DNA from: Actinomycetospora soli
GTDB lineage: Bacteria > Actinomycetota > Actinomycetes > Mycobacteriales > Pseudonocardiaceae
Assembly: GCF_021026295.1 (NCBI RefSeq)
Contig: NZ_JAJNDA010000001.1
Span: forward strand, 434,001 to 498,000
Direction of reading: 5' to 3'
Length of the DNA: 64,000 nt
Position 1 is the stretch's first letter; the number at the start of each line of letters is the position of its first letter. Made by a program: the position numbers and the translations under genes. The notes below the pieces were generated by a model. It had not been told where the DNA came from, did not search any database, and worked only from the letters and a program-made list of their open reading frames with translations. This document shows positions 1 through 64,000 of the stretch, one piece after another.

Positions 1-1
1 C

Positions 2-85
2 GGCTTCGTCGACGGGATCGTGTCGAGCTTCGACCAGGTCATGCCGGTGCGGCGGCTGCGGGTCGGCATGGGGGTGGCGGCATGA
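2..85 (+). CDS. ClpP-family protease subunit, C-terminal end (partial)
   Basis: Only the last 27 codons lie in the window. The tail begins GFVDGIVSSFDQVMP, which matches the end of ClpP subunits, where a G(L/F)VD motif follows the last helix. The stop TGA (83-85) overlaps the ATG of the next gene (82-84), so the two are translationally coupled as in actinobacterial clpP pairs. The catalytic residues are outside the window, so whether this partner is active cannot be seen here. The family call rests on the short tail and the ClpP neighbour. Confidence 0.75.
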   Translation, partial: GFVDGIVSSFDQVMPVRRLRVGMGVAA

Positions 86-669
86 GCAGCTACACGATCC
101 CCAACGTCCTCACCCGCGACTCGCGCGGCGAGCGCATCACCGACGTCTACTCGCACCTGCTGAGCCAGCGCATCGTGTACCTCGGTACGGCGATCGACGC
201 CGGGGTCGCGAACGCCCTGATCGCCCAGCTGCTGCACCTGGAGTCCGACGCCCCGGACCAGGAGATCGGGCTGTACGTCAACTGCGAGGGCGGCGACACC
301 GCGGCGATGCTGGCGGTGTACGACACCCTGCAGTACGTGCGCGCGCCGATCGCCACGACCTGCGTCGGCCAGGCCGTCGCGGCGGGTGCGGTGCTGCTCG
401 CGGCCGGGGCGCCGGGCCGTCGCTCGGCCCTCCCGCACGCTCGCATCGTGCTCCACCAGCCCGCCGCCCAGGGCCGCGGCGCGATCCCCGACCTCATCCT
501 CGCCGCCGACGAGGTGGTCCGGGTCCGCGCGGAGATGGAGGCGATCCTCGCGAGGCACACGGGACGGGACGAGGCGACGCTGCGGCGCGACACCGACCGC
601 GACCTGGTTCTCACCGCCACCGCGGCCCGCGACTACGGGATCGTCGACCAGGTGATCGAGCGGCACTGA
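82..669 (+). CDS. ClpP-like subunit lacking the catalytic serine
   Basis: The 195-residue protein has the length and pattern of a mature ClpP subunit, the barrel-forming part of the ATP-dependent Clp protease. It is closest in feel to actinobacterial ClpP2 (LPHAR and HQP around the His). The His (H125) and Asp (D174, in DTDRD) of the triad are present with canonical spacing. The nucleophile motif reads GQAVAAGAVLLAAG, whereas active ClpPs have GQAASxGAxLLAAG, so A100 sits where Ser belongs, 25 residues before the His as usual. It is probably a structural or regulatory subunit, like ClpR of plants and cyanobacteria, assembling with the active subunit encoded upstream. Starting at the ATGA overlap gives a standard N-terminus. 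Confidence 0.88.
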   Translation: MSSYTIPNVLTRDSRGERITDVYSHLLSQRIVYLGTAIDAGVANALIAQLLHLESDAPDQEIGLYVNCEGGDTAAMLAVYDTLQYVRAPIATTCVGQAVAAGAVLLAAGAPGRRSALPHARIVLHQPAAQGRGAIPDLILAADEVVRVRAEMEAILARHTGRDEATLRRDTDRDLVLTATAARDYGIVDQVIERH

Positions 670-674
670 GGTCG

Positions 675-827
675 GTGATCCCTGTGCGTCGCGCACACAC
701 ACCGACCGACCCGGCGATCGACCCGCGTGATCCCTGCGCGTCGCGCACACATCCCGGTGGCCCCGGGTCGGCGTCCCGCCGCCCTCGGGTCGTCCGGTCC
801 GCGAAGTGTGTGCGCGACGCGCGGGTC
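675..827. repeat. CGCACACA repeat cluster A
   Basis: Three copies of a short repeat fill the gap between the convergent clpP and XRE genes. Two forward copies (675-702 and 727-751) share GTGATCCCTG followed by CGTCGCGCACACA. One inverted copy (806-827) reads GTGTGTGCGCGACGCGCGGG. The forward and inverted copies can pair into a long stem, so the cluster may end transcription from both sides. Related clusters lie at 34130-34373 and 63307-63684. Confidence 0.8.
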
Positions 828-853
828 GGCCGATCGCCCGGAGCACCGAGCGC

Positions 854-1273
854 TCACGCGGCGAGCAGCACCGGCCCCCGCGACCCGGCCCCGCGGGCGA
901 GATCGGTGTGGGCGAGCCCGACGAGGTCGCGCAGCGGGAGGTCGAGCGCCCCGGCCACCGCGGCGAGGATCTCGCTGGACGGATCCTTCACGCCGCGCTC
1001 GATCTCGGACAGGTACTGCGGCGAGATCCCGGCGCGCTCGGCGACGTCGGCGAGGCGCTCACCCCGTTCCCGGCGCACCGCGCGCACCCGCCGGCCGACC
1101 ACCTCGCGCCACAGGGGCTCGGGGCCACGTGCGGCGCGCTGCGGGCCCCTGCCAGACGGGACGAACGCATCGTTCGTGGCCTCGACGTGCACGGACGAGT
1201 CGTTCGTCCCGACCGCGGCAGGCCTCGCCGCGCGACCCCGGCGGTGCGCGTCCAGCCGAATCAGCTCACCCAT
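854..1273 (-). CDS. XRE-family regulator, ClgR/PopR-like
   Basis: This 139-residue protein ends in a helix-turn-helix domain (about residues 60-130) with the signature ISPQYLSEIERGVKDPSSE. That pattern is typical of ClgR/PopR-type regulators, which activate clp genes in actinobacteria. Its position facing the clpP genes supports such a role. ATG 1273 is preferred because an in-frame upstream extension looks non-coding. The first 45 or so residues are not conserved in this family as I know it, and part of them (coding 1158-1210) is read from a palindromic repeat related to an intergenic hairpin at 26994-27048. Regulation of the ClpP operon is inferred from context only. Confidence 0.82.
   Translation of the reverse strand: MGELIRLDAHRRGRAARPAAVGTNDSSVHVEATNDAFVPSGRGPQRAARGPEPLWREVVGRRVRAVRRERGERLADVAERAGISPQYLSEIERGVKDPSSEILAAVAGALDLPLRDLVGLAHTDLARGAGSRGPVLLAA
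1158..1210. repeat. ACGAACG palindromic repeat inside the XRE gene
   Basis: A perfect 7-3-7 palindrome (ACGAACG CAT CGTTCGT, 1161-1177) sits inside a wider inverted repeat with arms GGGACGAACG (1158-1167) and CGTTCGTCCC (1201-1210). On the minus strand it shares the 13-mer GAGGCCACGAACG with the hairpin at 26994-27048. It is translated as part of the XRE N-terminus. It could also be an operator, since ClgR-type sites contain GTTCG/CGAAC half-sites. Confidence 0.65.
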
Positions 1274-1339
1274 GTGAGCACGGTCGCAGACCCGACCGGC
1301 ACCCGTCCCACGCTTCTGCCGTGAGCAGAACGCGAGCAT

Positions 1340-1358
1340 TGTTGACAGCCTGCCAACA
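1340..1358. promoter_or_regulatory. Probable TetR operator in front of the GMC/TetR/P450 operon
   Basis: TGTTGACAGCCTGCCAACA is a 9-1-9 palindrome with one mismatched pair, 19 bases before the ATG at 1378. It overlaps a TTGACA -35-like hexamer (1342-1347), so binding would block the promoter. The TetR gene is the second gene of the same operon, which suggests autoregulation. No convincing -10 is visible. Confidence 0.6.
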
Positions 1359-1377
1359 AGAGCGCAGAGTGCCCGCC

Positions 1378-3102
1378 ATGGACTACGACGTCCTCGTGAT
1401 CGGGTCGGGGTTCGGCGGCGGCGTCGCGGCGCTGCGGGCCACCGAGAAGGGCTACCGGGTCGGGGTGCTCGAGGCGGGTCGCCGCTTCGCCGACCACGAG
1501 TTCGCGCGCACCTCGTGGCACCTGCGCGACTTCCTCTGGGCCCCGCGCCTGGGCTTCCACGGGATCTTCCGGATCGACCCGCTGCGCCACGTGCTCGTGC
1601 TCTCCGGGGCGGGCGTCGGCGGCGGGTCGCTGGTCTACGCGAACACCCTCTACCGGCCGCCGGCCCGCGTGTTCGCCGACGGCACCTGGCCCGCGGGCGT
1701 CGACTGGGACGACGAGCTCGACCGCCACTACGACCAGGCCTCGCGCATGCTCGGCGTGCAGACCTACCCGCGCACCTCCGCCGCCGACGCCGTGATGCGC
1801 GACGTCGCCGAGGAGCTCGGCGTCGGGCACACCTACCGCAACGCCGACGTCGGGGTGCTCTTCGGCGACGAGCCGGGCGTCGAGGTGCCGGACCCGTACT
1901 TCGGCGGGGCCGGCCCGGCCCGCCGCACCTGCATCGACTGCGGCGAGTGCATGACCGGCTGCCGCCACAACGCGAAGAACACGGTCGCGAAGAACTACCT
2001 GCACCTCGCCGAGGGCGCGGGCGCGGTCGTCCACCCGATGACCACCGCGACCCTGATCCGCCCCCGCCACGGCGACCTCTCGGGCGCCTCCGGCTACGAG
2101 GTCGAGGTCCGTGAGACCCCGCGTCCCGGCCACCGTTCCCGACGACGGGTGCTGACGGCCGGTCAGGTGGTCGTGTCCGCCTCCGCGCTGGGCACGCAGC
2201 GCCTGCTGCACCGGCAGCGCGACAAGGGCTTCCTCCCCCGCGTCTCGCGCCGGCTCGGCCAGGGCGTGCGCACCAACTCCGAGGCGATCCTCGCCGCCCG
2301 CACGCCCGACCCCGGCGCGGACTTCACCGACGGCGTCGCCATCACGTCGTCCCTGCACGTCGACGAGAACACCCACGTCGAGCCGGTGCGCTACGGGCAC
2401 GGGTCGAACCTGCTCGCGCTGATGTCGGCGATGCTGATCGACGGCACGGCCGACCCCGACGACCCGACCATCGGGCGGCAGGGCCCGGGCTGGCGCCGGG
2501 TCGCCCGGGAGTTCCTGACCCGTCGTCGGGAACTCCCGCTCATCCACCGGCCGAAGCGCTGGTCGGAGGAGTCGATCGTCCTGCTGGTGATGCAGACGCT
2601 GAACAACTCGCTGACGCTGCGCCGGCGGCGGTTCCTGCCGGGGCTCACCAGCGCCGCGGCCGACGGCGAGGCGAACCCGCCGTGGATCCCCGCGGGGCAC
2701 GAGGTGGCGCGACGGGTCGCGCGACGCATCCGCGGCGTGCCGGTCGGTGCGGCGTCGAGCCTCGCGAACATCCCGGTCACGGGGCACTTCCTCGGCGGGG
2801 CGCTGCTCGGGTCCACCCCCGACGACGGCGTCGTCGACGCCTACCACCGGCTGCACGGCCACCCCGGCGTGCACGTCATCGACGGCTCGACCATCCCCTC
2901 GAACCTCGGCGTGAACCCGTCGCTGACGATCACCGCGCTGGCCGAACGGGCGCTGTCGCTGTGGCCGAACGCGGGCGAGTCCGACCCGCGGCCGGCACCG
3001 GGCGAGGCGTACCGCCGGGTGGAGCCGGTCGCCCCGGATCGACCGGTCGTCCCGGCCGAGGCGCCCGGCGCGCTGCGGCTGCCGCTCACGGTGCTGCGGT
3101 GA
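1378..3102 (+). CDS. GMC-family (ChoD-like) FAD oxidoreductase
   Basis: The 574-residue protein starts with the FAD dinucleotide-binding motif GSGFGG (residues 9-14) and contains GAGVGGGSLVYANT (78-90), as in GMC oxidoreductases. A four-cysteine motif, CIDCGECMTGC (C185, C188, C191, C195), followed by RHNAKNT is typical of the mycobacterial ChoD subgroup rather than secreted cholesterol oxidases. The C-terminus keeps the GMC pattern NPSLTITALAERA. It probably oxidises a sterol or other hydroxyl substrate in the cytoplasm. ATG 1378 is chosen over longer in-frame extensions because the FAD motif must lie near the N-terminus. It overlaps the TetR gene by four bases (GTGA), and a CYP125-like P450 follows, giving a likely steroid or lipid catabolic operon. 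Confidence 0.88.
   Translation: MDYDVLVIGSGFGGGVAALRATEKGYRVGVLEAGRRFADHEFARTSWHLRDFLWAPRLGFHGIFRIDPLRHVLVLSGAGVGGGSLVYANTLYRPPARVFADGTWPAGVDWDDELDRHYDQASRMLGVQTYPRTSAADAVMRDVAEELGVGHTYRNADVGVLFGDEPGVEVPDPYFGGAGPARRTCIDCGECMTGCRHNAKNTVAKNYLHLAEGAGAVVHPMTTATLIRPRHGDLSGASGYEVEVRETPRPGHRSRRRVLTAGQVVVSASALGTQRLLHRQRDKGFLPRVSRRLGQGVRTNSEAILAARTPDPGADFTDGVAITSSLHVDENTHVEPVRYGHGSNLLALMSAMLIDGTADPDDPTIGRQGPGWRRVAREFLTRRRELPLIHRPKRWSEESIVLLVMQTLNNSLTLRRRRFLPGLTSAAADGEANPPWIPAGHEVARRVARRIRGVPVGAASSLANIPVTGHFLGGALLGSTPDDGVVDAYHRLHGHPGVHVIDGSTIPSNLGVNPSLTITALAERALSLWPNAGESDPRPAPGEAYRRVEPVAPDRPVVPAEAPGALRLPLTVLR
2137..2150. repeat. First exact copy of the iterated 14-mer TCCCGACGRCGGGT
   Basis: Exact copies in either orientation start at 2137, 2518, 9193, 30756, 34088, 35801, 39411, 45714, 52162, 54694 and 61743. 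One-mismatch copies include those near 18022, 25976, 38327, 41192, 43787 and 50188. Eight of the exact copies lie in genes, read in different frames (for example SRRRV, TRRRE, PAVGT, PDDG, DPSSG). That points to a DNA-level element, not a protein motif. Confidence 0.8.
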
Positions 3103-3674
3103 CCGAGCTCGCCGCGCGGCGCCGGCTCGACCCCGACGCCCGCCGTTCCGAGATCCTCGACGCGGCGCTGCGCCTGTACGCCGAGCGCCCGTACGCCGAG
3201 GTCTCGACGACGGACCTGGCGCGGGAGGCCGGGGTGGCGCGCGCCCTGCTCAACCACTACTTCGGCACGAAGCGCGCCCTGTACCTCGAGGCGCTGCGCG
3301 AACTGCTGACGATCCCCGAGCAGGCCGCGGCCGACCTGGCCGGGCACCGCCGCGAACAGCGGGCCGCGGCGGCGGTCGACTGGTTCCTCGACACCGTGGA
3401 GGACCGGCGGACGCTGTGGCTGTCGGTCGGGATGGGGCTCTCCGGGGACGCCGAGGTGGACGCCGTCGTGGAGGACTCCGACGAGACGGCGGTGGACCGC
3501 GTGCTCACCGCCCTCGACCGCGACCCCTGCGACGAGCCCCTGCGCGCCCGGGTGCGCGCCTTCTTCGGCATGGTGCGGGCGGCCTCGCGCGAGTGGCTCG
3601 TGCGGGGCTCGCTGGACCGACCCGCCGTCCGGAAGCTCCTGACCACCGCGCTCGTGACGATCTTGGAGGACTGA
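3099..3674 (+). CDS. TetR-family regulator of the GMC/P450 operon
   Basis: The 191-residue protein has a TetR DNA-binding domain at residues 15-62, including TTDLAREAGVARALLNHYFG, followed by a helical ligand-binding domain. The GTG start overlaps the stop of the oxidoreductase gene, and its own stop touches the ATG of the P450 gene, so it lies in the middle of a three-gene operon. The most likely target is the palindrome at 1340-1358. The ligand is unknown, though a substrate of the flanking oxidative enzymes is plausible. Confidence 0.88.
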   Translation: MTELAARRRLDPDARRSEILDAALRLYAERPYAEVSTTDLAREAGVARALLNHYFGTKRALYLEALRELLTIPEQAAADLAGHRREQRAAAAVDWFLDTVEDRRTLWLSVGMGLSGDAEVDAVVEDSDETAVDRVLTALDRDPCDEPLRARVRAFFGMVRAASREWLVRGSLDRPAVRKLLTTALVTILED

Positions 3675-4906
3675 TGGATCTCGGCAATCGCGAGTTCTGG
3701 GCGCTGCCCTGGAAGGACCGCTACGCCACGTTCGCCGAGCTGCGCGCGACGGAGGGCCTGCCGTGGTTCGAGGAGCCGGAGTTCCCCGGGTTCCCGAAGG
3801 GCGACGGGTTCCGGGTGGTCGCGCGCCACGCCGACGTCGACGAGGTCAGCCGCAACCCGCAGCGATTCTGCTCCGGGCGCGGCGCGGTGTCGATCCTCGA
3901 CCTGCCCGCCGAGGCGCACGAGTTCTTCGGGTCGCTCATCAGCATGGACGCGCCGCGCCACACGAAGATCCGGCGGATCGCGGCGGCGGCGTTCACCCCG
4001 AAGCGGGTGTCCGGCCTGATCGACGACGTCGAGCGGATCGCCGACGAGGTCCTCGCGCGGGCCCAGGCGAAGGCGGCGGCGAACGGTGGTGAGTTCGACC
4101 TGGTCAGCGAGATCTCGGCGCCGCTCCCGCTGCTGCTGATCTGCGACATGATGGGCATCCCGGAGTCGCGTCGCGAGGACGTCTTCACCTGGTCGAACAT
4201 GATCCTCGCCGGCGACGACCCGGAGTACGTCACCTCCGAGAACCCGCTCCAGGACTACCTGACGGCGGGTGCGGGCCTGTCCGGGCTGATGACCGAGCTC
4301 GCCGCGTCGGTCGAGGACGACCCGCGCGACGACGTGCTGTCGGCACTGGTCCACGGCGAGGTCGACGGCGAGCGGCTGTCGCACCAGGAGATCGCCTCGT
4401 TCTTCATCCTGCTCTGCGTCGCCGGCAACGAGACCACCCGCAACGCGGTCACCCACGGCGTGTGGGGCATGCACCTCGACCCCGCGGCGCGCGCGGTGTG
4501 GGCGGCCGAACCGGAGCTGCCGACCGCCGTCGACGAGGTGGTGCGCTGGGCGTCACCGATCAACTGGATGCGGCGCACGGTCGTCGAGGACACCACGGTC
4601 GGCGACGTGCCCGTGCAGGCCGGCGAGAAGCTGCTGCTGCTCTACGGGTCGGCGAACCGGGACGAGTCCGTGTTCACCGACCCCGACCGGCTCGACCTGC
4701 GCCGCTCCCCCAACCCGCACCAGGGCTTCGGCGCCCACGGCCCGCACTTCTGTCTCGGCGCGCACCTCGCGCGGCGCGAGGCGGGCGTGATGTTCCGTCG
4801 GCTGCTGACCGAGATGGGCGACCTCGAGGTCGTGGGCGAGCCGGACCGACTGCAGTCGATCTTCGTGAACGGGATCAAGCACCTGCCGGTGCGTCTGGCC
4901 GGCTGA
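3674..4906 (+). CDS. Cytochrome P450, CYP125/CYP142-like
   Basis: This 410-residue P450 has the I-helix motif VAGNETTRN, a K-helix EVVRW, and the heme loop GFGAHGPHFCLG with the ligand Cys at 360. Near the C-terminus, FVNGIKHLPV resembles the NGIKxMPV strand of the CYP124/125/142 group, which hydroxylates sterol side chains and methyl-branched lipids. No signal or membrane anchor is seen, as usual for soluble bacterial P450s needing separate ferredoxin and reductase, none of which are nearby. The link with the ChoD-like enzyme supports steroid or isoprenoid oxidation, but the substrate is inferred. The start overlaps the TetR stop by one base. The 3' end overlaps the opposite gene by 32 bases. 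Confidence 0.88.
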   Translation: MDLGNREFWALPWKDRYATFAELRATEGLPWFEEPEFPGFPKGDGFRVVARHADVDEVSRNPQRFCSGRGAVSILDLPAEAHEFFGSLISMDAPRHTKIRRIAAAAFTPKRVSGLIDDVERIADEVLARAQAKAAANGGEFDLVSEISAPLPLLLICDMMGIPESRREDVFTWSNMILAGDDPEYVTSENPLQDYLTAGAGLSGLMTELAASVEDDPRDDVLSALVHGEVDGERLSHQEIASFFILLCVAGNETTRNAVTHGVWGMHLDPAARAVWAAEPELPTAVDEVVRWASPINWMRRTVVEDTTVGDVPVQAGEKLLLLYGSANRDESVFTDPDRLDLRRSPNPHQGFGAHGPHFCLGAHLARREAGVMFRRLLTEMGDLEVVGEPDRLQSIFVNGIKHLPVRLAG

Positions 4907-5207
4907 CCTCGCGCGGGTCCACGCGCAGACCGCGGGCGGTGAAGCAGACGCTGCCCGCGACGAGCACGCCGGTGACCACGGCCGCGACCGCGCCCACGTC
5001 CTCGGGGAGGCCGGTCGCGTAGGACAGGACGATGGTGGTCACGGCGCCGATCCCGAGGAACGCGGGCACGCCGGACAGCGTGCGTGCGAGGACCGCCTGC
5101 CACGCCCACACCGGGCTGCGGAGCAGGCGGTGGGTGAGCACGGCGCAGACCAGGGGGATCACGAGCAGCCCGAGGCCGAGCAGCACCCAGCCCGCGACGG
5201 AGTTCAT
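4875..5207 (-). CDS. Small hypothetical membrane protein
   Basis: This is a 110-residue protein from ATG 5207 with three to four hydrophobic segments (for example GWVLLGLGLLVIPLVCAVL near the N-terminus and VGAVAAVVTGVLVAG near the C-terminus). I do not recognise a family. A longer start ten codons upstream (5237) is possible. Its end overlaps the P450 gene by 32 bases in convergent orientation. It stands alone, since the next minus-strand gene upstream is 8 kb of unrelated context away in function. Confidence 0.6.
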   Translation of the reverse strand: MNSVAGWVLLGLGLLVIPLVCAVLTHRLLRSPVWAWQAVLARTLSGVPAFLGIGAVTTIVLSYATGLPEDVGAVAAVVTGVLVAGSVCFTARGLRVDPREVSRPDAPAGA

Positions 5208-5243
5208 GGCGGGTGCATCGCCCGTTCGGCCTAACACGTTACG

Positions 5244-6134
5244 TCAGGGGATGGCGTACCCGGCGGCGGCGACGAGGCGGTACCACTCCGGGCGGGTCAA
5301 CCGAAGGTCCGCGCCGGGCGCCGCTTCCCGGATGCGCTCGGGCCGCGTGGAGCCGACCACCACCTGCATCCCCGCCGGGTGCGTGGTGATCCAGGCGGTG
5401 GCGACGGCGGTCGGCGTGACGCCGTGCGCGGCCGCGATCTCGTCGAGCGCGTCGTTGAGGTCGGCGTGGTGCTCCCGGTCGCCGAGGACGATGCGTCCGC
5501 TCGCGTCGGCGAAGGGAGACCACGCCTGCACGGTGATGTCCCTCAGCCGGCAGGCGTCGAGGACCCCGCCGTCGCGGTCGACCGACTGGTCGAGGCCTGC
5601 CACGTTGGCCGCCAGCCCGGCGGCGATCATCGGCGCGTGGCCGAGGCCGAGCTGCATCTGGTTGGCGACGATCGGGTGCGGGAGGGCGCGCTCGAGCAGC
5701 GCGATCTGGCCCGCCGTGTGGTTGGAGACCCCGATCGCCCGGACCTTCCCGGCGGCGACCAGCCCGTCGAGGGTCTCCGCGACGTCGTCGGGATCGGCCA
5801 GCGCGTCGGGCCGGTGCAGCAGCAGCACGTCGACGTGGTCGACGCGCAGCGCCTCGAGGGACTCGTCGACCGAGCGGCGGACGTGCTCGCGGGAGAAGTC
5901 GTAGTAGCCCTCGCGGATGCCGACCTTCGTCTGGACGACCGCCTTCTCGCGGCGCGCGCCCGTGAGGCCCGCCGCCTCGCCGAAGCGGCGCTCGCAGGCG
6001 TGGCGGGTGGAGCCGTAGATGTCGGCGTGGTCGAAGGTGGTGATGCCGACGTCGAGGGCGGTGTCGACGAGGGACCGGATCGACCCGTCGTCGAGACCCT
6101 CGATGCGCATGCAGCCGAGGACGAGCCTGCTCAT
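5244..6134 (-). CDS. Aldo/keto reductase (YdhF-like)
   Basis: This 296-residue NADPH-dependent reductase has the complete AKR tetrad: D35 and Y40 in FDHADIYG, K70 in VVQTKVG and H107 in LLLHRPD. The C-terminal coenzyme loop reads VVVGSTRPERIREA. The sequence from MSRLVLGCMRIEG onward resembles the E. coli YdhF group, whose physiological substrate is unclear. It overlaps the upstream DinB-like gene by four bases (ATGA), so both come from one transcript. The pairing suggests detoxification of reactive carbonyls or electrophiles, but this is inference. Confidence 0.88.
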   Translation of the reverse strand: MSRLVLGCMRIEGLDDGSIRSLVDTALDVGITTFDHADIYGSTRHACERRFGEAAGLTGARREKAVVQTKVGIREGYYDFSREHVRRSVDESLEALRVDHVDVLLLHRPDALADPDDVAETLDGLVAAGKVRAIGVSNHTAGQIALLERALPHPIVANQMQLGLGHAPMIAAGLAANVAGLDQSVDRDGGVLDACRLRDITVQAWSPFADASGRIVLGDREHHADLNDALDEIAAAHGVTPTAVATAWITTHPAGMQVVVGSTRPERIREAAPGADLRLTRPEWYRLVAAAGYAIP

Positions 6135-6685
6135 GTCGGACTCCAACCCGCCGGCGGGTCCTCGCCCGTCCGGCCGTCGACGTACTCGCGGATCAGGTCG
6201 GCGTGGCCGGTGTGCCGGCCGTACTCCTCGATCAGGTCGCAGACGATCCGCCGGAGGCTGACCTCCGCGCCGTCGGGACCGGCGAGGTGGACGGTGCGGT
6301 CGAGGCCCCCGTCGGCGAGTGCTTCGTCGAGGGCGGCGCGGGACCAGGCGACCGCGCGGTCGTACCGGGCGTAGAGGGTGGCCGGGTCGTCGGCGGCGGC
6401 GGACGTGAACTCCCAGTCGGGGTCGTCGTCCCAGGGGGCGTCGTCCCACTCGTCGCCGAGCGGCTCGCCGTGCAGCTTGGCGTGGAAGGTGAGCGCCTCG
6501 ACCCACGCCAGGTGCTTCAGGAGCCCGCCGAGGGTGAGGGCGGAGACGCCGATCGTGGCGGCCAGGCCGTCCTCGTCGAGCCCCTCGGCCTTCCACCGGA
6601 ACGTCGCGCGCAGCCGCTCGAGCGCGCCGACGAGGTGCTCGGCCTCGGTGCCGGCGAGGGGCGGCTCCCAGGGCGTGTCGTTCAC
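6131..6685 (-). CDS. DinB / DUF664-family protein (mycothiol-dependent transferase-like)
   Basis: The 184-residue protein belongs to the DinB four-helix-bundle superfamily, DUF664 branch. Evidence is LGGLLKHLAWVEALTFHAKL and the later EEYGRHTGHADLIREYVDG, which carry the metal-binding histidines of the family. In actinomycetes many of these proteins transfer mycothiol to electrophiles. The start is taken as GTG 6685 (VNDTPWEPP), because upstream in-frame sequence is arginine- and proline-rich and unlike the family. It is the first gene of a two-gene operon with the aldo/keto reductase. Confidence 0.82.
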   Translation of the reverse strand: MNDTPWEPPLAGTEAEHLVGALERLRATFRWKAEGLDEDGLAATIGVSALTLGGLLKHLAWVEALTFHAKLHGEPLGDEWDDAPWDDDPDWEFTSAAADDPATLYARYDRAVAWSRAALDEALADGGLDRTVHLAGPDGAEVSLRRIVCDLIEEYGRHTGHADLIREYVDGRTGEDPPAGWSPT

Positions 6686-6856
6686 GGCCGCCGAGGCTAG
6701 CGGCCGCGGGACCCGGGGTCGGCGACGTAGGTCGACCCGGGGCCGAGAGCCCGGCGGCGCCCAGGGGAGGTGCACCGCCGGACCCTCGGTGGCCGGGGGC
6801 AGGCCGGCCGTCGGAGCCCGGTCGGTCGGCGCGGACCGACCGGGCTGTGGCTTCGC

Positions 6857-6902
6857 CCTGTGAGCACATTCCGTCGCTGTCGCGACGGAAGGTGCTCACA
6901 GG
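6857..6902 (-). terminator. Palindrome with GTGAGCAC arms after the anchored-protein gene
   Basis: A 21-bp inverted repeat with one mismatch and a 4-base loop (TGTC) lies three bases beyond the stop of the minus-strand gene ending at 6906. Its arms begin CCTGTGAGCAC and its inner part is TTCCGTCGC. There is no U-tract, as is usual in high-GC actinomycetes. The outer arm matches the palindrome at 53220-53269. Confidence 0.65.
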
Positions 6903-6905
6903 TAC

Positions 6906-7883
6906 TCATCGCCGGGTCAGCACCACGAGCGTCCTCGCCTCGTCCGCCGGCGGGGTGGCCGAGGCGCCCACCAGCTCGGTGGGCGACTCGGCTTCCGGCG
7001 CCGCGTGGCGCGGCCGGTACTCCGCGACCGGGAGCTCGCGGGCCTTCATGCGGCTGATCACGCGGTGCCGCACGGCGAAGCCGATCAGGCAGGCCAGGAT
7101 GATCACGCCGATGGTCGCGGGCGTGCCGTAGCCGCCGCTCCCGGTACCGGCGAGGGCCTGTGCCTGGCTCACGGTCGTGACCGCCGAGTCGGCCTGCGGG
7201 TTGAACAGCGCCGACGCGGCGTTGCCCAGCGGGGAGCCCATGAGCAGGCCCGGGTCGTAGGTGTTCGCGCTGAACAAGCTCGACGCGAGACCCGCCGGCG
7301 CGATCCCGGGCATCGGGGGCAACGCGGGCAACGCCCCGACGGGCCCGGCGGCGGCGAGCGCCGCGGGGAGCGCAGGCCCGGGTGGCGGCAGGTCCGACCC
7401 ATTGACCTGTGGCTGGCTTCCCGACTGCGAGCCCTGCGCGCCGGTGCCGTTCGTGGCGCCTGTGTTTGTACCCGCGCCGGACCCGGTTGGGGTGTCGGTA
7501 CCGGCGCCCAGTCCTGTGCCCGGGCTAGTCGAGCCATCGCCGTTGCCCGGGGCGGCATCGCCCGTGGACCCGGGTGGCGTCGTACCGCTGTCACCTCCGG
7601 CACCGGTGTTCGTGGGCTCGGGGTCTGCGGCCTTGTCCTCCGCCCCGTTGAGAAGTGCGGTGACGGCCGCGTCGAGCGTGCCGTAGGTCTGAGCCCCGAG
7701 AGCCGTCAGCTCGCACGCGCCATTCGCGCCCGCCTTGATCGTCACTCCGAGGTTCGGGACGTCCTCACCTGCGGCGGACTTGCACGTCGCCGCGCTCGCA
7801 GTGCCGGCCCCCAGGGCCAGTCCGGAGATCAGTAGTCCGCCGACGATCACACTCGGCAGTAACCGCCCGGGACGTGCACGCAT
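6906..7883 (-). CDS. Secreted, C-terminally anchored Gly/Thr/Pro-rich protein of unknown function
   Basis: ATG 7883 is preceded by a strong ribosome site (GAGGAGGT). The 325-residue product begins with a signal peptide (basic start, then LLPSVIVGGLLISGLALGAG, cleavage near ASA-A). A short domain with two cysteines follows (ATCKSAAGEDVPN to ANGACEL). Next comes a roughly 90-residue low-complexity linker of Gly, Thr, Ser, Pro and Asn, a hydrophobic Pro/Ala/Gly region, and one transmembrane helix (about TPATIGVIILACLIGFAV) with a short basic tail. The design suggests a cell-surface protein tethered to the membrane. I know no characterised homologue. It is transcribed divergently from a TetR gene. 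Confidence 0.75.
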   Translation of the reverse strand: MRARPGRLLPSVIVGGLLISGLALGAGTASAATCKSAAGEDVPNLGVTIKAGANGACELTALGAQTYGTLDAAVTALLNGAEDKAADPEPTNTGAGGDSGTTPPGSTGDAAPGNGDGSTSPGTGLGAGTDTPTGSGAGTNTGATNGTGAQGSQSGSQPQVNGSDLPPPGPALPAALAAAGPVGALPALPPMPGIAPAGLASSLFSANTYDPGLLMGSPLGNAASALFNPQADSAVTTVSQAQALAGTGSGGYGTPATIGVIILACLIGFAVRHRVISRMKARELPVAEYRPRHAAPEAESPTELVGASATPPADEARTLVVLTRR

Positions 7884-8102
7884 CCTTGCGACCTCCTCAG
7901 TCGTTGGCCCCGACGACCGGTCCTGCGCCGAATCTGGCCGACTCATCGGTAGCCACACGACCGCGTTACACCCGCTTGGCCGAGCGTGATCGCTTCACTG
8001 AGTTGGCCTAGTACTCACCCCCTGTGCTTGCTCCGCCCAGACGCGCAGGTCAGGCCGTATGCCTGATCAAACTAGTCGGATCACGATGCGGTAACGGGCG
8101 GA

Positions 8103-8112
8103 GTGTCGACAC
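8103..8112. promoter_or_regulatory. GTGTCGACAC palindrome upstream of the TetR gene
   Basis: This is a perfect 10-bp palindrome in the 274-base gap between the divergent anchored-protein and TetR genes, 46 bases before the TetR ATG. It is a reasonable operator candidate, but a 10-bp palindrome can arise by chance in GC-rich DNA. Apart from this I see nothing clear in the 7884-8157 gap. Confidence 0.3.
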
Positions 8113-8157
8113 CCGTCCGGCCGCTATCTGTGTCCTCCGGAGTCGCGATCGGTCGCA

Positions 8158-8766
8158 ATGAGTGAGACTCGACGCATGACCGGCGAATCTCTCCGCGTCG
8201 AGTTCCGGCGCCAGGTGCGCGAGCGCGTGCTCGACACCGCGGCCACGCTGGCCGTCGAGCACGGGTGGGACCGCGTGCGCATCGGGGAGGTCGCGACCGC
8301 CTCGGGGGTGTCCCGACCCACCCTCTACCGGGAGTTCGGCACGAAGGACGGCGTCGGCGAGGCCCTGGTGGCGCGCGAGGCCGAGCGCTTCTTCAGCGGG
8401 ATCGGCTCGGTCCTCGAGAACAGCGCGGACGTCCCGGACGGGGTCCGCGCGTCGGTCCGGTTCACCCTCGACGAGGCCGCGGACAACCCGCTGCTGCGCG
8501 CCATCCTCACCGGCAGCCGCAGCGGCGACACCGGACTGCTGCCCTTCCTGACGACCCGCGGCGACGCGATCATCGCCGGCGGCTCCGGCCTCGTCGGCGA
8601 GTGGGTCCGGCGGCGCCTGCCGGAGGTGGACGGGCGGGTCGTCGACGACGCCGTCGACGCGATCGTCCGCCTCACCATCAGCCACCTCGTCTCCCCCGGA
8701 CTCGGCCACGCGGAGGCCTCCGACCGCCTCGCCCGGATCGCGAGCTGCCTGCTCTGCCTCTCGTGA
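8158..8766 (+). CDS. TetR-family transcriptional regulator
   Basis: This is a 202-residue regulator. The N-terminal domain contains RIGEVATASGVSRPTLYREFGTK in pieces typical of TetR recognition helices (about residues 40-62), and an all-helical ligand domain follows. It lies just upstream of a NIPSNAP-family gene on the same strand (28-base gap) and divergent from the anchored-protein gene, so either may be its target. The ATG follows SNMSxxx-like spacing with only a weak ribosome site. A second ATG lies six codons downstream. Confidence 0.85.
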   Translation: MSETRRMTGESLRVEFRRQVRERVLDTAATLAVEHGWDRVRIGEVATASGVSRPTLYREFGTKDGVGEALVAREAERFFSGIGSVLENSADVPDGVRASVRFTLDEAADNPLLRAILTGSRSGDTGLLPFLTTRGDAIIAGGSGLVGEWVRRRLPEVDGRVVDDAVDAIVRLTISHLVSPGLGHAEASDRLARIASCLLCLS

Positions 8767-8794
8767 CCCCGTCGACCCGGGTACTCCGCCGCGC

Positions 8795-9112
8795 GTGATC
8801 ACCTGCGTCGTCCGCTACACGATCGACCCGACGAAGATCGACGCCTTCGAACGGTTCGCGAACGCCTGGATGGAGCTCGTCGACCGCCACGGCGGCACCC
8901 ACCACGGCTACTACCTGCCCGGCGAGGGCGCGAGCGACGAGGCGCTGGCCCTGTTCAGCTTCCCGGGCCTCGCCGAGTACGAGATCTACCGCCGGCGGTT
9001 CGGCGAGGACCCCGAGTTCCTCGCGGCCGACCGCATCCGCGACGAGTCGGGCTGCGTGCTGCGCCACGAGCGCACCTTCATGCGCCCGCTGCTCCCACCG
9101 CACGGCCCATGA
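8795..9112 (+). CDS. NIPSNAP-family protein
   Basis: The 105-residue product is a single ferredoxin-like alpha-beta domain of the NIPSNAP type. Diagnostic parts are the start VRYTIDPTKIDAFERFANAW, the middle HHGYYLPGEGASDEALALFSF and YEIYRRRFGEDPEF. Bacterial NIPSNAP proteins are often encoded with catabolic enzymes, but their biochemical role is mostly unknown. The GTG start at 8795 directly follows the TetR gene, suggesting joint transcription. A 29-bp imperfect hairpin starts at its stop codon. Confidence 0.8.
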   Translation: MITCVVRYTIDPTKIDAFERFANAWMELVDRHGGTHHGYYLPGEGASDEALALFSFPGLAEYEIYRRRFGEDPEFLAADRIRDESGCVLRHERTFMRPLLPPHGP

Positions 9113-9183
9113 TCACGTCGAGGGGACGGTGGTGGCTGTCTTGAAGATCGACATCAGCCACCTGCGTCCCGCCGACGTGATCA
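9110..9183 (+). terminator. 29-bp imperfect hairpin after the NIPSNAP gene
   Basis: The arms are 9110-9138 and 9155-9183, with four mismatches in 29 pairs and a 16-base loop. The outer 11 bases TGATCACGTCG pair perfectly, and the TGA stop of the NIPSNAP gene lies inside the left arm. It is a likely rho-independent-like terminator or mobile palindrome. The rest of the 9113-9540 gap (428 bases) holds the repeat at 9391-9441, an exact 14-mer at 9193-9206 and the inverted repeat before alkB, with no convincing gene. Confidence 0.65.
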
Positions 9184-9390
9184 CCGGCGCCTTCCCGACG
9201 GCGGGTCGTCCCCGATCTGCCGCGCACGCCCTGTCGCGGCGAGCCGCAGCCGCCCCCGAACCTTGTCGCGGGGAAGCACCACGACGAGGCCAGGCCGCAG
9301 GGGTGGCACACCACGACAGGGCCCACACCGGACGCCCCGACCGGACGCACGATCCCGATCCGCACCGACCCGGCGTCGGGAAGAGATCGA

Positions 9391-9441
9391 CGATGTGGCG
9401 TTCCTGGCGCCCAGTGACAGCAACGACGCTTTCCTGTCACC
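9391..9441. repeat. CAACGACGCTTTCCTG repeat, copy 1
   Basis: This copy is a 51-base unit beginning CGATGTGGCGTTCCTGGCG, followed by CCAGTGACAGCAACGACG and CTTTCCTGTCACC. GTGACAG and CTGTCAC form a 7-bp stem. A nearly identical unit lies at 50817-50866, and an inverted-pair version at 57880-57935. It sits upstream of alkB, so it is not simply a terminator of convergent genes. Confidence 0.8.
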
Positions 9442-9460
9442 CGGAGAGCCGCACCCGAAC

Positions 9461-9486
9461 TGAGACAAAAACTCGGTCTTGTTTCA
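9461..9486. promoter_or_regulatory. Inverted repeat in the alkB promoter region
   Basis: TGAGACAA (9461-9468) and TTGTTTCA (9479-9486) form an 8-bp inverted repeat with one mismatch and a 10-base spacer, unusually AT-rich for this genome. It lies 55 bases before the alkB ATG and could be the operator for the TetR gene just downstream of alkB. A ribosome site (GTGAGGAG) precedes the start codon. Confidence 0.5.
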
Positions 9487-9540
9487 AGCGCGACACGCTG
9501 TCACAGTTACCGGTGTACGGGGAGCGTGAGGAGACCGACG

Positions 9541-10710
9541 ATGACCATCGAGCAGGCACGAGAGCCCGAGCTGAACGACCAGGAACCGTGGCGCGACAAG
9601 CGCCGCTACCTGTGGCCGCTGGGCACCGTGATGCCCGCCCTGCCGATCGCCGGCTACGGCCTCGTCCACGCGACGGGCCTGAGCCTGTTCTGGTGGATCG
9701 GCCCGATCATCCTGTTCGTGGTGCTGCCGGCGCTGGACCTGCTGATCGGCAAGACGGACGACAACCCGCCCGAGTCCGAGCGGGCCCGCCTGGAGGCGGA
9801 CCGGTACTACCGGTGGATCACCTACCTGTTCCTGCCGGTGCAGTACGTCAGCCTCGTCTTCACCTGCTGGGTGTGGGCCACGCAGGACCTGCCCTGGTAC
9901 AGCGACCTGGGGCTCGCCCTGACGATGGGCATCGTCTCGGGAATCGCCATCAACACCGCGCACGAGCTCGGGCACAAGCGCGAGGAGAACGAGCGCTGGC
10001 TCTCGAAGATCGCGCTGGCCACCTCGGCCTACGGCCACTTCTACGTGGAGCACAACCGCGGCCACCACGTGCGGGTCGCGACCCCCGAGGACCCGGCGAG
10101 CTCGCGTCTCGGGGAGAACTTCTGGCTGAGCTTCCTGCCGCGCAGCGTCTGGGGCTCCCTGACGAGTTCGTGGCACCTGGAGAAGAAGCGTTTCGCGCGG
10201 CACGACAAGAGCCACTGGACCTGGCGCAACGACATCCTGATCGCGTGGGCGATGACGATCGTCCTGTTCGGCGCGCTCGTCGCCGTGTTCGGCCCGACCG
10301 TCCTGCCGTGGCTGCTGCTGCAGGCGTTCGTCGGATTCAGCCTGCTCGAGGTCGTGAACTACCTGGAGCACTACGGCCTCAAGCGGCAGCGACGTGACGA
10401 CGGCCGGTACGAGCGGGTCGACCCGCGCCATTCCTGGAATGCCGACCACACGGTGTCGAACCTGCTGCTCTACCAGCTGCAGCGCCATTCCGACCACCAC
10501 GCGAACCCGATCCGCCGCTACCAGACGCTGCGCCACTTCGAGGAGTCGCCGCAGCTGCCCAGCGGCTACGGGACGATGATCGTCGTCGCCGTGATCCCGC
10601 CGCTCTGGCGCGCGATCATGGACCCGAAGGTGAAGGCGCACTACGACGGCGACCTCGAACTCGCGAACGTGCTGCCCCGCAAGCGCGCCCGCTACGGCCT
10701 CAGCGCCTGA
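9541..10710 (+). CDS. alkB: Alkane 1-monooxygenase AlkB
   Basis: This is a 389-residue integral-membrane non-heme di-iron monooxygenase that hydroxylates the terminal carbon of n-alkanes. The three histidine boxes are visible: HELGH (141-145), HNRGHH (171-176) and HSDHH (316-320). The signature NYLEHYGL precedes the third box, and hydrophobic segments flank residues 34-66, 92-113 and 120-140. There is no C-terminal rubredoxin fusion, and no rubredoxin or rubredoxin-reductase gene follows, unlike most actinobacterial alkB loci, so electron partners must be encoded elsewhere. The 3' end overlaps a convergent TetR gene by 19 bases. Confidence 0.93.
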   Translation: MTIEQAREPELNDQEPWRDKRRYLWPLGTVMPALPIAGYGLVHATGLSLFWWIGPIILFVVLPALDLLIGKTDDNPPESERARLEADRYYRWITYLFLPVQYVSLVFTCWVWATQDLPWYSDLGLALTMGIVSGIAINTAHELGHKREENERWLSKIALATSAYGHFYVEHNRGHHVRVATPEDPASSRLGENFWLSFLPRSVWGSLTSSWHLEKKRFARHDKSHWTWRNDILIAWAMTIVLFGALVAVFGPTVLPWLLLQAFVGFSLLEVVNYLEHYGLKRQRRDDGRYERVDPRHSWNADHTVSNLLLYQLQRHSDHHANPIRRYQTLRHFEESPQLPSGYGTMIVVAVIPPLWRAIMDPKVKAHYDGDLELANVLPRKRARYGLSA

Positions 10711-11282
10711 TCCTTGCCCAGGAGCTTCCCGACGAGGGCCCGTACCCGGCTGCCGGGTGCGGGCCCGTCGTCGTCCCGGCCCGCCGGCTCGAACAGCGCG
10801 GTGTAGTAGATCGGCGCGAGGAGCCCGTCGACCACCGCGTCGAGCTCGGGCACCGCTCCCCCGCGGGCGGTCTCCCGCTCGAGGATCGCCGCGATCTGGG
10901 TGCGGCGGTCGGCGGTGCAGGCGCACGACGCGGTCTCCCCGGCGCCGATCGAGGCGCGCATGAGGGCGATGGTGTCCGGGTCGGCGAGGTCGCGCGCGAC
11001 GTCGGTGGCCCAGCGCTCGAGGTCCGCGCCGAGACCGCCCGTGTCGGGCACGACCACGTCCCCGGTGAACCGGTGCTCCGCCACCGAGGCGATCAGCTCC
11101 GCCACCGACCCCCAGCGCCGGTAGACCGTCGTCGCGTGCACCCCGGCGCGCGCCGCGATCACCGGGATCGTCAGGTCCTCGGTCCGCACGCCCTCGGCCA
11201 CGAGGTCCTCGACCGCCCGGTGCACCGACGCCCGCACCCGCGCGGACCGACCACCCGGCCGCGACCCACTCGCCTCGCTCAT
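10692..11282 (-). CDS. TetR-family regulator divergent from an MFS exporter
   Basis: This 196-residue protein has an N-terminal TetR helix-turn-helix (about VIAARAGVHATTVYRRWGS, residues 40-58). It has a C-terminal domain of the TetR_C_11/C_16 kind (DLADPDTIALMRASIGAG). Two cysteines in ASCACTAD may matter for sensing, but this is speculation. It is divergent from the MFS gene across 52 bases that hold two copies of a likely operator. It is therefore probably the repressor of that exporter and of itself, while also being convergent with alkB. Confidence 0.88.
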   Translation of the reverse strand: MSEASGSRPGGRSARVRASVHRAVEDLVAEGVRTEDLTIPVIAARAGVHATTVYRRWGSVAELIASVAEHRFTGDVVVPDTGGLGADLERWATDVARDLADPDTIALMRASIGAGETASCACTADRRTQIAAILERETARGGAVPELDAVVDGLLAPIYYTALFEPAGRDDDGPAPGSRVRALVGKLLGKDQALRP

Positions 11283-11294
11283 GCCCCGATACTA

Positions 11295-11358
11295 ACGCAG
11301 CGATCTTTGCTGAACTCGTGCTAGCGTCGCCCTCGTGCAAACGCAGCGATCTGTGCGT
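11295..11358. promoter_or_regulatory. Paired operator copies between TetR and MFS genes
   Basis: ACGCAGCGATCTTTGC (11295-11310) and ACGCAGCGATCTGTGCGT (11341-11358) are direct copies 46 bases apart. The second is palindromic around GATC with ACGCA/TGCGT arms. The first lies just upstream of the TetR start, and the second overlaps the first codons of the MFS gene. This layout fits repression of both genes by the TetR product. Confidence 0.65.
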
Positions 11359-12564
11359 AGCGAGGACCGGACCCGCGCGCGGCTGTTCGCGGCCGTCGGC
11401 GGGATCGTCGTGCTGTTCCCGGCCGCCTCCAGCGTGCCGAGCCCGTTGTACCCCGTCTACCAGCAGCTCTTCGGGTTCTCGGCCGCGACGCTGACCGTCG
11501 TCTTCGCGGTCTACGTCCTCGGCCTCCTGGGTGCGCTCCTCGTCGTGGGCGCGCTCTCCGACCACGTCGGACGCCGCCCGGTCCTCGCCGGGGCGATCGC
11601 CCTCGAGGCCGTCTCCTTCGTCGTCTTCCTGACGGCGGGCGGGGTCCCGGCACTGCTCGTCGCGCGCCTGCTGCAGGGCATCGCGACCGGGGCCGCGATC
11701 ACGACCCTCGGTGCCACCATGGTCGATCTCGCCCCGCGCGAGGCCCCGCACCGCGCCGGGATGGTCACCGGCGTCGGCACGCTCGCCGGGCTCGCCGCCG
11801 GGGCGGTCGGCGCCGGCGCTCTCGTCCAGCTCGCCCCTGCCCCGACCCGGCTCGTCTGGGTCGTCCTGCTCGTCCTGCTCGCGCTCTCCGCCGTCGTGGT
11901 GGCCGTCCTCCCCGAGACCTCCACGCGGCGCGCCGGGGGGTGGGCGTCCCTGGTGCCCCGGGTGGGCGTGGCGCCGCGGCTCCGCGGTGAGGTCCTGGCA
12001 CTGACGCCGGTCCTGATCACGAGCTGGGCCCTCGGCGGGCTCTACCTCTCGCTCGGGCCGTCGATCGCGTCGACGCTGCTCGGGGTGCAGTCGCGGCTCG
12101 TCGGCGGGCTGGTCGTCACCCTGCTCTGCGGCACCGGCGCCGTGGCCTCCTACCTGCTGCGGGGGCGCCCCGTCCGCTCCCTGGTCGCCCCGGCCGCCGG
12201 GCTCCTCGCGGCCGGGACCGCCGTCACGCTGCTCGGCGTCGCGCTGGTGTCCGTGCCCGTGGCCGGACTCGGCACCGTGCTCGCGGGGGTCGGGTTCGGC
12301 GCCGCCGCACTGGCCTGCTTCGGGGTGTTCGCCGAGATCGCGGCCCCGGACGAGCGCGGCGAACTGTTCGCGACCTTCTACGTCATCTCCTACACGGCCT
12401 TCTCCGTGCCCGCCGTCCTCGCGGGGATCGGCAGCGGAATGGTCGGACTCGCGACCGCCGCGGAGGTCTACGGCGGCGTCGTCGTGGCGCTCGGAGCGAC
12501 CGCGACGGTGATCAACCTGGTGCACGCCCGCCGTCGTCGTCCCGCCTTGACAACCGCAGCCTGA
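11335..12564 (+). CDS. MFS transporter, probable drug exporter
   Basis: This is a 409-residue protein of the major facilitator superfamily with about twelve hydrophobic segments. Motif A reads GALSDHVGRRPVL between helices 2 and 3, and the helix-4/5 region carries RLLQGIATGAAITTLGATM, as in proton-driven exporters. The GTG start at 11335 is chosen because the helix-turn-helix-like first 20 residues are short and basic before the first helix. An operator copy lies over these first codons. The substrate is unknown. Confidence 0.85.
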   Translation: MQTQRSVRSEDRTRARLFAAVGGIVVLFPAASSVPSPLYPVYQQLFGFSAATLTVVFAVYVLGLLGALLVVGALSDHVGRRPVLAGAIALEAVSFVVFLTAGGVPALLVARLLQGIATGAAITTLGATMVDLAPREAPHRAGMVTGVGTLAGLAAGAVGAGALVQLAPAPTRLVWVVLLVLLALSAVVVAVLPETSTRRAGGWASLVPRVGVAPRLRGEVLALTPVLITSWALGGLYLSLGPSIASTLLGVQSRLVGGLVVTLLCGTGAVASYLLRGRPVRSLVAPAAGLLAAGTAVTLLGVALVSVPVAGLGTVLAGVGFGAAALACFGVFAEIAAPDERGELFATFYVISYTAFSVPAVLAGIGSGMVGLATAAEVYGGVVVALGATATVINLVHARRRRPALTTAA

Positions 12565-12768
12565 GTAGATTCTGAGAAGGTCCGCCCTTGACGGCTCTGT
12601 GGTTCCGGGGCCGGTTCCTTGACCGAATGATTGATGCATTCACAGACATGTGCGCATCACACGATCGGGGGACAGCTCACGCACAGCTCGTTCACAGGTC
12701 GTGATCCGATCGTGACCGGGCCTCACCGACCGGCGAGGCGATGGTTCCTTCCCCCGAGAGGATCGATC

Positions 12769-12909
12769 ATGGGCTTCTTCCTGCTGGACGGCTGCGCTCC
12801 CCCGAAGCACCGCCACCACCACCACCGTGGGTGCGGCTGCCACGAGTGCAAGCCGCAGCACTGTGAGCCGAAGCGCGAGTGCAAGCCGAAGCACTGCTGC
12901 GACGACTGA
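12769..12909 (+). CDS. 46-residue Cys/His-rich protein, likely metal-binding
   Basis: The ATG at 12769 follows a purine-rich site (CGAGAGGATCG). The product has 8 Cys (9, 22, 24, 27, 32, 38, 43, 44) and 8 His (14, 16-19, 25, 31, 42) in 46 residues, more than a third of its length. The second half repeats a CKPxHC-like unit: CKPQHCEPK then CKPKHCC. This recalls metallothioneins or metal-storage peptides, and zinc or copper binding is inferred from composition. An in-frame start at 12631 is possible, but that extension lacks the cysteine pattern. It stands alone, with 204 bases upstream holding possible promoter elements (TTGACG near 12588) and nothing else recognised. Confidence 0.7.
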   Translation: MGFFLLDGCAPPKHRHHHHRGCGCHECKPQHCEPKRECKPKHCCDD

Positions 12910-13013
12910 CGTCGTCCACGGCGCCGCGGCCCTGACCGGGTCGGGCGCCGGACACCGCGGCCGGTGACCCGTCACGGGTCACCGGCCGTTTCCGAGCACG
13001 GACGAGGGAGACG

Positions 13014-15347
13014 GTGGGCGCGCACTCGACGTCGGGGGACCAGCAGGACGGCACCGCCGAGGCGGCCGCCGGCGCGCCCGCCCTCACCCTCCGCGCGATC
13101 GTCCGCCGGTTCTGGACCTACACGCGCGGCGACCGCCCGGAGCTGGTCCTCGCCTTCGCGTTCATGGCCGCGTCGACGGCCTGCGACACCTACGTGGTCA
13201 CGATGTTCGCCCGCATCGTCGACGGCGCCACCGTGGCCCGGTCGATGTCGGCGGTGTGGCCCTCCGCCGTGGAGTGGATGGTCCTCACGGCCGTGGGCGG
13301 CCTGCTCTCGGTGATCGGCGGTTGGCTGATGGTCGGCGCCGCGGAACGCTTCGTCTTCCGGCTGCGCCACCAGGTCTTCGCCCACCTGCAGCGGCTCGGG
13401 CCGTCCTTCTTCTCGCAGCACGCGACCGGGGACCTGATCTCGCGGCTCTCCACCGACATCGACGGGGTCGAGGCCCTCGCCTCCTCCGGCATCGTCACGA
13501 CGATCATCGCGGTCGGCACCGCGATCGCCTACGCCGTGGCCGCGGTCCTGGTGCAGTGGCAGCTCGCCGTCATCGTCGTCGCCCTCGCGCCGCTGATGTG
13601 GCTGACCAGCCGGATCACCGGGCGGTTCACGCGGTCCGCCGCGCGCACCGAGCGGGCCGCGGCCGGCGAGGTCGGCACGTCCATCCAGCAGTCCCTGCAG
13701 AACCTCCCGCTGGTGCAGTCGCTCGGCACCGAGGCGGTCGAGAGCGCGCGGCTGGACCACCACGGCGAGGTGTGGTGGCGGGCCCGCGCCCGCGAGAGCC
13801 GTCTGCAGATGATCTACGCGCCGATCTCCACCATCATCCAGAGCGGCGCGCTGCTCGCCGTCCTGATCGCGGGCGCCGCCTTCATCGCGGCGGGCGAGCT
13901 GACCGTCGGCGGCCTGTTCGGCTTCGCCGCCTACCTCGGCTACCTCTACCCGCCGCTCTCGCAGCTGGGCTCGCTGCACCTGACCGTGACCTCCGCGTCG
14001 GCCTCCTGCGAGCGGCTGCTCGACATCCTCGGCGCCGACCCCGACGTGGTCGACGCCGAGGACGCCGACGACTCCCCCGTCACGCACGGCCGGGTGCAGC
14101 TGCGGGACGTCCGGTACGTCTACCCCGGCACCGGGTCCGCCGGCGTCGACGGGGTGTCGCTCGACGTGCAGCCGGGGCAGTTCGTGCTGGTCACCGGCCC
14201 GAGCGGGGCCGGGAAGTCCACGCTGACGAGGCTGCTGCTGCGCTTCGTCGACGTCCAGTCCGGCGCGATCACCCTCGACGGCGTGGACGTGCGGGACCGC
14301 GCGATCGCCGCGGTGCGCGCCGCGGTCACGCTGCTGCCGCAGAAGCCGATGCTCTTCGACCTCACCGTCCGGGAGAACATCGCCTACGCCCGCCCGGACG
14401 CGGACGACGCCGAGATCGTGGCGGCCGCCCGCGAGGCCGGGGCGCTCGAGTTCATCCGGGACCTGCCGGACGGCTTCGACACGCTCGTCGGCGAGGACGG
14501 CGCCACCCTGTCCGGCGGCCAACGTCAGCGGCTCGCGATCGCGCGGGCCCTGCTGCGCACCTCCCCGGTCCTGGTCCTCGACGAACCGACCACCGGTCTC
14601 GACGCGCCCACCGCCCGCGCCGTGCTCGACCCCCTGCGCCGGCTCTCCGGCGGTCGGACGACGATCGTCGTCAGCCACGACCTCACGCCCGCCCGCGACG
14701 CCGACCTCGTCGTCGTCCTCGACGCCGGCCGCGTCGTGGCGCAGGGCCGCCACGCCGAGCTCCTCGCCCGCCCCGGGGTCTACGCCGACCTGTGGGCCGC
14801 GCAGCAGGGCGACCGTCCCGACGCCGAGCCGGTCCCGGTCCCGGTCCCGGCCGCCCGCCCGGTGCCGCCCCGTCGGCCGCAGCCCGTGCCGGCGTTCGTC
14901 GACGCCACGACCAACCCGCTGCGCCTGCTCGCCCTCGCCGCCGCCGACGCCGCGATCTCCGCCTCCGCCGCGACCACCCGGCCGACGGCCCTGCACTCCC
15001 GTGCCGGCAGTGCGTCACGGCGTGCACCCGGTGACAAGGAACCCGGCACCGTCGCCCCGGCCGCGACCGCTCCGCCCGCCGGCCGCGGCGCCCGCCAAGC
15101 CCCGGCGCCCGCCGCCGTGCGGTCGCCGACCGCCCGCCCCACGCCCGCCCCCCGCCGGACGCTCGTGCCCGGGCCGCGGGACCCGGCGTCGGGACCGACC
15201 CCGGCGAACCGGCCGCACCCGCCGTCGGGACCATCCCGGCACGACACCGGGCCGCGGCGGCGCACCGTCGCCGACCTCGTCAGCGACGTCCCGGCCGGCC
15301 GCGCCGCCCACCGGCAGCCGGACGCGGACACCGCTCGTCCACGCTGA
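13014..15347 (+). CDS. ABC exporter half-transporter with a long disordered C-terminal tail
   Basis: This 777-residue fused permease/ATPase has a type-1 exporter membrane domain (about residues 40-335, six helices). Its nucleotide-binding domain (about 358-595) carries Walker A GPSGAGKST (395-403), the signature LSGGQRQRLAIARAL and Walker B VLVLDEPTT. Such proteins export lipids, peptides or drugs as homo- or heterodimers; no second half-transporter is adjacent. Unusually, about 180 residues follow the ATPase, rich in Pro, Ala, Arg and Thr and probably disordered. It begins with GTG after a GAGGGAG ribosome site. The substrate is unknown. Confidence 0.88.
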   Translation: MGAHSTSGDQQDGTAEAAAGAPALTLRAIVRRFWTYTRGDRPELVLAFAFMAASTACDTYVVTMFARIVDGATVARSMSAVWPSAVEWMVLTAVGGLLSVIGGWLMVGAAERFVFRLRHQVFAHLQRLGPSFFSQHATGDLISRLSTDIDGVEALASSGIVTTIIAVGTAIAYAVAAVLVQWQLAVIVVALAPLMWLTSRITGRFTRSAARTERAAAGEVGTSIQQSLQNLPLVQSLGTEAVESARLDHHGEVWWRARARESRLQMIYAPISTIIQSGALLAVLIAGAAFIAAGELTVGGLFGFAAYLGYLYPPLSQLGSLHLTVTSASASCERLLDILGADPDVVDAEDADDSPVTHGRVQLRDVRYVYPGTGSAGVDGVSLDVQPGQFVLVTGPSGAGKSTLTRLLLRFVDVQSGAITLDGVDVRDRAIAAVRAAVTLLPQKPMLFDLTVRENIAYARPDADDAEIVAAAREAGALEFIRDLPDGFDTLVGEDGATLSGGQRQRLAIARALLRTSPVLVLDEPTTGLDAPTARAVLDPLRRLSGGRTTIVVSHDLTPARDADLVVVLDAGRVVAQGRHAELLARPGVYADLWAAQQGDRPDAEPVPVPVPAARPVPPRRPQPVPAFVDATTNPLRLLALAAADAAISASAATTRPTALHSRAGSASRRAPGDKEPGTVAPAATAPPAGRGARQAPAPAAVRSPTARPTPAPRRTLVPGPRDPASGPTPANRPHPPSGPSRHDTGPRRRTVADLVSDVPAGRAAHRQPDADTARPR

Positions 15348-15457
15348 CCAGGCCATCGCTGCTCCGTCCGAGTGATCTGGTCACGGACGTGTGACGAGAC
15401 GGTCTCGGGCGTCCCTTCCCTCGTGACACGGTCGACGAGGCCATCGGGGAGGCCCAC

Positions 15458-15520
15458 ATGGACGAGCACCGCAGGACGTCGCGCCGAGGGGGCGACACGC
15501 CCGCTCCGGACGCGCGGTGA
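15458..15520 (+). CDS. 20-codon leader ORF overlapping the sigma-factor start
   Basis: This small ORF begins with ATG behind a GGGGAGG site and encodes 20 residues (MDEHRRTSRRGGDTPAPDAR). Its stop TGA (15518-15520) overlaps the GTG of the sigma gene (15517-15519), the same 4-base coupling used by real operon neighbours here. It could couple translation of the sigma factor to ribosomes arriving from upstream. Alternatively, ATG 15458 does not start a stable product and the overlap is coincidental. Confidence 0.45.
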   Translation: MDEHRRTSRRGGDTPAPDAR

Positions 15521-16071
15521 CGCCGGGCCGGGACGCGCAGGACGACGATTTCGACGCGTTCGTCCGCCGCTGCCAGCCGAGGCTGGTCCGCCGCGCGTGG
15601 TCGGTCGCGGTGCAGTCCGGCACCGACCACCACGCCCTGCTCTCGCACGCCCTCGAGGTGATGTGGCTGCGGTGGTCGGGGATCGACGCCGACGACGGGG
15701 TCCGGCTCCGGTTCGCCGGCGTGGTGATGGTGAACCGCTCGCGCGACCTGCGCCGGTCCGCGATCCGGCGACGCGAGGTGCCCGACGAGGGGGACGACGA
15801 CCGCGAGGTCCCGCCCGGGCAGTGGGGTGCGGACCCGGTCGCCGAGGTGCTGCAGCGGGAGAGCCGGTTGGCGTTCCACCGGGCCGTGGCCCGCCTGCCC
15901 GAGGAGGAGAAGAGGATCATGATGTACCGGACGCAGGAGATCGGGCTCGCGCGGATCGCGCTCGAGACCGGGTGCTCCGTCGGCGAGGTCCGCGCCGGGC
16001 TCGCCCGGGCGAAGCGGGCGCTGCGTCGTGACCTGGGGCTGCCCGCGCGGGGAGGCACCGATGGGCTCTGA
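15517..16071 (+). CDS. RNA polymerase sigma-70-like (ECF-type) factor
   Basis: The 184-residue protein has the layout of a short sigma factor. A region-2-like N-terminus (FDAFVRRCQPRLVRRAWSVA, HALLSHALEVMWLRW) is followed by an acidic linker. Region 4 has a helix-turn-helix, VARLPEEEKRIMMYRTQEIG then IALETGCSVGEVRAGLARAKRAL. The pairwise pattern matches atypical actinobacterial ECF sigmas, but I cannot assign a named group. It overlaps the next sigma gene by 11 bases, so the two are probably made together. No anti-sigma gene is adjacent. Confidence 0.78.
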   Translation: MTPGRDAQDDDFDAFVRRCQPRLVRRAWSVAVQSGTDHHALLSHALEVMWLRWSGIDADDGVRLRFAGVVMVNRSRDLRRSAIRRREVPDEGDDDREVPPGQWGADPVAEVLQRESRLAFHRAVARLPEEEKRIMMYRTQEIGLARIALETGCSVGEVRAGLARAKRALRRDLGLPARGGTDGL

Positions 16072-16789
16072 CCACGCCACCGCCCGCCCGCTCGCGGCCG
16101 TCCCGCGGAAGCCGGCGACGCGGGAGACACCGGAGACGGACGACCGGCTCGACGCCCTCGTGGCCGCCGCCGTCGCCGGCGACCGCGCCGCGCTCGGGGC
16201 GGTGCTCGCGGCGATCCGACCCGTCGTCGTGCGCTCCTGCCGGGCGCGGCTCGGGCGCGGCGGACCGGGTGCGGCGGACGCGGACGACGTCGCCCAGGAG
16301 GTCTGCCTCGCCGTGCTCCGCGCCCTGCCCGGCTACCGGGACCAGGGACGACCGTTCCTCGCGTTCGTGCACGGCATCGCGGCGCACAAGATCGTCGACG
16401 CCCGGCGCGCGGCCGTCCGCCGGGCCGCGCCCGTCGCCGACCCCGGCGACCGGCCGGACCTCGACGACGGCCCGGAGACCCTCGCCGTGCGCCGGGCCGG
16501 GGAGCCCGGGCTGCGACGCTCGCTCGCCGCGCTCCCACGGCGTCAGCGGCAGATCCTGCACCTGCGCGTCGTCGTGGGACTGTCGGCCGAGGAGACCGCG
16601 ACGGCGGTCGGGTCGACGGCGGGGGCGGTGCGCGTCGCCCAGCACCGGGCGCTCACCGCGCTGCGCCGGTCCTACCCCGCCGGCCCGGAGCGGGAGGGCC
16701 CCACCGGCGACCCCGAGCTCGACGCGCTGTTCGTCGACGCGGAATCGGCGCTCGGCGACGTGGCCGCGGCGGGTACAGACCCCGTGTGA
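16061..16789 (+). CDS. sigD: ECF sigma factor, SigD/ShbA-like
   Basis: This 242-residue sigma factor closely resembles the mycobacterial SigD and streptomycete ShbA group. Region 2 has ADADDVAQEVCLAVLRALPG and FLAFVHGIAAHKIVDARRAA. Region 4 has LPRRQRQILHLRVVVGLSAEE and GSTAGAVRVAQHRALTALR. ShbA directs transcription of the principal sigma gene hrdB in Streptomyces; the role here is inferred. ATG 16061 follows GGGGAGG and lies inside the end of the preceding sigma gene. Its last codons overlap the start of the phosphatase gene (GTG 16786). Confidence 0.85.
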   Translation: MGSDHATARPLAAVPRKPATRETPETDDRLDALVAAAVAGDRAALGAVLAAIRPVVVRSCRARLGRGGPGAADADDVAQEVCLAVLRALPGYRDQGRPFLAFVHGIAAHKIVDARRAAVRRAAPVADPGDRPDLDDGPETLAVRRAGEPGLRRSLAALPRRQRQILHLRVVVGLSAEETATAVGSTAGAVRVAQHRALTALRRSYPAGPEREGPTGDPELDALFVDAESALGDVAAAGTDPV

Positions 16790-17241
16790 GCTCTGATCCA
16801 CTCGAGGGTTACGTCCCCGCCCACCTCCGCGACGACCGGGTCGACGAGGCCCCGCCCTGGCCCGCCGACGAGGTGGTGCCCGGACTCTGGCAGTCCGGGC
16901 ACCCCAGCCCCGGCGAGCCGTGGGACGCGGTGTTCGACCTCTCGGGCGAGGAGCCGCCGCTGGAGGACGTCGAGTTCTACGTGCACTGGCTCATCGAGGA
17001 CGGCCCGAAGCCCGACCGCGACACGCTCGTCGCCCTCGCCGACCTCGTCCGCTCGATGCACGCCAGCGGCAAGCGGGTGCTCATCCACTGCGCGGCCGGG
17101 ATGAACCGCTCGGGGCTCCTCTCGGCGGCGGCGCTGATCCGGGAGGGCTACACCGCCGACGACGCGATCGCCACGGTCCGCGAGGCCCGGCACGGGGCGC
17201 TGAACAACCCGGAGTTCCTGGAGATGCTCTACGAGCTGTGA
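16786..17241 (+). CDS. Dual-specificity / tyrosine phosphatase-like protein
   Basis: The 151-residue product contains the cysteine phosphatase loop HCAAGMNRSG (HC-x5-R), preceded by an aspartate-bearing region (IEDGPKPDRDT) that may supply the general acid. This fits the DSP fold. It would remove phosphate from protein Ser/Thr/Tyr or a small molecule; the substrate is not evident. It starts with GTG overlapping the SigD-like stop, so it is the third gene in the sigma-factor operon, which hints at a regulatory role. The 3' end overlaps the opposite CoA-transferase gene by 13 bases. Confidence 0.82.
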   Translation: MSSDPLEGYVPAHLRDDRVDEAPPWPADEVVPGLWQSGHPSPGEPWDAVFDLSGEEPPLEDVEFYVHWLIEDGPKPDRDTLVALADLVRSMHASGKRVLIHCAAGMNRSGLLSAAALIREGYTADDAIATVREARHGALNNPEFLEMLYEL

Positions 17242-18710
17242 CGCCAGCTCAGCGGGGCCGCGCCCCGGGCGTCCAGCACCGGGTCGTAGGCGCCGGGCGT
17301 CACCGACATCGCCACCTGGTCGGTGACGCCCTGGTACTCCCCCAACGGCGTCGTCGCGGTGAACGTCTCGGGGTCCAGGTACTCGTGCTCGCCCGGCGAC
17401 CCCGCCACGGAGTGCGCCCACTCCCGGTCGAGGATGCCGAGCGAGAGGATCCACAGTGCGACCCGGGTCAGCGAGACGTGCACGTGCCACGACCCGCCCT
17501 CGTCCGCCCGGCGCCGCAGCGCCGCGGCCACCCCGGCCTGGGCGAGCCACGGGACGATGTAGTCGTTCACCACCATGATCGGGGGCAGCCGCGGTCGGTC
17601 GGTCGACCCCTCGAGCAGCATCATCCCGGTGACCGAGCCCGCGGACTGGTCGAACCCGGGCCGCCCCGCCCACGGGCCGGTCAGCCCGTGCAGGGACACC
17701 GACACGTAGATCAGCCCGGGGCGCTGCGCGCACGCCTCGGCCGGCGTCAGCCCGATCTCGGACAGGAACTGCTGGCGGCGGTTGTGGAAGAACACGTCGG
17801 CGCCGGAGAGCAGCCGCGAGAGCTCGGCGCGGTCGCCGCGCGGGTCCAGCCACGCCGAGCGCATCCCGACGTTGGCCGACGCGTACGTCGACTCGTGCTC
17901 CCCCTCGTTCGGCCGCCACAGGTTGAGCACGTCCGCGCCGTGCAGCGCGAACGACCGCCCGAAGCCCGCCCCGGCGATGACGTGCCCCATGCCCAGGGCC
18001 CGCAGGCCGTCGAACGGGTTCGTCCCGACGGCGGGGAGGGGCTGCGGGTCCGCCTCCCCCACCTTCGTCAGCTCGATAAGCGGCAGGTCGGCGAGGTGCG
18101 GGTACTGCTCGGAGGCGAGGAACTCGGGCAGTGTCCGCAGCATCGGCATGACGACGCCGGCCTCGGCCGCCGCGGCCTCGAGCTCGGGCGCGGTCCACGC
18201 CGCGATCGCGTCGCGCACCCGCTCCTTCGTCAGCGGCACCCCGAGCAGTTCCTGGGCCCGTTCGCGCAGGCCGGGGTACATGTTCTGGGGCATCACCCAG
18301 CGGTCGTCGGCGCACCGGAAGAAGGAGAACGCCATGGCGTTGCCGCGCTCGAGCGACGACCCGACGGGATAGCGGCCGAGCCGTTCCCACCGGCGGTCGT
18401 AGAACGGGCACAGCCGGTGCGGCGCCCGGCGCAGGTCGACGTGCACGTCCTGGCCCGGACCGCCGCGCCACCGGTGCACGGCCGCGGCCGCCACCGACTT
18501 GGCCAGCAGCCCGATCGTCGCCGCCCCGCCGATCCGCATGGGCGAGGGCACCACCGGGTCCGCACCCGTCGTCGTGATCGCCCCGCCGGCGTCCGCGGCG
18601 GAGAGCCCGACCCCGCCGAGCACCGTCTCCAGTTCGCCGAGCAGGTCGAACCCGTCGGAGGTCGCCGGGTGCGCCCAGGCGTGCTCCAGCCGTCCGGTCA
18701 GGTCGCTCAC
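17229..18710 (-). CDS. CaiB/BaiF-family CoA transferase (class III)
   Basis: The 493-residue protein resembles family III CoA transferases. It has the NPFDGLRALGMGHVIAGAGF region, LLSGADVFFHNRR, and the conserved LIYVSVSLHGLTGPWAGRPGFDQSAG segment typical of CaiB/BaiF enzymes, which swap CoA between carboxylic acids. It is longer than the usual 400 residues, with an N-terminal part that repeats the small-domain character (ATIGLLAKSVAAAAVHRWRG). GTG 18710 is taken as the start. It follows the AtuA-like gene by 61 bases in a TetR-AtuA-CaiB operon. This points to activation of a branched or terpenoid acid, inferred from context. Confidence 0.82.
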   Translation of the reverse strand: MSDLTGRLEHAWAHPATSDGFDLLGELETVLGGVGLSAADAGGAITTTGADPVVPSPMRIGGAATIGLLAKSVAAAAVHRWRGGPGQDVHVDLRRAPHRLCPFYDRRWERLGRYPVGSSLERGNAMAFSFFRCADDRWVMPQNMYPGLRERAQELLGVPLTKERVRDAIAAWTAPELEAAAAEAGVVMPMLRTLPEFLASEQYPHLADLPLIELTKVGEADPQPLPAVGTNPFDGLRALGMGHVIAGAGFGRSFALHGADVLNLWRPNEGEHESTYASANVGMRSAWLDPRGDRAELSRLLSGADVFFHNRRQQFLSEIGLTPAEACAQRPGLIYVSVSLHGLTGPWAGRPGFDQSAGSVTGMMLLEGSTDRPRLPPIMVVNDYIVPWLAQAGVAAALRRRADEGGSWHVHVSLTRVALWILSLGILDREWAHSVAGSPGEHEYLDPETFTATTPLGEYQGVTDQVAMSVTPGAYDPVLDARGAAPLSWRHSS

Positions 18711-18771
18711 GGCGCCTCCTCCACCCGCGCGAGGGGAACCCTCGTGCCACGAGAGCGCTCGGATCGTCCCC

Positions 18772-20505
18772 TCACGACAGCACCTCCTCGGGGATCTCGA
18801 CGTGCCGGGCACGGAGGAACTCCGCGACGGCCTTGCCCGCGATGTCCGGGCGCCCGTTGGACGAGGCGCCCTTGCCGAGGATCCCGTGGATCACCAGGTG
18901 GACCGCCCGCAGGCCGGGGAACTCGTGGCGCTCGATCGCGGCGCCGGGGTAGACCTCGGCGACCCACTCGGCGGTGATCGCGGCGCGCAACCACGCCCAC
19001 GCCGCGTCGGAGGAGCCGCGGGGCCAGAACCCGACGTTGGAGTTCCCGCCCTTGTCCCCGCACCGGCCGTGCACGGCGAGCCCGAGCGGGGCCCGCCGCG
19101 TCGTCGCGGACGAGCCCGGGGACGCCGGGACCGACGGCGGCTGACCGCGGAACTCCGCCCGGACCGGCGTGTCCTTCACCGGCAGCCGGGATCCGTCGGC
19201 GAGGACCACCTCGTGGTGCAGCGCCTCGGTGGGCACGAGCGTCGGCCAGTACTCGACGACGGGGTTCGCCACCCGCAGCGGGTTGACGTAGAGCCCCGGG
19301 TAGCCGGGCAGGAACAGGCCGGTGAGCGGGGCGATGAAGCGCTCGGCGCCGACCTGGCGCCGGTCCCGCGCCTGCGCGGTCACGAGGATCTGCTGCGCGG
19401 CCTCCCACTGGTCACGCGGGTCCTCGACGGGCGTGCCGATCCGGTCGACGCGCAGCAGCGAGAGGTCGAGCGGTGCGGTGATGCGCTCGACGTGCGTGCG
19501 CAGGAGGTCGGCCTTGGCCTCGAGGTCGAGCCCGGTCGCGTAGAACGACACGCTCGACTCGAACCCGCCGGGCGCGGTGATCGCGAGCTTCGTCGTCGGG
19601 CTCGGCGGGGTGCCGCGGACCCCGGTCAGCGCGACCCGGTCGGGCGCCTCCTGCGTCACGGTGACGTCGGTGAGGTCGACGGTGACGTCGGGGTTCAGGT
19701 AGATCGGGCCCTGGATCTCGTAGAGCAGCTGGGCGGTCACGGTGTCCGTGGTGACCGTGCCGCCGGCGACGTCGTGCTTCGTGATGACCGCCGTGCCGTC
19801 GGCGGCGATCTCGGCGATCGGGTAGCCGAGGTCGTCGACGCGGGGCACCTCGGTGAAGCCCGAGAAGTTGCCGCCGGTGGCCTGGGGGCCGCACTCGATC
19901 ACGTGGGCCGCGGCGACCGCGCCGGCCAGCGCGTCCCAGTCCTCCGGGGCCCAGCCGTGCCACCACGCGGCCACCCCCGTCGTCAGGGAGGCGTCGGTGA
20001 CGCGGCCGGTGATCACCACGTCGGCGCCCGCGGCGAGCGCCGCGGTGATCCCCCAGCCGCCGAGGTAGGCGTTCGCGGTGCCGGCGTCGTGACCCCAGTC
20101 GGCGAGCGGACGCCCGTCGTCGAGATGGGGCAGCGCGCCGAACTCGCCGAGGCGACCGAGCACGTCGTCGCCCTCGACGTGCGCGACGACGAGGCCGTGC
20201 CCGGCCTCCGCGAGGATGCGGCGGCACTCCTCGGCCAGCCCCGCCGGGTTCAGGCCGCCGGCGTCGACGACGAGCTTCGCCCCGCGCTCGACCAGCAGGT
20301 CCACCGCGTCGGTGAACTGGGCGAGGAAGCTCCGCGCGTAGCCCAGCGCCGGGTCCTTCGTCCGCTCCAGGGCGAGCTGGCGCAGCGTCGGCTCGGCGAG
20401 GTAGTCACCGGTGACGACGTCGACGGGGCCCGCGAGCGCGTCCCGCAGCCCGGAGAAGCGGTCCCACAACCACCCGGCACAGTTAGCGATGCGAACGGCC
20501 GCCAT
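18772..20505 (-). CDS. AtuA-like protein (DUF1446), acyclic terpene utilisation family
   Basis: This is a 577-residue protein with two domains. A large N-terminal DUF1446 domain starts VRIANCAGWLWDRFSG and contains GDYLAEPTL, DAGGLNPAG and ITGRVTDASLT. A C-terminal domain carries the conserved LGLAVHGRCGDKGGNSNVGF. AtuA is needed for citronellol/geraniol degradation in Pseudomonas, but its biochemical reaction is not established. The gene begins six bases after the TetR stop and precedes the CoA transferase. No geranyl-CoA carboxylase genes are nearby, so the pathway may differ from classic Atu. Confidence 0.85.
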   Translation of the reverse strand: MAAVRIANCAGWLWDRFSGLRDALAGPVDVVTGDYLAEPTLRQLALERTKDPALGYARSFLAQFTDAVDLLVERGAKLVVDAGGLNPAGLAEECRRILAEAGHGLVVAHVEGDDVLGRLGEFGALPHLDDGRPLADWGHDAGTANAYLGGWGITAALAAGADVVITGRVTDASLTTGVAAWWHGWAPEDWDALAGAVAAAHVIECGPQATGGNFSGFTEVPRVDDLGYPIAEIAADGTAVITKHDVAGGTVTTDTVTAQLLYEIQGPIYLNPDVTVDLTDVTVTQEAPDRVALTGVRGTPPSPTTKLAITAPGGFESSVSFYATGLDLEAKADLLRTHVERITAPLDLSLLRVDRIGTPVEDPRDQWEAAQQILVTAQARDRRQVGAERFIAPLTGLFLPGYPGLYVNPLRVANPVVEYWPTLVPTEALHHEVVLADGSRLPVKDTPVRAEFRGQPPSVPASPGSSATTRRAPLGLAVHGRCGDKGGNSNVGFWPRGSSDAAWAWLRAAITAEWVAEVYPGAAIERHEFPGLRAVHLVIHGILGKGASSNGRPDIAGKAVAEFLRARHVEIPEEVLS

Positions 20506-20511
20506 GGGTGA

Positions 20512-21105
20512 TCACCCTAGCTGCTGCGGTACCAGCCCGTCCGGGGTCGGGAGCTCCGCGAGGCCCAGGAGGAGCGCGAAGCGCCGCCGCAGGGCGTCGG
20601 TGTCCATCGGGCGCAGCCGGGACTGGAAGCCGATCAGCGAGTCGATGGCCAGCTCGGCGATCTCGTCGGCGTGGTCCGAGCGCAGCACCCGCACGCAGGC
20701 GGCCACGACGTCGCGGCGGGCGTCGTCGACGCGCCGCTGCACGCGGGCGACCCGCGCGTCGACGTGGGCCCACGCGCGGATGGCGGCCTCGGCCTCGTGC
20801 GGGAACGTCAGCGCGAGCAGGGTGAGCAACCCGAGCCGGTCCGCGGCGTCGACCTCGCGGGAGGCCGCCTCGACGAGCCGGGCGGTCTCGGTGGTCTCCC
20901 AGTGCTCGAGCAGCGCGACGACGAAGCCGTCCCACCCGTCGAAGTGGTGGTAGAACGACCCGGTCGTCACGCCGACGGCCCGGCACAGCGGCGCGAGCTT
21001 GAGGCCGGCGCGGGCGGCGATGTCGTGCTCCGACCCGTCGTCGTGCGCGGCGGCCAGGAGCCTCAGCGCAGCGTCGAAGAACGCCTCCCGTGTGGCCGAC
21101 CCCAT
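20512..21105 (-). CDS. TetR-family regulator of the AtuA/CaiB operon
   Basis: This 197-residue regulator has its helix-turn-helix (about LKLAPLCRAVGVTTGSFYHHF, residues 34-54) after an extended N-terminal helix, then a helical effector domain. It is the first gene of the operon and is followed after six bases by the AtuA-like gene, so it probably controls this operon including itself. No clear palindrome was noticed in the short upstream gap (21106-21160). Confidence 0.85.
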   Translation of the reverse strand: MGSATREAFFDAALRLLAAAHDDGSEHDIAARAGLKLAPLCRAVGVTTGSFYHHFDGWDGFVVALLEHWETTETARLVEAASREVDAADRLGLLTLLALTFPHEAEAAIRAWAHVDARVARVQRRVDDARRDVVAACVRVLRSDHADEIAELAIDSLIGFQSRLRPMDTDALRRRFALLLGLAELPTPDGLVPQQLG

Positions 21106-21160
21106 GCATTCATCCTGTCACGGCCCGTTGCGTGTCGGGGCCAACGGGTGCGGAACGGGG

Positions 21161-21541
21161 TCAGACGGTCAGACCGTCCGTGTAGAGCGACGATGCCGCG
21201 CGCAACCACATCGCGCGCCGCTCATGGACGTCCGGCTCGGGGTAGCGCTCGCAGGTGTGCGACCGGCCGCCCGCCTCCTCCGAGGGCCCCCACACCTCGA
21301 CGTACTCGAACGGCCGCGCCGGCACCGTCGCCAGCCCGAGCCCGCCGTCGGGACCGCTCCCCGCGACCAGGGCGTGCGCGATCACCACGGCGTCGTCGTG
21401 CGACGGGCAGAAGGCCACCGTGTGCCAGCCGGTCTGCTCGTCCGACGGCGGGGGCGGCGGCTGCCAGCCGCGGACCTCCCAGCAGTGCGACGGCGGAGCC
21501 GGCACCACGTGCTTGCGGTCGGACATCGGGCGTTCGGACAT
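21161..21541 (-). CDS. Hypothetical protein, 126 residues
   Basis: ATG 21541 (MSERPMSDRKHV) follows GGGGAGCG. The product is soluble and proline-rich early (WQPPPPPSDEQTG), with no family I recognise. Some features (HTVAFCPSHDDAVVIAHALVAG and AMWLRAASSLYTDG) look like a real compact domain rather than random reading. A start 18 codons further upstream is possible. Neighbours give no functional clue. Confidence 0.55.
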   Translation of the reverse strand: MSERPMSDRKHVVPAPPSHCWEVRGWQPPPPPSDEQTGWHTVAFCPSHDDAVVIAHALVAGSGPDGGLGLATVPARPFEYVEVWGPSEEAGGRSHTCERYPEPDVHERRAMWLRAASSLYTDGLTV

Positions 21542-21664
21542 GGCGACGCTCCCCGGAGCAGCGGTTCGTCCCCCTGGGATACACCTCGGGGACACCCCGC
21601 GGCCACGGGACGTTCGTCGTCATCCGCCCAGCTCAGGGCGTATGGGACGGTGATCCGCCGAACA

Positions 21665-22183
21665 TCACCCGGCTGCGCCCCAACGCCACGCGGCGGCGTC
21701 GACGACGTCGAGACCCAGGCCCTCCGCGCAGGCCCGGACCGGCTCGCTCGCCGCGACCACGAGCGCCATCCACACCGGGTAGCGCTCCCGCTGGCGCAGC
21801 GCGACCTGCTCCTGCCCGGCGATGAGCAGGCCCGGCAGCGGCGGGCGGCACCAGCAGCGGGACAGGTCGGGCGTCGCCGCGTCGGGGTCGTGCGGGCAGT
21901 GCACGAGGGTGTCGAACGGGTTGCCCGCCCGCTCGTGGATCGTCCAGAGCAGGCGGACCGCCACGTCCTCGCCGAGCTCGCCGCGCGCCACCGCCGGGAG
22001 GTGGGCGAACCCGATGGCCCGCCCGCCCCCCGCCTTCCACAGCCGCAGCCGCTCCACCGCGTCGAGGTGGACCTCGACGTCGAGCGGGCCCCGGTAGGGC
22101 CGACCGAGGTCGGCCTCGGTCCGGCGGATCGCGTCGAGCTCGACGAACAGCATCGGCACCTGGGGGGCGGAGAGCACGCTCAC
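21665..22183 (-). CDS. HAD-like protein resembling GmhB/HisB phosphatases, nucleophile altered
   Basis: The 172-residue protein keeps the zinc-loop pattern of GmhB/HisB-N phosphatases: HCPHDPD, a short gap, then CWCRPPLPGLL, giving C96, H98, C110 and C112. The N-terminal motif, normally FLDRDGT with the nucleophilic Asp, reads LFVELDAI here, so E15 replaces the first Asp. The protein may therefore be catalytically weak or act in recognition. It directly follows (10 bases) the RutA gene on the same strand, at the end of that operon. The family call is moderate because similarity is confined to these patches. Confidence 0.55.
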   Translation of the reverse strand: MSVLSAPQVPMLFVELDAIRRTEADLGRPYRGPLDVEVHLDAVERLRLWKAGGGRAIGFAHLPAVARGELGEDVAVRLLWTIHERAGNPFDTLVHCPHDPDAATPDLSRCWCRPPLPGLLIAGQEQVALRQRERYPVWMALVVAASEPVRACAEGLGLDVVDAAAWRWGAAG

Positions 22184-22193
22184 CGCCCGATTA

Positions 22194-23276
22194 TCAGGCG
22201 GGCACCGGGGCCTGCGCCGCGTTCCGCAGCAGCGGCTTGACCCGCTCGCCGAACTTGGTGACGCCGTCGACGAAGTCCGGCCAGGTGAGCAGGGCGCCCG
22301 TGATCCCGGTGGTCACCGCGATCTCGTCGAGCTGCGCGGCGACGCGCTCGTAGGACCCCTTGATCACCGGCAGGGACAGGAACGCCATGTTCCCCTCCGC
22401 CGCCGGGCGCTCCAGCGACGCGAGCAGCTGCGCCGAGGTGCCGTCGGGGTTCGTGTCGAGCGAGGCCCCCGTCGTCATGTAGCTGATCGCCTCGAGGTCG
22501 GCGTTCGCGACGATGTGGTCGCAGAGCGCGTCCGCGGCCTCGTCGGTCTCCTCGGCGATGATGCAGTAGAGCGCGAACGTGCCCACGTCGCGGCCCTCGC
22601 CCGCGCTGAGGTCGCGCACCCCGCTCGCGATGTCCCCGACCTTCGAGCGCTCGGCCATGATGAAGTTGCGGTCGCCGTGCTTCGCGGTGAACGCCTGCCC
22701 CGCCGGCGACTGGCCCGCGCACACCACGGTGGGCGTGTGCAGCGGCTTGGGCCGCATGTCGGCCTCGTCGAGGTCGAAGAACTCGCCGTGGAACGTGGTC
22801 GGGCCCTCGCTCCAGAGCGCCCGCAGCACCTGGACGTACTCGGCGGCGTACTCGTAGCGCCGGGTGAAGTACTCGTCGCCGGGCCACAGGCCCATCTGCG
22901 TGTACTCCGGCTTGTTCCACCCGGTGACGATGTTGAGCCCGCAGCGCCCGCCGGAGATCTCGTCGATCGTCGCGACCATCCGCGCCGCCATGATCGGGTG
23001 CGTCGCGAGCGTGGTCACCGACGGGTAGAGCCCGATCCGCTCGGTGACCGCCGCGAGCCCGCCGAACAGCGTGAACGACTCGAGGCACTCGCCCCAGAAG
23101 TCGCTCGGCCCGCCCGAGCCCCGGTGCTTCATCATCGAGAGCACGAAGTCCAGGCCCTGCTTCTCGGCCTCCTGCGTGATCGCGACGTTGTGCGCGAAGC
23201 TCGGCCGGTACTGCGGGCTGCCCGTGGAGAGGATGTAGCCGTTCGTGGCGTTGGGGATGAAGACGCCGTACTGCAT
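22194..23276 (-). CDS. rutA: RutA-type flavin-dependent pyrimidine monooxygenase
   Basis: The 360-residue protein is a luciferase-like flavin monooxygenase closely matching RutA, which opens the uracil ring using FMNH2 and O2. Signatures include MQYGVFIPNATNGYILS at the start, FVLSMMKHRGSGGPSDFWG, and the later FDLDEADMRPKPLHTPTVVC. It overlaps the isochorismatase-family gene by one base. The rest of a classic rut cluster (RutC-RutG) is not present, so the ring substrate may be uracil, thymine or a related heterocycle. Confidence 0.88.
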   Translation of the reverse strand: MQYGVFIPNATNGYILSTGSPQYRPSFAHNVAITQEAEKQGLDFVLSMMKHRGSGGPSDFWGECLESFTLFGGLAAVTERIGLYPSVTTLATHPIMAARMVATIDEISGGRCGLNIVTGWNKPEYTQMGLWPGDEYFTRRYEYAAEYVQVLRALWSEGPTTFHGEFFDLDEADMRPKPLHTPTVVCAGQSPAGQAFTAKHGDRNFIMAERSKVGDIASGVRDLSAGEGRDVGTFALYCIIAEETDEAADALCDHIVANADLEAISYMTTGASLDTNPDGTSAQLLASLERPAAEGNMAFLSLPVIKGSYERVAAQLDEIAVTTGITGALLTWPDFVDGVTKFGERVKPLLRNAAQAPVPA

Positions 23277-23896
23277 CAGTCTCGACCTCCGAGGTGGGTG
23301 AGCGCGTCCGCGAGTCCGACGACGTCGGCGTACTTCGCGTCCAGGTCGGCCAGGTTGTTCTCGTGGAGCGCCTCGCTCCGGTCCCCGCACGCCTCGCGCA
23401 CGACGACGGGTCGGAACCCCTCCGCCAGCGCGTCGGTCGCGGTCGCGCGCACGCAGCCCGACGTCGAGACCCCGGCGACGACGACGGTGTCCACCCCGCG
23501 GGCCCGCAGGCTCCCGGCCAGCGAGGTCCCGGCGAAGGCGGAGGCGTGCTGCTTGACCACCAGCGCGTCGTCGGCCGCGGGCGCCAGCGCGAGCTCGCCC
23601 CACCCGCCGTCGGCCCCCTCGGCGAAGCAGGCGAGCGCGGGCACCTTGGCCGGGAAGAACCCGCCGTCGGCGAGGTCCGGCGCGTAGCGGACCACGGTCC
23701 ACAGGACGGGGACCGCGGCGGCCCGGGCGGCGGCGAGGAGGTCGGCGGTGGCGGCCAGGACCCGGTCCTGCTGCCCGTCGAGGAAGAACGGGCCGCCGGC
23801 GTCGGTGTAGGCGCGGACGAGGTCGACCACGACGACGGCGGGCCTCGACCCCCACCCGACGCGGCCGGCGAAGTTCGAGCCGTGCGGACTGCTCAT
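23276..23896 (-). CDS. Isochorismatase-family cysteine hydrolase (carbamoylsarcosine amidase-like)
   Basis: The 206-residue protein carries the complete cysteine-hydrolase triad: D25 in VVVDLVRAY, K115 in VVKQHASAF and C148 in STSGCVRATA. The stretch around the Cys and the GFRPVVVREACGDR tail resemble N-carbamoylsarcosine amidase, while RutB ureidoacrylate hydrolase belongs to the same superfamily. Coupled to RutA (one-base overlap), it may hydrolyse the ring-opened ureido product and take the place of RutB. GntR overlaps its start by four bases. Confidence 0.85.
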   Translation of the reverse strand: MSSPHGSNFAGRVGWGSRPAVVVVDLVRAYTDAGGPFFLDGQQDRVLAATADLLAAARAAAVPVLWTVVRYAPDLADGGFFPAKVPALACFAEGADGGWGELALAPAADDALVVKQHASAFAGTSLAGSLRARGVDTVVVAGVSTSGCVRATATDALAEGFRPVVVREACGDRSEALHENNLADLDAKYADVVGLADALTHLGGRD

Positions 23897-24546
23897 GCGT
23901 TCCTCACCATCACGGCGCGGGCGTTGCGGATGTGGCTGCGCATCACGGCGCTCGCCCAGTCGGCGTCGGCGACCCGCAGGGCCGCGACGATCTCGGCGTG
24001 GTGGGCGAGGCTGCGGGCCAGCGACGCCGGGTCGTAGGTGTGGAAGGTGCGCAGGACCACCGGGAGGTGCACGACGTTCGCCAACGCCGCCGACAACGCG
24101 GGCGCCGCGGCCACCTCGAGCAGCCGCGCGTGGAAGTCCCGGTTGAGCCCGACGAGCGCGTCGAGGTCCTGCTCCGGTCCCGGGGCGCCGATCGCCAGCA
24201 TGTGCGTGGCGAGGTCGTCGAGGGCGTCCAGGTCCTCCGCGGTCACCCGCGTCGCCGCCCGGCCGGTCGCCCGCGGCTCGAGGGCCAGGCGGACGTCGAA
24301 GATGCCGTCGAGATCGTCGGCCGAGAAGCTCACCACCCGTGCCCCGCGGTGCGGCAGCACCTCCACGAGCCCCTCGGCGGCGAGGCGGGAGAGGGCCTCG
24401 CGGATCGGGGTGCGCGAGACGCCCAGCCGCTCGGCGAGCTCGACCTCGCCCAGCCGGGCGCCCGGCGGGAGCGCGCCGCGCAGGATCTCGTCGCGCAGCG
24501 CATGGTGCGCGCGCTCGCTCGCCCGGGCCGTCAGCGTCGTCGCCAT
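23893..24546 (-). CDS. GntR-family (FadR subfamily) regulator
   Basis: This 217-residue regulator has an N-terminal winged helix (LGEVELAERLGVSRTPIREA, residues 36-56 or so) and an FCD-type helical domain with the metal/ligand His pattern (NRDFHARL, SLAHHAEIVAAL, SHIRNARAVM). ATG 24546 is preferred over longer starts. It leads a GntR-hydrolase-RutA operon with 1- to 4-base overlaps and is divergent from the lyase gene at 24644. Two TTGT...CAA sites lie between them. Confidence 0.88.
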   Translation of the reverse strand: MATTLTARASERAHHALRDEILRGALPPGARLGEVELAERLGVSRTPIREALSRLAAEGLVEVLPHRGARVVSFSADDLDGIFDVRLALEPRATGRAATRVTAEDLDALDDLATHMLAIGAPGPEQDLDALVGLNRDFHARLLEVAAAPALSAALANVVHLPVVLRTFHTYDPASLARSLAHHAEIVAALRVADADWASAVMRSHIRNARAVMVRNA

Positions 24547-24564
24547 CACACCTCCCGCTCCGCG

Positions 24565-24626
24565 TTGTGTGCAACGTAGGGTGACCCACGCCGGAAAGCC
24601 AGCAGAACTTCGGCGGTTGTACACAA
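24565..24626. promoter_or_regulatory. Two GntR-type operator candidates in the divergent promoter
   Basis: TTGTGTGCAA (24565-24574) and TTGTACACAA (24617-24626) are two near-palindromic TTGT-NN-NCAA sites in the 97-base divergent region. They fit the TNGTNNNACNA-like pattern bound by FadR-family GntR proteins. One sits near each start, so the GntR product may control both directions. Confidence 0.6.
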
Positions 24627-24643
24627 ACCTGGAGGGACCGACC

Positions 24644-25540
24644 ATGGCCGACCTGCTCAGCCACCCCACCGGCCGCCGCGCCCGGTTGCGCGAGCTGCTG
24701 GCGTCCGACCGGCCCGTCGTCGCGCCCGGCGCCTACGACGCCCTGTCCGCGCGCCTCGTGGAGCAGGCCGGCTTCGACGTCGTCTACATGACCGGCTTCG
24801 GCACCACCGCCTCGCTGCTGGGCCGGCCCGACGTCGGGCTCCTCGGGCAGGCCGAGATGGTCGACAACGCGCGGCGGATGGCGTCGGTGGTCGACGTGCC
24901 GCTGATCGCGGACGCGGACACCGGCTACGGCAACCCGATCAACGTCATCCGCACCGTCCGCGAGTACGAGCAGGCCGGGGTCGCCGCGCTGCACCTCGAG
25001 GACCAGGTGATGCCGAAGAAGTGCGGGCACCTCGCGGGCAAGGAGGTCGTCCCGCTCGAGGACATGACCGCGAAGATCCGGGCCGCCGTCGACGCCCGGA
25101 CCGACCCCGACCTCGTGCTCATCGCCCGCACCGACGCCGCGCAGTCCTTCGGCGTGGACGCGGCGATCGAACGCGCCCTCGCCTTCGCCGAGGCCGGCGC
25201 GGACGTGCTGTTCGTCGAGGCCCCCACCTCCGGCGACGACCTGGAGAAGGTCGCCTCCGCCCTGTCCGGGTACACGTTGCTGTTCAACGGCGCCGAGGGC
25301 GGCCGCACCCCGCTCCCGCCGCTGTCGCGGCTCACCGAGCTGGGCTTCTCGCTCGTGCTCTACCCCGTCTCGACGCTCCTGGCCGCCGCCTCCGGGATCC
25401 GCACGATGCTCGGCCACCTCGCCGAGCACGGCTCCCCCACCGGTCCCCTCGAGCAGCTGGACGTGTCCGGGCTCGACCAGTTCACCGAGATCGTCGGGAT
25501 TACCGAGGTGCGGGAGCTGGAGGCGCGCTACCGCTCGTGA
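24644..25540 (+). CDS. Isocitrate lyase / PEP mutase superfamily lyase
   Basis: This 298-residue enzyme has the superfamily hallmarks DADTGYG (90-96) for metal binding and KKCGHL with catalytic-loop Cys127, then RTDA and the substrate-barrel patch LFNGAEGGRTP. It may be a 2-methylisocitrate lyase-like, oxaloacetate decarboxylase-like or carboxyphosphonoenolpyruvate-mutase-like enzyme; sequence alone does not decide. It is expressed divergently from the RutA operon under probable shared GntR control. It may act on the C3/C4 fragment left after ring cleavage (inference). The 3' end overlaps the DUF305 gene by 41 bases. Confidence 0.85.
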   Translation: MADLLSHPTGRRARLRELLASDRPVVAPGAYDALSARLVEQAGFDVVYMTGFGTTASLLGRPDVGLLGQAEMVDNARRMASVVDVPLIADADTGYGNPINVIRTVREYEQAGVAALHLEDQVMPKKCGHLAGKEVVPLEDMTAKIRAAVDARTDPDLVLIARTDAAQSFGVDAAIERALAFAEAGADVLFVEAPTSGDDLEKVASALSGYTLLFNGAEGGRTPLPPLSRLTELGFSLVLYPVSTLLAAASGIRTMLGHLAEHGSPTGPLEQLDVSGLDQFTEIVGITEVRELEARYRS

Positions 25541-26051
25541 GCGCTCCCCGCATGCGGTCGATCTCGGCCTGCTGGGTGCGCGTCAGCGTCCGGGCGAACT
25601 CGGTGAGCGCCCCGCCCGGGTAGTCGCGCGCCATCGTGATCGCCCCCTCGTGGTGGGCGATCATCGTCTGCAGCCAGCGCCGGTCGAAGTCGGCGCCGCT
25701 GCTGCTGCGCAGTCCCTGGAGCGTGGCGGCGTCGGCCATACCGGGCATGTCGTGCATGTCGTGCATGTCGTGGTGCATCGCCGTCGGCGCGGCCCCGCCG
25801 CGCAGCGCGAGGAGGCCCTGGAGCTGGCCGATCTCCTCGACCTGCTCGCGGTCGATGCGGAACGCGAGGTCGGAGACGGTGGGGTCGGTGGTCCGCCCCG
25901 CCACCAGCGCCGAGAGCTCGAGGGCCTGCTGGTGGTGCGGGATCATCATCGCCGCGAACGCGACGTCGGGGTCGTTCCCGACGGCGGGGGCCGCCGCGCA
26001 ACCCGCCGTCAGGACGAGCAGGACCAGGAACGCGCGGAGCACGGAGGCCAC
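25500..26051 (-). CDS. DUF305 lipoprotein with Met/His-rich loop
   Basis: The 183-residue product starts with a lipoprotein signal (VLLVLTAGC), then a DUF305 four-helix domain seen in FAAMMIPHHQQALELS and, in a second half, QTMIAHHEGAITMARD. Between them is HHDMHDMHDMPGM, a Met/His-rich stretch suggesting copper or other soft-metal binding. DUF305 proteins are ferritin-like surface proteins, some linked to copper. GTG 26051 is the likely start. It overlaps the lyase gene end by 41 bases and is divergent from the HdeD-like gene. Confidence 0.8.
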   Translation of the reverse strand: MASVLRAFLVLLVLTAGCAAAPAVGNDPDVAFAAMMIPHHQQALELSALVAGRTTDPTVSDLAFRIDREQVEEIGQLQGLLALRGGAAPTAMHHDMHDMHDMPGMADAATLQGLRSSSGADFDRRWLQTMIAHHEGAITMARDYPGGALTEFARTLTRTQQAEIDRMRGALTSGSAPPAPAPR

Positions 26052-26117
26052 CCTGCCCGATCACGTGTGGGCGCGCCGTGCTGGTGCGGACACGCCGCAC
26101 GGTGTACGCAACGAGGC

Positions 26118-26660
26118 GTGACCTCCTCGATCGACCTGCGTCAGGTGTCCAAGCGCTGGGGCTGGATCCTCGCCGACGGCATCCTCGGGGTGATCGTCGG
26201 TCTGATCGCCCTCGTGTTCCCCATCGCCACCGTGCTGGTCCTGGCGGTCTTCCTCGGGATCGGCCTGCTGATCTCCGGGGTCATCGAGGCCACCGTCGCA
26301 CTGCGCGTGCAGCACGGCGCGCCGGGCCGCTGGTGGGTGGTGATCTTCGGGGTCATGACCGCGCTCGCCGGCATCCTCGTGATCTTCTTCCCGGGCACCG
26401 GGGTGACGATCATGGTCGTCGGCCTGCTGCTCTGGTTCCTCTTCGCCGGGATCAACGACCTCTTCGTCGCCGCCCGGTCGAAGGAGCACCGCGGCTGGAA
26501 CATCGGCATGGGCGTGCTCGCCCTGCTCGCCGCGGTGATCCTGCTGTTCTCGCCGGGCGCGGCGGTCGGCACGATCGCGCTGCTCGCCGGGTTCGGGTTC
26601 CTGCTGCGCGGCGCGTCCGAGATCGGCCTCGCCCTGAGCCTGCGCCGCGCCTCCCGCTGA
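26118..26660 (+). CDS. HdeD-like (DUF308) membrane protein
   Basis: This 180-residue membrane protein has six predicted helices in an internal repeat. Each repeat shows the DUF308 rhythm (GILGVIVGLIALVFP, ALAGILVIFFPGTG, LALLAAVILLFSPGAA). HdeD of E. coli is linked to acid resistance, but many actinobacterial members have unknown roles. GTG 26118 is the best start. It is divergent from the DUF305 lipoprotein over 66 bases. Confidence 0.8.
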   Translation: MTSSIDLRQVSKRWGWILADGILGVIVGLIALVFPIATVLVLAVFLGIGLLISGVIEATVALRVQHGAPGRWWVVIFGVMTALAGILVIFFPGTGVTIMVVGLLLWFLFAGINDLFVAARSKEHRGWNIGMGVLALLAAVILLFSPGAAVGTIALLAGFGFLLRGASEIGLALSLRRASR

Positions 26661-26751
26661 CCGGTCCCACCCGAACGGACCACGCCACGAGCACGGCGAC
26701 CCTGCCTACGGTGATCGTCGTCCCGGCCCCGGCTCCGAGGAGGACCCCGAG

Positions 26752-26976
26752 ATGATCGAGCAGGACACCACCGGTCTGACGCACGTCGCCACCTTCTGCG
26801 GCCAGTGCAACTGCGGCTGCCCGGAGCTCTACCTCGACCCGGCCGCGGACGAGGACCGCCGCGTCGTCATCACCGACGACTTCGGCCAGCGCATCCAGAT
26901 GAGCCTCGGCCAGCTCGCCGACCTCGTCGCCGACGCCCGCAACGGGGTGCTCGACGAGGTGCTGGCACAGGCCTGA
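26752..26976 (+). CDS. Small protein with CxxCxCxC motif
   Basis: The 74-residue protein has FCGQCNCGCPELYLD near its start (C16, C19, C21, C23), a likely metal or iron-sulfur ligand cluster. An ordered region follows (VVITDDFGQRIQMSLGQLADL). ATG 26752 follows GAGGAGGACCCC. I do not recognise a named family, though the motif style is widespread in actinomycetes. It is followed by a perfect 22-bp hairpin. Confidence 0.65.
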   Translation: MIEQDTTGLTHVATFCGQCNCGCPELYLDPAADEDRRVVITDDFGQRIQMSLGQLADLVADARNGVLDEVLAQA

Positions 26977-26993
26977 CCCGGCACCCCCCGGAC

Positions 26994-27048
26994 CCGGACG
27001 GACGACGCGTTCGTGCGGCGAGAGGCCACGAACGCGTCGTCCGTCCGG
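26994..27048. terminator. Perfect 22-bp hairpin between convergent genes
   Basis: The arms 26994-27015 and 27027-27048 are exactly complementary over 22 bases with an 11-base loop. The inner arm is CACGAACGCGTCGT and the outer arm CCGTCCGG. It separates a plus-strand gene (ending 26976) from a minus-strand gene (ending 27059), a good place for a bidirectional terminator. GAGGCCACGAACG is shared with the repeat inside the XRE gene at 1158-1210. Confidence 0.8.
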
Positions 27049-27058
27049 TGTGGGACGC

Positions 27059-28738
27059 CTACGTGCCCCGCAGCTCGCGGCGCAGCAGCTTCCCGGTGAC
27101 CGTCTTCGGCAACTCGTCCCGCAGCTCGATCTGCCGCGGGTACTTGTAGGCCGACATGCGCTCCTTGCAGAACGCGATGAGCTCGTCGGGCTCCACCGAC
27201 TGCCCCGGCCGCAGCGAGACGAACGCCTTGACCGTCTCGCCCCGGTACTCGTCCGGGACCCCGACGACGGCCGCCTCGCGGACCGCCGGGTGCTCGTAGA
27301 GCACGTCCTCGACCTCCCGCGGCCAGACCTTGTAGCCGCCCGCGTTGATCTGGTCCTTCTTACGGTCGACGACGTAGAACCAGCCCTCGGCGTCCATGTA
27401 GCCGACGTCGCCGGTCTTGAGCTCGACGACGCCGCCGGGCCCGCGCAGCGCCTTCTCGGTCTCCTCGGGCTTGCCCCAGTAGGCCGGCACCACCTGCGGG
27501 CCGCGGGTGGTGATCTCCCCGACCTCGCCCACGTCGGCCTCCGTGCCGTCGTCGCGCACGATCCGCACGACGGTGTCGAAGATCGGCACCCCCACCGACA
27601 GCGCGCCCGAGGTCTCGTCGACCGGCGCCGTGGCGCCCAGCGGCACCCCGTGCGACGGCGAGTTGGTCTCGGTCAGCCCGTAGAAGTTGTGGATGTAGTG
27701 GCCGAACTGGTCCTGGAACGCCTTGACCGTCGACGGCGGGATCGGCGCGCCACCCGAGTACACCTTGACCATGGACGAGAGCGCGTCCCGGTCCACGCCG
27801 GGCGCGTTCATCATCGCGATGAACACCGTGATCGAGCCGATCGAGAACGTCGGCCGGTGCTCCCGGATCGCGTCGACCACGACGCCGGGCTCGAAGCGGT
27901 AGGCCAGCACGAGCGGGCAGGGCAGCAGCAGCGCGATCGCCATGTGCCCCACGACCCCGGTGATGTGGAACAGCGGGGCGACCCCGAACACCGAGTCCTC
28001 GCGGGCGAGCTGGATCCAGTCCCGGTAGGTCTGCGCGTTGAACACGATGTTGGCGTGCGTGTTCATCGCGCCCTTGGGCGGACCCGTCGTGCCGCTCGTG
28101 TAGCCGAGGAAGGCCACGTCGTCGCCCGTCAGCGTCACCGGCTCCGGCGTCCGGCCCCGGAACCGCCCGAGCACCGTCGTCAGGTCCTCGGCACCGTCGC
28201 AGTCGACCCGCTCCATGTCCCGGAAGAGGCGCTCGTCGTGCCGGGTCTGGAACTCCAGCGGCGACGTGGTGAAGGCGATGCGGACGCTCGTGTTCGGCAC
28301 GACCTCGCTCGCGATCGCCCACAGGTCCTCCTGCGCGACGATCGCCGTCGCCGCGCAGTCGGTGAGGATGGTCGTGAGCTCGCGCTGGCGCGACATCGGG
28401 TTGACGCTGACGACGATGCCGCCGGCCTTCCACGTCCCGATCACGACCGCCAGCACCTGCGGGATGTTCTGCAGGTAGGTGGCGAGGCGGTCGCCCCGGG
28501 CGAAGCCGCGCTCGGTCAGCGCGACGGCGAACGCGTCGGAGAGCTCGTCGAGCTCGCGCATGGTCAGGGTGCCGTCGAAGTAGCGGACGATCTCGCAGTC
28601 CGGGTCGCGCTCCAGGGCGGCCCGGAACATGTCCAGCGCGCTCGCGAACTCGATGGTGACGGCGCCGTGGTTGTAGTCGTCGCGGTAGCGCGCGAGCCAC
28701 GGCTTCGACTCGTACGCGGACGACTGCGTGGTCGTCAT
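27059..28738 (-). CDS. Acyl-CoA synthetase (AMP-forming)
   Basis: The 559-residue ANL-superfamily enzyme activates a carboxylic acid with ATP and CoA. It has the AMP-binding motif YTSGTTGPPKG, NFYGLTETNSPS, and the hinge and C-terminal motifs GDVGYMDAEGWFYVVDRKKD and PKTVTGKLLRREL, whose last Lys is catalytic. Overall it resembles medium- or long-chain/aryl acid ligases. The start overlaps the cyclase-family gene by four bases, giving a cyclase-ligase operon likely to activate the acid released by the upstream enzyme (inference). Confidence 0.9.
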   Translation of the reverse strand: MTTTQSSAYESKPWLARYRDDYNHGAVTIEFASALDMFRAALERDPDCEIVRYFDGTLTMRELDELSDAFAVALTERGFARGDRLATYLQNIPQVLAVVIGTWKAGGIVVSVNPMSRQRELTTILTDCAATAIVAQEDLWAIASEVVPNTSVRIAFTTSPLEFQTRHDERLFRDMERVDCDGAEDLTTVLGRFRGRTPEPVTLTGDDVAFLGYTSGTTGPPKGAMNTHANIVFNAQTYRDWIQLAREDSVFGVAPLFHITGVVGHMAIALLLPCPLVLAYRFEPGVVVDAIREHRPTFSIGSITVFIAMMNAPGVDRDALSSMVKVYSGGAPIPPSTVKAFQDQFGHYIHNFYGLTETNSPSHGVPLGATAPVDETSGALSVGVPIFDTVVRIVRDDGTEADVGEVGEITTRGPQVVPAYWGKPEETEKALRGPGGVVELKTGDVGYMDAEGWFYVVDRKKDQINAGGYKVWPREVEDVLYEHPAVREAAVVGVPDEYRGETVKAFVSLRPGQSVEPDELIAFCKERMSAYKYPRQIELRDELPKTVTGKLLRRELRGT

Positions 28739-29697
28739 CGGATCACCACCGGGTTGACGGGCGACCCGGTCGCCTCGTGGATCTTCAGCGGGGCGGCGGT
28801 GTAGAGGAAGTCCCAGCGCCCGTCCGCGGCGCACGCGTCGGCGAGGTCGTCGAGCCAGATGATCTCGGCGAGGCTGACGCCCAGGTTGCGCAGCAGCGAT
28901 GCGTGCAGCGGCAGGAGCACCCCGGTCTCCGGGTCGGCGGTGACCTCGTTGGCGATCGTGTCCGTGACGAGGTTCGGGATCTCCTTGTTCTGGAACCACT
29001 CGACGAGCTCGCGGGAGTAGGTCAGGCCCGGCTCCACGAAGTCGTCGTAGAACTCCTCGGCGGGCGTCGCGTAGAAGTACTTCAGGAAGCCCGTGCGCAC
29101 GAGCAGGATGTCGCGGTCCTCGATCGAGGTGCCCTGCTTCGCCGCCGCCTCCTCGAGGTCGGTGTGGGTGAACGTCTCGCCCTTGTCCAGCCACTCCTTG
29201 CCGCGGTGGCGTGCCATGTCGATGAGCACGCCGCGGCCGGCGATGCCGCGCTCGGCGATCGGCAGGACCGAGGCCCAGCTCATGCCGCCGCCGTTCGTGG
29301 TGTCGGCGGACCGGCCGTTCCACAGCGTGTCGTCGTACCAGGCGTGGCCGAGCGCGTCGTACTGCGACGACCCCTGGAGGAAGATCTCGGCCTTGTCGTC
29401 GGTCGCGCGGATCCCGCCCGGGAACGACGGGCCCTGCCCCGACTCGAACAGCTCCTGGTCCCACACCATCTCGCGCTTGATGCCCTCACGGCCCGGGAAG
29501 ACCGGGTCGCCGTGCGGATGTCCCATCGGGCACTGCAGCGTGAAGACCTGGCCGTTCTTCACACTGGCGACCCCGCGAAGCACCTGGGCGGCGTCGAGGT
29601 AGTTGAGCGAGCCGACCTCGTCGTCGTCGCCCCACTTGCCCCAGTTCTTCGGGGGGTTGTCCCCGAGCAGCTCCGCCATCGAGGGTGCGTCGGCCAT
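28735..29697 (-). CDS. Cyclase-family hydrolase (kynurenine formamidase-like)
   Basis: This 320-residue enzyme resembles the putative cyclase/kynurenine formamidase family. It has NWGKWGDDDEVGSLNYL near the N-terminus, QYDALGHAWYDDTLWNG in the metal-binding region, and IIWLDDLADACAADGRWDF near the C-terminus. Members hydrolyse amides, lactones or cyclic substrates using Zn or Mn. Coupled by ATGA to the acyl-CoA synthetase, it may open a cyclic substrate to an acid that the ligase activates. Confidence 0.8.
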   Translation of the reverse strand: MADAPSMAELLGDNPPKNWGKWGDDDEVGSLNYLDAAQVLRGVASVKNGQVFTLQCPMGHPHGDPVFPGREGIKREMVWDQELFESGQGPSFPGGIRATDDKAEIFLQGSSQYDALGHAWYDDTLWNGRSADTTNGGGMSWASVLPIAERGIAGRGVLIDMARHRGKEWLDKGETFTHTDLEEAAAKQGTSIEDRDILLVRTGFLKYFYATPAEEFYDDFVEPGLTYSRELVEWFQNKEIPNLVTDTIANEVTADPETGVLLPLHASLLRNLGVSLAEIIWLDDLADACAADGRWDFLYTAAPLKIHEATGSPVNPVVIR

Positions 29698-29734
29698 CGT
29701 CTGTCTCCTCGTCGTCGAGTGCGTGACCCGGGTC

Positions 29735-30502
29735 TCACGGTGCCATGCGCATGCGGCGGCGGGAAGCGAGCAGCGGAATGGATTCGATCTTCTCGTCGGT
29801 GAGCTCGTCCCAGGCGATCGCGGGGTCGTGCCGGGCGTCCCGACGGCACGTGTGGGTGCGTTCCGGCGTCACCAGGAGGTCCAGCGCGACGTCGTGGTCG
29901 ACGGTCGGGATCGCGTCCACGACCTGCAGCTCGTGCACCGTCGTGACGACGGGGGTGTCCCGCCCGACGAGCCCCGCCGCGAAGGCGACCGCGTACTCGA
30001 GGTCGGAGAACCCGCCGCCCTTGCCGAGGCGGGCGCCGTCCTCGGTGACTGCGACGCAGCCGGCGACGACGAGGTCCACCGGCTCCAGGTCCTCCACCGC
30101 CACCGTGCGACCCGCCGCGCTCGCGCCCTTGATCGACGACGCCTGGCGCGGGGTCCGGCCGCCGAGGTCGTCGGGGTCCAGCAGGAAGAACGGGTGCTCC
30201 TCGGCCAGGCGCGGGACCGCCATGTAGACCGTCTTGCCGTCCTCGAGCGCGCGCTGCCGCACGGGCCACTGCGCGGAGTCCGGGTTGCACTTGAGTGTGC
30301 GGGCGTTCTGCCAGACGTCGGTGTCGCGGAGCCGCTCGGCCGCCTTCTCCGCGCCGACGAAGTTCGGGATCCGGTTGCGCGCCCCGGGGAACCGCGCCTG
30401 CTTCTCCTCGGACAGGCGCGCCCACACCTGCTCGCGCAGCTCCTGCTTCGCGGCGAGGGTCGCGGGGTCGCCCCCGGCGTCGTGGTCGTGGGCCTTCGGC
30501 AT
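29735..30502 (-). CDS. 5-formyltetrahydrofolate cyclo-ligase family protein
   Basis: The 255-residue protein belongs to the 5-FCL/MTHFS-like family. It starts with a helical [20 protein letters not shown] segment, then has [20 protein letters not shown] and the glycine loop [16 protein letters not shown]. True MTHFS enzymes are shorter (near 190 residues) and remove futile 5-formyl-THF; this longer branch may have another substrate. It precedes the cyclase gene by 37 bases on the same strand, so may be in that operon. Confidence 0.75.
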
Positions 30503-30546
30503 GCCCGGATCCTCGCGCGCCGGCGAGCCCGTCCCCGCCTGCCACC

Positions 30547-30581
30547 CCGCGGAACCGGTGCGACCGGTCCCGGTTCCGCGG
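30547..30581. promoter_or_regulatory. 12-bp perfect inverted repeat in a divergent promoter region
   Basis: CCGCGGAACCGG (30547-30558) and CCGGTTCCGCGG (30570-30581) form a perfect stem with an 11-base loop. It lies between the divergent 5-FCL-like and aldo/keto reductase genes. That location favours an operator or attenuator over a terminator. No neighbouring regulator gene is evident. Confidence 0.5.
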
Positions 30582-30671
30582 CCTGTCTCGCGCTCCCGGG
30601 CGACGGTCGGTCACCGCCGACCGACGGCCGGACGCGGGATTGGGTGCTCACGCCCGGAGGCATCCGCCCCG

Positions 30672-31511
30672 ATGAGCATCCCGACGACGGCCCTCCCCGA
30701 CGGCACGCCCGTCCCGGTCCTCGGGGCCGGGACCTGGCACTACGCGGAGGACCCGACCCGCCGTCGGGACGAGATCGCCTCCCTGCACGCCGCGCTGGAC
30801 GAGGGGATCACCCTCGTCGACACCGCCGAGATGTACGCCGACGGCGGCGCGCAGGAACTCGTCGGCGAGGCCCTGGCCGGACGGCGGGACGAGGCGTTCG
30901 TGGTGGACAAGGTCCTGCCCTCGAACGCCTCGCGGCGGGGCACCGTCGAGGCCGCCGAGCGTGCCCTGCGACGGCTGCGTACCGACCGGATCGACCTGTA
31001 CCTGCTGCACTGGCGGGGGCGACACCCGCTCGCCGAGACCGTCACCGCCTTCGAGGAGCTGCAGGCCGCCGGGAAGATCGGCGCGTGGGGCGTCAGCAAC
31101 CTCGACACCGACGACCTCGAGGAGCTGGTCGGGCTCGCCGCCGGCCGCGCCGTGGCCACCGACCAGGTCCTCTACAACCTCACGCGGCGCGGCCCCGAGT
31201 ACGACCTGCTCCCCTGGTGCGCCGAGCACACCGTCCCCGTGATGGCCTACTCCCCCGTCGAGCAGGGCCGGCTCCTCGGCGCCCCCGCGCTGCGCACCGT
31301 GGCGGACCGGCACGGTGCGACGCCCGCCCAGGTCGCGCTCGCGTGGGTCCTGCGGCGGCCGGGCACGATCGCGATCCCCAAGACCGCGACGCCGGAGCGC
31401 ATCGTCGAGAACCGCGGCGCCCTCGACGTGCACCTCACCGACGACGACCTCGCGGAGCTCGACCGGGCCTTCCCGCCCCCGGACCGCAAGCGCGCGCTCG
31501 AGCTCCTCTGA
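30672..31511 (+). CDS. Aldo/keto reductase (2,5-diketo-gluconate reductase-like)
   Basis: This 279-residue AKR has the full tetrad: D50 and Y55 ([11 protein letters not shown]), K80 (VVDKVLPSN) and H113 (LYLLHWRG). NADPH-binding residues follow in [16 protein letters not shown]. It probably reduces aldehydes or ketones in the cytoplasm; the exact substrate is unknown. It is divergent from the 5-FCL-like gene and convergent with the SDR gene, with only 13 bases between the stops. Confidence 0.88.
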
Positions 31512-31524
31512 GGACGACGGCGGG

Positions 31525-32295
31525 CTACAGCAGCCCCGCGTCCATCCCGCCGTCGAGGACCAGCTCGCTCCCGGTGCACCACGAGGACCGCTCCGAGGCG
31601 AAGAACAGGGCCGCCTCGGCCACCTCGTCGGGTCGGCCGTACCGCCCCTGCTTCTGGGCGATGAGCTCGTCGAACCCGCCCGAGGGCAGCCCCAGGGCGG
31701 CCTCGAACCCGGGACGGGCGGCGGTCACGAGGTCGGTGTCGATGAACCCGGGGAGCACCGTGTTCACGCGGACGCCGTAGGGGCGCAGCTCGACGGCAGC
31801 GGTCTTGGTCAGGTTGACCACGCCCGCCTTCGCCGCGGCGTAGTGCCCGATCAGCGGCGAGCCCGCGTGGGCGGTGATCGACCCGATCGTGACGATGCTG
31901 CCGCCGCCCGCGGCGATGATCGCGGGAGCCGCGTGGCGCAGGGACAGGAACACCCCGTCGAGGTTGACCGAGACCACGTCGCGCCAGGCCGCGAGGTCCA
32001 TCTGCACCAGCGGCAGCGGCGCGCCGACCCCGGCGTTCGGCACCATCACGTGCAGCGCGCCGCACTGCTCCACGGTGCGTTCGACGAGCGCGGCGACCTG
32101 CTCCTCGGACCGGACGTCGCACGCGATCGCCACCGCGCCGGGCAGGCCCTCCGCCACCGCGCCGGCCGCGTCCGCGTCGAGGTCCGAGACGACGACGGTC
32201 GCGCCGGCGGCGGCGAAGCGGGTCGCGATCGCCCGCCCCAGCCCCTTCCCCGCCCCGGTGACCACCGCGACCCTGCCCTCGAGCTCCGTCGACAT
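31525..32295 (-). CDS. Short-chain dehydrogenase/reductase
   Basis: This 256-residue classical SDR has the cofactor motif TGAGKGLG (13-20), NAG (87-89), catalytic Ser139 (TIGSITAH) and YAAAK with Y152 and K156. Cofactor preference (NAD(H)) is suggested by VVVSDLDAD, with Asp after strand 2. It acts on an alcohol or ketone; the substrate is unknown. The gene stands alone and is convergent with the AKR gene. Confidence 0.88.
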   Translation of the reverse strand: MSTELEGRVAVVTGAGKGLGRAIATRFAAAGATVVVSDLDADAAGAVAEGLPGAVAIACDVRSEEQVAALVERTVEQCGALHVMVPNAGVGAPLPLVQMDLAAWRDVVSVNLDGVFLSLRHAAPAIIAAGGGSIVTIGSITAHAGSPLIGHYAAAKAGVVNLTKTAAVELRPYGVRVNTVLPGFIDTDLVTAARPGFEAALGLPSGGFDELIAQKQGRYGRPDEVAEAALFFASERSSWCTGSELVLDGGMDAGLL

Positions 32296-32466
32296 CGCAC
32301 ACCTCCGATCGGGCGCGACCGATCGGCCGCGCGGAGCGCGACGCTAGAGGTCCGTCTGTGACCCACGCCATGTCCCCCGGGTACCAACCCGACGCCCGGG
32401 GTTGTGCCGTCGGCCCGACCCGCGGCGCACCTACCGACGGGTAGCCCGACGTGCTTCGATCGGGCC

Positions 32467-34083
32467 ATGGCGCCCACCCACGTCGTGACCAACCAGGCTC
32501 CCGACCTCGTCGGGTTCGACGCGGCCGCCGACCCGCCGCTGCTCGAGGCCCTCGAGCGCGAGGGCGCGGGGTGGGCGCTCGACGAGCTGCACGAGACCGG
32601 CCGCCGGGTCGGCAGCGCCGAGGTCCGGGCGTGGGCCGACGCCGCGCACCGCAACGAGCCGGTGCTGCGGACGCACGACCGGATCGGGAACCGGATCGAC
32701 GAGGTCGACTACGACCCGGGCTACCACGCGCTGCTCGGCGAGGCCGTGTCCCGCGGGTTCGCCGGCGCGGTGTGGGAGGGCCGGCCGGGACAGCACGTCG
32801 CGCGGGCGGCCGGGTTCCTCGTCTGGTCCCAGGCCGAGGCCGGCCACGGCTGTCCGGTGTCGATGACGCACGCCGTGGTGCCGGCTCTCCGGGCCGCTCC
32901 GGAGCTGTTCGCGCAGTACGGGCCGGGGCTCATGGCGCGGAGCTACGAGCCCGGCCTGACCGACCCGGCGTCGAAGTCGGGCCTGCTGGCGGGCATGGGC
33001 ATGACCGAGAAGCAGGGCGGCTCGGACGTCCGCACCAACACGACCACCGCGACCCCGAACGCCGACGGCACCTGGTCGCTCACCGGGCACAAGTGGTTCA
33101 CGAGCGCCCCGATGTGCGACGTGTTCCTCGTGCTGGCGCAGACGGCGGCGGGCGTCACCTGCTTCCTCGTGCCGCGGGTCCTGCCCGACGGGACGCGGAA
33201 CCCGTTCGCGATCCAGCGGCTCAAGGACAAGCTCGGCAACCGGTCGAACGCCTCGAGCGAACCCGAGTTCGACGGGACGGTCGGCTTCCGTGTCGGCGAC
33301 GAGGGCCGCGGGGTCCGGACGATCATCGAGATGGTCGCGTGCACCCGGCTCGACAACGCCCTCGGCTCGGCCGCCGGGATGCGCGACGCCGTCCGCCGGG
33401 CGGTCTGGCACGCGCGGCACCGGTGCGCGTTCGGCGCCGCCCTGATCGACAAGCCGCTGATGCGCGCGGTGCTGGCGGACCTGACGGTGGAGTCGGAGGC
33501 GGCGGTCGCGCTGGCGATGCGGTTGGCGGGCGCGCAGGACCGGGCCGCCGACGACGAGCACGAGGCCGCGTTCCGGCGGATCGGCGTCACCCTGGGCAAG
33601 TACTGGATCTGCAAGCGCCAGACGGCCGTGGTCGGCGAGGCGCTGGAGTGCCTGGGCGGGAACGGGTTCGTCGAGGAGTCGGGGATGCCGCGGCTGTTCC
33701 GCGAGTCGCCCCTGAACTCGATCTGGGAGGGCTCCGGCAACGTCAACGCCCTCGACCTGCTCCGGGTCCTCGCCCGCGAGCCCGCCGCGGTCGACGCGTA
33801 CCGCACGGAGGTCGAGCTCGCCGCCGGTGCCGACCACCGGCTCGACGCGGCGTGGAAGGCCGTCCAGGACGACCTGCGCGACGTCTCCGAGGACCGCGCC
33901 CGCTGGCTCTCCGAGCGGCTCGCGATCGTGCTGCAGGGGTCGCTGCTCGTGCGCCACGCGCCCACGGCCGTCGCGGACGCCTTCGTCGGTTCGCGGGTCG
34001 CCGGCGATCACGGCGCCGCCTTCGGGACGCTCCCCCGGGGCGTCGACGTCGACGGCGTCCTCGCCCGGGTCCCCCTCGGCTGA
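32467..34083 (+). CDS. AidB-like acyl-CoA dehydrogenase
   Basis: The 538-residue flavoprotein matches the AidB branch rather than ordinary 380-residue acyl-CoA dehydrogenases. Its signatures are GMTEKQGGSDVRTN, GHKWFTSAPMCD, and LECLGGNGFVEESGMPRLFR then NSIWEGSGNV. In E. coli AidB is induced by alkylation, binds DNA and shows weak isovaleryl-CoA dehydrogenase activity. The physiological reaction here is uncertain. It is a single transcription unit with a repeat cluster downstream. Confidence 0.85.
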   Translation: MAPTHVVTNQAPDLVGFDAAADPPLLEALEREGAGWALDELHETGRRVGSAEVRAWADAAHRNEPVLRTHDRIGNRIDEVDYDPGYHALLGEAVSRGFAGAVWEGRPGQHVARAAGFLVWSQAEAGHGCPVSMTHAVVPALRAAPELFAQYGPGLMARSYEPGLTDPASKSGLLAGMGMTEKQGGSDVRTNTTTATPNADGTWSLTGHKWFTSAPMCDVFLVLAQTAAGVTCFLVPRVLPDGTRNPFAIQRLKDKLGNRSNASSEPEFDGTVGFRVGDEGRGVRTIIEMVACTRLDNALGSAAGMRDAVRRAVWHARHRCAFGAALIDKPLMRAVLADLTVESEAAVALAMRLAGAQDRAADDEHEAAFRRIGVTLGKYWICKRQTAVVGEALECLGGNGFVEESGMPRLFRESPLNSIWEGSGNVNALDLLRVLAREPAAVDAYRTEVELAAGADHRLDAAWKAVQDDLRDVSEDRARWLSERLAIVLQGSLLVRHAPTAVADAFVGSRVAGDHGAAFGTLPRGVDVDGVLARVPLG

Positions 34084-34129
34084 CCCTTCCCGACGGCGGG
34101 TCGCGCGCGTCGGTCCCGGGGCCCGGTGG

Positions 34130-34373
34130 ATCGCGCGCGTCCCGCACACACTCCCGGGCGGGGCCGGAACGACCCGGCCGACTCCTGCGCGTCACGCACA
34201 CACCGGAACCCGGATCCGCTGCGCCGAGGACGGCCGCGTCCGGAGCGTGTGTGCGTCACGCGCAGGACTCACCCGGACCGAGCACGAGGTGACCGGCGGT
34301 GTGTGCGGGACGCGCAGAAGTCACCGGGACCACCAGCGGCGCCACCCGGGGTGTGTGCGCGACGCGGGGGACC
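34130..34373. repeat. CGCACACA repeat cluster B
   Basis: Five copies of the repeat occupy the gap after the AidB-like gene. Forward copies are at 34130-34151 and 34181-34203 (CTGCGCGTCACGCACACAC). Inverted copies are at 34247-34270, 34299-34325 and 34351-34373 (GTGTGTGCGKSACGCGCAG). The two orientations face each other, so stems of about 19 bp are possible. An exact 14-mer TCCCGACGGCGGGT lies at 34088-34101. Otherwise the 34084-34428 gap holds no gene. Confidence 0.85.
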
Positions 34374-34428
34374 CGTCGTCCGGAGAGCGTTCCGCCCACG
34401 CCCCTCCGGCACTAGCGTTCCGCGCACC

Positions 34429-35475
34429 ATGAGAGAGCTCCTGCCCGGTGTCGAGGCCGGGACCGTCGACGCCCGCATCCGCATCCACCACCTGACGTCC
34501 GGGCCGGCCGACGGGGAACCGGTCGTCCTGGTGCACGGGAACCTGTCGACCGGCCGGTTCTTCGAGCACCTGATGAGCCCGGCGAGCGACCGCTGGCGCT
34601 TCCTCGCCCCCGACATGCGCGGGTTCGGGCGCACCGAGCCGGCGCCGATCGACGCGACGCGCGGACTCGGCGACTGGGCCGACGACCTCGTCTCCTACCT
34701 CGACACCCTCGGGATCGAGCGGCCGCACCTCGTCGGGTGGTCGACGGCGGGCGCGGCGATCGCCCTGGTCGCGCGGCAGCGCCCGGTGGCGAGCCTGCTC
34801 TTCCTCGACCCCGTCAGCCCCCACGGCTACGGCGGCACCCACCCCGACGGCCGCCCCTGCTTCGACGACTTCGCGGGCTCCGGCGCGGGCGTGGCCAACC
34901 CGCAGTTCGTGGCGAAGCTGCGCGAGGGCGACCGTTCCGGCGACGACGCCCTGAGCCCGCGCAACGTCATGGCCGGCACCTACTGGTCCCCCGACTTCCG
35001 ACTGCCGCGCGAACGGGAGGACCTGCTCGTCGACGAGATCCTGCTCTCGCAGATCGGCGACGACGGCTACCCCGGCGACGCCACGACCTCGTCGAACTGG
35101 CCGGGCGCGGCGCCCGGCACGCGCGGGCTGCTGAACGCGCTGTCGCCGAAGTACTGCGACTGGTCGTGGCTGCCCGAGCTGGACCCGAAGCCGCCGGTGC
35201 TCTGGACGCACGGCACGCGGGACGTGGTGGTCGCCGACGGATCGATGCTCGAACTGGGCACCCTCGGGCAGGCCGGGATCGTGCCGGGCTGGCCGGGCGC
35301 GGACGTCTTCCCGCCGCAGCCCATGATCAGCCAGATCCGCGCCGTGCTGGAGCGCTACGAGCAGGCCGGCGGGCGGGCGCGGACGGAGATGTTCGCGGAG
35401 TCCGGGCACGGGCCGCACGTCGACGCCGCGCCGCGGTGGCTCGAGATCGCGACGGAGTTCTGGGCGAGTGCGTGA
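34429..35475 (+). CDS. Alpha/beta hydrolase
   Basis: This 348-residue hydrolase has an oxyanion/early motif VVLVHGNLS, DMRGFGRTE after strand 4, and the nucleophile elbow VGWSTAGAA with Ser105. A probable acid and His follow in THGTRDVVV and ESGHGPHVD near the C-terminus. The substrate is unknown. Its stop lies inside the start of the response-regulator gene (8-base overlap), so it heads an operon with a two-component system, an unusual partner. Confidence 0.85.
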   Translation: MRELLPGVEAGTVDARIRIHHLTSGPADGEPVVLVHGNLSTGRFFEHLMSPASDRWRFLAPDMRGFGRTEPAPIDATRGLGDWADDLVSYLDTLGIERPHLVGWSTAGAAIALVARQRPVASLLFLDPVSPHGYGGTHPDGRPCFDDFAGSGAGVANPQFVAKLREGDRSGDDALSPRNVMAGTYWSPDFRLPREREDLLVDEILLSQIGDDGYPGDATTSSNWPGAAPGTRGLLNALSPKYCDWSWLPELDPKPPVLWTHGTRDVVVADGSMLELGTLGQAGIVPGWPGADVFPPQPMISQIRAVLERYEQAGGRARTEMFAESGHGPHVDAAPRWLEIATEFWASA

Positions 35476-36115
35476 CTCCCGGGAGAAGGTGCGGGTGGTC
35501 GTCGCCGACGACCACGAGATGTACCGCGACGGGGTCGTGCGGGCGCTGGTCAACAGCGGCTGGATCGACGTCGTCGGGGAGGCCGACGACGGCGACGCGG
35601 CGCTGGCGGCGATCACCGAGCACCGTCCCGACGTCGCCCTCGTCGACCACCGCATGCCCGGGCTCGACGGCACCGAGATCGTCCGGCGGGCCGCACGCGA
35701 CGGCCTGCCGACGCGCATCGTCGTCCTCTCGGCGTTCACCGACCCGAACCTCGTCTACGGCGCGCTCGAGGAGGGCGCGGCGGGCTACCTGCCGAAGGAG
35801 ACCCGTCGTCGGGAACTGGTCGAGGCGGTCCGGACGGCGGCCGACGGCGGCACGGTGCTGCCCGCCGACCTCGCGGCCGGTCTCGCCGGGGAGATCCGGC
35901 ACCGGCGCGCCGACCGCGGCCCCGCGCTGTCCGAGCGCGAGACGGAGATCCTCCGGCTGATGGCGCAGGGGCTCACGACGCCCGCGATCGCGAAGCAGCT
36001 CTACGTCGCGCCGAGCACCGTGAAGACCCACGTGCAGCGGATGTACGAGAAGCTCGAGGTCACCGAGCGGGCGGCCGCGGTGGCCGAGGCGATGCGGCGC
36101 GGGCTGCTGGAGTGA
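35468..36115 (+). CDS. NarL/FixJ-family response regulator
   Basis: This 215-residue regulator has an N-terminal receiver domain with acidic pocket VVADDHEM, phosphoacceptor D60 (VALVDHRMPGLDG), Thr in LSAFT and Lys in PKET. A C-terminal LuxR-type helix-turn-helix follows (LSERETEILRLMAQGLTTPA, STVKTHVQRMYEKL). It is activated by the kinase encoded next (GTGA overlap). GTG 35468 is the likely start. An exact 14-mer lies within the gene at 35801-35814. Confidence 0.9.
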   Translation: MRDSREKVRVVVADDHEMYRDGVVRALVNSGWIDVVGEADDGDAALAAITEHRPDVALVDHRMPGLDGTEIVRRAARDGLPTRIVVLSAFTDPNLVYGALEEGAAGYLPKETRRRELVEAVRTAADGGTVLPADLAAGLAGEIRHRRADRGPALSERETEILRLMAQGLTTPAIAKQLYVAPSTVKTHVQRMYEKLEVTERAAAVAEAMRRGLLE

Positions 36116-37293
36116 GCACCCCGGCCGAGCGGGCGCTCGCGCAGTTCCAGGCCGAGGCGTCGCGGACGACGAGCCTGATGCGCTGGGGACTCGTCGGGCT
36201 GCTCGGGCTGGCCGGGGGTCTGGACCAGACCCGCGTCGAGGGCGTCGGCTTCTGGCTCGTGCTGGCCGCCTACGGGCTGTTCGCCGTCGGCTGGTTCGTC
36301 AAGGTGCGGCGGCGCCCGGTGTCGCCGACGACCGGGCTCGCCGCCACCACCGTCGACCTCGTCGCCGTCACCGTGCTCTCCCTGCTCGCCGGGGGCGGCG
36401 GCACGCTGCCGACGCTGGCCTACGTGGTGATCCCCGTGATGGCGGCGTTCCGGTACCGGCCGACGCTGTCGGCGGGGGTCGGGATCGCGACGATCCTGTC
36501 GTTCGCGCTCACCGCCGCCGTCGAGCGCCCGCCGATCGACACGACGACCCTCGTGGCCGAGGCCGCGGTCCTGACGCTCGTGGCGGTCGCGACCTTCCTG
36601 CTCTCCGTGGTGCTCGCCCGCCGTGCGACGCGCATCCGCGCGCTGCTCGCCGACGCCGACGCCCTGACCGCCCAGGTGCTCGACGCCGAGGCCCGCGAAC
36701 GCCGCCGCCTCGCCGAGGACCTGCACGACCACGCCCTGCAGACCCTTCTCGTCGCCGGCCAGGAGCTCGACGAGCTCGACGGCGCCGAGGCCGCCGAGGA
36801 GGCACTGCGGGCGGGCATCCGGGAGATCCGCGAGGTCGTGTTCGCGCTGCACCCGTACGTGCTCGACGAGGCCGGGCTGGTGGTGGCGGTGCGCCGGGTC
36901 GCGGAGCGGGTGGCCGGGCAGGCGGGGTTCGCGGTGACCGTGGACGGGGAGCCGCTCCCGTCCGGCCCGCACGACCGGCTGCTGTTCGGGGTGGCCCGCG
37001 AGCTGCTCACGAACGTCGCGAAGCACGCGCGGGCGGAGCACGTGACGGTCGCCCTGCGCGACACCCCGGACGGTCGTCGGCTGGAGATCGACGACGACGG
37101 CGTCGGGATCGACCGCGCGGTGCTCTCGGCGCGCCTGGCCGACGGGCACATCGGGCTCGCCTCCACCCGCGCGCGCGTCGAGGGCGTCGGCGGCACCTTC
37201 ACCCTCGACACCACGGCGCCCGGGACCCGGACGGTGGTCCGCGTCCCGTCCGGGGAGCCCGATGCGAGTACCGGGGCCCGCGTCGGGGCCTGA
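36112..37293 (+). CDS. Sensor histidine kinase, DesK/NarX type
   Basis: The 393-residue kinase has about five or six membrane helices (residues 25-170), a HisKA_3 dimerisation domain with H205 (RLAEDLHDHALQTLL), and a catalytic domain with RELLTNVAKHA and DDDGVGI. With little extracytoplasmic sequence, it may sense a membrane-located signal. It partners with the response regulator encoded just upstream. The signal and targets are unknown; the coupled hydrolase gene is one possible target. Confidence 0.88.
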   Translation: MSTPAERALAQFQAEASRTTSLMRWGLVGLLGLAGGLDQTRVEGVGFWLVLAAYGLFAVGWFVKVRRRPVSPTTGLAATTVDLVAVTVLSLLAGGGGTLPTLAYVVIPVMAAFRYRPTLSAGVGIATILSFALTAAVERPPIDTTTLVAEAAVLTLVAVATFLLSVVLARRATRIRALLADADALTAQVLDAEARERRRLAEDLHDHALQTLLVAGQELDELDGAEAAEEALRAGIREIREVVFALHPYVLDEAGLVVAVRRVAERVAGQAGFAVTVDGEPLPSGPHDRLLFGVARELLTNVAKHARAEHVTVALRDTPDGRRLEIDDDGVGIDRAVLSARLADGHIGLASTRARVEGVGGTFTLDTTAPGTRTVVRVPSGEPDASTGARVGA

Positions 37294-37359
37294 CCAGCGG
37301 GACCCGTCGTCACCGAACGCGAGTTGAAGCCGACCGCCGCGGCGTGTGAGCGTCGTGGC

Positions 37360-38571
37360 ATGACCGCCGACGCCGCGCCCGCCCGGGCGCTCCCGACGTG
37401 CCCGACGCGGTTCCGCGGCGCGCCGTCCCGCAACGCCCGGATCGCCCGGCCGCTGGCGCTGCTCGGGCGCGTGCGGGAGGTGGACGAGGGGCTCGTGGAC
37501 GAGATCGGGCGGCGGATGATGCTCCGCGACGAGGTCGGCGCGGCCCTGGCCCGGGCGATGCGCCCGGACGCGCCGCAGCGGGTGACGATGGCCGCGGTGG
37601 AGCGGGCGCTCGGGCAGGGGCCCACCGACGCCGACCCGCCGGCCCTCCGGGCGTTCGTCGCCGCCCTGGAGCGGGAGCCGGCGTGGCTCGACCGCGACCT
37701 GCTGGAACGCGGCGCCGCCGTCTACCGCCGGATGGGCTCGACCCGCGACGACGTGCTGCTCGCCCTCGCGCTGATCGGCGGGTACCGCTACGAGGGGCCG
37801 GCCGACCTGCTGGTCGCCACCGGCGGGCTCGCCGGACGCGCGGCGATGCGGCGGCTCGGCGAGACGCTCGTCTGGGGCCGTGCGGTCAGCGCCCCCGGCG
37901 GGATGGCCCGCGGCGGCGAGGGCTTCCGGCTCACCGCGCACGTGCGGGCGATGCACGCGGTGGTCGACGACCGGTTCGGGCGGTCCCCGGACTGGGACAC
38001 CGGGCGGTACGGGCTGCCGGTCAACCGCAGCGACCTCGCCGGGACGCTCGCCCTCTTCAGCGCCACCGCCATGCTCGGCGCCCGGGTCCTCGGGCACCGC
38101 ATCCCCCGCGCCGACTCCGACGCCGTGATGCACCTGTGGCGCTACGTCGGGTTCCTGCTCGGCGTCGACGAGGACTGGCTGTTCACCACCGAGCGCGCGC
38201 AGCACGCGTTCGACCACCACCTGCTCCTCGCCCAGGGCGGCCCCACGCCCGCCGGCGTCGAGCTGACGACCGCGCTCGTCGAGGGGCAGCGCACCAAGCA
38301 CGGCGGCGGGCTGCGGGGGTGGTACGCCCGACGACGGGTCCTGGGCCACCTCCGGCTCTTCCTCGGCCGCGACGGGCTGCGCGACCTGGGGCAACCCGTC
38401 GTCGTGCCGTGGACGGTGGTGCCGCAGGTGGCGCGGAACCTCGTGGAGTCGTGGGTGGTGGCCCGGTCCGCCGCCGGTCGGCGGTGGCTGGAGCGCCGCT
38501 CGGACGCCGGGGTGGACGCCGAGCTCGCGCTGCTGCTCGGGTCGCGGCGGTCGTTGGCGGCGGTCACCTGA
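37360..38571 (+). CDS. MpaB-like oxygenase (DUF2236)
   Basis: This 403-residue protein has the DUF2236 pattern shared with MpaB and rubber-oxygenase Lcp: GETLVWGRAVSAPGGMARGG, RLTAHVRAMHAVVDDRF, NRSDLAGTLALFSATAMLG and LWRYVGFLLGVDEDWLFTT. The conserved His and Arg residues bind heme b in Lcp. It may be a heme-dependent oxygenase; the substrate is unknown. ATG 37360 is favoured over a TTG start twelve codons upstream. It ends nine bases before the convergent crotonase gene. Confidence 0.8.
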   Translation: MTADAAPARALPTCPTRFRGAPSRNARIARPLALLGRVREVDEGLVDEIGRRMMLRDEVGAALARAMRPDAPQRVTMAAVERALGQGPTDADPPALRAFVAALEREPAWLDRDLLERGAAVYRRMGSTRDDVLLALALIGGYRYEGPADLLVATGGLAGRAAMRRLGETLVWGRAVSAPGGMARGGEGFRLTAHVRAMHAVVDDRFGRSPDWDTGRYGLPVNRSDLAGTLALFSATAMLGARVLGHRIPRADSDAVMHLWRYVGFLLGVDEDWLFTTERAQHAFDHHLLLAQGGPTPAGVELTTALVEGQRTKHGGGLRGWYARRRVLGHLRLFLGRDGLRDLGQPVVVPWTVVPQVARNLVESWVVARSAAGRRWLERRSDAGVDAELALLLGSRRSLAAVT

Positions 38572-38579
38572 TCCGTGGC

Positions 38580-39395
38580 TCAGGAGAACCGCGGCGGCCG
38601 CTTCTCGGCGAACGCGGTGAACGCCTCCTGCAGGTCGGCGCTGGGCAGGAACGCCGCGTTCCACGCCGCGACGTAACGCAGCCCCGCCTCCACCCGGGGG
38701 GCGCGCTCGGCGTCGAGGACGTCCTTGATCCCGCGGGTGACGAGCGGCGAGTTGGCGGCGATGCGCCCGGCCAGGGCGAGGGCGGCGGCGTCGAGCTCCT
38801 CGGCGGTCGCGTAGGTGCGGTTCACCAGGCCGATGCGCTCGGCCTCGGCGGCGGACACGTCGTCGCCGGTCAGGGCCAGCTCGCGCAGGAACCCGTCCCC
38901 GACGATCCCGACGAGCCGCTGCAGCGACCCGATGTCGGCGACCATCGCCATGCGCACCTCGCGCACGGAGATGAGGGCGTCGGCGCTCGCGAGGCGGACG
39001 TCGCAGGCGGTCACGAGGTCGACGCCCCCGCCGACGCACCAGCCCTGGATCGCGGCGACCGTGGGCGTGCGGCAGTCGGCGACCGAGGTGATCGAGGCCT
39101 GCAGCTCCCGGACGTGGCGCAGGAACCACTCGCGGTTCTTCGCGCTCGGGTCGCCCAGCACCCCGCCGAGACTGCCGGCGGCGGCCTGGAGGTCGAGGCC
39201 GTAGGAGAACCGCCCGTCGGCGCCGGTGATCACGATCGCGCGGGTGTCGGCGTCGGCGTCGAGTGCCGCCATCACCTGCGGCAGCTCCGCGAAGAAGGTC
39301 GGCGACATCGCGCGCGCCACCAGCGCGACCCGGGCGACGTGCTCGGCGGGCCGGTCGACGGCGAGGGTCTCCAGGGACTCCGGGAGGGTGGTCAT
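38580..39395 (-). CDS. Crotonase-family protein, dienoyl-CoA isomerase-like
   Basis: The 271-residue enzyme has crotonase features: the oxyanion-forming FSYGLDLQAAA and IQGWCVGGGVDLVTACDVRL. In the catalytic segment it reads REVRMAMVADIGSLQRL, where delta3,5-delta2,4-dienoyl-CoA isomerases keep an Asp. It therefore more likely isomerises double bonds in unsaturated fatty acyl-CoA than hydrates enoyl-CoA. It is a separate minus-strand gene. Confidence 0.85.
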   Translation of the reverse strand: MTTLPESLETLAVDRPAEHVARVALVARAMSPTFFAELPQVMAALDADADTRAIVITGADGRFSYGLDLQAAAGSLGGVLGDPSAKNREWFLRHVRELQASITSVADCRTPTVAAIQGWCVGGGVDLVTACDVRLASADALISVREVRMAMVADIGSLQRLVGIVGDGFLRELALTGDDVSAAEAERIGLVNRTYATAEELDAAALALAGRIAANSPLVTRGIKDVLDAERAPRVEAGLRYVAAWNAAFLPSADLQEAFTAFAEKRPPRFS

Positions 39396-39441
39396 ACGAC
39401 GGACTAGATCACCCGCCGTCGGGACCGTTCAACCCGACCCG

Positions 39442-39783
39442 TCAGACGCCGAGCACCCGGTCCAGGCCGGTGAGCCGCAACGCGCGGGACGGCTGCCCGT
39501 GGACGCCCCGCAGCCCGAACGAGCCCCCGGTCGCGGCCACGCGCTGCGACGCGCCGAGCAGCGCGCGCATGCCGCACGAGTCGCAGTAGGGCACCGCGGT
39601 GAGGTCGACGACGAGGTCGAGCCGCCCCGTGGCGCGGGCGACCTCCTGCTCGAGGGTCGCCTCGAGCTCGCCGACGTGGGCGTAGTCGACGTCGCCGCTG
39701 ACCACCACCAGCACGCGGGGCCCGGCCCCGGGCACCTGCTCCTTCTCGACGCGGACGCCGAAGTCGGGCTCCTGGCCGGTCAC
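39442..39783 (-). CDS. STAS-domain anti-sigma factor antagonist
   Basis: This 113-residue single STAS domain has the phosphorylation site in LTAVPYCDSCGMRALL, with Ser69 as the expected acceptor. Such proteins (RsbV/SpoIIAA type) bind and neutralise anti-sigma kinases when unphosphorylated. The GTG start overlaps the stop of the B12-binding gene (GTGA), and a PP2C phosphatase gene lies first in the operon, which would dephosphorylate this protein. The matching kinase (RsbW type) is not in the window. Confidence 0.85.
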   Translation of the reverse strand: MTGQEPDFGVRVEKEQVPGAGPRVLVVVSGDVDYAHVGELEATLEQEVARATGRLDLVVDLTAVPYCDSCGMRALLGASQRVAATGGSFGLRGVHGQPSRALRLTGLDRVLGV

Positions 39784-40808
39784 GCCGCCCCCGTCCCGGA
39801 ACACGCCTCCTGCACGGGCTCGGACCGGAGCAGCGCGACGGTGCGCGGCGAGTCGGCGAGGCGTTCGGTGAGGTCGTCCACGGCGCCGCGCAGCTCCTCG
39901 CGGGTGAGCCCGCCGGGGACCGCGACGGTGCCGACCCAGCGCAGGAAGCGGGCGAGCAGCCCGGGGTCGTCGACGTAGACCGCGGCGGCGAGGAAGTCGA
40001 CGAGGTGCCCGAGGTCGTCGGCGAGCTGGTCGTCGGGCCCCGCACCCGCGCGGACCCGCGCGGCGAGTCCGGCCACGAGTTCCGGACGGCGGGTGTGCAG
40101 CAGCGCCTGCTCCTCGCGCGAGGCGTCGTCGACCCGCCCGGCGTCGGCGCGCGGCAACGGGCCCTCGAGCAGCGCGGCGGCGGCGCGCGCGTCGGGCGCC
40201 CAGCCGTCCGCGCCGACCGCGGTGGCCCACTCGCCGCACGGCCCGAAGGCCGCGCCGCCGGCGAGGATCGGGATGCCCGACGCCCGGCAGGCCTCGACCA
40301 TCCGCCGCGCCGCGGGCAGGCGGGAGGGCAGGGAGCTGGACACGGCGACGACGTCGGGCCCGGTCTCGTGCAGGTGCACCGCGAGCTGCGCGGCGGGGAC
40401 GCTCGACCCGAGGAACGTCACGTCCCAGCCGTGCCGGGTGAGCACCTCGGCGAGCAGGCGGGCGGGCAGGGCGTGCCACTCGCCGTCGAGGCAGGCGACC
40501 GCGATCCGCCCGACGCCGCTGGACGGACCCGCCGGCCGGTGCCGCGCGACCGCGGAGACGACGCGCTCGGAGATGTGGGTGGCGATGTGCTCCTGGACCA
40601 CCGACCACGCCCCGGCGGCCCACCGCTCCCCCACCTCGCGCTGGGCCTCGGCCACCACGTCGAGCAGGACCGCCTCGACGTCGAGGCCCGCGTCCACGGC
40701 GCCGAGCGCCACGTCGATCGCGCCCTGCTCGTCAGAGGCGCCGAGCCGGTCGAGGTACTCCGCCCGCAGCGTCGCGGGCGCGACGGCGGCGGTGCCGGGT
40801 GCGGTCAC
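39780..40808 (-). CDS. B12-binding protein with W-x9-EH motif, candidate light sensor
   Basis: The 342-residue protein begins with a four-helix cap domain (residues 15-90) containing W63-x9-E73-H74. Next is a Rossmann-type cobalamin-binding domain with GEWHALP (H112, lower ligand), FLGSSVPAAQ and ILAGGAAFG. The W-x9-EH motif is characteristic of the CarH/AerR photosensory B12 proteins, where the cap surrounds adenosylcobalamin. Unlike CarH there is no N-terminal MerR domain; instead about 100 extra helical residues follow at the C-terminus. It overlaps both neighbours by four bases, so it works with the PP2C and STAS proteins. Light sensing is inferred. Confidence 0.82.
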   Translation of the reverse strand: MTAPGTAAVAPATLRAEYLDRLGASDEQGAIDVALGAVDAGLDVEAVLLDVVAEAQREVGERWAAGAWSVVQEHIATHISERVVSAVARHRPAGPSSGVGRIAVACLDGEWHALPARLLAEVLTRHGWDVTFLGSSVPAAQLAVHLHETGPDVVAVSSSLPSRLPAARRMVEACRASGIPILAGGAAFGPCGEWATAVGADGWAPDARAAAALLEGPLPRADAGRVDDASREEQALLHTRRPELVAGLAARVRAGAGPDDQLADDLGHLVDFLAAAVYVDDPGLLARFLRWVGTVAVPGGLTREELRGAVDDLTERLADSPRTVALLRSEPVQEACSGTGAA

Positions 40809-42490
40809 GGGGCCTCCCGGGTCCGGCGGGGAGCGGCCTGCAGGGCGAGCAGCGCGACGTCGTCGTGGTCGCGCCCGCCGAGCCACTCGGAGAGCAGCTG
40901 GAGCACGCGCTCGCAGATCACCTGCGGCGGCGCCCCGACGCAGCCGGCCAGGGCGGCCTCGAGCCGCTCCTCGTCGTAGAAGTCGCGGCCGGTCGGGCCG
41001 CCGCGGGCCTCGGTGACGCCGTCGGTGTAGAGCAGGCAGGTGTCGCCGGGTGCGAGCAGGACCTCGGTGGCCCCGACCTCGGCGTCGCGCAGCGCCCCCA
41101 CCAGGGACCCGATGACGTCGACCTCCTCGACGCGACCGTCGGCCCGCAGCACGTAAGGCGGCGGGTGCCCACCGGTCGCCAGCCGCAGCCGCGACCCGCC
41201 GTCGGGCCGGGCCTGGGCATCGCCGAGCACCATCGTGGCGAAGCGCGGCATGGTGACCGAGGAGCCCGCGGCGTCGAGGTCGGCGGCGTCGAGGAGCGCG
41301 ACGTTGAGCAGGCGGAGCAGCGTCGCGGGGTCCTGCTCGACGAGCCGCAGGGCGTGCAGCGACTGCCGCACGCGCCCGGAGAGCACGGCGGCCTCGATGC
41401 CCTTGCCGCAGACGTCGCCGAGCAGGAACGGCGTGCGGCCCGCGGCGGTGCGCGGCAGCACCTCGTAGAAGTCGCCGCCGACGCGCAGGCTCTCCCGCGC
41501 GGGGCGGTAGGCGCTGCCCACGAGCAGGTCGCCGGAGGTGTCGGCGGGCAGGGGCGGGGGTTCGAGGCTCGCCTGCAGCACGTGGCCGAGGTGGGCCTGC
41601 TCGCGGTAGAGCGCGGCCGCGGAGAGGGCGGTGCCGACGCGGACGGCGTACTCCTCGCCCAGCGGCAGCACCTCGGCGTCGGGGTCCGCGCCCACCAGGA
41701 CGAGGACGCCCTGGACCACGGTGCCGGGCACCGGGACCACGAGCACCGGCCCGTCGGGACGCTCGTGCCACACCGGGAGCTCGGTCAGCTCGACGCCGAC
41801 CCACGGGTCGATCGGGGCGCGGCCGGTGAGCGCCTCGTGCAGCCGCGGGGCGGCGCGCAGGTCGGCGCGGGCCATCTCGCCGGTGTGCGGGCGGGGGGCG
41901 CCGGCGTCGGCGCGGGCCCAGCGCACGGTGTCCGAGCCGTCGGCGAGCATCACCAGCACGGTCGGGGCGAGGAACCCGGCGGCGAGCGAGGCCGCGGTGC
42001 GCAGGGTGCGCTCGAGGTTGAGCACCCCGTGCAGCGCCCGTCCGGCCTCGGCGAGGAACTGGGCCCGCGCCTGGGCCCGCGAGAGCGACGCCGAGCCGCG
42101 CCGCTCCTCGGTCACGTCGGTGAGGTACCAGCAGGTCAGCGCGTCGACGACCGCGCCGACCGTGCCGTCGTCGTCGAGCCGGACCGCGCGCGCGGACAGC
42201 AGGCGCCCCGCGACCTCGGCCTCGAAGCCCGGCCGGGCGCGGACGACCGCGTCGGTGAACGCGTCGTGGCCCGCGTCCGCGACACCGACCCCGACGACGA
42301 GGCCCGGCAGCAGCCGGCCCGCCGCCGGATTCGCCGCGTGCACGATCTCCTCGCCGCCCGGGTGCGTGCGTCCGGTGACCACCACGGCCTCGGACAACCC
42401 GGCGAGCATGCGGGCGTGCAGGCTGCGCAGCCCCCTCGGCGGCGTCGGCGAGGGAGCCCCCGCCGGCATCGTCGAGTCCATGCGATCCAC
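40805..42490 (-). CDS. PP2C-type (SpoIIE/RsbU) phosphatase with PAS and GAF-like domains
   Basis: The 561-residue protein has a PAS-like N-terminus (about 25-130), a GAF-like domain (about 150-290) and a C-terminal PP2C_SpoIIE phosphatase. The metal-binding acids are visible in VGGDFYEVL, LGDVCGKGIEAA, LLYTDGVTEARGG and GRDHDDVALL. RsbU-type proteins dephosphorylate STAS antagonists in sigma-factor partner switching. It is the first gene of the three-gene operon with the B12-binding and STAS proteins. GTG 42490 or ATG 42481 may be the start. Confidence 0.88.
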   Translation of the reverse strand: MDRMDSTMPAGAPSPTPPRGLRSLHARMLAGLSEAVVVTGRTHPGGEEIVHAANPAAGRLLPGLVVGVGVADAGHDAFTDAVVRARPGFEAEVAGRLLSARAVRLDDDGTVGAVVDALTCWYLTDVTEERRGSASLSRAQARAQFLAEAGRALHGVLNLERTLRTAASLAAGFLAPTVLVMLADGSDTVRWARADAGAPRPHTGEMARADLRAAPRLHEALTGRAPIDPWVGVELTELPVWHERPDGPVLVVPVPGTVVQGVLVLVGADPDAEVLPLGEEYAVRVGTALSAAALYREQAHLGHVLQASLEPPPLPADTSGDLLVGSAYRPARESLRVGGDFYEVLPRTAAGRTPFLLGDVCGKGIEAAVLSGRVRQSLHALRLVEQDPATLLRLLNVALLDAADLDAAGSSVTMPRFATMVLGDAQARPDGGSRLRLATGGHPPPYVLRADGRVEEVDVIGSLVGALRDAEVGATEVLLAPGDTCLLYTDGVTEARGGPTGRDFYDEERLEAALAGCVGAPPQVICERVLQLLSEWLGGRDHDDVALLALQAAPRRTREAP

Positions 42491-42562
42491 GGTATCTCCC
42501 GGAGAGGGCCCGGCTCACGGGCACGGTGGGTGACGGACGGCGCGGCGGGGAAAGGGAAGGCC

Positions 42563-42994
42563 ATGACCCTGACCTACGAGCACGCCCGCACCATCGTCGC
42601 CGAGGCCCTCGAGCACGGCGAGTCGGCGGGCTACAAGCCCCTGACCGTGGCGGTCCTGGACACCGGCGGGCACCTCGTGGCCCTCGGCCGCGCCGACGGG
42701 TCGGGCTTCCTGCGGCCCGACGTCGCGATCGCGAAGGCGCACGGCGTGATCGGGCTGATGATGGACAGCCGCGCGATCGCACAGCGCGCGTCGGACTCCC
42801 CCGAGTTCTTCACCTCGGTGGCCTCCCTGGCCGGCGGCAAGGTGTTCTCCGTGCCGGGCGGGGTGTTCATCGTCGACGCCGACGGCGCGGTGATCGGGGC
42901 CGCCGGGGCGTCCGGGGACGCCTCGCTCGCCGACGAGGAGGCGGTCGTCGCCGGGATCGAGGCGGCGGGACTGGTGGCGCGCACGGGGGCGTAG
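42563..42994 (+). CDS. HbpS/GlcG-family protein
   Basis: The 143-residue protein is a single GlcG/HbpS domain: YEHARTIVAEALEHG, TVAVLDTGGHLVALGRADG and GGVFIVDADGAVIGAAGASG. HbpS of Streptomyces is a secreted heme-binding protein that tunes a sensor kinase, while other members are of unknown role. No signal peptide is seen here, so it is probably cytoplasmic. It is divergent from the PP2C gene and 113 bases before the GntR gene. Confidence 0.82.
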   Translation: MTLTYEHARTIVAEALEHGESAGYKPLTVAVLDTGGHLVALGRADGSGFLRPDVAIAKAHGVIGLMMDSRAIAQRASDSPEFFTSVASLAGGKVFSVPGGVFIVDADGAVIGAAGASGDASLADEEAVVAGIEAAGLVARTGA

Positions 42995-43071
42995 CGCGTC
43001 GACCGGGTGGCGGCGACGACGCCTCGCCGCCACTCGGCGCCCCGCGCGCCTGTGCGGCGGACCACGACCGG

Positions 43072-43101
43072 TTGAGCACGACGAACCGTGTCGGCTACGT
43101 T
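43072..43101 (+). promoter_or_regulatory. Likely leaderless promoter of the GntR gene
   Basis: TTGAGC (43072-43077) and TACGTT (43096-43101) are separated by 18 bases, with the -10 six bases before the ATG at 43108. Transcription would start at or next to the start codon. This layout is common in actinomycetes for leaderless mRNAs. No ribosome site precedes the ATG, which supports the idea. Confidence 0.55.
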
Positions 43102-43107
43102 GTATCT

Positions 43108-43767
43108 ATGTCGTCCACCAGTGGTGCCCCTGCGGTGTCCGCTGCCGACCTCGTCTACCGCCACGTCAAGGAGCGGGTGCTCACCGGCGAGCTCGAGGGC
43201 GGGCGGATGGTCAGCGAGGGCGAGATCGCGTCGACGCTCACGGTGTCGCGCACCCCGGTCCGCGAGGCGTTCCTGCGCCTCGAGGTCGAGGGCTGGCTGC
43301 GCCTGTTCCCGAAGCGCGGCGCGCTCGTCGTGCCCGTCGCGCCGCGCGAGATCGACGAGGTGCTCGACGCCCGTGCGGTGCTCGAGTCGCACGCGATCGC
43401 CGACGTCGCCGGGCGACCGGACGACCTCGCGGCGCTGGTGGCGGCCCTCGACACCGCGATGCGGGTCCAGCAGCAGGCGCACGACGCCAGCGACCTGCCC
43501 GCGTTCGCCGAGGCCGACGCCGAGTTCCACCGGCTGATCGCCGACGCCGGGCGGAACTCGTTGCTCAGCGGGTTCTACCGCGGGCTGCGGGAACGCCAGC
43601 AGCGGATGACGGCGGAGTCGGTGCGCGGCCGCGGGGCCGCCGCCGCGTGCGTGCTCGCCGAGCACCGCGCCCTGCGCGACCTGGTCGCCGCGGGCGACGT
43701 GGACGGCTTCCGCCGCGCGCTGGTGACCCACCTGGACAACACGCACCGCGGGGGCCGCGGCCGGTGA
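43108..43767 (+). CDS. GntR-family (FadR subfamily) regulator
   Basis: This 219-residue regulator has a winged helix (MVSEGEIASTLTVSRTPVREA) and an FCD domain with ligand/metal residues in EADAEFHRLIADAG and LAEHRALRDLVAAG. The GTG of the MFS gene overlaps its stop, so it probably controls that transporter. The ATG appears to be at the 5' end of a leaderless mRNA. Confidence 0.87.
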   Translation: MSSTSGAPAVSAADLVYRHVKERVLTGELEGGRMVSEGEIASTLTVSRTPVREAFLRLEVEGWLRLFPKRGALVVPVAPREIDEVLDARAVLESHAIADVAGRPDDLAALVAALDTAMRVQQQAHDASDLPAFAEADAEFHRLIADAGRNSLLSGFYRGLRERQQRMTAESVRGRGAAAACVLAEHRALRDLVAAGDVDGFRRALVTHLDNTHRGGRGR

Positions 43768-44960
43768 CCGCGACACTCGGGACCCGACCCGTCGTCGGGC
43801 GGACCGTCGGCTGGCTGCCGGTCGGACTGGCCCTGTTCACCGTCGCCTGGGGCGGCAACCAGTTCACGCCGCTCATGGTGATGTACCGCGAGCTCGGCGG
43901 GTTCTCCCTCGCCACGGTCGACGTCCTGCTCGGCGCGTACGTGCTCGGGATTGTGCCGGGCATGCTCGTCGGCGGCCCGCTGTCCGACCGGCTGGGACGC
44001 CGGCCGCTCATGCTGGCCGCGCCGCCGCTGGCGATCGCCGGCAGCGTCGTGCTCGCCGTGGGCGGGGACACGGTGCCGCTGCTCCTCGCCGGCCGGGTGC
44101 TCGCGGGCCTCGCGCTCGGCGTCGCGATGGCGGTCGGCTCGACGTGGATCCAGGAGCTGTCGGGCACCGGCGGCGCCTCGCGCGCGGCCCTGTCGTTGAC
44201 GCTCGGCTTCCTCCTCGGCCCGGCCGCGGCCGGGGTGCTCGCCCAGTGGGCGCCCGCCCCGGAGGTCCTCTCCTACGCGGTCCACGTCCTCGTCGGGATC
44301 CCGCTCGGGCTCCTGGCGCTGCGCGCCCCGGAGACCCTCACCCGTCCGTCGTCCGGACGCCTGCGCGACGACCTCCGCATCCCGCTCCGCGGGCAGCGGG
44401 AGTTCTGGACCGTGGTCGCCCCGGTCGCGCCCTGGGTCTTCACCTGCGCGGGCGTCGCCTACGCCGTGCTCCCCTCGCTCGTCGCCGCCGCCGTGCCGGG
44501 TCACGCGATCGCCTTCGCGGCCCTCATGACGGCCGTGACCCTCGTCGCCGGGGTCGCCGCCCAGGCGGCCGCCCGGCGCCTCGGGCTCGACGACGCGCGG
44601 GGCGGGATCGTCGCGGCGGCCGTGGCGGTCGTCGGGATGGCCCTCGCGGCGTGGACCGCGGCCACCCCGGGCGTGGTGCTCGCGGTCGTCTCCGCCGCCG
44701 TGCTCGGGGTCGGCTACGGCTTCGCTCTGGTGGGTGGGCTCGCCGAGGTCCAGCGGATCGCCGCGCCGCGCCACCTCGCGGGCCTGACGGCCGTGTTCTA
44801 CGCCCTCGCCTACGTCGGCTTCCTGGTCCCCGCGGTGCTCGCGGTCGCCTCGCTCGCGGTGTCCTACAGCGTGCTCTTCGGCGTGCTCGGGGCCCTCGCG
44901 CTGGTCTCGCTCGCCGTGGTGGCGCGGTCGGTCACGACGACGGGTGCACCACGGCCTTGA
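43764..44960 (+). CDS. MFS transporter
   Basis: The 398-residue protein shows about twelve hydrophobic helices and motif A as GGPLSDRLGRRPLML. It begins with GTG overlapping the GntR stop. The first helices (FTVAWGGNQFTPLMVMYRE) suggest a drug or metabolite permease; the substrate is unknown. Coupling to a GntR regulator suggests induction by a metabolite. The end overlaps the convergent dehydrogenase gene by 29 bases. Confidence 0.85.
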   Translation: MTATLGTRPVVGRTVGWLPVGLALFTVAWGGNQFTPLMVMYRELGGFSLATVDVLLGAYVLGIVPGMLVGGPLSDRLGRRPLMLAAPPLAIAGSVVLAVGGDTVPLLLAGRVLAGLALGVAMAVGSTWIQELSGTGGASRAALSLTLGFLLGPAAAGVLAQWAPAPEVLSYAVHVLVGIPLGLLALRAPETLTRPSSGRLRDDLRIPLRGQREFWTVVAPVAPWVFTCAGVAYAVLPSLVAAAVPGHAIAFAALMTAVTLVAGVAAQAAARRLGLDDARGGIVAAAVAVVGMALAAWTAATPGVVLAVVSAAVLGVGYGFALVGGLAEVQRIAAPRHLAGLTAVFYALAYVGFLVPAVLAVASLAVSYSVLFGVLGALALVSLAVVARSVTTTGAPRP

Positions 44961-45960
44961 GCGCGAGGGGGTCCCGACGGGCGGCGAGCAGCGCCCCGAC
45001 GGCGTCCTCGAGCGGGTGGTGCGAGGTGACCATGTCGTCGAGCCGGATCCGTCCGGTGGCGGCGAGGTCGATCGCGGCCGGGTAGACGTGCGCGTACCGG
45101 AACGTCCCCTTGATCGTGAGCTCGCGCGCCTGCACCACGTCGAGCGGCAGGGTGACGCTCGCGCCGGTGCCGACGAGCACGACCGTCGCCGCCGGGGCGG
45201 TCGCCGCCACCGCGAGGTCGATCGCGGGCTGCACGCCGGTGCACTCGAGCACGACGTCGGCCTGCCCCAGCACCTCGCCGATCGCGGCGAGCCCCGTCTC
45301 GTGATCGTTGGCGTCGACGACGGCCGTCGCGCCGTACTCGGTCGCGGCCTCCCGGCGCAGGGCCATCACGTCGGTCACCACGACCGCCGAGGCCCCCCGC
45401 GCCAGCGCCACCTGCAGGCACAGCAGCCCGACCGGCCCCGCGCCGCTCACCAGCACCCGCGACCCCGGCCCGATGTCGGCCTTGGCCGCCGCGTGCAGCG
45501 CGACCGACAGCGGCTCGATCAGCGCGGCCGCCTCGTCGGAGAGGGTGTCGGGCACCGGGTGGGCGCGGTGCGCGGGAACCACGACGTACTCGGCGAACGA
45601 CCCGTCGACCGGCGGGGTCGCGAAGAACGCGATGTCCGGGCAGAGGTGGTAGCGGCCCTGCCGGCACTGGTCGCAGCGGCCGCACTCGGCCTGCGGCTCC
45701 ACGGCGACGCGGGTCCCGACGGCGGGTGCGCTCACCCCGGGGCCGACCGCGCTGACCACGCCGGAGGTCTCGTGCCCGAGTACCAGCGGGGCGTGCATGA
45801 CGAAGCCGCCGATGCGCCCGTGGTCGTAGTAGTGCACGTCGGAGCCGCACACGCTGACCGCGCGCACCTGCACCTGCACCTGGCCCGGTCCCGGTTCCGG
45901 GACGTCCCGGTCCTCCAGGACGACGTTGTCCGGCTCGGTCAGGACGGCGACGCGCTGCAT
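44932..45960 (-). CDS. Zinc-dependent polyol dehydrogenase (sorbitol/iditol type)
   Basis: The 342-residue medium-chain dehydrogenase has the catalytic-zinc region VCGSDVHYYDHGRIG and GHETSG. A structural-zinc loop follows with CGRCDQCRQGRYHLC (four Cys), then the NAD motif GAGPVGLL. The DVHYY pattern is typical of sorbitol/L-iditol dehydrogenases, which oxidise polyols to ketoses with NAD+. It is a separate minus-strand gene, convergent with the MFS gene. Confidence 0.88.
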   Translation of the reverse strand: MQRVAVLTEPDNVVLEDRDVPEPGPGQVQVQVRAVSVCGSDVHYYDHGRIGGFVMHAPLVLGHETSGVVSAVGPGVSAPAVGTRVAVEPQAECGRCDQCRQGRYHLCPDIAFFATPPVDGSFAEYVVVPAHRAHPVPDTLSDEAAALIEPLSVALHAAAKADIGPGSRVLVSGAGPVGLLCLQVALARGASAVVVTDVMALRREAATEYGATAVVDANDHETGLAAIGEVLGQADVVLECTGVQPAIDLAVAATAPAATVVLVGTGASVTLPLDVVQARELTIKGTFRYAHVYPAAIDLAATGRIRLDDMVTSHHPLEDAVGALLAARRDPLALKAVVHPSS

Positions 45961-45979
45961 GCCGCCCAGTGTGCGCGCC

Positions 45980-46357
45980 TCAGGGCACCTGCGTGCGGAT
46001 GCGGCGGGCGGGGGTGAACACGCGCAGGTCGAGCATGCCCGGCGGGTCGGCCACGCCCGGCCCGCCCGCCTGCACCCAGGCGACGATCTCGTCCTCGGTG
46101 TCGCGGTCGAGCACGCCGAGCAGCCAGACCGGCTTCCCGCCCGCGGCCCGGCCCTCCCGCGACGGGGAGACCACCGCGACCGTGGACTGCGCGCACGCGT
46201 CGAGGCAGTCCGACAGCGTCACCCGGCCCACGCCCGCCGTGCCCTCGCGGAGCCGCTCCACCTGGCCGGCGTGGTCGACGCCCGGGTGCTTGCGGGTGGT
46301 GCCGCAGCAGCAGCCCCGGCAGAGGGTGACGGTGGGGCCGTTCGCGGGACGCTTCAT
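45980..46357 (-). CDS. Cys-rich (2Fe-2S) ferredoxin-like protein
   Basis: The 125-residue protein has CRGCCCGT (C13, C16, C17, C18) and DCLDAC (C51, C55), the arrangement of thioredoxin-like 2Fe-2S ferredoxin domains. The rest (TVAVVSPSREGRAAGGKPVW) keeps the expected alpha/beta order. It may carry electrons for a neighbouring enzyme, but no partner is evident. ATG 46357 is the likely start. Confidence 0.7.
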   Translation of the reverse strand: MKRPANGPTVTLCRGCCCGTTRKHPGVDHAGQVERLREGTAGVGRVTLSDCLDACAQSTVAVVSPSREGRAAGGKPVWLLGVLDRDTEDEIVAWVQAGGPGVADPPGMLDLRVFTPARRIRTQVP

Positions 46358-46380
46358 CGCGTCCACCGTAACGATCTCGG

Positions 46381-46962
46381 CTACGCGGTCAGCGTCACGC
46401 AGGCCAGGCGGCCGCCCGCCGTCCCGGCCTGGCCGGGCGCCGTCGCCGTCATCTCCTTCTCGTGGATGATCATCGAGGCGGGCAGACGGTCGGTGAGCGC
46501 GAACGGGACGGAGGTGCCCGAGGTCCCGGCGCCGGACGCGTCCGTGCGCAGGTCCAGCCAGAACTCGTTCTCCGGGTTCGCGTACGCCGGGTCCGACGAC
46601 GGCTTCTCCGGGGTCGCGGCCGGGTCGACGCGGTTCTGGAAGTGCGGACCCGCGTCGGCACCGGACGCCCCGCACGGGCGCGTGTGCAGGTGGACGGCGT
46701 AGCCGCGGTTCGGCAGCAGGCCGGAGACCGTGAGCGTCGCGGAGGTGCTGTCGGCGGCCCGCACGGTCTCGACGGCGACGTCCGCACCGACGGGCGCGGC
46801 CGCCGGGTCGTAGGTCACGGCGGTCGCGTTCGGCGTGCCCGGCGTCGCGAGGGCGCCGCCGCTGGCGCGCCGGGTCTCGGAGGTGCTGCTGCATCCGGCG
46901 AGGACGAGCGCGGCACTCAGCGCACAGAACAGGACGATTCGGGCGATCACCCCGCGGATCAT
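46381..46962 (-). CDS. Cu-only SodC-like superoxide dismutase lipoprotein
   Basis: The 193-residue product has a lipoprotein signal (VLAGC, Cys24) and a Cu,Zn-SOD-like domain. Copper ligands are present: H91 and H93 (HLHT), H107 (GPHFQN) and H167 (MIIHEKEM). C97 and C188 can form the usual disulfide. The zinc-site histidines (H71, H80 of standard numbering) are absent, as in Cu-only SODs such as that of M. tuberculosis. It would protect the cell surface from superoxide. It is divergent from the DapA-like gene. Confidence 0.8.
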   Translation of the reverse strand: MIRGVIARIVLFCALSAALVLAGCSSTSETRRASGGALATPGTPNATAVTYDPAAAPVGADVAVETVRAADSTSATLTVSGLLPNRGYAVHLHTRPCGASGADAGPHFQNRVDPAATPEKPSSDPAYANPENEFWLDLRTDASGAGTSGTSVPFALTDRLPASMIIHEKEMTATAPGQAGTAGGRLACVTLTA

Positions 46963-47041
46963 GCCAGCCTGCAGGTGCGCTTCACGCTCCCCCTCGGATC
47001 CGTCGCTTCTCCGGCGGTCGCCGCCGGGCCAGGGTCCGACC

Positions 47042-47953
47042 ATGGTCGATCTCGACGGACTCTGGGTCCCGCTCGTCACCCCGTTCACCGCCCGCGACGA
47101 GGTCGACCTCGACGGGCTGCGCCGCCTCGCCGGGGAGGTCCTCGACGACGGGGCGCGGGGCCTGGTCGCGCTCGGCACCACCGGCGAGCCGACCTCGCTC
47201 ACCGCCGAGGAGCGGCGCGACGTGGCCGCGGTGTGCGCGGAGGTGGCCTCCGCGCGCGGGGCGGGCCTCGTCGTGGCCGCGGGCACGAACGACACCCGCA
47301 CCACGCTCGCGCGGCACGCCGCCCTCGCCGACGTCCCCGGCGTGACGGCCGCCCTCACCGTCGTGCCGTACTACGTGCGCCCGACCGAGGCGGCGGTCGT
47401 CGCGCACCTGACCCACGTCGCGGACCGGTCACCGGTGCCGCTGGTGGTCTACAACGTGCCCGTGCGGACCGGTCGGGGGCTCGGCGCCCCGGCCCTGCTC
47501 GACCTGGCCGCGCACCCGCGGATCGTCGGCCTCAAGCAGGCCGTGGGCGCGTTCGACCTCGACACGGCCGCGGTGCTCGCCGCCGACGCCCCCGACTTCG
47601 CGGTCCTCGCCGGCGACGACGCGTTCATCGCCCCGACCGTGCTGCTCGGCGGACGCGGGGCGATCGCCGCCTCCGCGCACGCGGCCACCGGGCGGTTCGC
47701 GACGATGGTCGCCGACGGGCTCGCGGGCCGCGCGGCGGCCGCCCGGGCCCAGCACGCGGCCCTCCTGCCGCTGGTGACGGCCCTGTTCGCCGAGCCCAAC
47801 CCCGTCGTCGTGAAGGCCCTCCTGCACGCGACGGGGCGGATCGCGTCGCCCGCCGTGCGGATGCCGCTGACGCCGGCGTCGCCGGCCGCCCTCGAACAGG
47901 CGGAGGTCGCGGTCGGGCGGCCCGTCCCGGTCGCCCCGGGTCACCACGTGTGA
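47042..47953 (+). CDS. DapA-family aldolase/lyase
   Basis: The 303-residue protein belongs to the dihydrodipicolinate synthase / N-acetylneuraminate lyase family. It has ALGTTGEP (43-50), catalytic Tyr137 (VVYNVP) and Schiff-base Lys165 (GLKQAVG). True DapA is usually in a lysine operon; alone here it may act as a different pyruvate-dependent aldolase. ATG 47042 follows no strong ribosome site. Confidence 0.85.
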   Translation: MVDLDGLWVPLVTPFTARDEVDLDGLRRLAGEVLDDGARGLVALGTTGEPTSLTAEERRDVAAVCAEVASARGAGLVVAAGTNDTRTTLARHAALADVPGVTAALTVVPYYVRPTEAAVVAHLTHVADRSPVPLVVYNVPVRTGRGLGAPALLDLAAHPRIVGLKQAVGAFDLDTAAVLAADAPDFAVLAGDDAFIAPTVLLGGRGAIAASAHAATGRFATMVADGLAGRAAAARAQHAALLPLVTALFAEPNPVVVKALLHATGRIASPAVRMPLTPASPAALEQAEVAVGRPVPVAPGHHV

Positions 47954-48063
47954 TCGGTCTCCGCGGGTCACGCCGGGTCCGTCGTCGCGAGCGACCGTGA
48001 TCGTCGGGGGGCCGGGTTACGGTGAGGACCGATCCCCCCACCGACCCGCGGAGGTCTCCCGTC

Positions 48064-49449
48064 ATGACGACCGTCGCCCCGGCTCCCGTCGTCGCCGCGC
48101 TGCGCGCGTCGCTGCCCGCGGACCGGGTCGTCGACGACCCGGACGTGCTCGCGTCCTACGCGCACGACGACGCGGAATGGGCGCCGTGGGAGCTGCCGGC
48201 GGCGGTCGTGCGCCCGCTGGACGCGGCCCAGTGCCAGGCCGTGGTGCGCGCGTGCCTGGCCCACGGGGTGGCGGTGGTCCCGCGCGGGGCGGGCACGGGG
48301 CTCTCGGGCGGGGCGAACGCGACGGCCGGCAGCGTCGTCGTCTCGACCGAGCAGATGACGCGCATCCACGAGATCGACCCGGCCGAGCGCCTCGCCGTCG
48401 TCGAGCCGGGCATCGTCAACGACGACCTGCGGGCCGAGTGCGCGAAGCAGGGCCTCTGGTACCCGCCGGACCCGGCGTCGAGCCCGTGGTCGACGATCGG
48501 CGGCAACGTCGCCACGAACGCCGGCGGGATGTGCTGCGTCAAGTACGGCGTCACCCGCGACTACGTGCTGGGCGTGCAGGTGGTCAACGGGCTCGGGGAG
48601 CTCGTGCGGCTCGGCCGGCGCACCGCGAAGGGCGTGGCGGGGCTCGATCTCGCGGGCCTCATGGTCGGCTCGGAGGGCACGCTCGGGCTGATCACCGAGA
48701 TCACGGTCAAGCTGCGCCCCGCCCGCGCGCCGGAGCAGACGGTCGCGGGCTACTTCGCGAACCTCGTCGACGCCGGCCGGGCCGTCGCCTCGATCACCGC
48801 GGCGGGGCTGACGCCGAGCGCGCTGGAGCTCGTGGACAGGACCTGCCTGACGGCGGTCGACGACTGGAAGAACCTGGGCATCTCCGCCGAGGCCGACGTC
48901 CTGCTGCTCGGCCGCTCCGACGCCCCCGGCGCCGCCGGGCAGGCGGAGGCCGAGGAGATGATCCGGCACTTCGACGCCGCCGGCGCCTCGTTCTCCGCCC
49001 GGGCCACCGACGCCGAGGAGGCCGACGCGCTGTTCGCGGCCCGCCGCCTGGCCTACCCGGCCCTGGAGCGGCTGGGCCCGGTGCTCACCGAGGACGTCTG
49101 CGTGCCGCGCGCCGCGGTGCCCGAGATGCTCGCCCGCATCCAGGCGATCGGCGAGGACCACGGGGTCACGATCGCCAACATCGCCCACGCCGGCGACGGC
49201 AACCTCCACCCCCTGCTGGTCACCCCGGTCGGCGACGAACCGGCCCGTGAGCGCGCGCAGGCCGCGTTCCACCGGATCATCGCCGACGCCATCGACCTCG
49301 GCGGCACCGTCACCGGCGAGCACGGCGTCGGCCTGCTCAAGCGCGACGGTCTGGTCGCCGAGCAGTCGCCCGAGAACCTCGCCATGCAGCGCGCGGTCAA
49401 GGCCGCCCTCGACCCGCACGGCATCCTCAACCCGGGCAAGATCCTGTGA
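48064..49449 (+). CDS. FAD-linked oxidase, GlcD/D-lactate dehydrogenase-like
   Basis: The 461-residue flavoprotein of the vanillyl-alcohol-oxidase fold has the FAD-binding PRGAGTGLSGGANA and the C-terminal metal/substrate patch NIAHAGDGNLHPL and GEHGVGLLKR. This fits GlcD of glycolate oxidase or a D-2-hydroxyacid dehydrogenase. No GlcE or GlcF is adjacent, so it may work alone as a D-lactate/D-2-hydroxyacid dehydrogenase. Its stop overlaps the esterase start (GTGA). Confidence 0.87.
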   Translation: MTTVAPAPVVAALRASLPADRVVDDPDVLASYAHDDAEWAPWELPAAVVRPLDAAQCQAVVRACLAHGVAVVPRGAGTGLSGGANATAGSVVVSTEQMTRIHEIDPAERLAVVEPGIVNDDLRAECAKQGLWYPPDPASSPWSTIGGNVATNAGGMCCVKYGVTRDYVLGVQVVNGLGELVRLGRRTAKGVAGLDLAGLMVGSEGTLGLITEITVKLRPARAPEQTVAGYFANLVDAGRAVASITAAGLTPSALELVDRTCLTAVDDWKNLGISAEADVLLLGRSDAPGAAGQAEAEEMIRHFDAAGASFSARATDAEEADALFAARRLAYPALERLGPVLTEDVCVPRAAVPEMLARIQAIGEDHGVTIANIAHAGDGNLHPLLVTPVGDEPARERAQAAFHRIIADAIDLGGTVTGEHGVGLLKRDGLVAEQSPENLAMQRAVKAALDPHGILNPGKIL

Positions 49450-50420
49450 GGCGGGTGCTCGCGGCGGTCCTCGCCGTCCTGGTCGGGGTCTGGGCGGCGG
49501 GGGTGCTGCGCGCGCTCGCGCGGGTCGCGCCCGAGCTGCGGACCCCTCGTCTGCTGATCTCGTTCGCGTGGGTGCCGCTCGGGGTGCTCCCCGCGATGCG
49601 TGCCCGGATGCGGCAGGACACCGCGGTCCCGCCGGGGGTCGAGGTCACCGAGCGGTCGGCGGACGGGGTGCCGGTCCTCGTGTACGACGACGGGTCGCGT
49701 CCACGTCCGAGCGGCGCGCTGCTGTGGATCCACGGTGGCGGGCACCTGGTCGGGCACCCGGGCATGGACCACGACCTCGCGGGCCGGTTCGTCGCCGAGG
49801 CCGGGGTCCTGGTCGTCAGCGTCGACTACCGGCTCGCCCCGGAGGACCCGTTCCCGGCCGACCTCGACGACTGCGTGGCCGCCCTGCGCTGGCTGCAGGA
49901 CCACGCCGACGAGCTCGGCGTCGACCCCGCGCGGATCGCGGTCGGCGGGGCGAGCGCGGGCGGCGGGCTCGCCGCGGCCACCGTGCACCGCGCCCACGAC
50001 GACGGGCGCCCGGTCGCGTTCGCGCTGCTCGAGTACCCGATGCTCGACGACCGCACGGCGCTCGCGCGCGTCCCGGGCGGCCGCGGCCGGTTCGTCTGGG
50101 ACGCGCGGATGAACCAGCGCGCGTGGACCGCCTACGTCGGGCGGCCCGCCGGCGACCCGGGCGTGCCGCCGGGAGCCGCCCCGGCCCGTCGTCGGGACCT
50201 CGCGGGCCTCCCCCCGACGTGGATCGGCGTCGGCGACCAGGACCTCTTCCACGACGAGGACGTCTCCTACGCCGGGCGCCTGCGCGCGGCCGGGGTCCCC
50301 GTGCAGCTGCACGTCGAGCCCGCGATGTACCACGGCGCCGACGCGAACGTCCCGGGTGCGGCGTCGATGCGTGCCTTCCGGGGGCGGATGGTGACGGCGG
50401 TGCGCGCGGCGGTGGGCTGA
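49446..50420 (+). CDS. HSL-family alpha/beta hydrolase (esterase)
   Basis: The 324-residue esterase has an N-terminal hydrophobic segment (about 1-22), the HSL oxyanion motif HGGG (96-99), nucleophile Ser170 (GGASAGG), and late DQDLFHDE and YHGADAN for the acid and His. It may be membrane-attached or secreted and cleave short-chain esters. The GTG start overlaps the flavoprotein stop, so the two enzymes are co-expressed. Confidence 0.86.
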   Translation: MRRVLAAVLAVLVGVWAAGVLRALARVAPELRTPRLLISFAWVPLGVLPAMRARMRQDTAVPPGVEVTERSADGVPVLVYDDGSRPRPSGALLWIHGGGHLVGHPGMDHDLAGRFVAEAGVLVVSVDYRLAPEDPFPADLDDCVAALRWLQDHADELGVDPARIAVGGASAGGGLAAATVHRAHDDGRPVAFALLEYPMLDDRTALARVPGGRGRFVWDARMNQRAWTAYVGRPAGDPGVPPGAAPARRRDLAGLPPTWIGVGDQDLFHDEDVSYAGRLRAAGVPVQLHVEPAMYHGADANVPGAASMRAFRGRMVTAVRAAVG

Positions 50421-50430
50421 CGCCGCCCCC

Positions 50431-50631
50431 TCAGTAGGCGATCGCGCCGGCCTGGCCCGACCTCGCCGCCGCGAGGAACGCCTGCCACTCCGCGCGGGAG
50501 AGCACGAGCGTCCCCTGCTCGGCGTGCCCGCCGTGCCGCAGCTCGACGCGGCCCGCCTCGACCCGCCACTCGACGCGCTCGGTCCCGGTCGCGAAGCTGC
50601 TGGACCGCCAGGTCGTCTCCACGTCGCCCAC
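50431..50631 (-). CDS. DUF397-domain protein
   Basis: This 66-residue protein is a complete DUF397 domain: TTWRSSSFATGTERVEW, then VLSRAEWQAFLAAARSG. In actinomycetes these usually accompany an XRE regulator (the WhiJ/AbaA type of pair), acting with it in developmental control. No such partner is adjacent here, which is unusual. GTG 50631 is the start. Confidence 0.8.
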   Translation of the reverse strand: MGDVETTWRSSSFATGTERVEWRVEAGRVELRHGGHAEQGTLVLSRAEWQAFLAAARSGQAGAIAY

Positions 50632-50816
50632 TCCTGCCGTCGATGATCCGGTGACCCCGACGCTAGGTGTCCCGCCGCCCGGGTCCTGCGGCCTTGACGC
50701 GCCGTTGACGTCGGTCGCGGCGGCCTTGTCGCGAGGTGTACGTCAGGCATCTCCGGGTGCCGGGAAAGCTGCCTCCTGTGCACCTCGCGGCGGGGCGGCC
50801 GGTGTCGACCGCCCGA

Positions 50817-50866
50817 CGATGTGGCTTTCCTGGCGTCCAGTGACAGCAACGACGCTTTCCTGCCAC
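50817..50866. repeat. CAACGACGCTTTCCTG repeat, copy 2
   Basis: A near-identical partner of the unit at 9391-9441, differing at a few bases. It begins CGATGTGGCTTTCCTGGCG and ends CTTTCCTGCCAC. It lies between the minus-strand DUF397 and esterase genes. Upstream, CGCGAGGTGTAC (50732-50743 region) and GTGCACCTCGCG form another inverted repeat. No gene is seen in 50632-50882. Confidence 0.78.
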
Positions 50867-50882
50867 GGAGGGGGCGGGGCGC

Positions 50883-52280
50883 TCACACCGCCGCCGGCAC
50901 CCCCGGGTGCTCGACCCGGTCGGCCATCCACGGCAGGACGAGCTGGAACGCCGTCGTCGCGAACTGCCAGGAGTGCCGCCCGGGCTGCGTGGCCACCGTG
51001 CACGCGATCGCGCGCGTCCGCGCCTGCGCGCACAGCTGTCGGGCCGCCGGCAGTTCCTGCCCGGTCGCTCCCCCGCCGCCGCGGCCGCCGATCCCCGCCG
51101 TGCCCGATGGCGGGTGGTACCCGCCCGGCCGCCGGGCGCCGGGCGGGCGGTGCGCGCCGGCGGCGGTGTCGGACGAGTCGTCGAACCAGCCCGCGGTGTC
51201 GGCGTACGGCGCGTGCGCGGCGAGCACGGTCGCCGGGTCGTAGGCCGCCCAGGCCGCGGCGTTCCCGCCGTAGAGCCGGTCGATCGTCTGCTGCTCCGTG
51301 CCCACCTCGGGTCCGGCGTCACCGGCGATGTCGTCGAAGGAGTCGAACAGCTCCGGGTGCATCACGGCGAGGTCCACCGCGCAGGTCCCGCCCATCGACC
51401 AGCCCACGACGCCCCACGCCCGCGGGTCGTGCGAGACACCGAAGGCCTGCTCGACGTACGGCACCACGTCGCCCGTCAGGTGCGAGGCCGCGTTCCCGCG
51501 GGGCCCGTCGACGCACTCGGTGTCGTTGTTGAACGTGCCGCCGGCGTCCGCGAACACGAGGACGGGCGCCGTCCCGCCGTGCGCGGCCGCGACGGCGTCG
51601 GCGGTCTGCACGGCGTCGCCGACCCGGATCCAGTCGGCCGGGGTGTTGAACTCCCCGCCGATCATCACGATCGCCGGCAGGGTCGGGCGCGGCCCGGGCG
51701 CGAACCACGCGGGCGGCAGCCACACGTCCTCGTCGCGGTGCGCGAACCCGCTCGCGGTCGACGGGATCGACACCTCGACCACGGCGCCCGTCGTCCGGGG
51801 GTGCCCGACCAGCGCCGGCAGCGCGGCCGCGTCCACCTGGTCGGGCAGCGGTCCGGCGTCCAGCTCGGACCAGCCCTCCTGCACCGTCGTCACGTAGCCG
51901 ACCCACTGGTTCGCCACCAGCGCCACGCACACCACCGCCAGCGGGACCACGAGCACCGACACCCCGCGCCGCCACCACGGCGCCGACCCCCAGGCGACGA
52001 CCACCGCCACCACCGCGGCCACGGTGATCCCGACCCACACCCACAGCAGCGCGGGCGCCGGGTCCGACGCCAGGCCGCTCCCGGAGAACGCCCACAGCGC
52101 GGCGAACGCCCCGACGACGCCGAGCACGACGACCGCACCCAGGCGCAGCCACCGGCCGCGGACCCGTCGTCGGGACACCACCAGCGGCACCAGCACGACG
52201 AGGAACGCGACGAGCACGACCGCCTGCACGGTCCACGGCAGCCAGCCGTCGAGCAGGGACAGGCCTCGCTGGTATCCCAC
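50883..52280 (-). CDS. Membrane-anchored esterase (EstD/mycolyltransferase-like fold)
   Basis: The 465-residue protein has four N-terminal membrane helices (about residues 15-130), then an alpha/beta hydrolase domain of the esterase-D/antigen-85 family. The nucleophile elbow is VVGWSMGGTCAVD and a late HSWQF may supply the His. A proline/glycine-rich insertion (PPGARRPGGYHPPSG) lies before the His. It probably hydrolyses or transfers acyl groups outside the membrane. GTG 52280 is the start. A 14-mer copy lies within at 52162-52175. Confidence 0.8.
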   Translation of the reverse strand: MGYQRGLSLLDGWLPWTVQAVVLVAFLVVLVPLVVSRRRVRGRWLRLGAVVVLGVVGAFAALWAFSGSGLASDPAPALLWVWVGITVAAVVAVVVAWGSAPWWRRGVSVLVVPLAVVCVALVANQWVGYVTTVQEGWSELDAGPLPDQVDAAALPALVGHPRTTGAVVEVSIPSTASGFAHRDEDVWLPPAWFAPGPRPTLPAIVMIGGEFNTPADWIRVGDAVQTADAVAAAHGGTAPVLVFADAGGTFNNDTECVDGPRGNAASHLTGDVVPYVEQAFGVSHDPRAWGVVGWSMGGTCAVDLAVMHPELFDSFDDIAGDAGPEVGTEQQTIDRLYGGNAAAWAAYDPATVLAAHAPYADTAGWFDDSSDTAAGAHRPPGARRPGGYHPPSGTAGIGGRGGGGATGQELPAARQLCAQARTRAIACTVATQPGRHSWQFATTAFQLVLPWMADRVEHPGVPAAV

Positions 52281-52344
52281 GGCGGTCAGCGTGCTCGGCG
52301 ACCCTGTACGTGTCGTGTGGCCGGCTGTGCGTCAGCTGTGGAGG

Positions 52345-53202
52345 TCACCGCGGTCGACCCGCGATCTGGTCGCGCAGGAGGCTCAGGCCCACGGTGCCGG
52401 CCGCGATCGCGAACACCCCCGCCCCGAGTCCGATCAGCCGCAGGTCCACCGCCACCCGCTCGGCGAAGACCGTCAGCCCCCACGTCACGGCCACGATCGG
52501 GTTCGCGAGCGTGATGCCGGGCTGCGCCCAGATCAGGTCGTGCGCCTGCAGCGCCTGCTGGAGGTAGAGGAAGGAGACGACGCCCCCGACGAGCACGCCG
52601 TAGGTCTGCCAGGCGGTCAGCACCCCGCCGAGGCCCGCCGCGTACGCGGGTCCGAGGCCCGCGAGCAGGGCGGCGTTGAACCCGTACATGACCCCGGCGG
52701 CGATCCCGAACCACAGGGCCCGCTGCCGCCCCCGACCGGCCCGACCGAGGACCGTCAGGACCGCGAGGAGCACGACGACGACCGTCGTCCCCACGACCCA
52801 CCCGCCGGTGGTCGCGGCCTGCGGCCCGCCCCGGTCGGTCTCCAGGCACGCCAGGAACAGCGCGACGCCGCCGGCCATCACCCCGACCGACAGCCACGCC
52901 CGCCGTCCGAGCGGGGTGCCGAGCGCGAGCGCCCCCAGCAGGAGCGTGAACGGCAGCTCGACCACGAGCACGGGCTGCACCACGGTGATCGGGGCAAGGG
53001 TGAGCGCCAGTGCCTGCAGCACGAACCCGACGACGTGCGCCGCGATGCCGCCGAGCCACGCGGGACGGCGGGCGAGCGTCAGGAGGCCCTGCCACCACCG
53101 GGCCGTCGGGTCGTGGTGGCGGGAGGCCGAGCGCTGCAGGGCGGAGCCGACGGCGTTGCCCGCGGCTGCCGCCACGGCCACCAACACCCCGGCGAGCAGC
53201 AT
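52345..53202 (-). CDS. DMT-family membrane transporter
   Basis: The 285-residue protein has nine to ten hydrophobic helices in two repeats typical of the drug/metabolite transporter family, and resembles the NIPA/EamA side of it (ITVVQPVLVVELPFTLLLG, DLIWAQPGITLANPIVAV). The substrate is unknown. ATG 53202 is preferred to a start 30 bases upstream, which lies in a palindrome. It is 18 bases from the palindrome that follows the nuclease-like gene. Confidence 0.8.
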   Translation of the reverse strand: MLLAGVLVAVAAAAGNAVGSALQRSASRHHDPTARWWQGLLTLARRPAWLGGIAAHVVGFVLQALALTLAPITVVQPVLVVELPFTLLLGALALGTPLGRRAWLSVGVMAGGVALFLACLETDRGGPQAATTGGWVVGTTVVVVLLAVLTVLGRAGRGRQRALWFGIAAGVMYGFNAALLAGLGPAYAAGLGGVLTAWQTYGVLVGGVVSFLYLQQALQAHDLIWAQPGITLANPIVAVTWGLTVFAERVAVDLRLIGLGAGVFAIAAGTVGLSLLRDQIAGRPR

Positions 53203-53219
53203 GGGCGCAGTGTGCCCGA

Positions 53220-53269
53220 GGCAGGTGAGCACTAATGGTCGCTATAGCGACCGTTAGTGCTCACCTGCC
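53220..53269 (-). terminator. 50-bp near-perfect palindrome after the nuclease-like gene
   Basis: Two 25-base arms (53220-53244 and 53245-53269) meet with no loop and differ by one G-T type mismatch. The outer arm is GGCAGGTGAGCACTAA. The stop of the minus-strand nuclease-like gene (53261-53263) lies in the right arm. It probably ends that transcript before the DMT gene. The GTGAGCAC arm matches the palindrome at 6857-6902. Confidence 0.75.
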
Positions 53270-53827
53270 GGAGGCACACGGCGACAGCCACAGTCCCCGC
53301 TCCGCCTGCTCGGCCCGGTCCTCGGCAGCGCGGACGGCCGGCATCCGCTCGGGCGGGGCGTCGGCGGAGTACGCGCGGACGGTGCCGGCCTCGGCCGCGA
53401 GCACGGCGTAGTCGTCCTGCGGGAGCGACACCCACGCCAGGGCGCGGGAGAAACGGTCGGAGCGGCCGTCGCCGCTGAGGGTCACGGCCTTGCCGGTGAG
53501 GGTCTTGCGGGCGAACTGCAACGCCTGCTCGGCGTAGCAGCGCTCCGGGGGTTGGACGCCGAGCGCGCGGACCCGCAGCGTGCGGCCGCCCTCGAGGCGG
53601 ACGTCGATCGTCACCGGGTCGGCCACGGCGAGCACCGTCGCCGGCTCGCCCGCGGCGAGCAGTTCGGGGGCGGCGGCCACCGACACCGAGGGCGGGGCGG
53701 GCGAGGCGGCCGGCCCCGGCGGGTCCGCCGACACCGGGACCGCCCCGGACAGCACCCCGACCCCGCCGAGCAGGGCGACGAGGCACGCCGCCGCGAGGAG
53801 CACGCGCGGTGCGGTCCCGGTCGTCAC
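53261..53827 (-). CDS. Secreted thermonuclease-like (SNase-fold) protein
   Basis: The 188-residue product begins with a signal segment (VLLAAACLVALLGGVGVLSG), a Pro/Ala-rich stretch, then an SNase-like beta-barrel. Visible parts are PVTIDVRLEGGRTLRVRALG, the QPPERCYAEQAL stretch, and RFSRALAWV, with RAAEDRAEQAERGLWL at the end as in thermonucleases. Some catalytic residues of staphylococcal nuclease are changed, so nuclease activity is uncertain. GTG 53827 is the start. Confidence 0.7.
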   Translation of the reverse strand: MTTGTAPRVLLAAACLVALLGGVGVLSGAVPVSADPPGPAASPAPPSVSVAAAPELLAAGEPATVLAVADPVTIDVRLEGGRTLRVRALGVQPPERCYAEQALQFARKTLTGKAVTLSGDGRSDRFSRALAWVSLPQDDYAVLAAEAGTVRAYSADAPPERMPAVRAAEDRAEQAERGLWLSPCASGR

Positions 53828-53875
53828 GCGCGCCAGTGTGACGCACCGTGAAAATCCACCCGCAACCGGTCACCT

Positions 53876-55072
53876 TCAGTAGCTTCGGACACCATTCACG
53901 GGCAGCCGTCGCACGCCGAGCACCCCACGCGGGTAGGGCTCGAGCGCCTCCATCGAGCCACTCGCCGGCGACAGCGCGTCGTACCGGGCCGTCAGCTCCT
54001 CCAGGGCGACGCGACCCTCCAACCGGGCCAGCGGCGCGCCGAGGCAGAAGTGCACGCCGTGACCGAACGCCGTCTGCGCGCCCCCGCCGATCCCCCGGTC
54101 CAGGACGAACGCCTCGGGGTCGGCGAAGGCCCGCTCGTCGTGGTTCGCCGCGAGCATCCACACCACGACGAAGCGGTCGGCCGGGATCGTCGTGCCCGCG
54201 AGCTCGACCGGCTCGGTGGTGACCCGGGCCGTCATCGTGAACGGGCTCCGCAGCCGCAGCACCTCCTCGATCGCGGCCGGGATCGTCGTCGGGTCCGCCC
54301 GCAGGCCCGCCCACACCCCGGGGTGCTCGGCGAAGGTCCGCACGGCGTTGCCGAGCAGCACCGTCGTTGTGATGTGGCCGGCGAGCAGGAGCAGCAGCGA
54401 GAAGTTCGCGGCCTCCTCGTCGTCGAGCCCGGCCTCGACCAGCGCCGAGATCAGGTCGTCGGTCGGGGCCGACCGGCGCTCCTGCACCCGCGCGGTCAGG
54501 TAGGCGGCGATGTCGGCCATCGCGGCGGCGACGCGCTCCCCCAGCGCCGGGTCGGACGGATCGTCCACCTGCATCGAGAAGAGGCGGTCGGCCCACGTCC
54601 GGAAGAGCGGGTGGTCGGCCTCGGGCAGGCCGAGCATCTCCGCGATCACGGTGACCGGCAGCGGGAAGGCGAGGGCGTCGACCAGGTCGAACGACCCGTC
54701 GTCGGGAACGGCGTCGAGCAGCCGGCGCGTGATCTCGCGGATGCGCGGCTCGAGGTCGGCGACGCGCCTCGGGGTGAAGGCGGTGGAGACGATCGAGCGC
54801 AGCCGGCGGTGCTCCGGCGGGTCGATCTGGGTGAGCATCCCGCGCGAGACCTGCTTCGCCGAGGGCGCCAGACGCGAGGTCTCCGACGAGAAGCGGGCCG
54901 GGTCGCGCAGCACCGTCTGCACGTCGGCCTGGCGGAACACGTGGTACATCCCGTACCGGTCGCGCCAGACGGGGTGGTCGCGGCGCATCTCCGCGAGCCA
55001 CGCGAGCAGGGCGGGTTCGTCCGTGGTGTCGGGGGCGACGGCGTCGGCCGGGGCCATCTCGGTGGTGGTCAT
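53876..55072 (-). CDS. Cytochrome P450 with AGHITT I-helix
   Basis: This 398-residue P450 has the heme loop FGHGVHFCLGAPLARLEG (Cys343), K-helix EEVLRLRSP and the B-helix DPPEHRRLRSIVSTAF. In the I-helix, LLLLAGHITTT has Ile where most bacterial P450s have Glu or Asp before the Thr. Related natural-product P450s with AGHxT are known, so this may reflect a subgroup rather than loss of function. The ATG overlaps the TetR stop by four bases, and it is likely controlled by that TetR. Confidence 0.87.
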   Translation of the reverse strand: MTTTEMAPADAVAPDTTDEPALLAWLAEMRRDHPVWRDRYGMYHVFRQADVQTVLRDPARFSSETSRLAPSAKQVSRGMLTQIDPPEHRRLRSIVSTAFTPRRVADLEPRIREITRRLLDAVPDDGSFDLVDALAFPLPVTVIAEMLGLPEADHPLFRTWADRLFSMQVDDPSDPALGERVAAAMADIAAYLTARVQERRSAPTDDLISALVEAGLDDEEAANFSLLLLLAGHITTTVLLGNAVRTFAEHPGVWAGLRADPTTIPAAIEEVLRLRSPFTMTARVTTEPVELAGTTIPADRFVVVWMLAANHDERAFADPEAFVLDRGIGGGAQTAFGHGVHFCLGAPLARLEGRVALEELTARYDALSPASGSMEALEPYPRGVLGVRRLPVNGVRSY

Positions 55073-55761
55073 GGTTCCTCCGGATCCGGAAGGACCCCGC
55101 TCAGGACACTGAGCCGGGCGTCGTAGAGGTCGGCGATCTCGGTGGCCGCGACGGCGAGCGCGTCGGGGCCGGGCAGGTCCGCGGGCTCGAAGGCGCGGCG
55201 GACGGTGGTGGCGAGGGCGTCGGCACGGCCGTCGAGGTCGAGGGGGACGTCGGTGATCGCGTCGAGCGCGAAGAAGCCCCACACCGTCGCGTCCAGGCGG
55301 TAGCCGAGCTCGGGGTCGTCGGCCGGGTCGTCGGCCAACAGGCCGTGGTGGTGCATGAGGGCCAGGTGGCGCGCGTCGTAGCCGGCCTGCCCCCGGCGCA
55401 TCGCGAGACCGGTCTTCGTGTCGGAGACGAGCGCGCCGAGCAGCGCCGTGTCCCCGGTGTAGAGCGCCTTGGCCAGCGGCCGGCGCATGACCAGCAGGAA
55501 CGACGAGCGCATGCTCCGGTGCAGCAGCACCTCGCGCGGGTCGCGGCGCAGGCTCGTCACGAACTCCCGCCCGAGGTCCACGCCCTCGCGGACCAGGACG
55601 GACGCGAACAGCTCGGCCTTGCTCGGCCAGTGCAGGTACACCGTCCCCTTCCCGACGGCGGCCCGCTCGGCCACGTCGGCGACGGTCACCTTCCGGTAGC
55701 CGTGGGCGAGCAGCAGCTCCCCGGCGGCGTCGAGCACCCGCCGGCCCCGCTCCTCGGTCAC
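55069..55761 (-). CDS. TetR-family regulator of the P450
   Basis: This 230-residue regulator has a helix-turn-helix (VTVADVAERAAVGKGTVYLHW) and a ligand-binding domain (FFALDAITDVPLDLDG). GTG 55761 is preferred; a TTG three codons upstream is possible. It precedes and overlaps the P450 gene (ATGA). A likely operator lies just upstream at 55764-55786. Confidence 0.85.
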   Translation of the reverse strand: MTEERGRRVLDAAGELLLAHGYRKVTVADVAERAAVGKGTVYLHWPSKAELFASVLVREGVDLGREFVTSLRRDPREVLLHRSMRSSFLLVMRRPLAKALYTGDTALLGALVSDTKTGLAMRRGQAGYDARHLALMHHHGLLADDPADDPELGYRLDATVWGFFALDAITDVPLDLDGRADALATTVRRAFEPADLPGPDALAVAATEIADLYDARLSVLSGVLPDPEEP

Positions 55762-55763
55762 CG

Positions 55764-55786
55764 TGACCAACTTTCGAATATGGTCA
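55764..55786. promoter_or_regulatory. Operator candidate for the P450/TetR operon
   Basis: TGACCA and TGGTCA are inverted across an 11-base spacer that contains TTCGAA, making a 23-base near-palindrome. It lies immediately upstream of the TetR start and in the region divergent to the quinone reductase gene. The TetR product is the natural candidate to bind it. Confidence 0.55.
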
Positions 55787-55862
55787 TGCGGTCACGCTAG
55801 ACCCGCCCGGCCTGCCCGGGAAGAGGGTGCGGGCGGCCGGCTCCCCCGCAAAGATCGGCAGC

Positions 55863-56846
55863 ATGACGAGGACGGTGCGGTTCTCCGAGCTGGGCGACCC
55901 GTCGGTGCTGGAGGTGGTCGAGCGCGAGGACCCGGTTCCAGCGCCCGACGAGCTGGTCGTCGACGTCGCCGCGATCGGGCTCAACCGGGCGGAGTCGATG
56001 TTCCGGCGCGGCACCTATATCGAGGAGACCCGCCTGCCCGCGGGGCTGGGCTACGAGTGCAGTGGGACGGTGTCGGCGGTCGGGGCGCCGGGGCGGTTCG
56101 CGGTGGGCGACCGGGTCAGCGTGGTGCCGGGGTTCTCGATGAACGACTACTCCGTCTACGCCGAGAAAGCCCTCGTCCCGGCCCGGGCGGTGGTGCCGCT
56201 GCCGGAGAACACCTCCTGGGTCGACGGCGCCGCCGTGTGGATGCCCTTCCTCGTCGGCTACGGCGGGCTCGTCGAGACCGGGGGCCTGCGCGCCGGCGAC
56301 CACGTGCTCATCACCGCGGCGACCTCGAGCGTCGGGCTGGCCGCGATGGCCGTCGCCCGCCGGGTCGGCGCGATCCCGATCGCCACCTCGCGGTCGTCGT
56401 CGAAGGCGCAGCAGCTGCTCGACGCGGGGGCGGCGCACGTCGTCGCGACCGGGGAGGAGGACCTCGTCGGGAAGGTCCTGGAGATCACCGGCGGCCGCGG
56501 CGTGGAGCACGTCTTCGACGCCGTCGCCGGACCCGGGGTCGCCGACCTGTGCCGGGCGACCGCGACGGGCGGCATCGTCACGATCCACGGTCTGCTCTCG
56601 GGGCAGCCGACGATCTTCCCCGCCGAGACGTTGCCGGATCTCTGGATGCGCAGCTATACCCTCTTCGCGATGACGCACGACGAGGAGCGACTGCGCCGTG
56701 CGGGCGAGTTCGTGGGCGCGGGACTGCGCTCCGGGGACTTCGCGCCGCAGGTCGACCGGGTGTTCGCCGGGCTGGACTCGATCGTGGAGGCGCACGAGTA
56801 CCTGGAGTCGAACGCCCAGGTCGGGAAGATCGTGGTGACCCCTTGA
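55863..56846 (+). CDS. Zinc-free quinone/enone oxidoreductase
   Basis: The 327-residue medium-chain reductase lacks the zinc-binding cysteines and keeps the NADPH motif ITAATSSVGLAAM. Substrate-domain segments AAIGLNRAESMFRRG and LGYECSGTV are typical of quinone reductase-like proteins. It reduces quinones or activated double bonds with NADPH. Its stop overlaps the TTG start of the phosphotransferase-like gene (TTGA), so they are co-transcribed. It is divergent from the TetR/P450 operon. Confidence 0.85.
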   Translation: MTRTVRFSELGDPSVLEVVEREDPVPAPDELVVDVAAIGLNRAESMFRRGTYIEETRLPAGLGYECSGTVSAVGAPGRFAVGDRVSVVPGFSMNDYSVYAEKALVPARAVVPLPENTSWVDGAAVWMPFLVGYGGLVETGGLRAGDHVLITAATSSVGLAAMAVARRVGAIPIATSRSSSKAQQLLDAGAAHVVATGEEDLVGKVLEITGGRGVEHVFDAVAGPGVADLCRATATGGIVTIHGLLSGQPTIFPAETLPDLWMRSYTLFAMTHDEERLRRAGEFVGAGLRSGDFAPQVDRVFAGLDSIVEAHEYLESNAQVGKIVVTP

Positions 56847-57874
56847 GCCGTTCCGGAGATTCCGGTGTCCCTGACGAGGCCGTGACCTGGTTCCTCGACC
56901 ACGTGCCGGGCGTGGTGGGCGAGCCGGTCTTCCGGCGCATCACCGGCGGGCGTTCGAACCTGACCTACCGGGTGTCCGACGAGGCCGGCACCACCTGGGC
57001 GCTGCGCCGCCAGCCGCTGGGCGGCGTGCTCGAGACCGCCCACGACATGGGTCGCGAGTGGCGCTTCCTCACCGCCCTCGCCCCCACCGACGTCCCGGTG
57101 CCCCGCCCGGTGGCGTTCTGCGACGACCGGGACGTCGCGGGCGTCGACTTCTACGTCATGGACTTCGCCCCGGGCCGGGTGCTGAACAGCGTCTCCGACG
57201 CCGCGTGGGTGACGTCGTCGGAGGTGAAGCAGCGCATCGGCGAGTCCACGATGGACGTGCTGGCGGCGCTGCACGCCGTGGAGCCGGCCGAGGTCGGACT
57301 CGACGACCTGGCCCGCCCGGGCAACTTCGTCGAGCGTCAGCTCAAGCGCTGGCACCGGCAGGCGCACCAGTCCGCGATGGAGGACCTCAGCGCGATCGAC
57401 CGGGCCCACCAAGCGCTCTCCGAGCGGGTCCCCGAGCCGCCGGCCAACCGGATCGCGCACGGCGACTTCCGCACCGGGAACATCTCCTACCTCGACGACG
57501 GGACCGCCGCCGCCGTCTTCGACTGGGAGCTCGCGACGATCGGCGACCCCTACTGCGACCTCGGGCACATCCTGGTCTCGTGGTCGCAGGAGGGCGACAC
57601 GGTGCCGGCCGCGCTGCCCAACCCGACGCAGCTCGGCGGCTTCCCGACCCGCGAGGACCTGATCGCGCGCTACGAGCAGGCGTCGGGCACCAAGCTCCCG
57701 GACATCGACTTCTACATCGCCTTCGCCCGCTGGCGCGCCGCGTGCATCCACGCCGGCGTGTGGACGCGCTACCAGGCCGGCGACATGGGCGACGCCGCCG
57801 ACGCCGACGAGGTCACCGGCCCCGAGGCGATCGTGGCGCAGGCCGAGTCGGCCCTGTGGCAGCTGGGGCTCTGA
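56843..57874 (+). CDS. APH-family phosphotransferase (ACAD10-like kinase)
   Basis: The 343-residue protein has the kinase fold of aminoglycoside phosphotransferases: RITGGRSNLTYRV, the catalytic HGDFRTGNI and the metal-binding FDWELATIGDP. This subgroup, related to the kinase domain of ACAD10, phosphorylates hydroxy-acids or hydroxyacyl-CoA in fatty-acid and aromatic catabolism, rather than antibiotics. The TTG start is inferred from the overlap with the reductase stop. It ends 5 bases before a repeat unit. Confidence 0.82.
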   Translation: MSRSGDSGVPDEAVTWFLDHVPGVVGEPVFRRITGGRSNLTYRVSDEAGTTWALRRQPLGGVLETAHDMGREWRFLTALAPTDVPVPRPVAFCDDRDVAGVDFYVMDFAPGRVLNSVSDAAWVTSSEVKQRIGESTMDVLAALHAVEPAEVGLDDLARPGNFVERQLKRWHRQAHQSAMEDLSAIDRAHQALSERVPEPPANRIAHGDFRTGNISYLDDGTAAAVFDWELATIGDPYCDLGHILVSWSQEGDTVPAALPNPTQLGGFPTREDLIARYEQASGTKLPDIDFYIAFARWRAACIHAGVWTRYQAGDMGDAADADEVTGPEAIVAQAESALWQLGL

Positions 57875-57879
57875 CCCCC

Positions 57880-57935
57880 TGGCAGGAAAGCGTCGTTGCC
57901 GGCACCCAGTGACAGCAACGACGCTTTCCTGTCAC
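57880..57935. repeat. CAACGACGCTTTCCTG repeat, copy 3 (inverted pair)
   Basis: AGGAAAGCGTCGTTGC (57884-57899) and GCAACGACGCTTTCCT (57915-57930) form a perfect 16-bp stem with a 15-base loop. The right half also matches copies 1 and 2 (CAGTGACAGCAACGACG). It lies between convergent genes (stops at 57874 and 57946), so here it may act as a bidirectional terminator. Confidence 0.82.
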
Positions 57936-57945
57936 ACCAGCCGGC

Positions 57946-59175
57946 TCAGAACCGCCGCGCCCGCCGCATCCGGGCGGGCCGCTCGACGAGGCTGCGCACC
58001 CAGTCGCCCACGCTGTAGTCGATCCCGGCGAGCAGGGCCGGCAGGCGCAGCGCGGGGCCCCGCCCCCGACTCGTGCGCGCGAGCTGGATGCGGTGCCACC
58101 CCGCCCCGACCGCCGCGCCGAGCAGCGCCCGCACCGGCGCCGGGCCGCCCAACCGCGGGGCGGGCCGGTCCAGCGTGTCGACCTCCCCGCGCACGAACCG
58201 GCCGGCCAGGTCGGGTCGCACCGCGAGCGGCCGCCCCACGCCGACCGCGGCGCACACACCCGACGCCAACGCCTCGTCGACCTCCGCCCGGGACCGGAAC
58301 CCGCCGGTGAGCACCACCGGCACGTCGACCTCCTTCGACAGCACGGCCGCGGAGTTCCAGAACGGCGACTCGTGCTCCCCCGCGAGGTCGCTCCCGGACG
58401 CGTCCAGCCCCACCATCGCGGGTTTCTCGTAGTTCCCGCCGGAGACCTCGAGCAGGTCCACGCCCTCGTCGTCGAGCCACCCGCCGAGCTCGACGAGCTC
58501 GTCGTCGTCCCGGGCGTCGAGCTTCACCGCGACGATCGCGGAGTCCGGCAGCGCCCGGCGCACCCCCGCGACGATCCCGAGCAGGAACCGCGCGCGGTTG
58601 GTCAGGGAGCCGCCGTGGGGATCGGTGCGCCGGTTCGTCTCCGGGTCCAGGAAGCTCGACAGCAGGTAGCCGTGCGCGGCGTGCACCTCCACGCCCGCGA
58701 AGCCGGCATCGACCACCCGGCGGGCGACCTCGACGAACCGCTCCTGCAGCTCGGCGATCTCCAGCACCGAGAGCGCCCGCGGCCGGGCGTACGCCCCGCC
58801 GAGCGCCACCGCCGGGCCGGACGAGGGCCCCACCGGGTGCGGGTTGACGAAGCGGGTCGTCTGCCGCCCCGGGTGCGAGAGCTGCACGATCGTCGGCACC
58901 GCACTCGCGGCCTCCGCCCACCGGCGCAGCGCGCGGTCGTCGGTCCAGGAGTCCACGACGACGTTGCGCGCCCGCTCCAGGTGCGCCCGGTCCACCATGA
59001 CGTTGCCGGTGATCACGAGGCCCGGTCCGCCCGCCGCCGCGGCACGGTAGAGCCGCTCGTGGCGGTGCGAGGCGTCGCCGTGCCGGTCGGCGATGCTCTC
59101 GGTCATCGCCGCCCGCACCAGGCGGTTCGGCAGCACCGCACCGCACGGCAGCGCGAGGGGCTCGGAGAGGTTCAC
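57946..59175 (-). CDS. Old yellow enzyme-like NADH:flavin oxidoreductase
   Basis: The 409-residue TIM-barrel flavoenzyme has the OYE signatures LPNRLVRAAMTESIADRHG, QLSHPGRQTT, and VEVHAAHGYLLSSFLDPETN followed by RTDPHGGS. It likely reduces activated C=C bonds of enones, enoates or nitro compounds. GTG 59175 is the start. A perfect TetR-type operator lies 48 bases upstream, shared with the divergent hydrolase/TetR operon. Confidence 0.86.
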   Translation of the reverse strand: MNLSEPLALPCGAVLPNRLVRAAMTESIADRHGDASHRHERLYRAAAAGGPGLVITGNVMVDRAHLERARNVVVDSWTDDRALRRWAEAASAVPTIVQLSHPGRQTTRFVNPHPVGPSSGPAVALGGAYARPRALSVLEIAELQERFVEVARRVVDAGFAGVEVHAAHGYLLSSFLDPETNRRTDPHGGSLTNRARFLLGIVAGVRRALPDSAIVAVKLDARDDDELVELGGWLDDEGVDLLEVSGGNYEKPAMVGLDASGSDLAGEHESPFWNSAAVLSKEVDVPVVLTGGFRSRAEVDEALASGVCAAVGVGRPLAVRPDLAGRFVRGEVDTLDRPAPRLGGPAPVRALLGAAVGAGWHRIQLARTSRGRGPALRLPALLAGIDYSVGDWVRSLVERPARMRRARRF

Positions 59176-59223
59176 ACCAGGAGTAACCGTCCGCGACGGA
59201 AAACGGTGCGGGTTGTGCGAGCA

Positions 59224-59239
59224 CTGACCGATCGGTCAG
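59224..59239. promoter_or_regulatory. Perfect TetR-type operator CTGACCGATCGGTCAG
   Basis: A 16-bp perfect palindrome in the 74-base gap between the divergent OYE and hydrolase genes. The GACCGNNCGGTC core is a common TetR-family site. The TetR gene at 60188 is the second gene of the plus-strand operon and the obvious regulator of both directions. Confidence 0.72.
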
Positions 59240-59249
59240 ACTCCTGACC

Positions 59250-60191
59250 GTGCGGAGATTCGCGGTCGGGCTCGTCGTCCTGGCGCTCGTCGCCGTCGTC
59301 CTCCTGACGACGACGGGCTCGGCGCCGGTCGGGCACTTCACCTCGGCCGCCGGGAAGGACCGGTTCGACGCGGCGTACGGGGCGGCGATGGCCCGGATGC
59401 CGCCGCCGGACGCGACGCTCGACGTCCGGACGGGCTTCGGCGTCGTCCGGATGTACCGCTACGACGGGGCGCCCGGGGACCCGCTGGTCCTCCTGCCCGG
59501 CCGGGCCGCGCCGTCGCCGTTGTGGGCGGACAACCTGGCGACGCTGCGTGCGGTGCGCACCGTCTACCTGATCGACCTGCTCGGGGAGCCGGGCGCGTCG
59601 GTCCAGTCCCGGCCGATCACCGACGACGCCGACCAGGCGGCCTGGCTCGCCGAGGCCCTCGCCGCCGTCGGGGCACCGCGCGTGCACCTGGTCGGGTACT
59701 CGATCGGCGGCTGGACCGCGGCGAACCTCGCGACCCCCTATCGGCGTGCTGCTGGAAGGTCCGGAGAACGGCTGGCGAGCGTGGTCCTGCTCGACCCCGC
59801 GATGACCTACGCCTCCCTCCCGCTCGGCACCGTGCTCCGCTCCGTGCCCGCGTCCGTCCGCCGGCTGCCGCGCTCCTGGCGCGACGCGTTCGCCTCCTAC
59901 ACGGCGAACGGCGCGCCGGTCGAGCACGAGCCGGTCGCCGAGATGATCGAGGCCGGGATGCAGACCTACCCCCTCGCGCTCCCGCAGCCCGGGCTGCTCG
60001 AGCCCCGCCTCCCGGTGCCGACCCTGGTGATCCTCGCCGGCCGGTCCGTGATGCACGACAGCGCCGTGGCCGCGGCGACGGCCAACCGGCTCGGCGCCCG
60101 GGTGCTGACCTACCCCGACGCCTCGCACGCCCTCACCGGCGACTACCCGGACCGGGTCGCCGCCGACGTCGCTGCTTTCCTGACGTCGTGA
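59250..60191 (+). CDS. Exported alpha/beta hydrolase
   Basis: The 313-residue protein starts with a hydrophobic segment (VGLVVLALVAVVLL) serving as signal peptide or anchor. An alpha/beta hydrolase domain follows with the nucleophile elbow LVGYSIGGWTAAN and a late PDASHALTGD for the His. It may hydrolyse esters outside the cytoplasm. The start is GTG 59250, and the stop overlaps the TetR start (GTGA). It is divergent from the OYE gene. Confidence 0.82.
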   Translation: MRRFAVGLVVLALVAVVLLTTTGSAPVGHFTSAAGKDRFDAAYGAAMARMPPPDATLDVRTGFGVVRMYRYDGAPGDPLVLLPGRAAPSPLWADNLATLRAVRTVYLIDLLGEPGASVQSRPITDDADQAAWLAEALAAVGAPRVHLVGYSIGGWTAANLATPYRRAAGRSGERLASVVLLDPAMTYASLPLGTVLRSVPASVRRLPRSWRDAFASYTANGAPVEHEPVAEMIEAGMQTYPLALPQPGLLEPRLPVPTLVILAGRSVMHDSAVAAATANRLGARVLTYPDASHALTGDYPDRVAADVAAFLTS

Positions 60192-60739
60192 CCTTCACCG
60201 AGGAGGCCCGGCGCCGTCAGCTCGTGGACGTGACGATCGGGATGCTCGCCGAGCACGGGTACGGCCGGTGCTCCCTCGCCCGGATCGCCGAGGCCGCCGG
60301 GGTCACCAAGGGGGCGGTGCTCTACCACTTCCGGTCGAAGGACGCGGTGGTCCGCGCGGCCTACGAGCACGTGCTCGGCGAGCTCGTCGGGGCCGTCGGG
60401 GCGGCCGTCGACGCCGCCCCGACGCCGGGCGCGGCCGTCGACGCCTACGTCACGACGATGCTCGCCCACCTCGGCGCCCGCCCGGACCACGCGCGGGTGC
60501 TGGCCGACTCGCTCGACGCGGCGGTCGTCCGCGACCGCGAGGACCGCCCGGCCCGCTGGCGGCCCGTCGCCGCGTTGATCGAGGCGGCCCAGGCCGCCGG
60601 TCAGTACCGCCCCGGCGACCCGCGCGTGCTCGCCGTCGCGCTCGGCGGCGCCGTCGACGGGCTGGTCGCGGAGAAGCTCGCCGACCCGTCGTTCGACCTC
60701 GACGCCGCCGCGGCGACGCTCAGCGGGCGAGCGCGATGA
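60188..60739 (+). CDS. TetR-family regulator of the OYE/hydrolase locus
   Basis: This 183-residue regulator has the helix-turn-helix CSLARIAEAAGVTKGAVLYH (residues 28-47 or so) and a small helical effector domain. It overlaps the hydrolase gene by four bases and probably binds CTGACCGATCGGTCAG at 59224-59239, controlling both the OYE gene and its own operon. Its 3' end overlaps the opposite membrane-protein gene by 20 bases. Confidence 0.87.
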   Translation: MTFTEEARRRQLVDVTIGMLAEHGYGRCSLARIAEAAGVTKGAVLYHFRSKDAVVRAAYEHVLGELVGAVGAAVDAAPTPGAAVDAYVTTMLAHLGARPDHARVLADSLDAAVVRDREDRPARWRPVAALIEAAQAAGQYRPGDPRVLAVALGGAVDGLVAEKLADPSFDLDAAAATLSGRAR

Positions 60740-62849
60740 GCTCGCGGAACCCGGCGTCGGGCAGGTAGGCCCGCCCGATGCCGATCCCGACCCGCGGCAG
60801 GTCCGCCTCGTCCCGGTACACCAGGAACATCGGTTCGGGCCGCGGCCGGAACTTGGCCTTGAACTGGTGCAGCGAGCGGAACCCGTAGTACGGCTCGAGC
60901 ATGGCGCCGAGCTGGTCGAGCGCCCGGTCGAGCACCGGCTCGGCGTCCGTCCGCTCGGAGCGCGCGAGCGGCGCCCCGGACAGCGACACGAACCGCGCGC
61001 CCTCGGCCTGGAACGCCAGGCAGGCCGAGGCGATGAGGTACTCGACGACCGCGCGGAAGCCCTCGGAGCGCCGCCGCATGACGTCGAGGGTCCACCCGAC
61101 GACCACCCCGTCCGGCCCGTACACGGGCAGCCACGAGGTCACCCCGTGCACCGTGCCCTCGGCATCGACGGCGAGCCCGGTCCGCACCTCCGGGTCGAGC
61201 GCCTCCTCCACGCCGCCGAGCGTGAAGCCCATCTCCGGCAGCCCCTTGTCCCCCACCCACTCCTCGGAGATCGCCCGGACCTGCGCCAGCACCGACCGCG
61301 GCTCCTGGTCCAGGTGGACCAGCCGGTGCTCGATGCCCGCCTTCGTCGCCCGGTTGAACGCGGAGCGCACCGCCTGCCACGGCTTCCCCGTGAACGCGAG
61401 GCCCTCCAGGTCGACGACGGTGTCCTCGGCGACCTGCAGCGCCCGCCACCCGCGCGCCTGCGCCGCATCGGCGAGCGCACCCGTCGTCGAGAAGAGGCAC
61501 GGGACCTGGCCCGAGCGTTCGGCGAGGGCGCGGAAGTCGTCGAGGGCGGTCGGGAGGTCGTCGGTGATCGGGTCCCCGAGCGCCACCGCGACGCCCGCGT
61601 GCACGCGGTAGGCCACGACGCCGCCGTCGCCGGTCGGCAGGTAGCGGTTCTCCGGCCACGTCGTCATCCACGAGATCGTCGGGCCGCCGTACCGGTGCAG
61701 CGCCGCCCGGGCCAGGTCCGGCCCGTCGGTCGTCGAGCCCATTCCCGACGACGGGTCCTTCCGCCGCCGCCGTCGCGACGGCACCGCGAAGGCGCGCCGC
61801 CCCGCGATCAGCCACCCCGTGAGCGCCGACCACAGCACCGCGTTCGGGACGAACACCGCGAGCCCCACCAGCTCGACCTGGTCCATCTGGTCGGTGGCCC
61901 GCGCCCAGGCGACGACGCCGATCACGAGCAGGCCGAGCAGCAGGTAGAGCACGCCCACCACGAGCCCGAGCACCCAGGCGAGGCGCCGGCCGCGGCGCAG
62001 CCCGTCGGCGAGCAGCAGCGCGATCACCACCGACACGACCGTCTCCGCGACCGTCGAGTCCGACGCGGTGTTCCCGAGCGGGCCGACCACCGGGACCACG
62101 AGCGTGACCACCCGGATCGCGGCGATGACCACGAGCGCGCTCGCCGCGACGAGGCGCCACTCGCGGCGGCCGAGCGTCGCACCGACCGGACGGACCCGGT
62201 GCGGGCCGGCCAGCCGGGCCGCCAGCGGCAGCGCGACGGCGACGGCGAGCGCGTGCTCGAGGTCGGCGAGCCCGCCGAGGAAGAGCAGCCCGACCACGCC
62301 GACCGCGACGAGCAGCAGCCGCAGGCGCAGCCGCCACGGGGCGCGGACGGTTGCGGACGCCATCGCGAGGGCGGCCATCATGCCCGCCGAGAACCCGGTG
62401 TCGACGTCCGCGGCGAGCGTCTGCGCCCACGGCCAGTCGGTGGCCGCGACGGCGAGCACGAGACCCGCCGTCAGGAGGACGGCGCCGACCTGGAAGCCGA
62501 TCGTGACGACGGCCGTCCGGAGGGTCCCGCAGCGCAGCTCGACCCATCCGGTGGCGACCGCGAACAGGCCGAGCGTGAGCACGTACAGCGCGGGGTGGCC
62601 GGCGACCAGCGAGCCGGTGACGACCGTCCACCACTTCCCGTCGGCGAACGACGGCACGCCGAAGGCGAGGTCGGCGCCGAGCGGACGTCCCGCGAGCGGG
62701 CTCCAGAACGCGCCGGTGACGAACCCGCCGATCACCATCAGCACCACGACGACCGCGGTGAACGGGACGCGGCGGGCGACGGCGAGGACCGCGTGGCCGC
62801 GGTGGGCGCTCGGGGCGGGCGCCGGGGCCGAGGGGGCCGTGACGGTCAT
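60720..62849 (-). CDS. DUF2156 phosphatidylglycerol lysyltransferase-like membrane protein with a rhomboid-like N-terminus
   Basis: The 709-residue protein has about eleven hydrophobic helices in its first 380 residues, then a cytosolic DUF2156 GNAT-like domain (about 390-700) like that of MprF/LysX lipid aminoacyltransferases (DPITDDLPTALDDFRAL, PWQAVRSAFNRATKAGIEH, ARFVSLSGAPLARS). The first membrane part looks rhomboid-like, with GFSAG at 152-156 (Ser154) and LEHALA (His199) spaced like a rhomboid Ser-His pair. It may modify lipids or be a membrane regulator. ATG 62849 is the start. Confidence 0.78.
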   Translation of the reverse strand: MTVTAPSAPAPAPSAHRGHAVLAVARRVPFTAVVVVLMVIGGFVTGAFWSPLAGRPLGADLAFGVPSFADGKWWTVVTGSLVAGHPALYVLTLGLFAVATGWVELRCGTLRTAVVTIGFQVGAVLLTAGLVLAVAATDWPWAQTLAADVDTGFSAGMMAALAMASATVRAPWRLRLRLLLVAVGVVGLLFLGGLADLEHALAVAVALPLAARLAGPHRVRPVGATLGRREWRLVAASALVVIAAIRVVTLVVPVVGPLGNTASDSTVAETVVSVVIALLLADGLRRGRRLAWVLGLVVGVLYLLLGLLVIGVVAWARATDQMDQVELVGLAVFVPNAVLWSALTGWLIAGRRAFAVPSRRRRRKDPSSGMGSTTDGPDLARAALHRYGGPTISWMTTWPENRYLPTGDGGVVAYRVHAGVAVALGDPITDDLPTALDDFRALAERSGQVPCLFSTTGALADAAQARGWRALQVAEDTVVDLEGLAFTGKPWQAVRSAFNRATKAGIEHRLVHLDQEPRSVLAQVRAISEEWVGDKGLPEMGFTLGGVEEALDPEVRTGLAVDAEGTVHGVTSWLPVYGPDGVVVGWTLDVMRRRSEGFRAVVEYLIASACLAFQAEGARFVSLSGAPLARSERTDAEPVLDRALDQLGAMLEPYYGFRSLHQFKAKFRPRPEPMFLVYRDEADLPRVGIGIGRAYLPDAGFRELIALAR

Positions 62850-63089
62850 GCGATCACCCGGTGCAGTCAGAGGGTCGGCATCTGAGTGAAGTGTCGGTCG
62901 CCATACCCGCTCGTGGCAACCGTCGGTCAGCGCTTCGACGGGATACAGCTCACCGGGTGCCCGCCGTCACGAACCCGCTACGCAACGCGCCGGGTCGGGC
63001 AGCCTCGGACGTCAGCCGGGTTCGACGAGGTGCCCGGGACCCCTGCAGTCGTCGTCCACCACCGACGGCCCGATTGCCGGAGGTGGCCG

Positions 63090-63281
63090 ATGTTCGGCAC
63101 CTGTTCGTTCTGCTCCGCCATCCGCCCGGGACGCCTCTCCCCCGTCCCGCACGCGGCGCACTGCCCGACCGCGTCCCACGCGCCGCGCCGCCTCGACCGC
63201 GACGACGCCCTGTTCTGGCGGCACCCCGACCTGGTCGACCTCGACCTCGCGTGCGCCTTCTGGTGGCCGTCGACGACCTGA
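63090..63281 (+). CDS. Possible small protein, 63 residues
   Basis: ATG 63090 is preceded by a good ribosome site (GGAGGTGGCCG). The product begins MFGTCSFCSAIRPGRLSP, contains two further Cys and several His, and ends LDLACAFWWPSTT. No family is recognised. The 846-base gap from 62850 to 63695 otherwise holds only the CGCACACA repeats, so this may be a real small gene or chance. Confidence 0.4.
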   Translation: MFGTCSFCSAIRPGRLSPVPHAAHCPTASHAPRRLDRDDALFWRHPDLVDLDLACAFWWPSTT

Positions 63282-63306
63282 GTCCGGTCGTGGCATCGCG
63301 CGCGCC

Positions 63307-63684
63307 GTGACACCTGCGCGGCGCGCACACACACCGGCCGGCAGCACACCCAGCTGCCGTGACACCCGCGCGGCGCGCACACACTCCGGCGGGCAGCAAA
63401 CCCAGCTACCGCGACACCCGCGCGGCGCGCACACACTCTCCGACGGCGGTCGCCGCCCTCGGATCACGCCCCCGGCGGCACCGGTCCGGCCTGCCGTCGG
63501 AGCATGATCGCGATCTCGGGAGCGACACGCGCAAGCGTCGCGGCGACTCGCTCACGAAGAAGGGTCGCCCGACCCGAACCCGGACGACCGCGCGTTCTTG
63601 TGTGCGCCACGCGCAGGAATCGCCAGGGTCGACCCTCACCACCGCCGCAGCGTGTGCGCCACGCGCAGGAATCGCCAGGATCGA
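63307..63684. repeat. CGCACACA repeat cluster C, partly tandem
   Basis: Forward copies at 63307-63358, 63359-63410 and 63411-63440 form a direct tandem array of period 52, each starting GTGACACC or GCGACACCC and carrying CGCGGCGCGCACACAC. Inverted copies are at 63599-63632 and 63652-63684 (GTGCGCCACGCGCAGGAAT). The array faces the inverted copies, as in clusters A and B. It lies between the small ORF and the partial ligase. Confidence 0.85.
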
Positions 63685-63694
63685 GCACCCGCTC

Positions 63695-64000
63695 CTACGA
63701 ACGGGCGCCGACGACCTCCGCCAACCGCGCCGCCGCGAGCTCGCGCACCAGGAACCGCTGCACCTTCCCGGTCGCGGTGCGCGGGACGACGTCGATCTCC
63801 AGGACGTGCCGGGGCTTCTTGAACGACGCCAGGCCCTCCCGGCACCAGGCGATGAGCGCCTCGGGATCGACCACCGCGCCCTCCGCCGCGACCACGCAGG
63901 CGACCGTCCGGTCGAGCCCGTCGTCGTCGGGAACCCCCACGACGACCACCTCGGCCACCGACGGGTGCAGCACCAGCCGCTCCTCGACCTCCATCGGGGT
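63695..64000 (-). CDS. AMP-dependent acyl-CoA synthetase, C-terminal domain (partial)
   Basis: Only the last 101 residues are in the window, ending at the stop near 63695; the gene continues beyond 64000. The part shown is the C-terminal domain of an ANL enzyme: PMEVEERLVLHPSVAEVVVV, then SFKKPRHVLEIDVVPRTATGKVQRFLV, where the Lys before VQRF is the conserved catalytic Lys. The acid it activates cannot be told from this part. Confidence 0.88.
   Translation of the reverse strand, partial: TPMEVEERLVLHPSVAEVVVVGVPDDDGLDRTVACVVAAEGAVVDPEALIAWCREGLASFKKPRHVLEIDVVPRTATGKVQRFLVRELAAARLAEVVGARS

Follow-up and report, generated by a model that had tools for sequence, protein, structure and literature searches.

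The window analysed here, a 64-kb stretch of the Actinomycetospora soli genome, contains a very short reading frame that is dense in Cys and His codons, which raises the questions of whether this frame is a gene and what its product could do. A first-pass annotation had read it as a real, very small metal-binding protein, possibly a new type of metallothionein, with a ribosome site, a clear start and a CKPxHC repeat, standing between a transporter gene and an ABC exporter gene.

A small Cys/His-rich gene conserved at the protein level

Translation of 12769–12909 confirmed a protein of 46 residues with 8 Cys and 8 His, read from an ATG at 12769 to a TGA that ends at 12909. The protein (MGFFLLDGCAPPKHRHHHHRGCGCHECKPQHCEPKRECKPKHCCDD) carries the repeat as two units, CKPQHC at residues 27–32 and CKPKHC at residues 38–43, and the ribosome site and the start codon were recovered as well (Table 1). 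Besides His, F3 and F4 are the only aromatic residues, and at 46 residues with 8 Cys the protein has the small size, the Cys-richness and the scarcity of aromatics that mark metallothioneins broadly defined. A longer frame starting with TTG at 12631 is not favoured, because the conserved Shine-Dalgarno-like site directly precedes 12769 and because the upstream stretch holds a palindrome and, in the G002:C2 copy, a 1-nt length difference about 30 nt 5' of the start. AlphaFold, run with 7 sequences, predicted no fold for the metal-free peptide (mean pLDDT 45.6, pTM 0.14), a result that a shallow alignment alone could cause. A metal-free metallothionein is expected to have no fold.

Table 1. Coordinates of the peptide gene and of its surrounding features in the window
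Feature	Position	Strand	Remark
MFS transporter gene	11335..12564	+	flanks the peptide gene upstream
Three CACAGC-like 7-bp units in 11-bp steps, resembling PhoP-type direct repeats	12670..12698	+	lead only
Imperfect palindrome CCTCACCGACCGGCGAGG, candidate operator or 5'-UTR hairpin	12721..12738	.	in the other five syntenic copies
Shine-Dalgarno-like GAGAGGA, 6 nt 5' of ATG	12756..12762	+	GAGAGGA in 7/8 copies, GGAAGGA in G002:C10
Cys/His-rich protein gene, 46 aa	12769..12909	+	by translation, stop included; 8 copies in 6/18 genus genomes
Invariant core HHHxxCxCHxCKP, residues 17–29	12817..12855	+	ligands, K28 and P29 invariant in 8/8 rows
Terminator-like hairpin, perfect 14-bp arms, then TTT	12958..12991	+	a scan requiring 5 T finds none
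MsbA/ABCB-like ABC exporter gene	13014..15347	+	present in exactly the peptide-bearing genomes

The genus set consisted of 18 Actinomycetospora genomes, including that of the window. The search of this set ran to E 10, a limit so permissive that each of the 18 genomes yields some match, and a listing as such carries no weight. Eight homologous places were found in 6 of the 18 genomes, all at E 3.2e-8 or better, and the next listed match was at E 0.0237. A DNA match on G000:C69 (L003) was rejected as a further copy, as it holds no frame meeting the Cys/His cut-off. The homologues (n=8 copies) are 62–98% identical to the window protein, and the eight proteins range over 45–48 residues, 5–9 Cys and 4–10 His. 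M1, P11, P12, H17–H19, C22, C24, H25, C27, K28, P29, C38, K41 and D45 are invariant in all eight. Eight or nine Cys are kept in seven copies. The remaining one, G002:C10 (L022, 1501–1641), has only 5 Cys and 4 His with the invariant core intact, and is a natural minimal variant. The G009:C7 copy has 5 His, and C9 is missing by position in three copies; in one of these three the next position holds a Cys.

Length differences within the gene preserve the frame between its conserved ends, in contrast to the 1-nt difference upstream of the start in G002:C2. Counted by codon position, the four closest syntenic copies show 20, 27 and 42 differences at positions 1, 2 and 3. The ratio pN/pS, which is noisy at about 25 synonymous sites per pair, was 0.63 when pooled over 28 pairs and 0.04 in the closest pair. 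As judged from these comparisons, the core is clearly constrained. Outside it the constraint is weak, as pN/pS exceeds 1 in 5 of the 28 pairs (maximum 1.46).

The frame is the sole stop-to-stop frame in the window with at least 8 Cys and at least 8 His inside 46 residues, and no comparably dense frame occurred in 60 × 64 kb of third-order Markov sequence. This uniqueness and, most decisively, the protein-level conservation in eight copies lead us to take the frame as more than chance. The comparisons thus show that the gene at 12769–12909 is real and conserved at the protein level; the proposal of a real small gene is supported by the conserved protein pattern, the Shine-Dalgarno-like site and the position, and the homologue search that the first-pass annotation had suggested did find the Cys/His spacing conserved in relatives.

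Distribution within one clade of Actinomycetospora

When two degenerate patterns were run against the genome_contigs collection, 123 matches came up and four loci among them were confirmed, all in Actinomycetospora: two copies in A. chiangmaiensis DSM 45062 (G002), one in sp. NBRC 106378 (G013) and one in sp. TBRC 11914 (G009:C7). The scan was not exhaustive, as it did not return the other four known copies. Among 297 family genomes, a profile search found 14 with a match at E ≤ 0.01. Six of them belong to the genus and carry the eight copies (E 1.5e-20 or better). In the eight genomes from outside the genus (E 3.9e-4 to 0.0092), inspection of the printed frames revealed no small gene with the CxCHxC core, and these matches were judged to be chance in GC-rich frames. 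Only two of 397 sampled order genomes matched at E ≤ 0.001, both of the genus, and the plasmid collection gave no match. Taken over the pattern scan, the 297 family genomes, the 397 order genomes and the plasmids, no credible homologue was found outside Actinomycetospora; these searches score limited first-look candidates per genome, and very diverged short relatives may escape them.

Comparison with known families was likewise negative. The window protein matched no Pfam family at E ≤ 10 and no NCBIfam family at E ≤ 1. Pfam searches with seven of the eight members gave a single chance match (Mu-conotoxin, E 3, in one member) and none to PF02069. Over its cut-off, PF02069 was found in none of the 18 genus genomes; weak matches occurred in three (best E 0.0024), and even these were absent from G000, G002, G005, G006, G009 and G013. 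The eight-row profile found no relative among the PDB sequences at E ≤ 10, the one match, at E 0.51, being to the C terminus of 3mi9_A, a chain that closes with a run of His, and the best PHROGs match had E 0.48. No description of such a Cys/His protein, or of a metallothionein in Actinomycetospora, was recognised in the literature searched, which took in only a minority of subscription journals.

An rpoB tree of 15 of the 18 genomes grouped G000, G005, G013, G002, G017, G009 and G006 with a support of 1.000. The peptide gene is present in six of these seven clade members and in none of the eight genomes outside. In the three remaining genomes, which gave no rpoB match and are only 59–84% complete, the peptide search likewise found no copy. 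As far as the searches reach, the gene is confined to one clade of Actinomycetospora.

Genomic neighbourhood

As reported, the gene does lie between a transporter and an ABC exporter. Six of the eight copies (G000, G005, G013, G002:C2, G006 and G009:C7) have this position, between the same MFS and exporter genes, and share further neighbours. The other two, G002:C10 and G009:C18, lie elsewhere in unrelated neighbourhoods, near genes for TetR, DICT, PadR, FAD-binding, GAF/SpoIIE, DUF222 and luciferase-like domains. Copies in unrelated neighbourhoods suggest that the gene works as a unit. No recognised metal-handling protein was present among the scanned neighbours (5 proteins at the window locus and 10 near the relocated copies).

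The exporter was detected at E ≤ 1e-100 in exactly the six of 18 genomes that carry the peptide, as six neighbours and two paralogues. It matches MsbA and ABCB multidrug types best, with scores under the curated cut-offs. The search for small Cys/His-rich frames near the two ABC paralogues (all of L081; the first 1600 nt of L082) gave one match, which lies inside a 343-residue frame and was rejected. The MFS gene is matched at E ≤ 1e-60 in 16 of the 18 genomes, in nine of them at only 61–64% identity, possibly at another locus. No small Cys/His-rich frame reached the cut-off 3' of the MFS matches in the 10 peptide-less genomes with an MFS match (one stretch was only 886 nt); G002 and G013, which have a second MFS match each, are outside this set. 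In G017 the MFS gene is 90% identical, the peptide and the exporter are absent, and the DNA just past the MFS stop (L061, G017:C27) reads as a fragment of the exporter ATPase domain (LSGGQ region). Both genes were plausibly lost there in one deletion.

Other features of the region were also recorded. The exporter frame extends about 170 residues beyond the ATPase domain (14840–15347) as a predicted tail rich in Pro, Arg and Ala. At 9526–10710 the window encodes a membrane protein of the fatty-acid-desaturase family (Pfam PF00487), perhaps of the AlkB type, and genes for TetR-like regulators lie near it at 8158–8766 and 10692–11282.

Candidate control elements

The DNA upstream of the gene is conserved among the syntenic copies, and parts of it persist in G002:C10 but not clearly in G009:C18. 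The palindrome shows paired changes in G002:C10 and is not clear in G009:C18. A pair of 7-bp units, stepped by 11 bp, is found at -99/-88 (within 2 nt) in all six syntenic copies, and a third in-phase unit occurs only in the window promoter, where it replaces a TTCTTATG-like stretch of the syntenic relatives. PMC4832192 describes the M. tuberculosis PhoP site as a direct repeat of the 7-bp motif TCACAGC in which the spacer is strictly 4 bp. When TCACAGC-N4-TCACAGC was tested, the window had three units (each with at most 2 mismatches), which was reached by 1 of 2000 shuffles; the five other syntenic copies had two units, reached by 75–182 of 2000 shuffles. The relocated copies had two units at another place (G002:C10) or none (G009:C18). 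Over the whole window, 5 repeat pairs with at most 3 mismatches were observed versus 5.16 by chance. A pattern derived from these promoters, with one mismatch allowed, gave 9 matches in 7 genomes, seven at the peptide gene (by construction) and two elsewhere, and its reversed control gave none. As PhoP-type sites, the upstream repeats are a lead only, and no metal-regulator site was identified for the peptide gene.

Downstream, the fold of the 120 nt past the stop was equalled by 0–4 of 200 shuffles in the six syntenic copies. In G002:C10 and G009:C18 the hairpin, taken over this whole length, is not clearly special, since 16 and 26 of 200 shuffles fold as well. A simple scan of 12540–13060 found no sigma-70-type promoter and no T-tailed terminator, the terminator rule being 5 T. 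A known RNA at the hairpin was considered and rejected: a microRNA model matched below threshold (29.8 bits versus 83), as any hairpin might by chance. On these observations, independent transcription of the peptide gene seems likely.

Proposed function and alternatives

Metal chelation is the most likely job of the product, given how many soft ligands it has, how they are spaced and that the His/Cys core is invariant. We consider it fairly probable that the gene encodes a small intracellular metal-chelating peptide, metallothionein-like in action and outside the SmtA/BmtA family (PF02069). The free-standing gene, probably a transcription unit of its own with its own regulation, would be translated into a small product that is probably cytosolic and disordered when empty. 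The peptide would chelate a thiophilic or borderline metal, with Zn, Cu(I), Ni and Cd as candidates. The main site would be formed by HHHxxCxCHxCKP, with further ligands from the more variable Cys and His towards the C terminus, so that the peptide may act as a metallothionein-like metal buffer or detoxifier. The earlier interpretation is partly supported: a possible new metallothionein type is compatible with these data and is, as a prediction, their best reading, but PF02069, the model of known prokaryotic metallothioneins, does not match. Points against the chelator are the loss of ligands in some copies, the weak constraint outside the core, and the failure to identify a metal-regulator site or, among the scanned neighbours, a recognised metal-handling protein. 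Confidence in it is slightly lower because the promoter and terminator scans were empty and the hairpins of the relocated copies are near chance.

The strongest of the rivals is a micro-protein with a single site for zinc or another metal, structural or regulatory in role, whose variable Cys and His would be incidental. The only invariant ligands are indeed those of HHHxxCxCHxC and C38, and the Cys-poor G002:C10 copy retains exactly this core; however, the 8 or 9 Cys of the other seven copies exceed the need of one site, and we regard this explanation as unlikely. The peptide could also be a partner or cargo of the adjacent exporter, either loading metal for it or being exported by it, in a two-gene unit. 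The matching distribution of the two genes and the state of G017 fit this, but roughly one gain and one loss within one clade account for the co-occurrence, and a single deletion takes out adjacent genes together. Two of the eight peptide copies lie away from the exporter, which speaks against an obligate partnership, and the multidrug-type matches of the exporter do not point to peptides or metals. Such a partnership therefore seems fairly improbable.

The order of a short Cys-rich frame, a terminator-like hairpin and a transporter gene on one strand also recalls an attenuator, in which translation of the Cys/His codons of a leader peptide would govern read-through into the exporter gene; polycysteine attenuator frames are reported in mycobacteria, by the title of a paper cited in PMC7790235. 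A leader peptide is nevertheless very unlikely here, since the spacing pattern is conserved over the length of the protein with Lys, Pro and His invariant too, two of the eight copies precede unrelated genes rather than a common downstream operon, and the hairpin has no T-rich tail by the rule of the scan. Least probable of all is a role as precursor to a RiPP or bacteriocin-like modified peptide rich in Cys. It would agree with a small Cys-rich peptide adjoining an ABC exporter, but no peptide-modifying enzyme was present among the 5 and 10 scanned neighbours, there is no evident leader, and no exporter was found in the scanned neighbourhood of the relocated copies. These rivals lose weight, to differing degrees, through the protein-level conservation and the existence of two copies at a distance from the exporter.

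The chelator could also be part of a more specific picture, which we regard as distinctly unlikely: a new class of mixed His/Cys metallothionein from one Actinomycetospora clade, controlled by a PhoP/OmpR-type regulator and tied in its fate to an exporter that removes the metal-loaded form. If true, it would combine the HHHxxCxCHxCKP core with a two-component regulator in place of a metal sensor. In any case, small Cys/His-rich genes are readily missed by annotation, and a gene limited to one clade and lacking detectable relatives would suggest new origins of metallothionein-like peptides. With its eight natural variants, the gene provides a small mixed Cys/His putative metal site that can be put to the test; one variant is poorer than the window protein by 3 Cys and 4 His.

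Comparison with known systems

One of the nearest known systems is MymT, the mycobacterial copper metallothionein. Both are small actinobacterial peptides, and metal binding by the window peptide would be the shared property. To our knowledge MymT has no His run, whereas the Actinomycetospora peptide has one; the likeness is drawn from descriptions. MymT is part of the RicR regulon and can bind as many as six Cu+ (PMC3841717). His is common in bacterial metallothioneins (PMC10612145). SmtA and BmtA (PF02069) are, like the window peptide, small bacterial proteins with Cys and His, but neither the window protein nor the seven of eight members scanned match their family.

The mycobacterial polycysteine attenuator frames are similar in that a short Cys-rich frame lies 5' of another gene (title cited in PMC7790235). 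Unlike them, the window gene has a Shine-Dalgarno-like site, a conserved protein pattern and two of eight copies in front of unrelated genes. Hpn and Hpn-like of Helicobacter are described in PMC4671568 as small, His-rich, lineage-restricted paralogues among nickel proteins. Compared by description, the Actinomycetospora peptide resembles them in its small size, its His-richness and its lineage-restricted paralogues, and differs from them in having a CxCHxC core and a Cys count equal to its His count.
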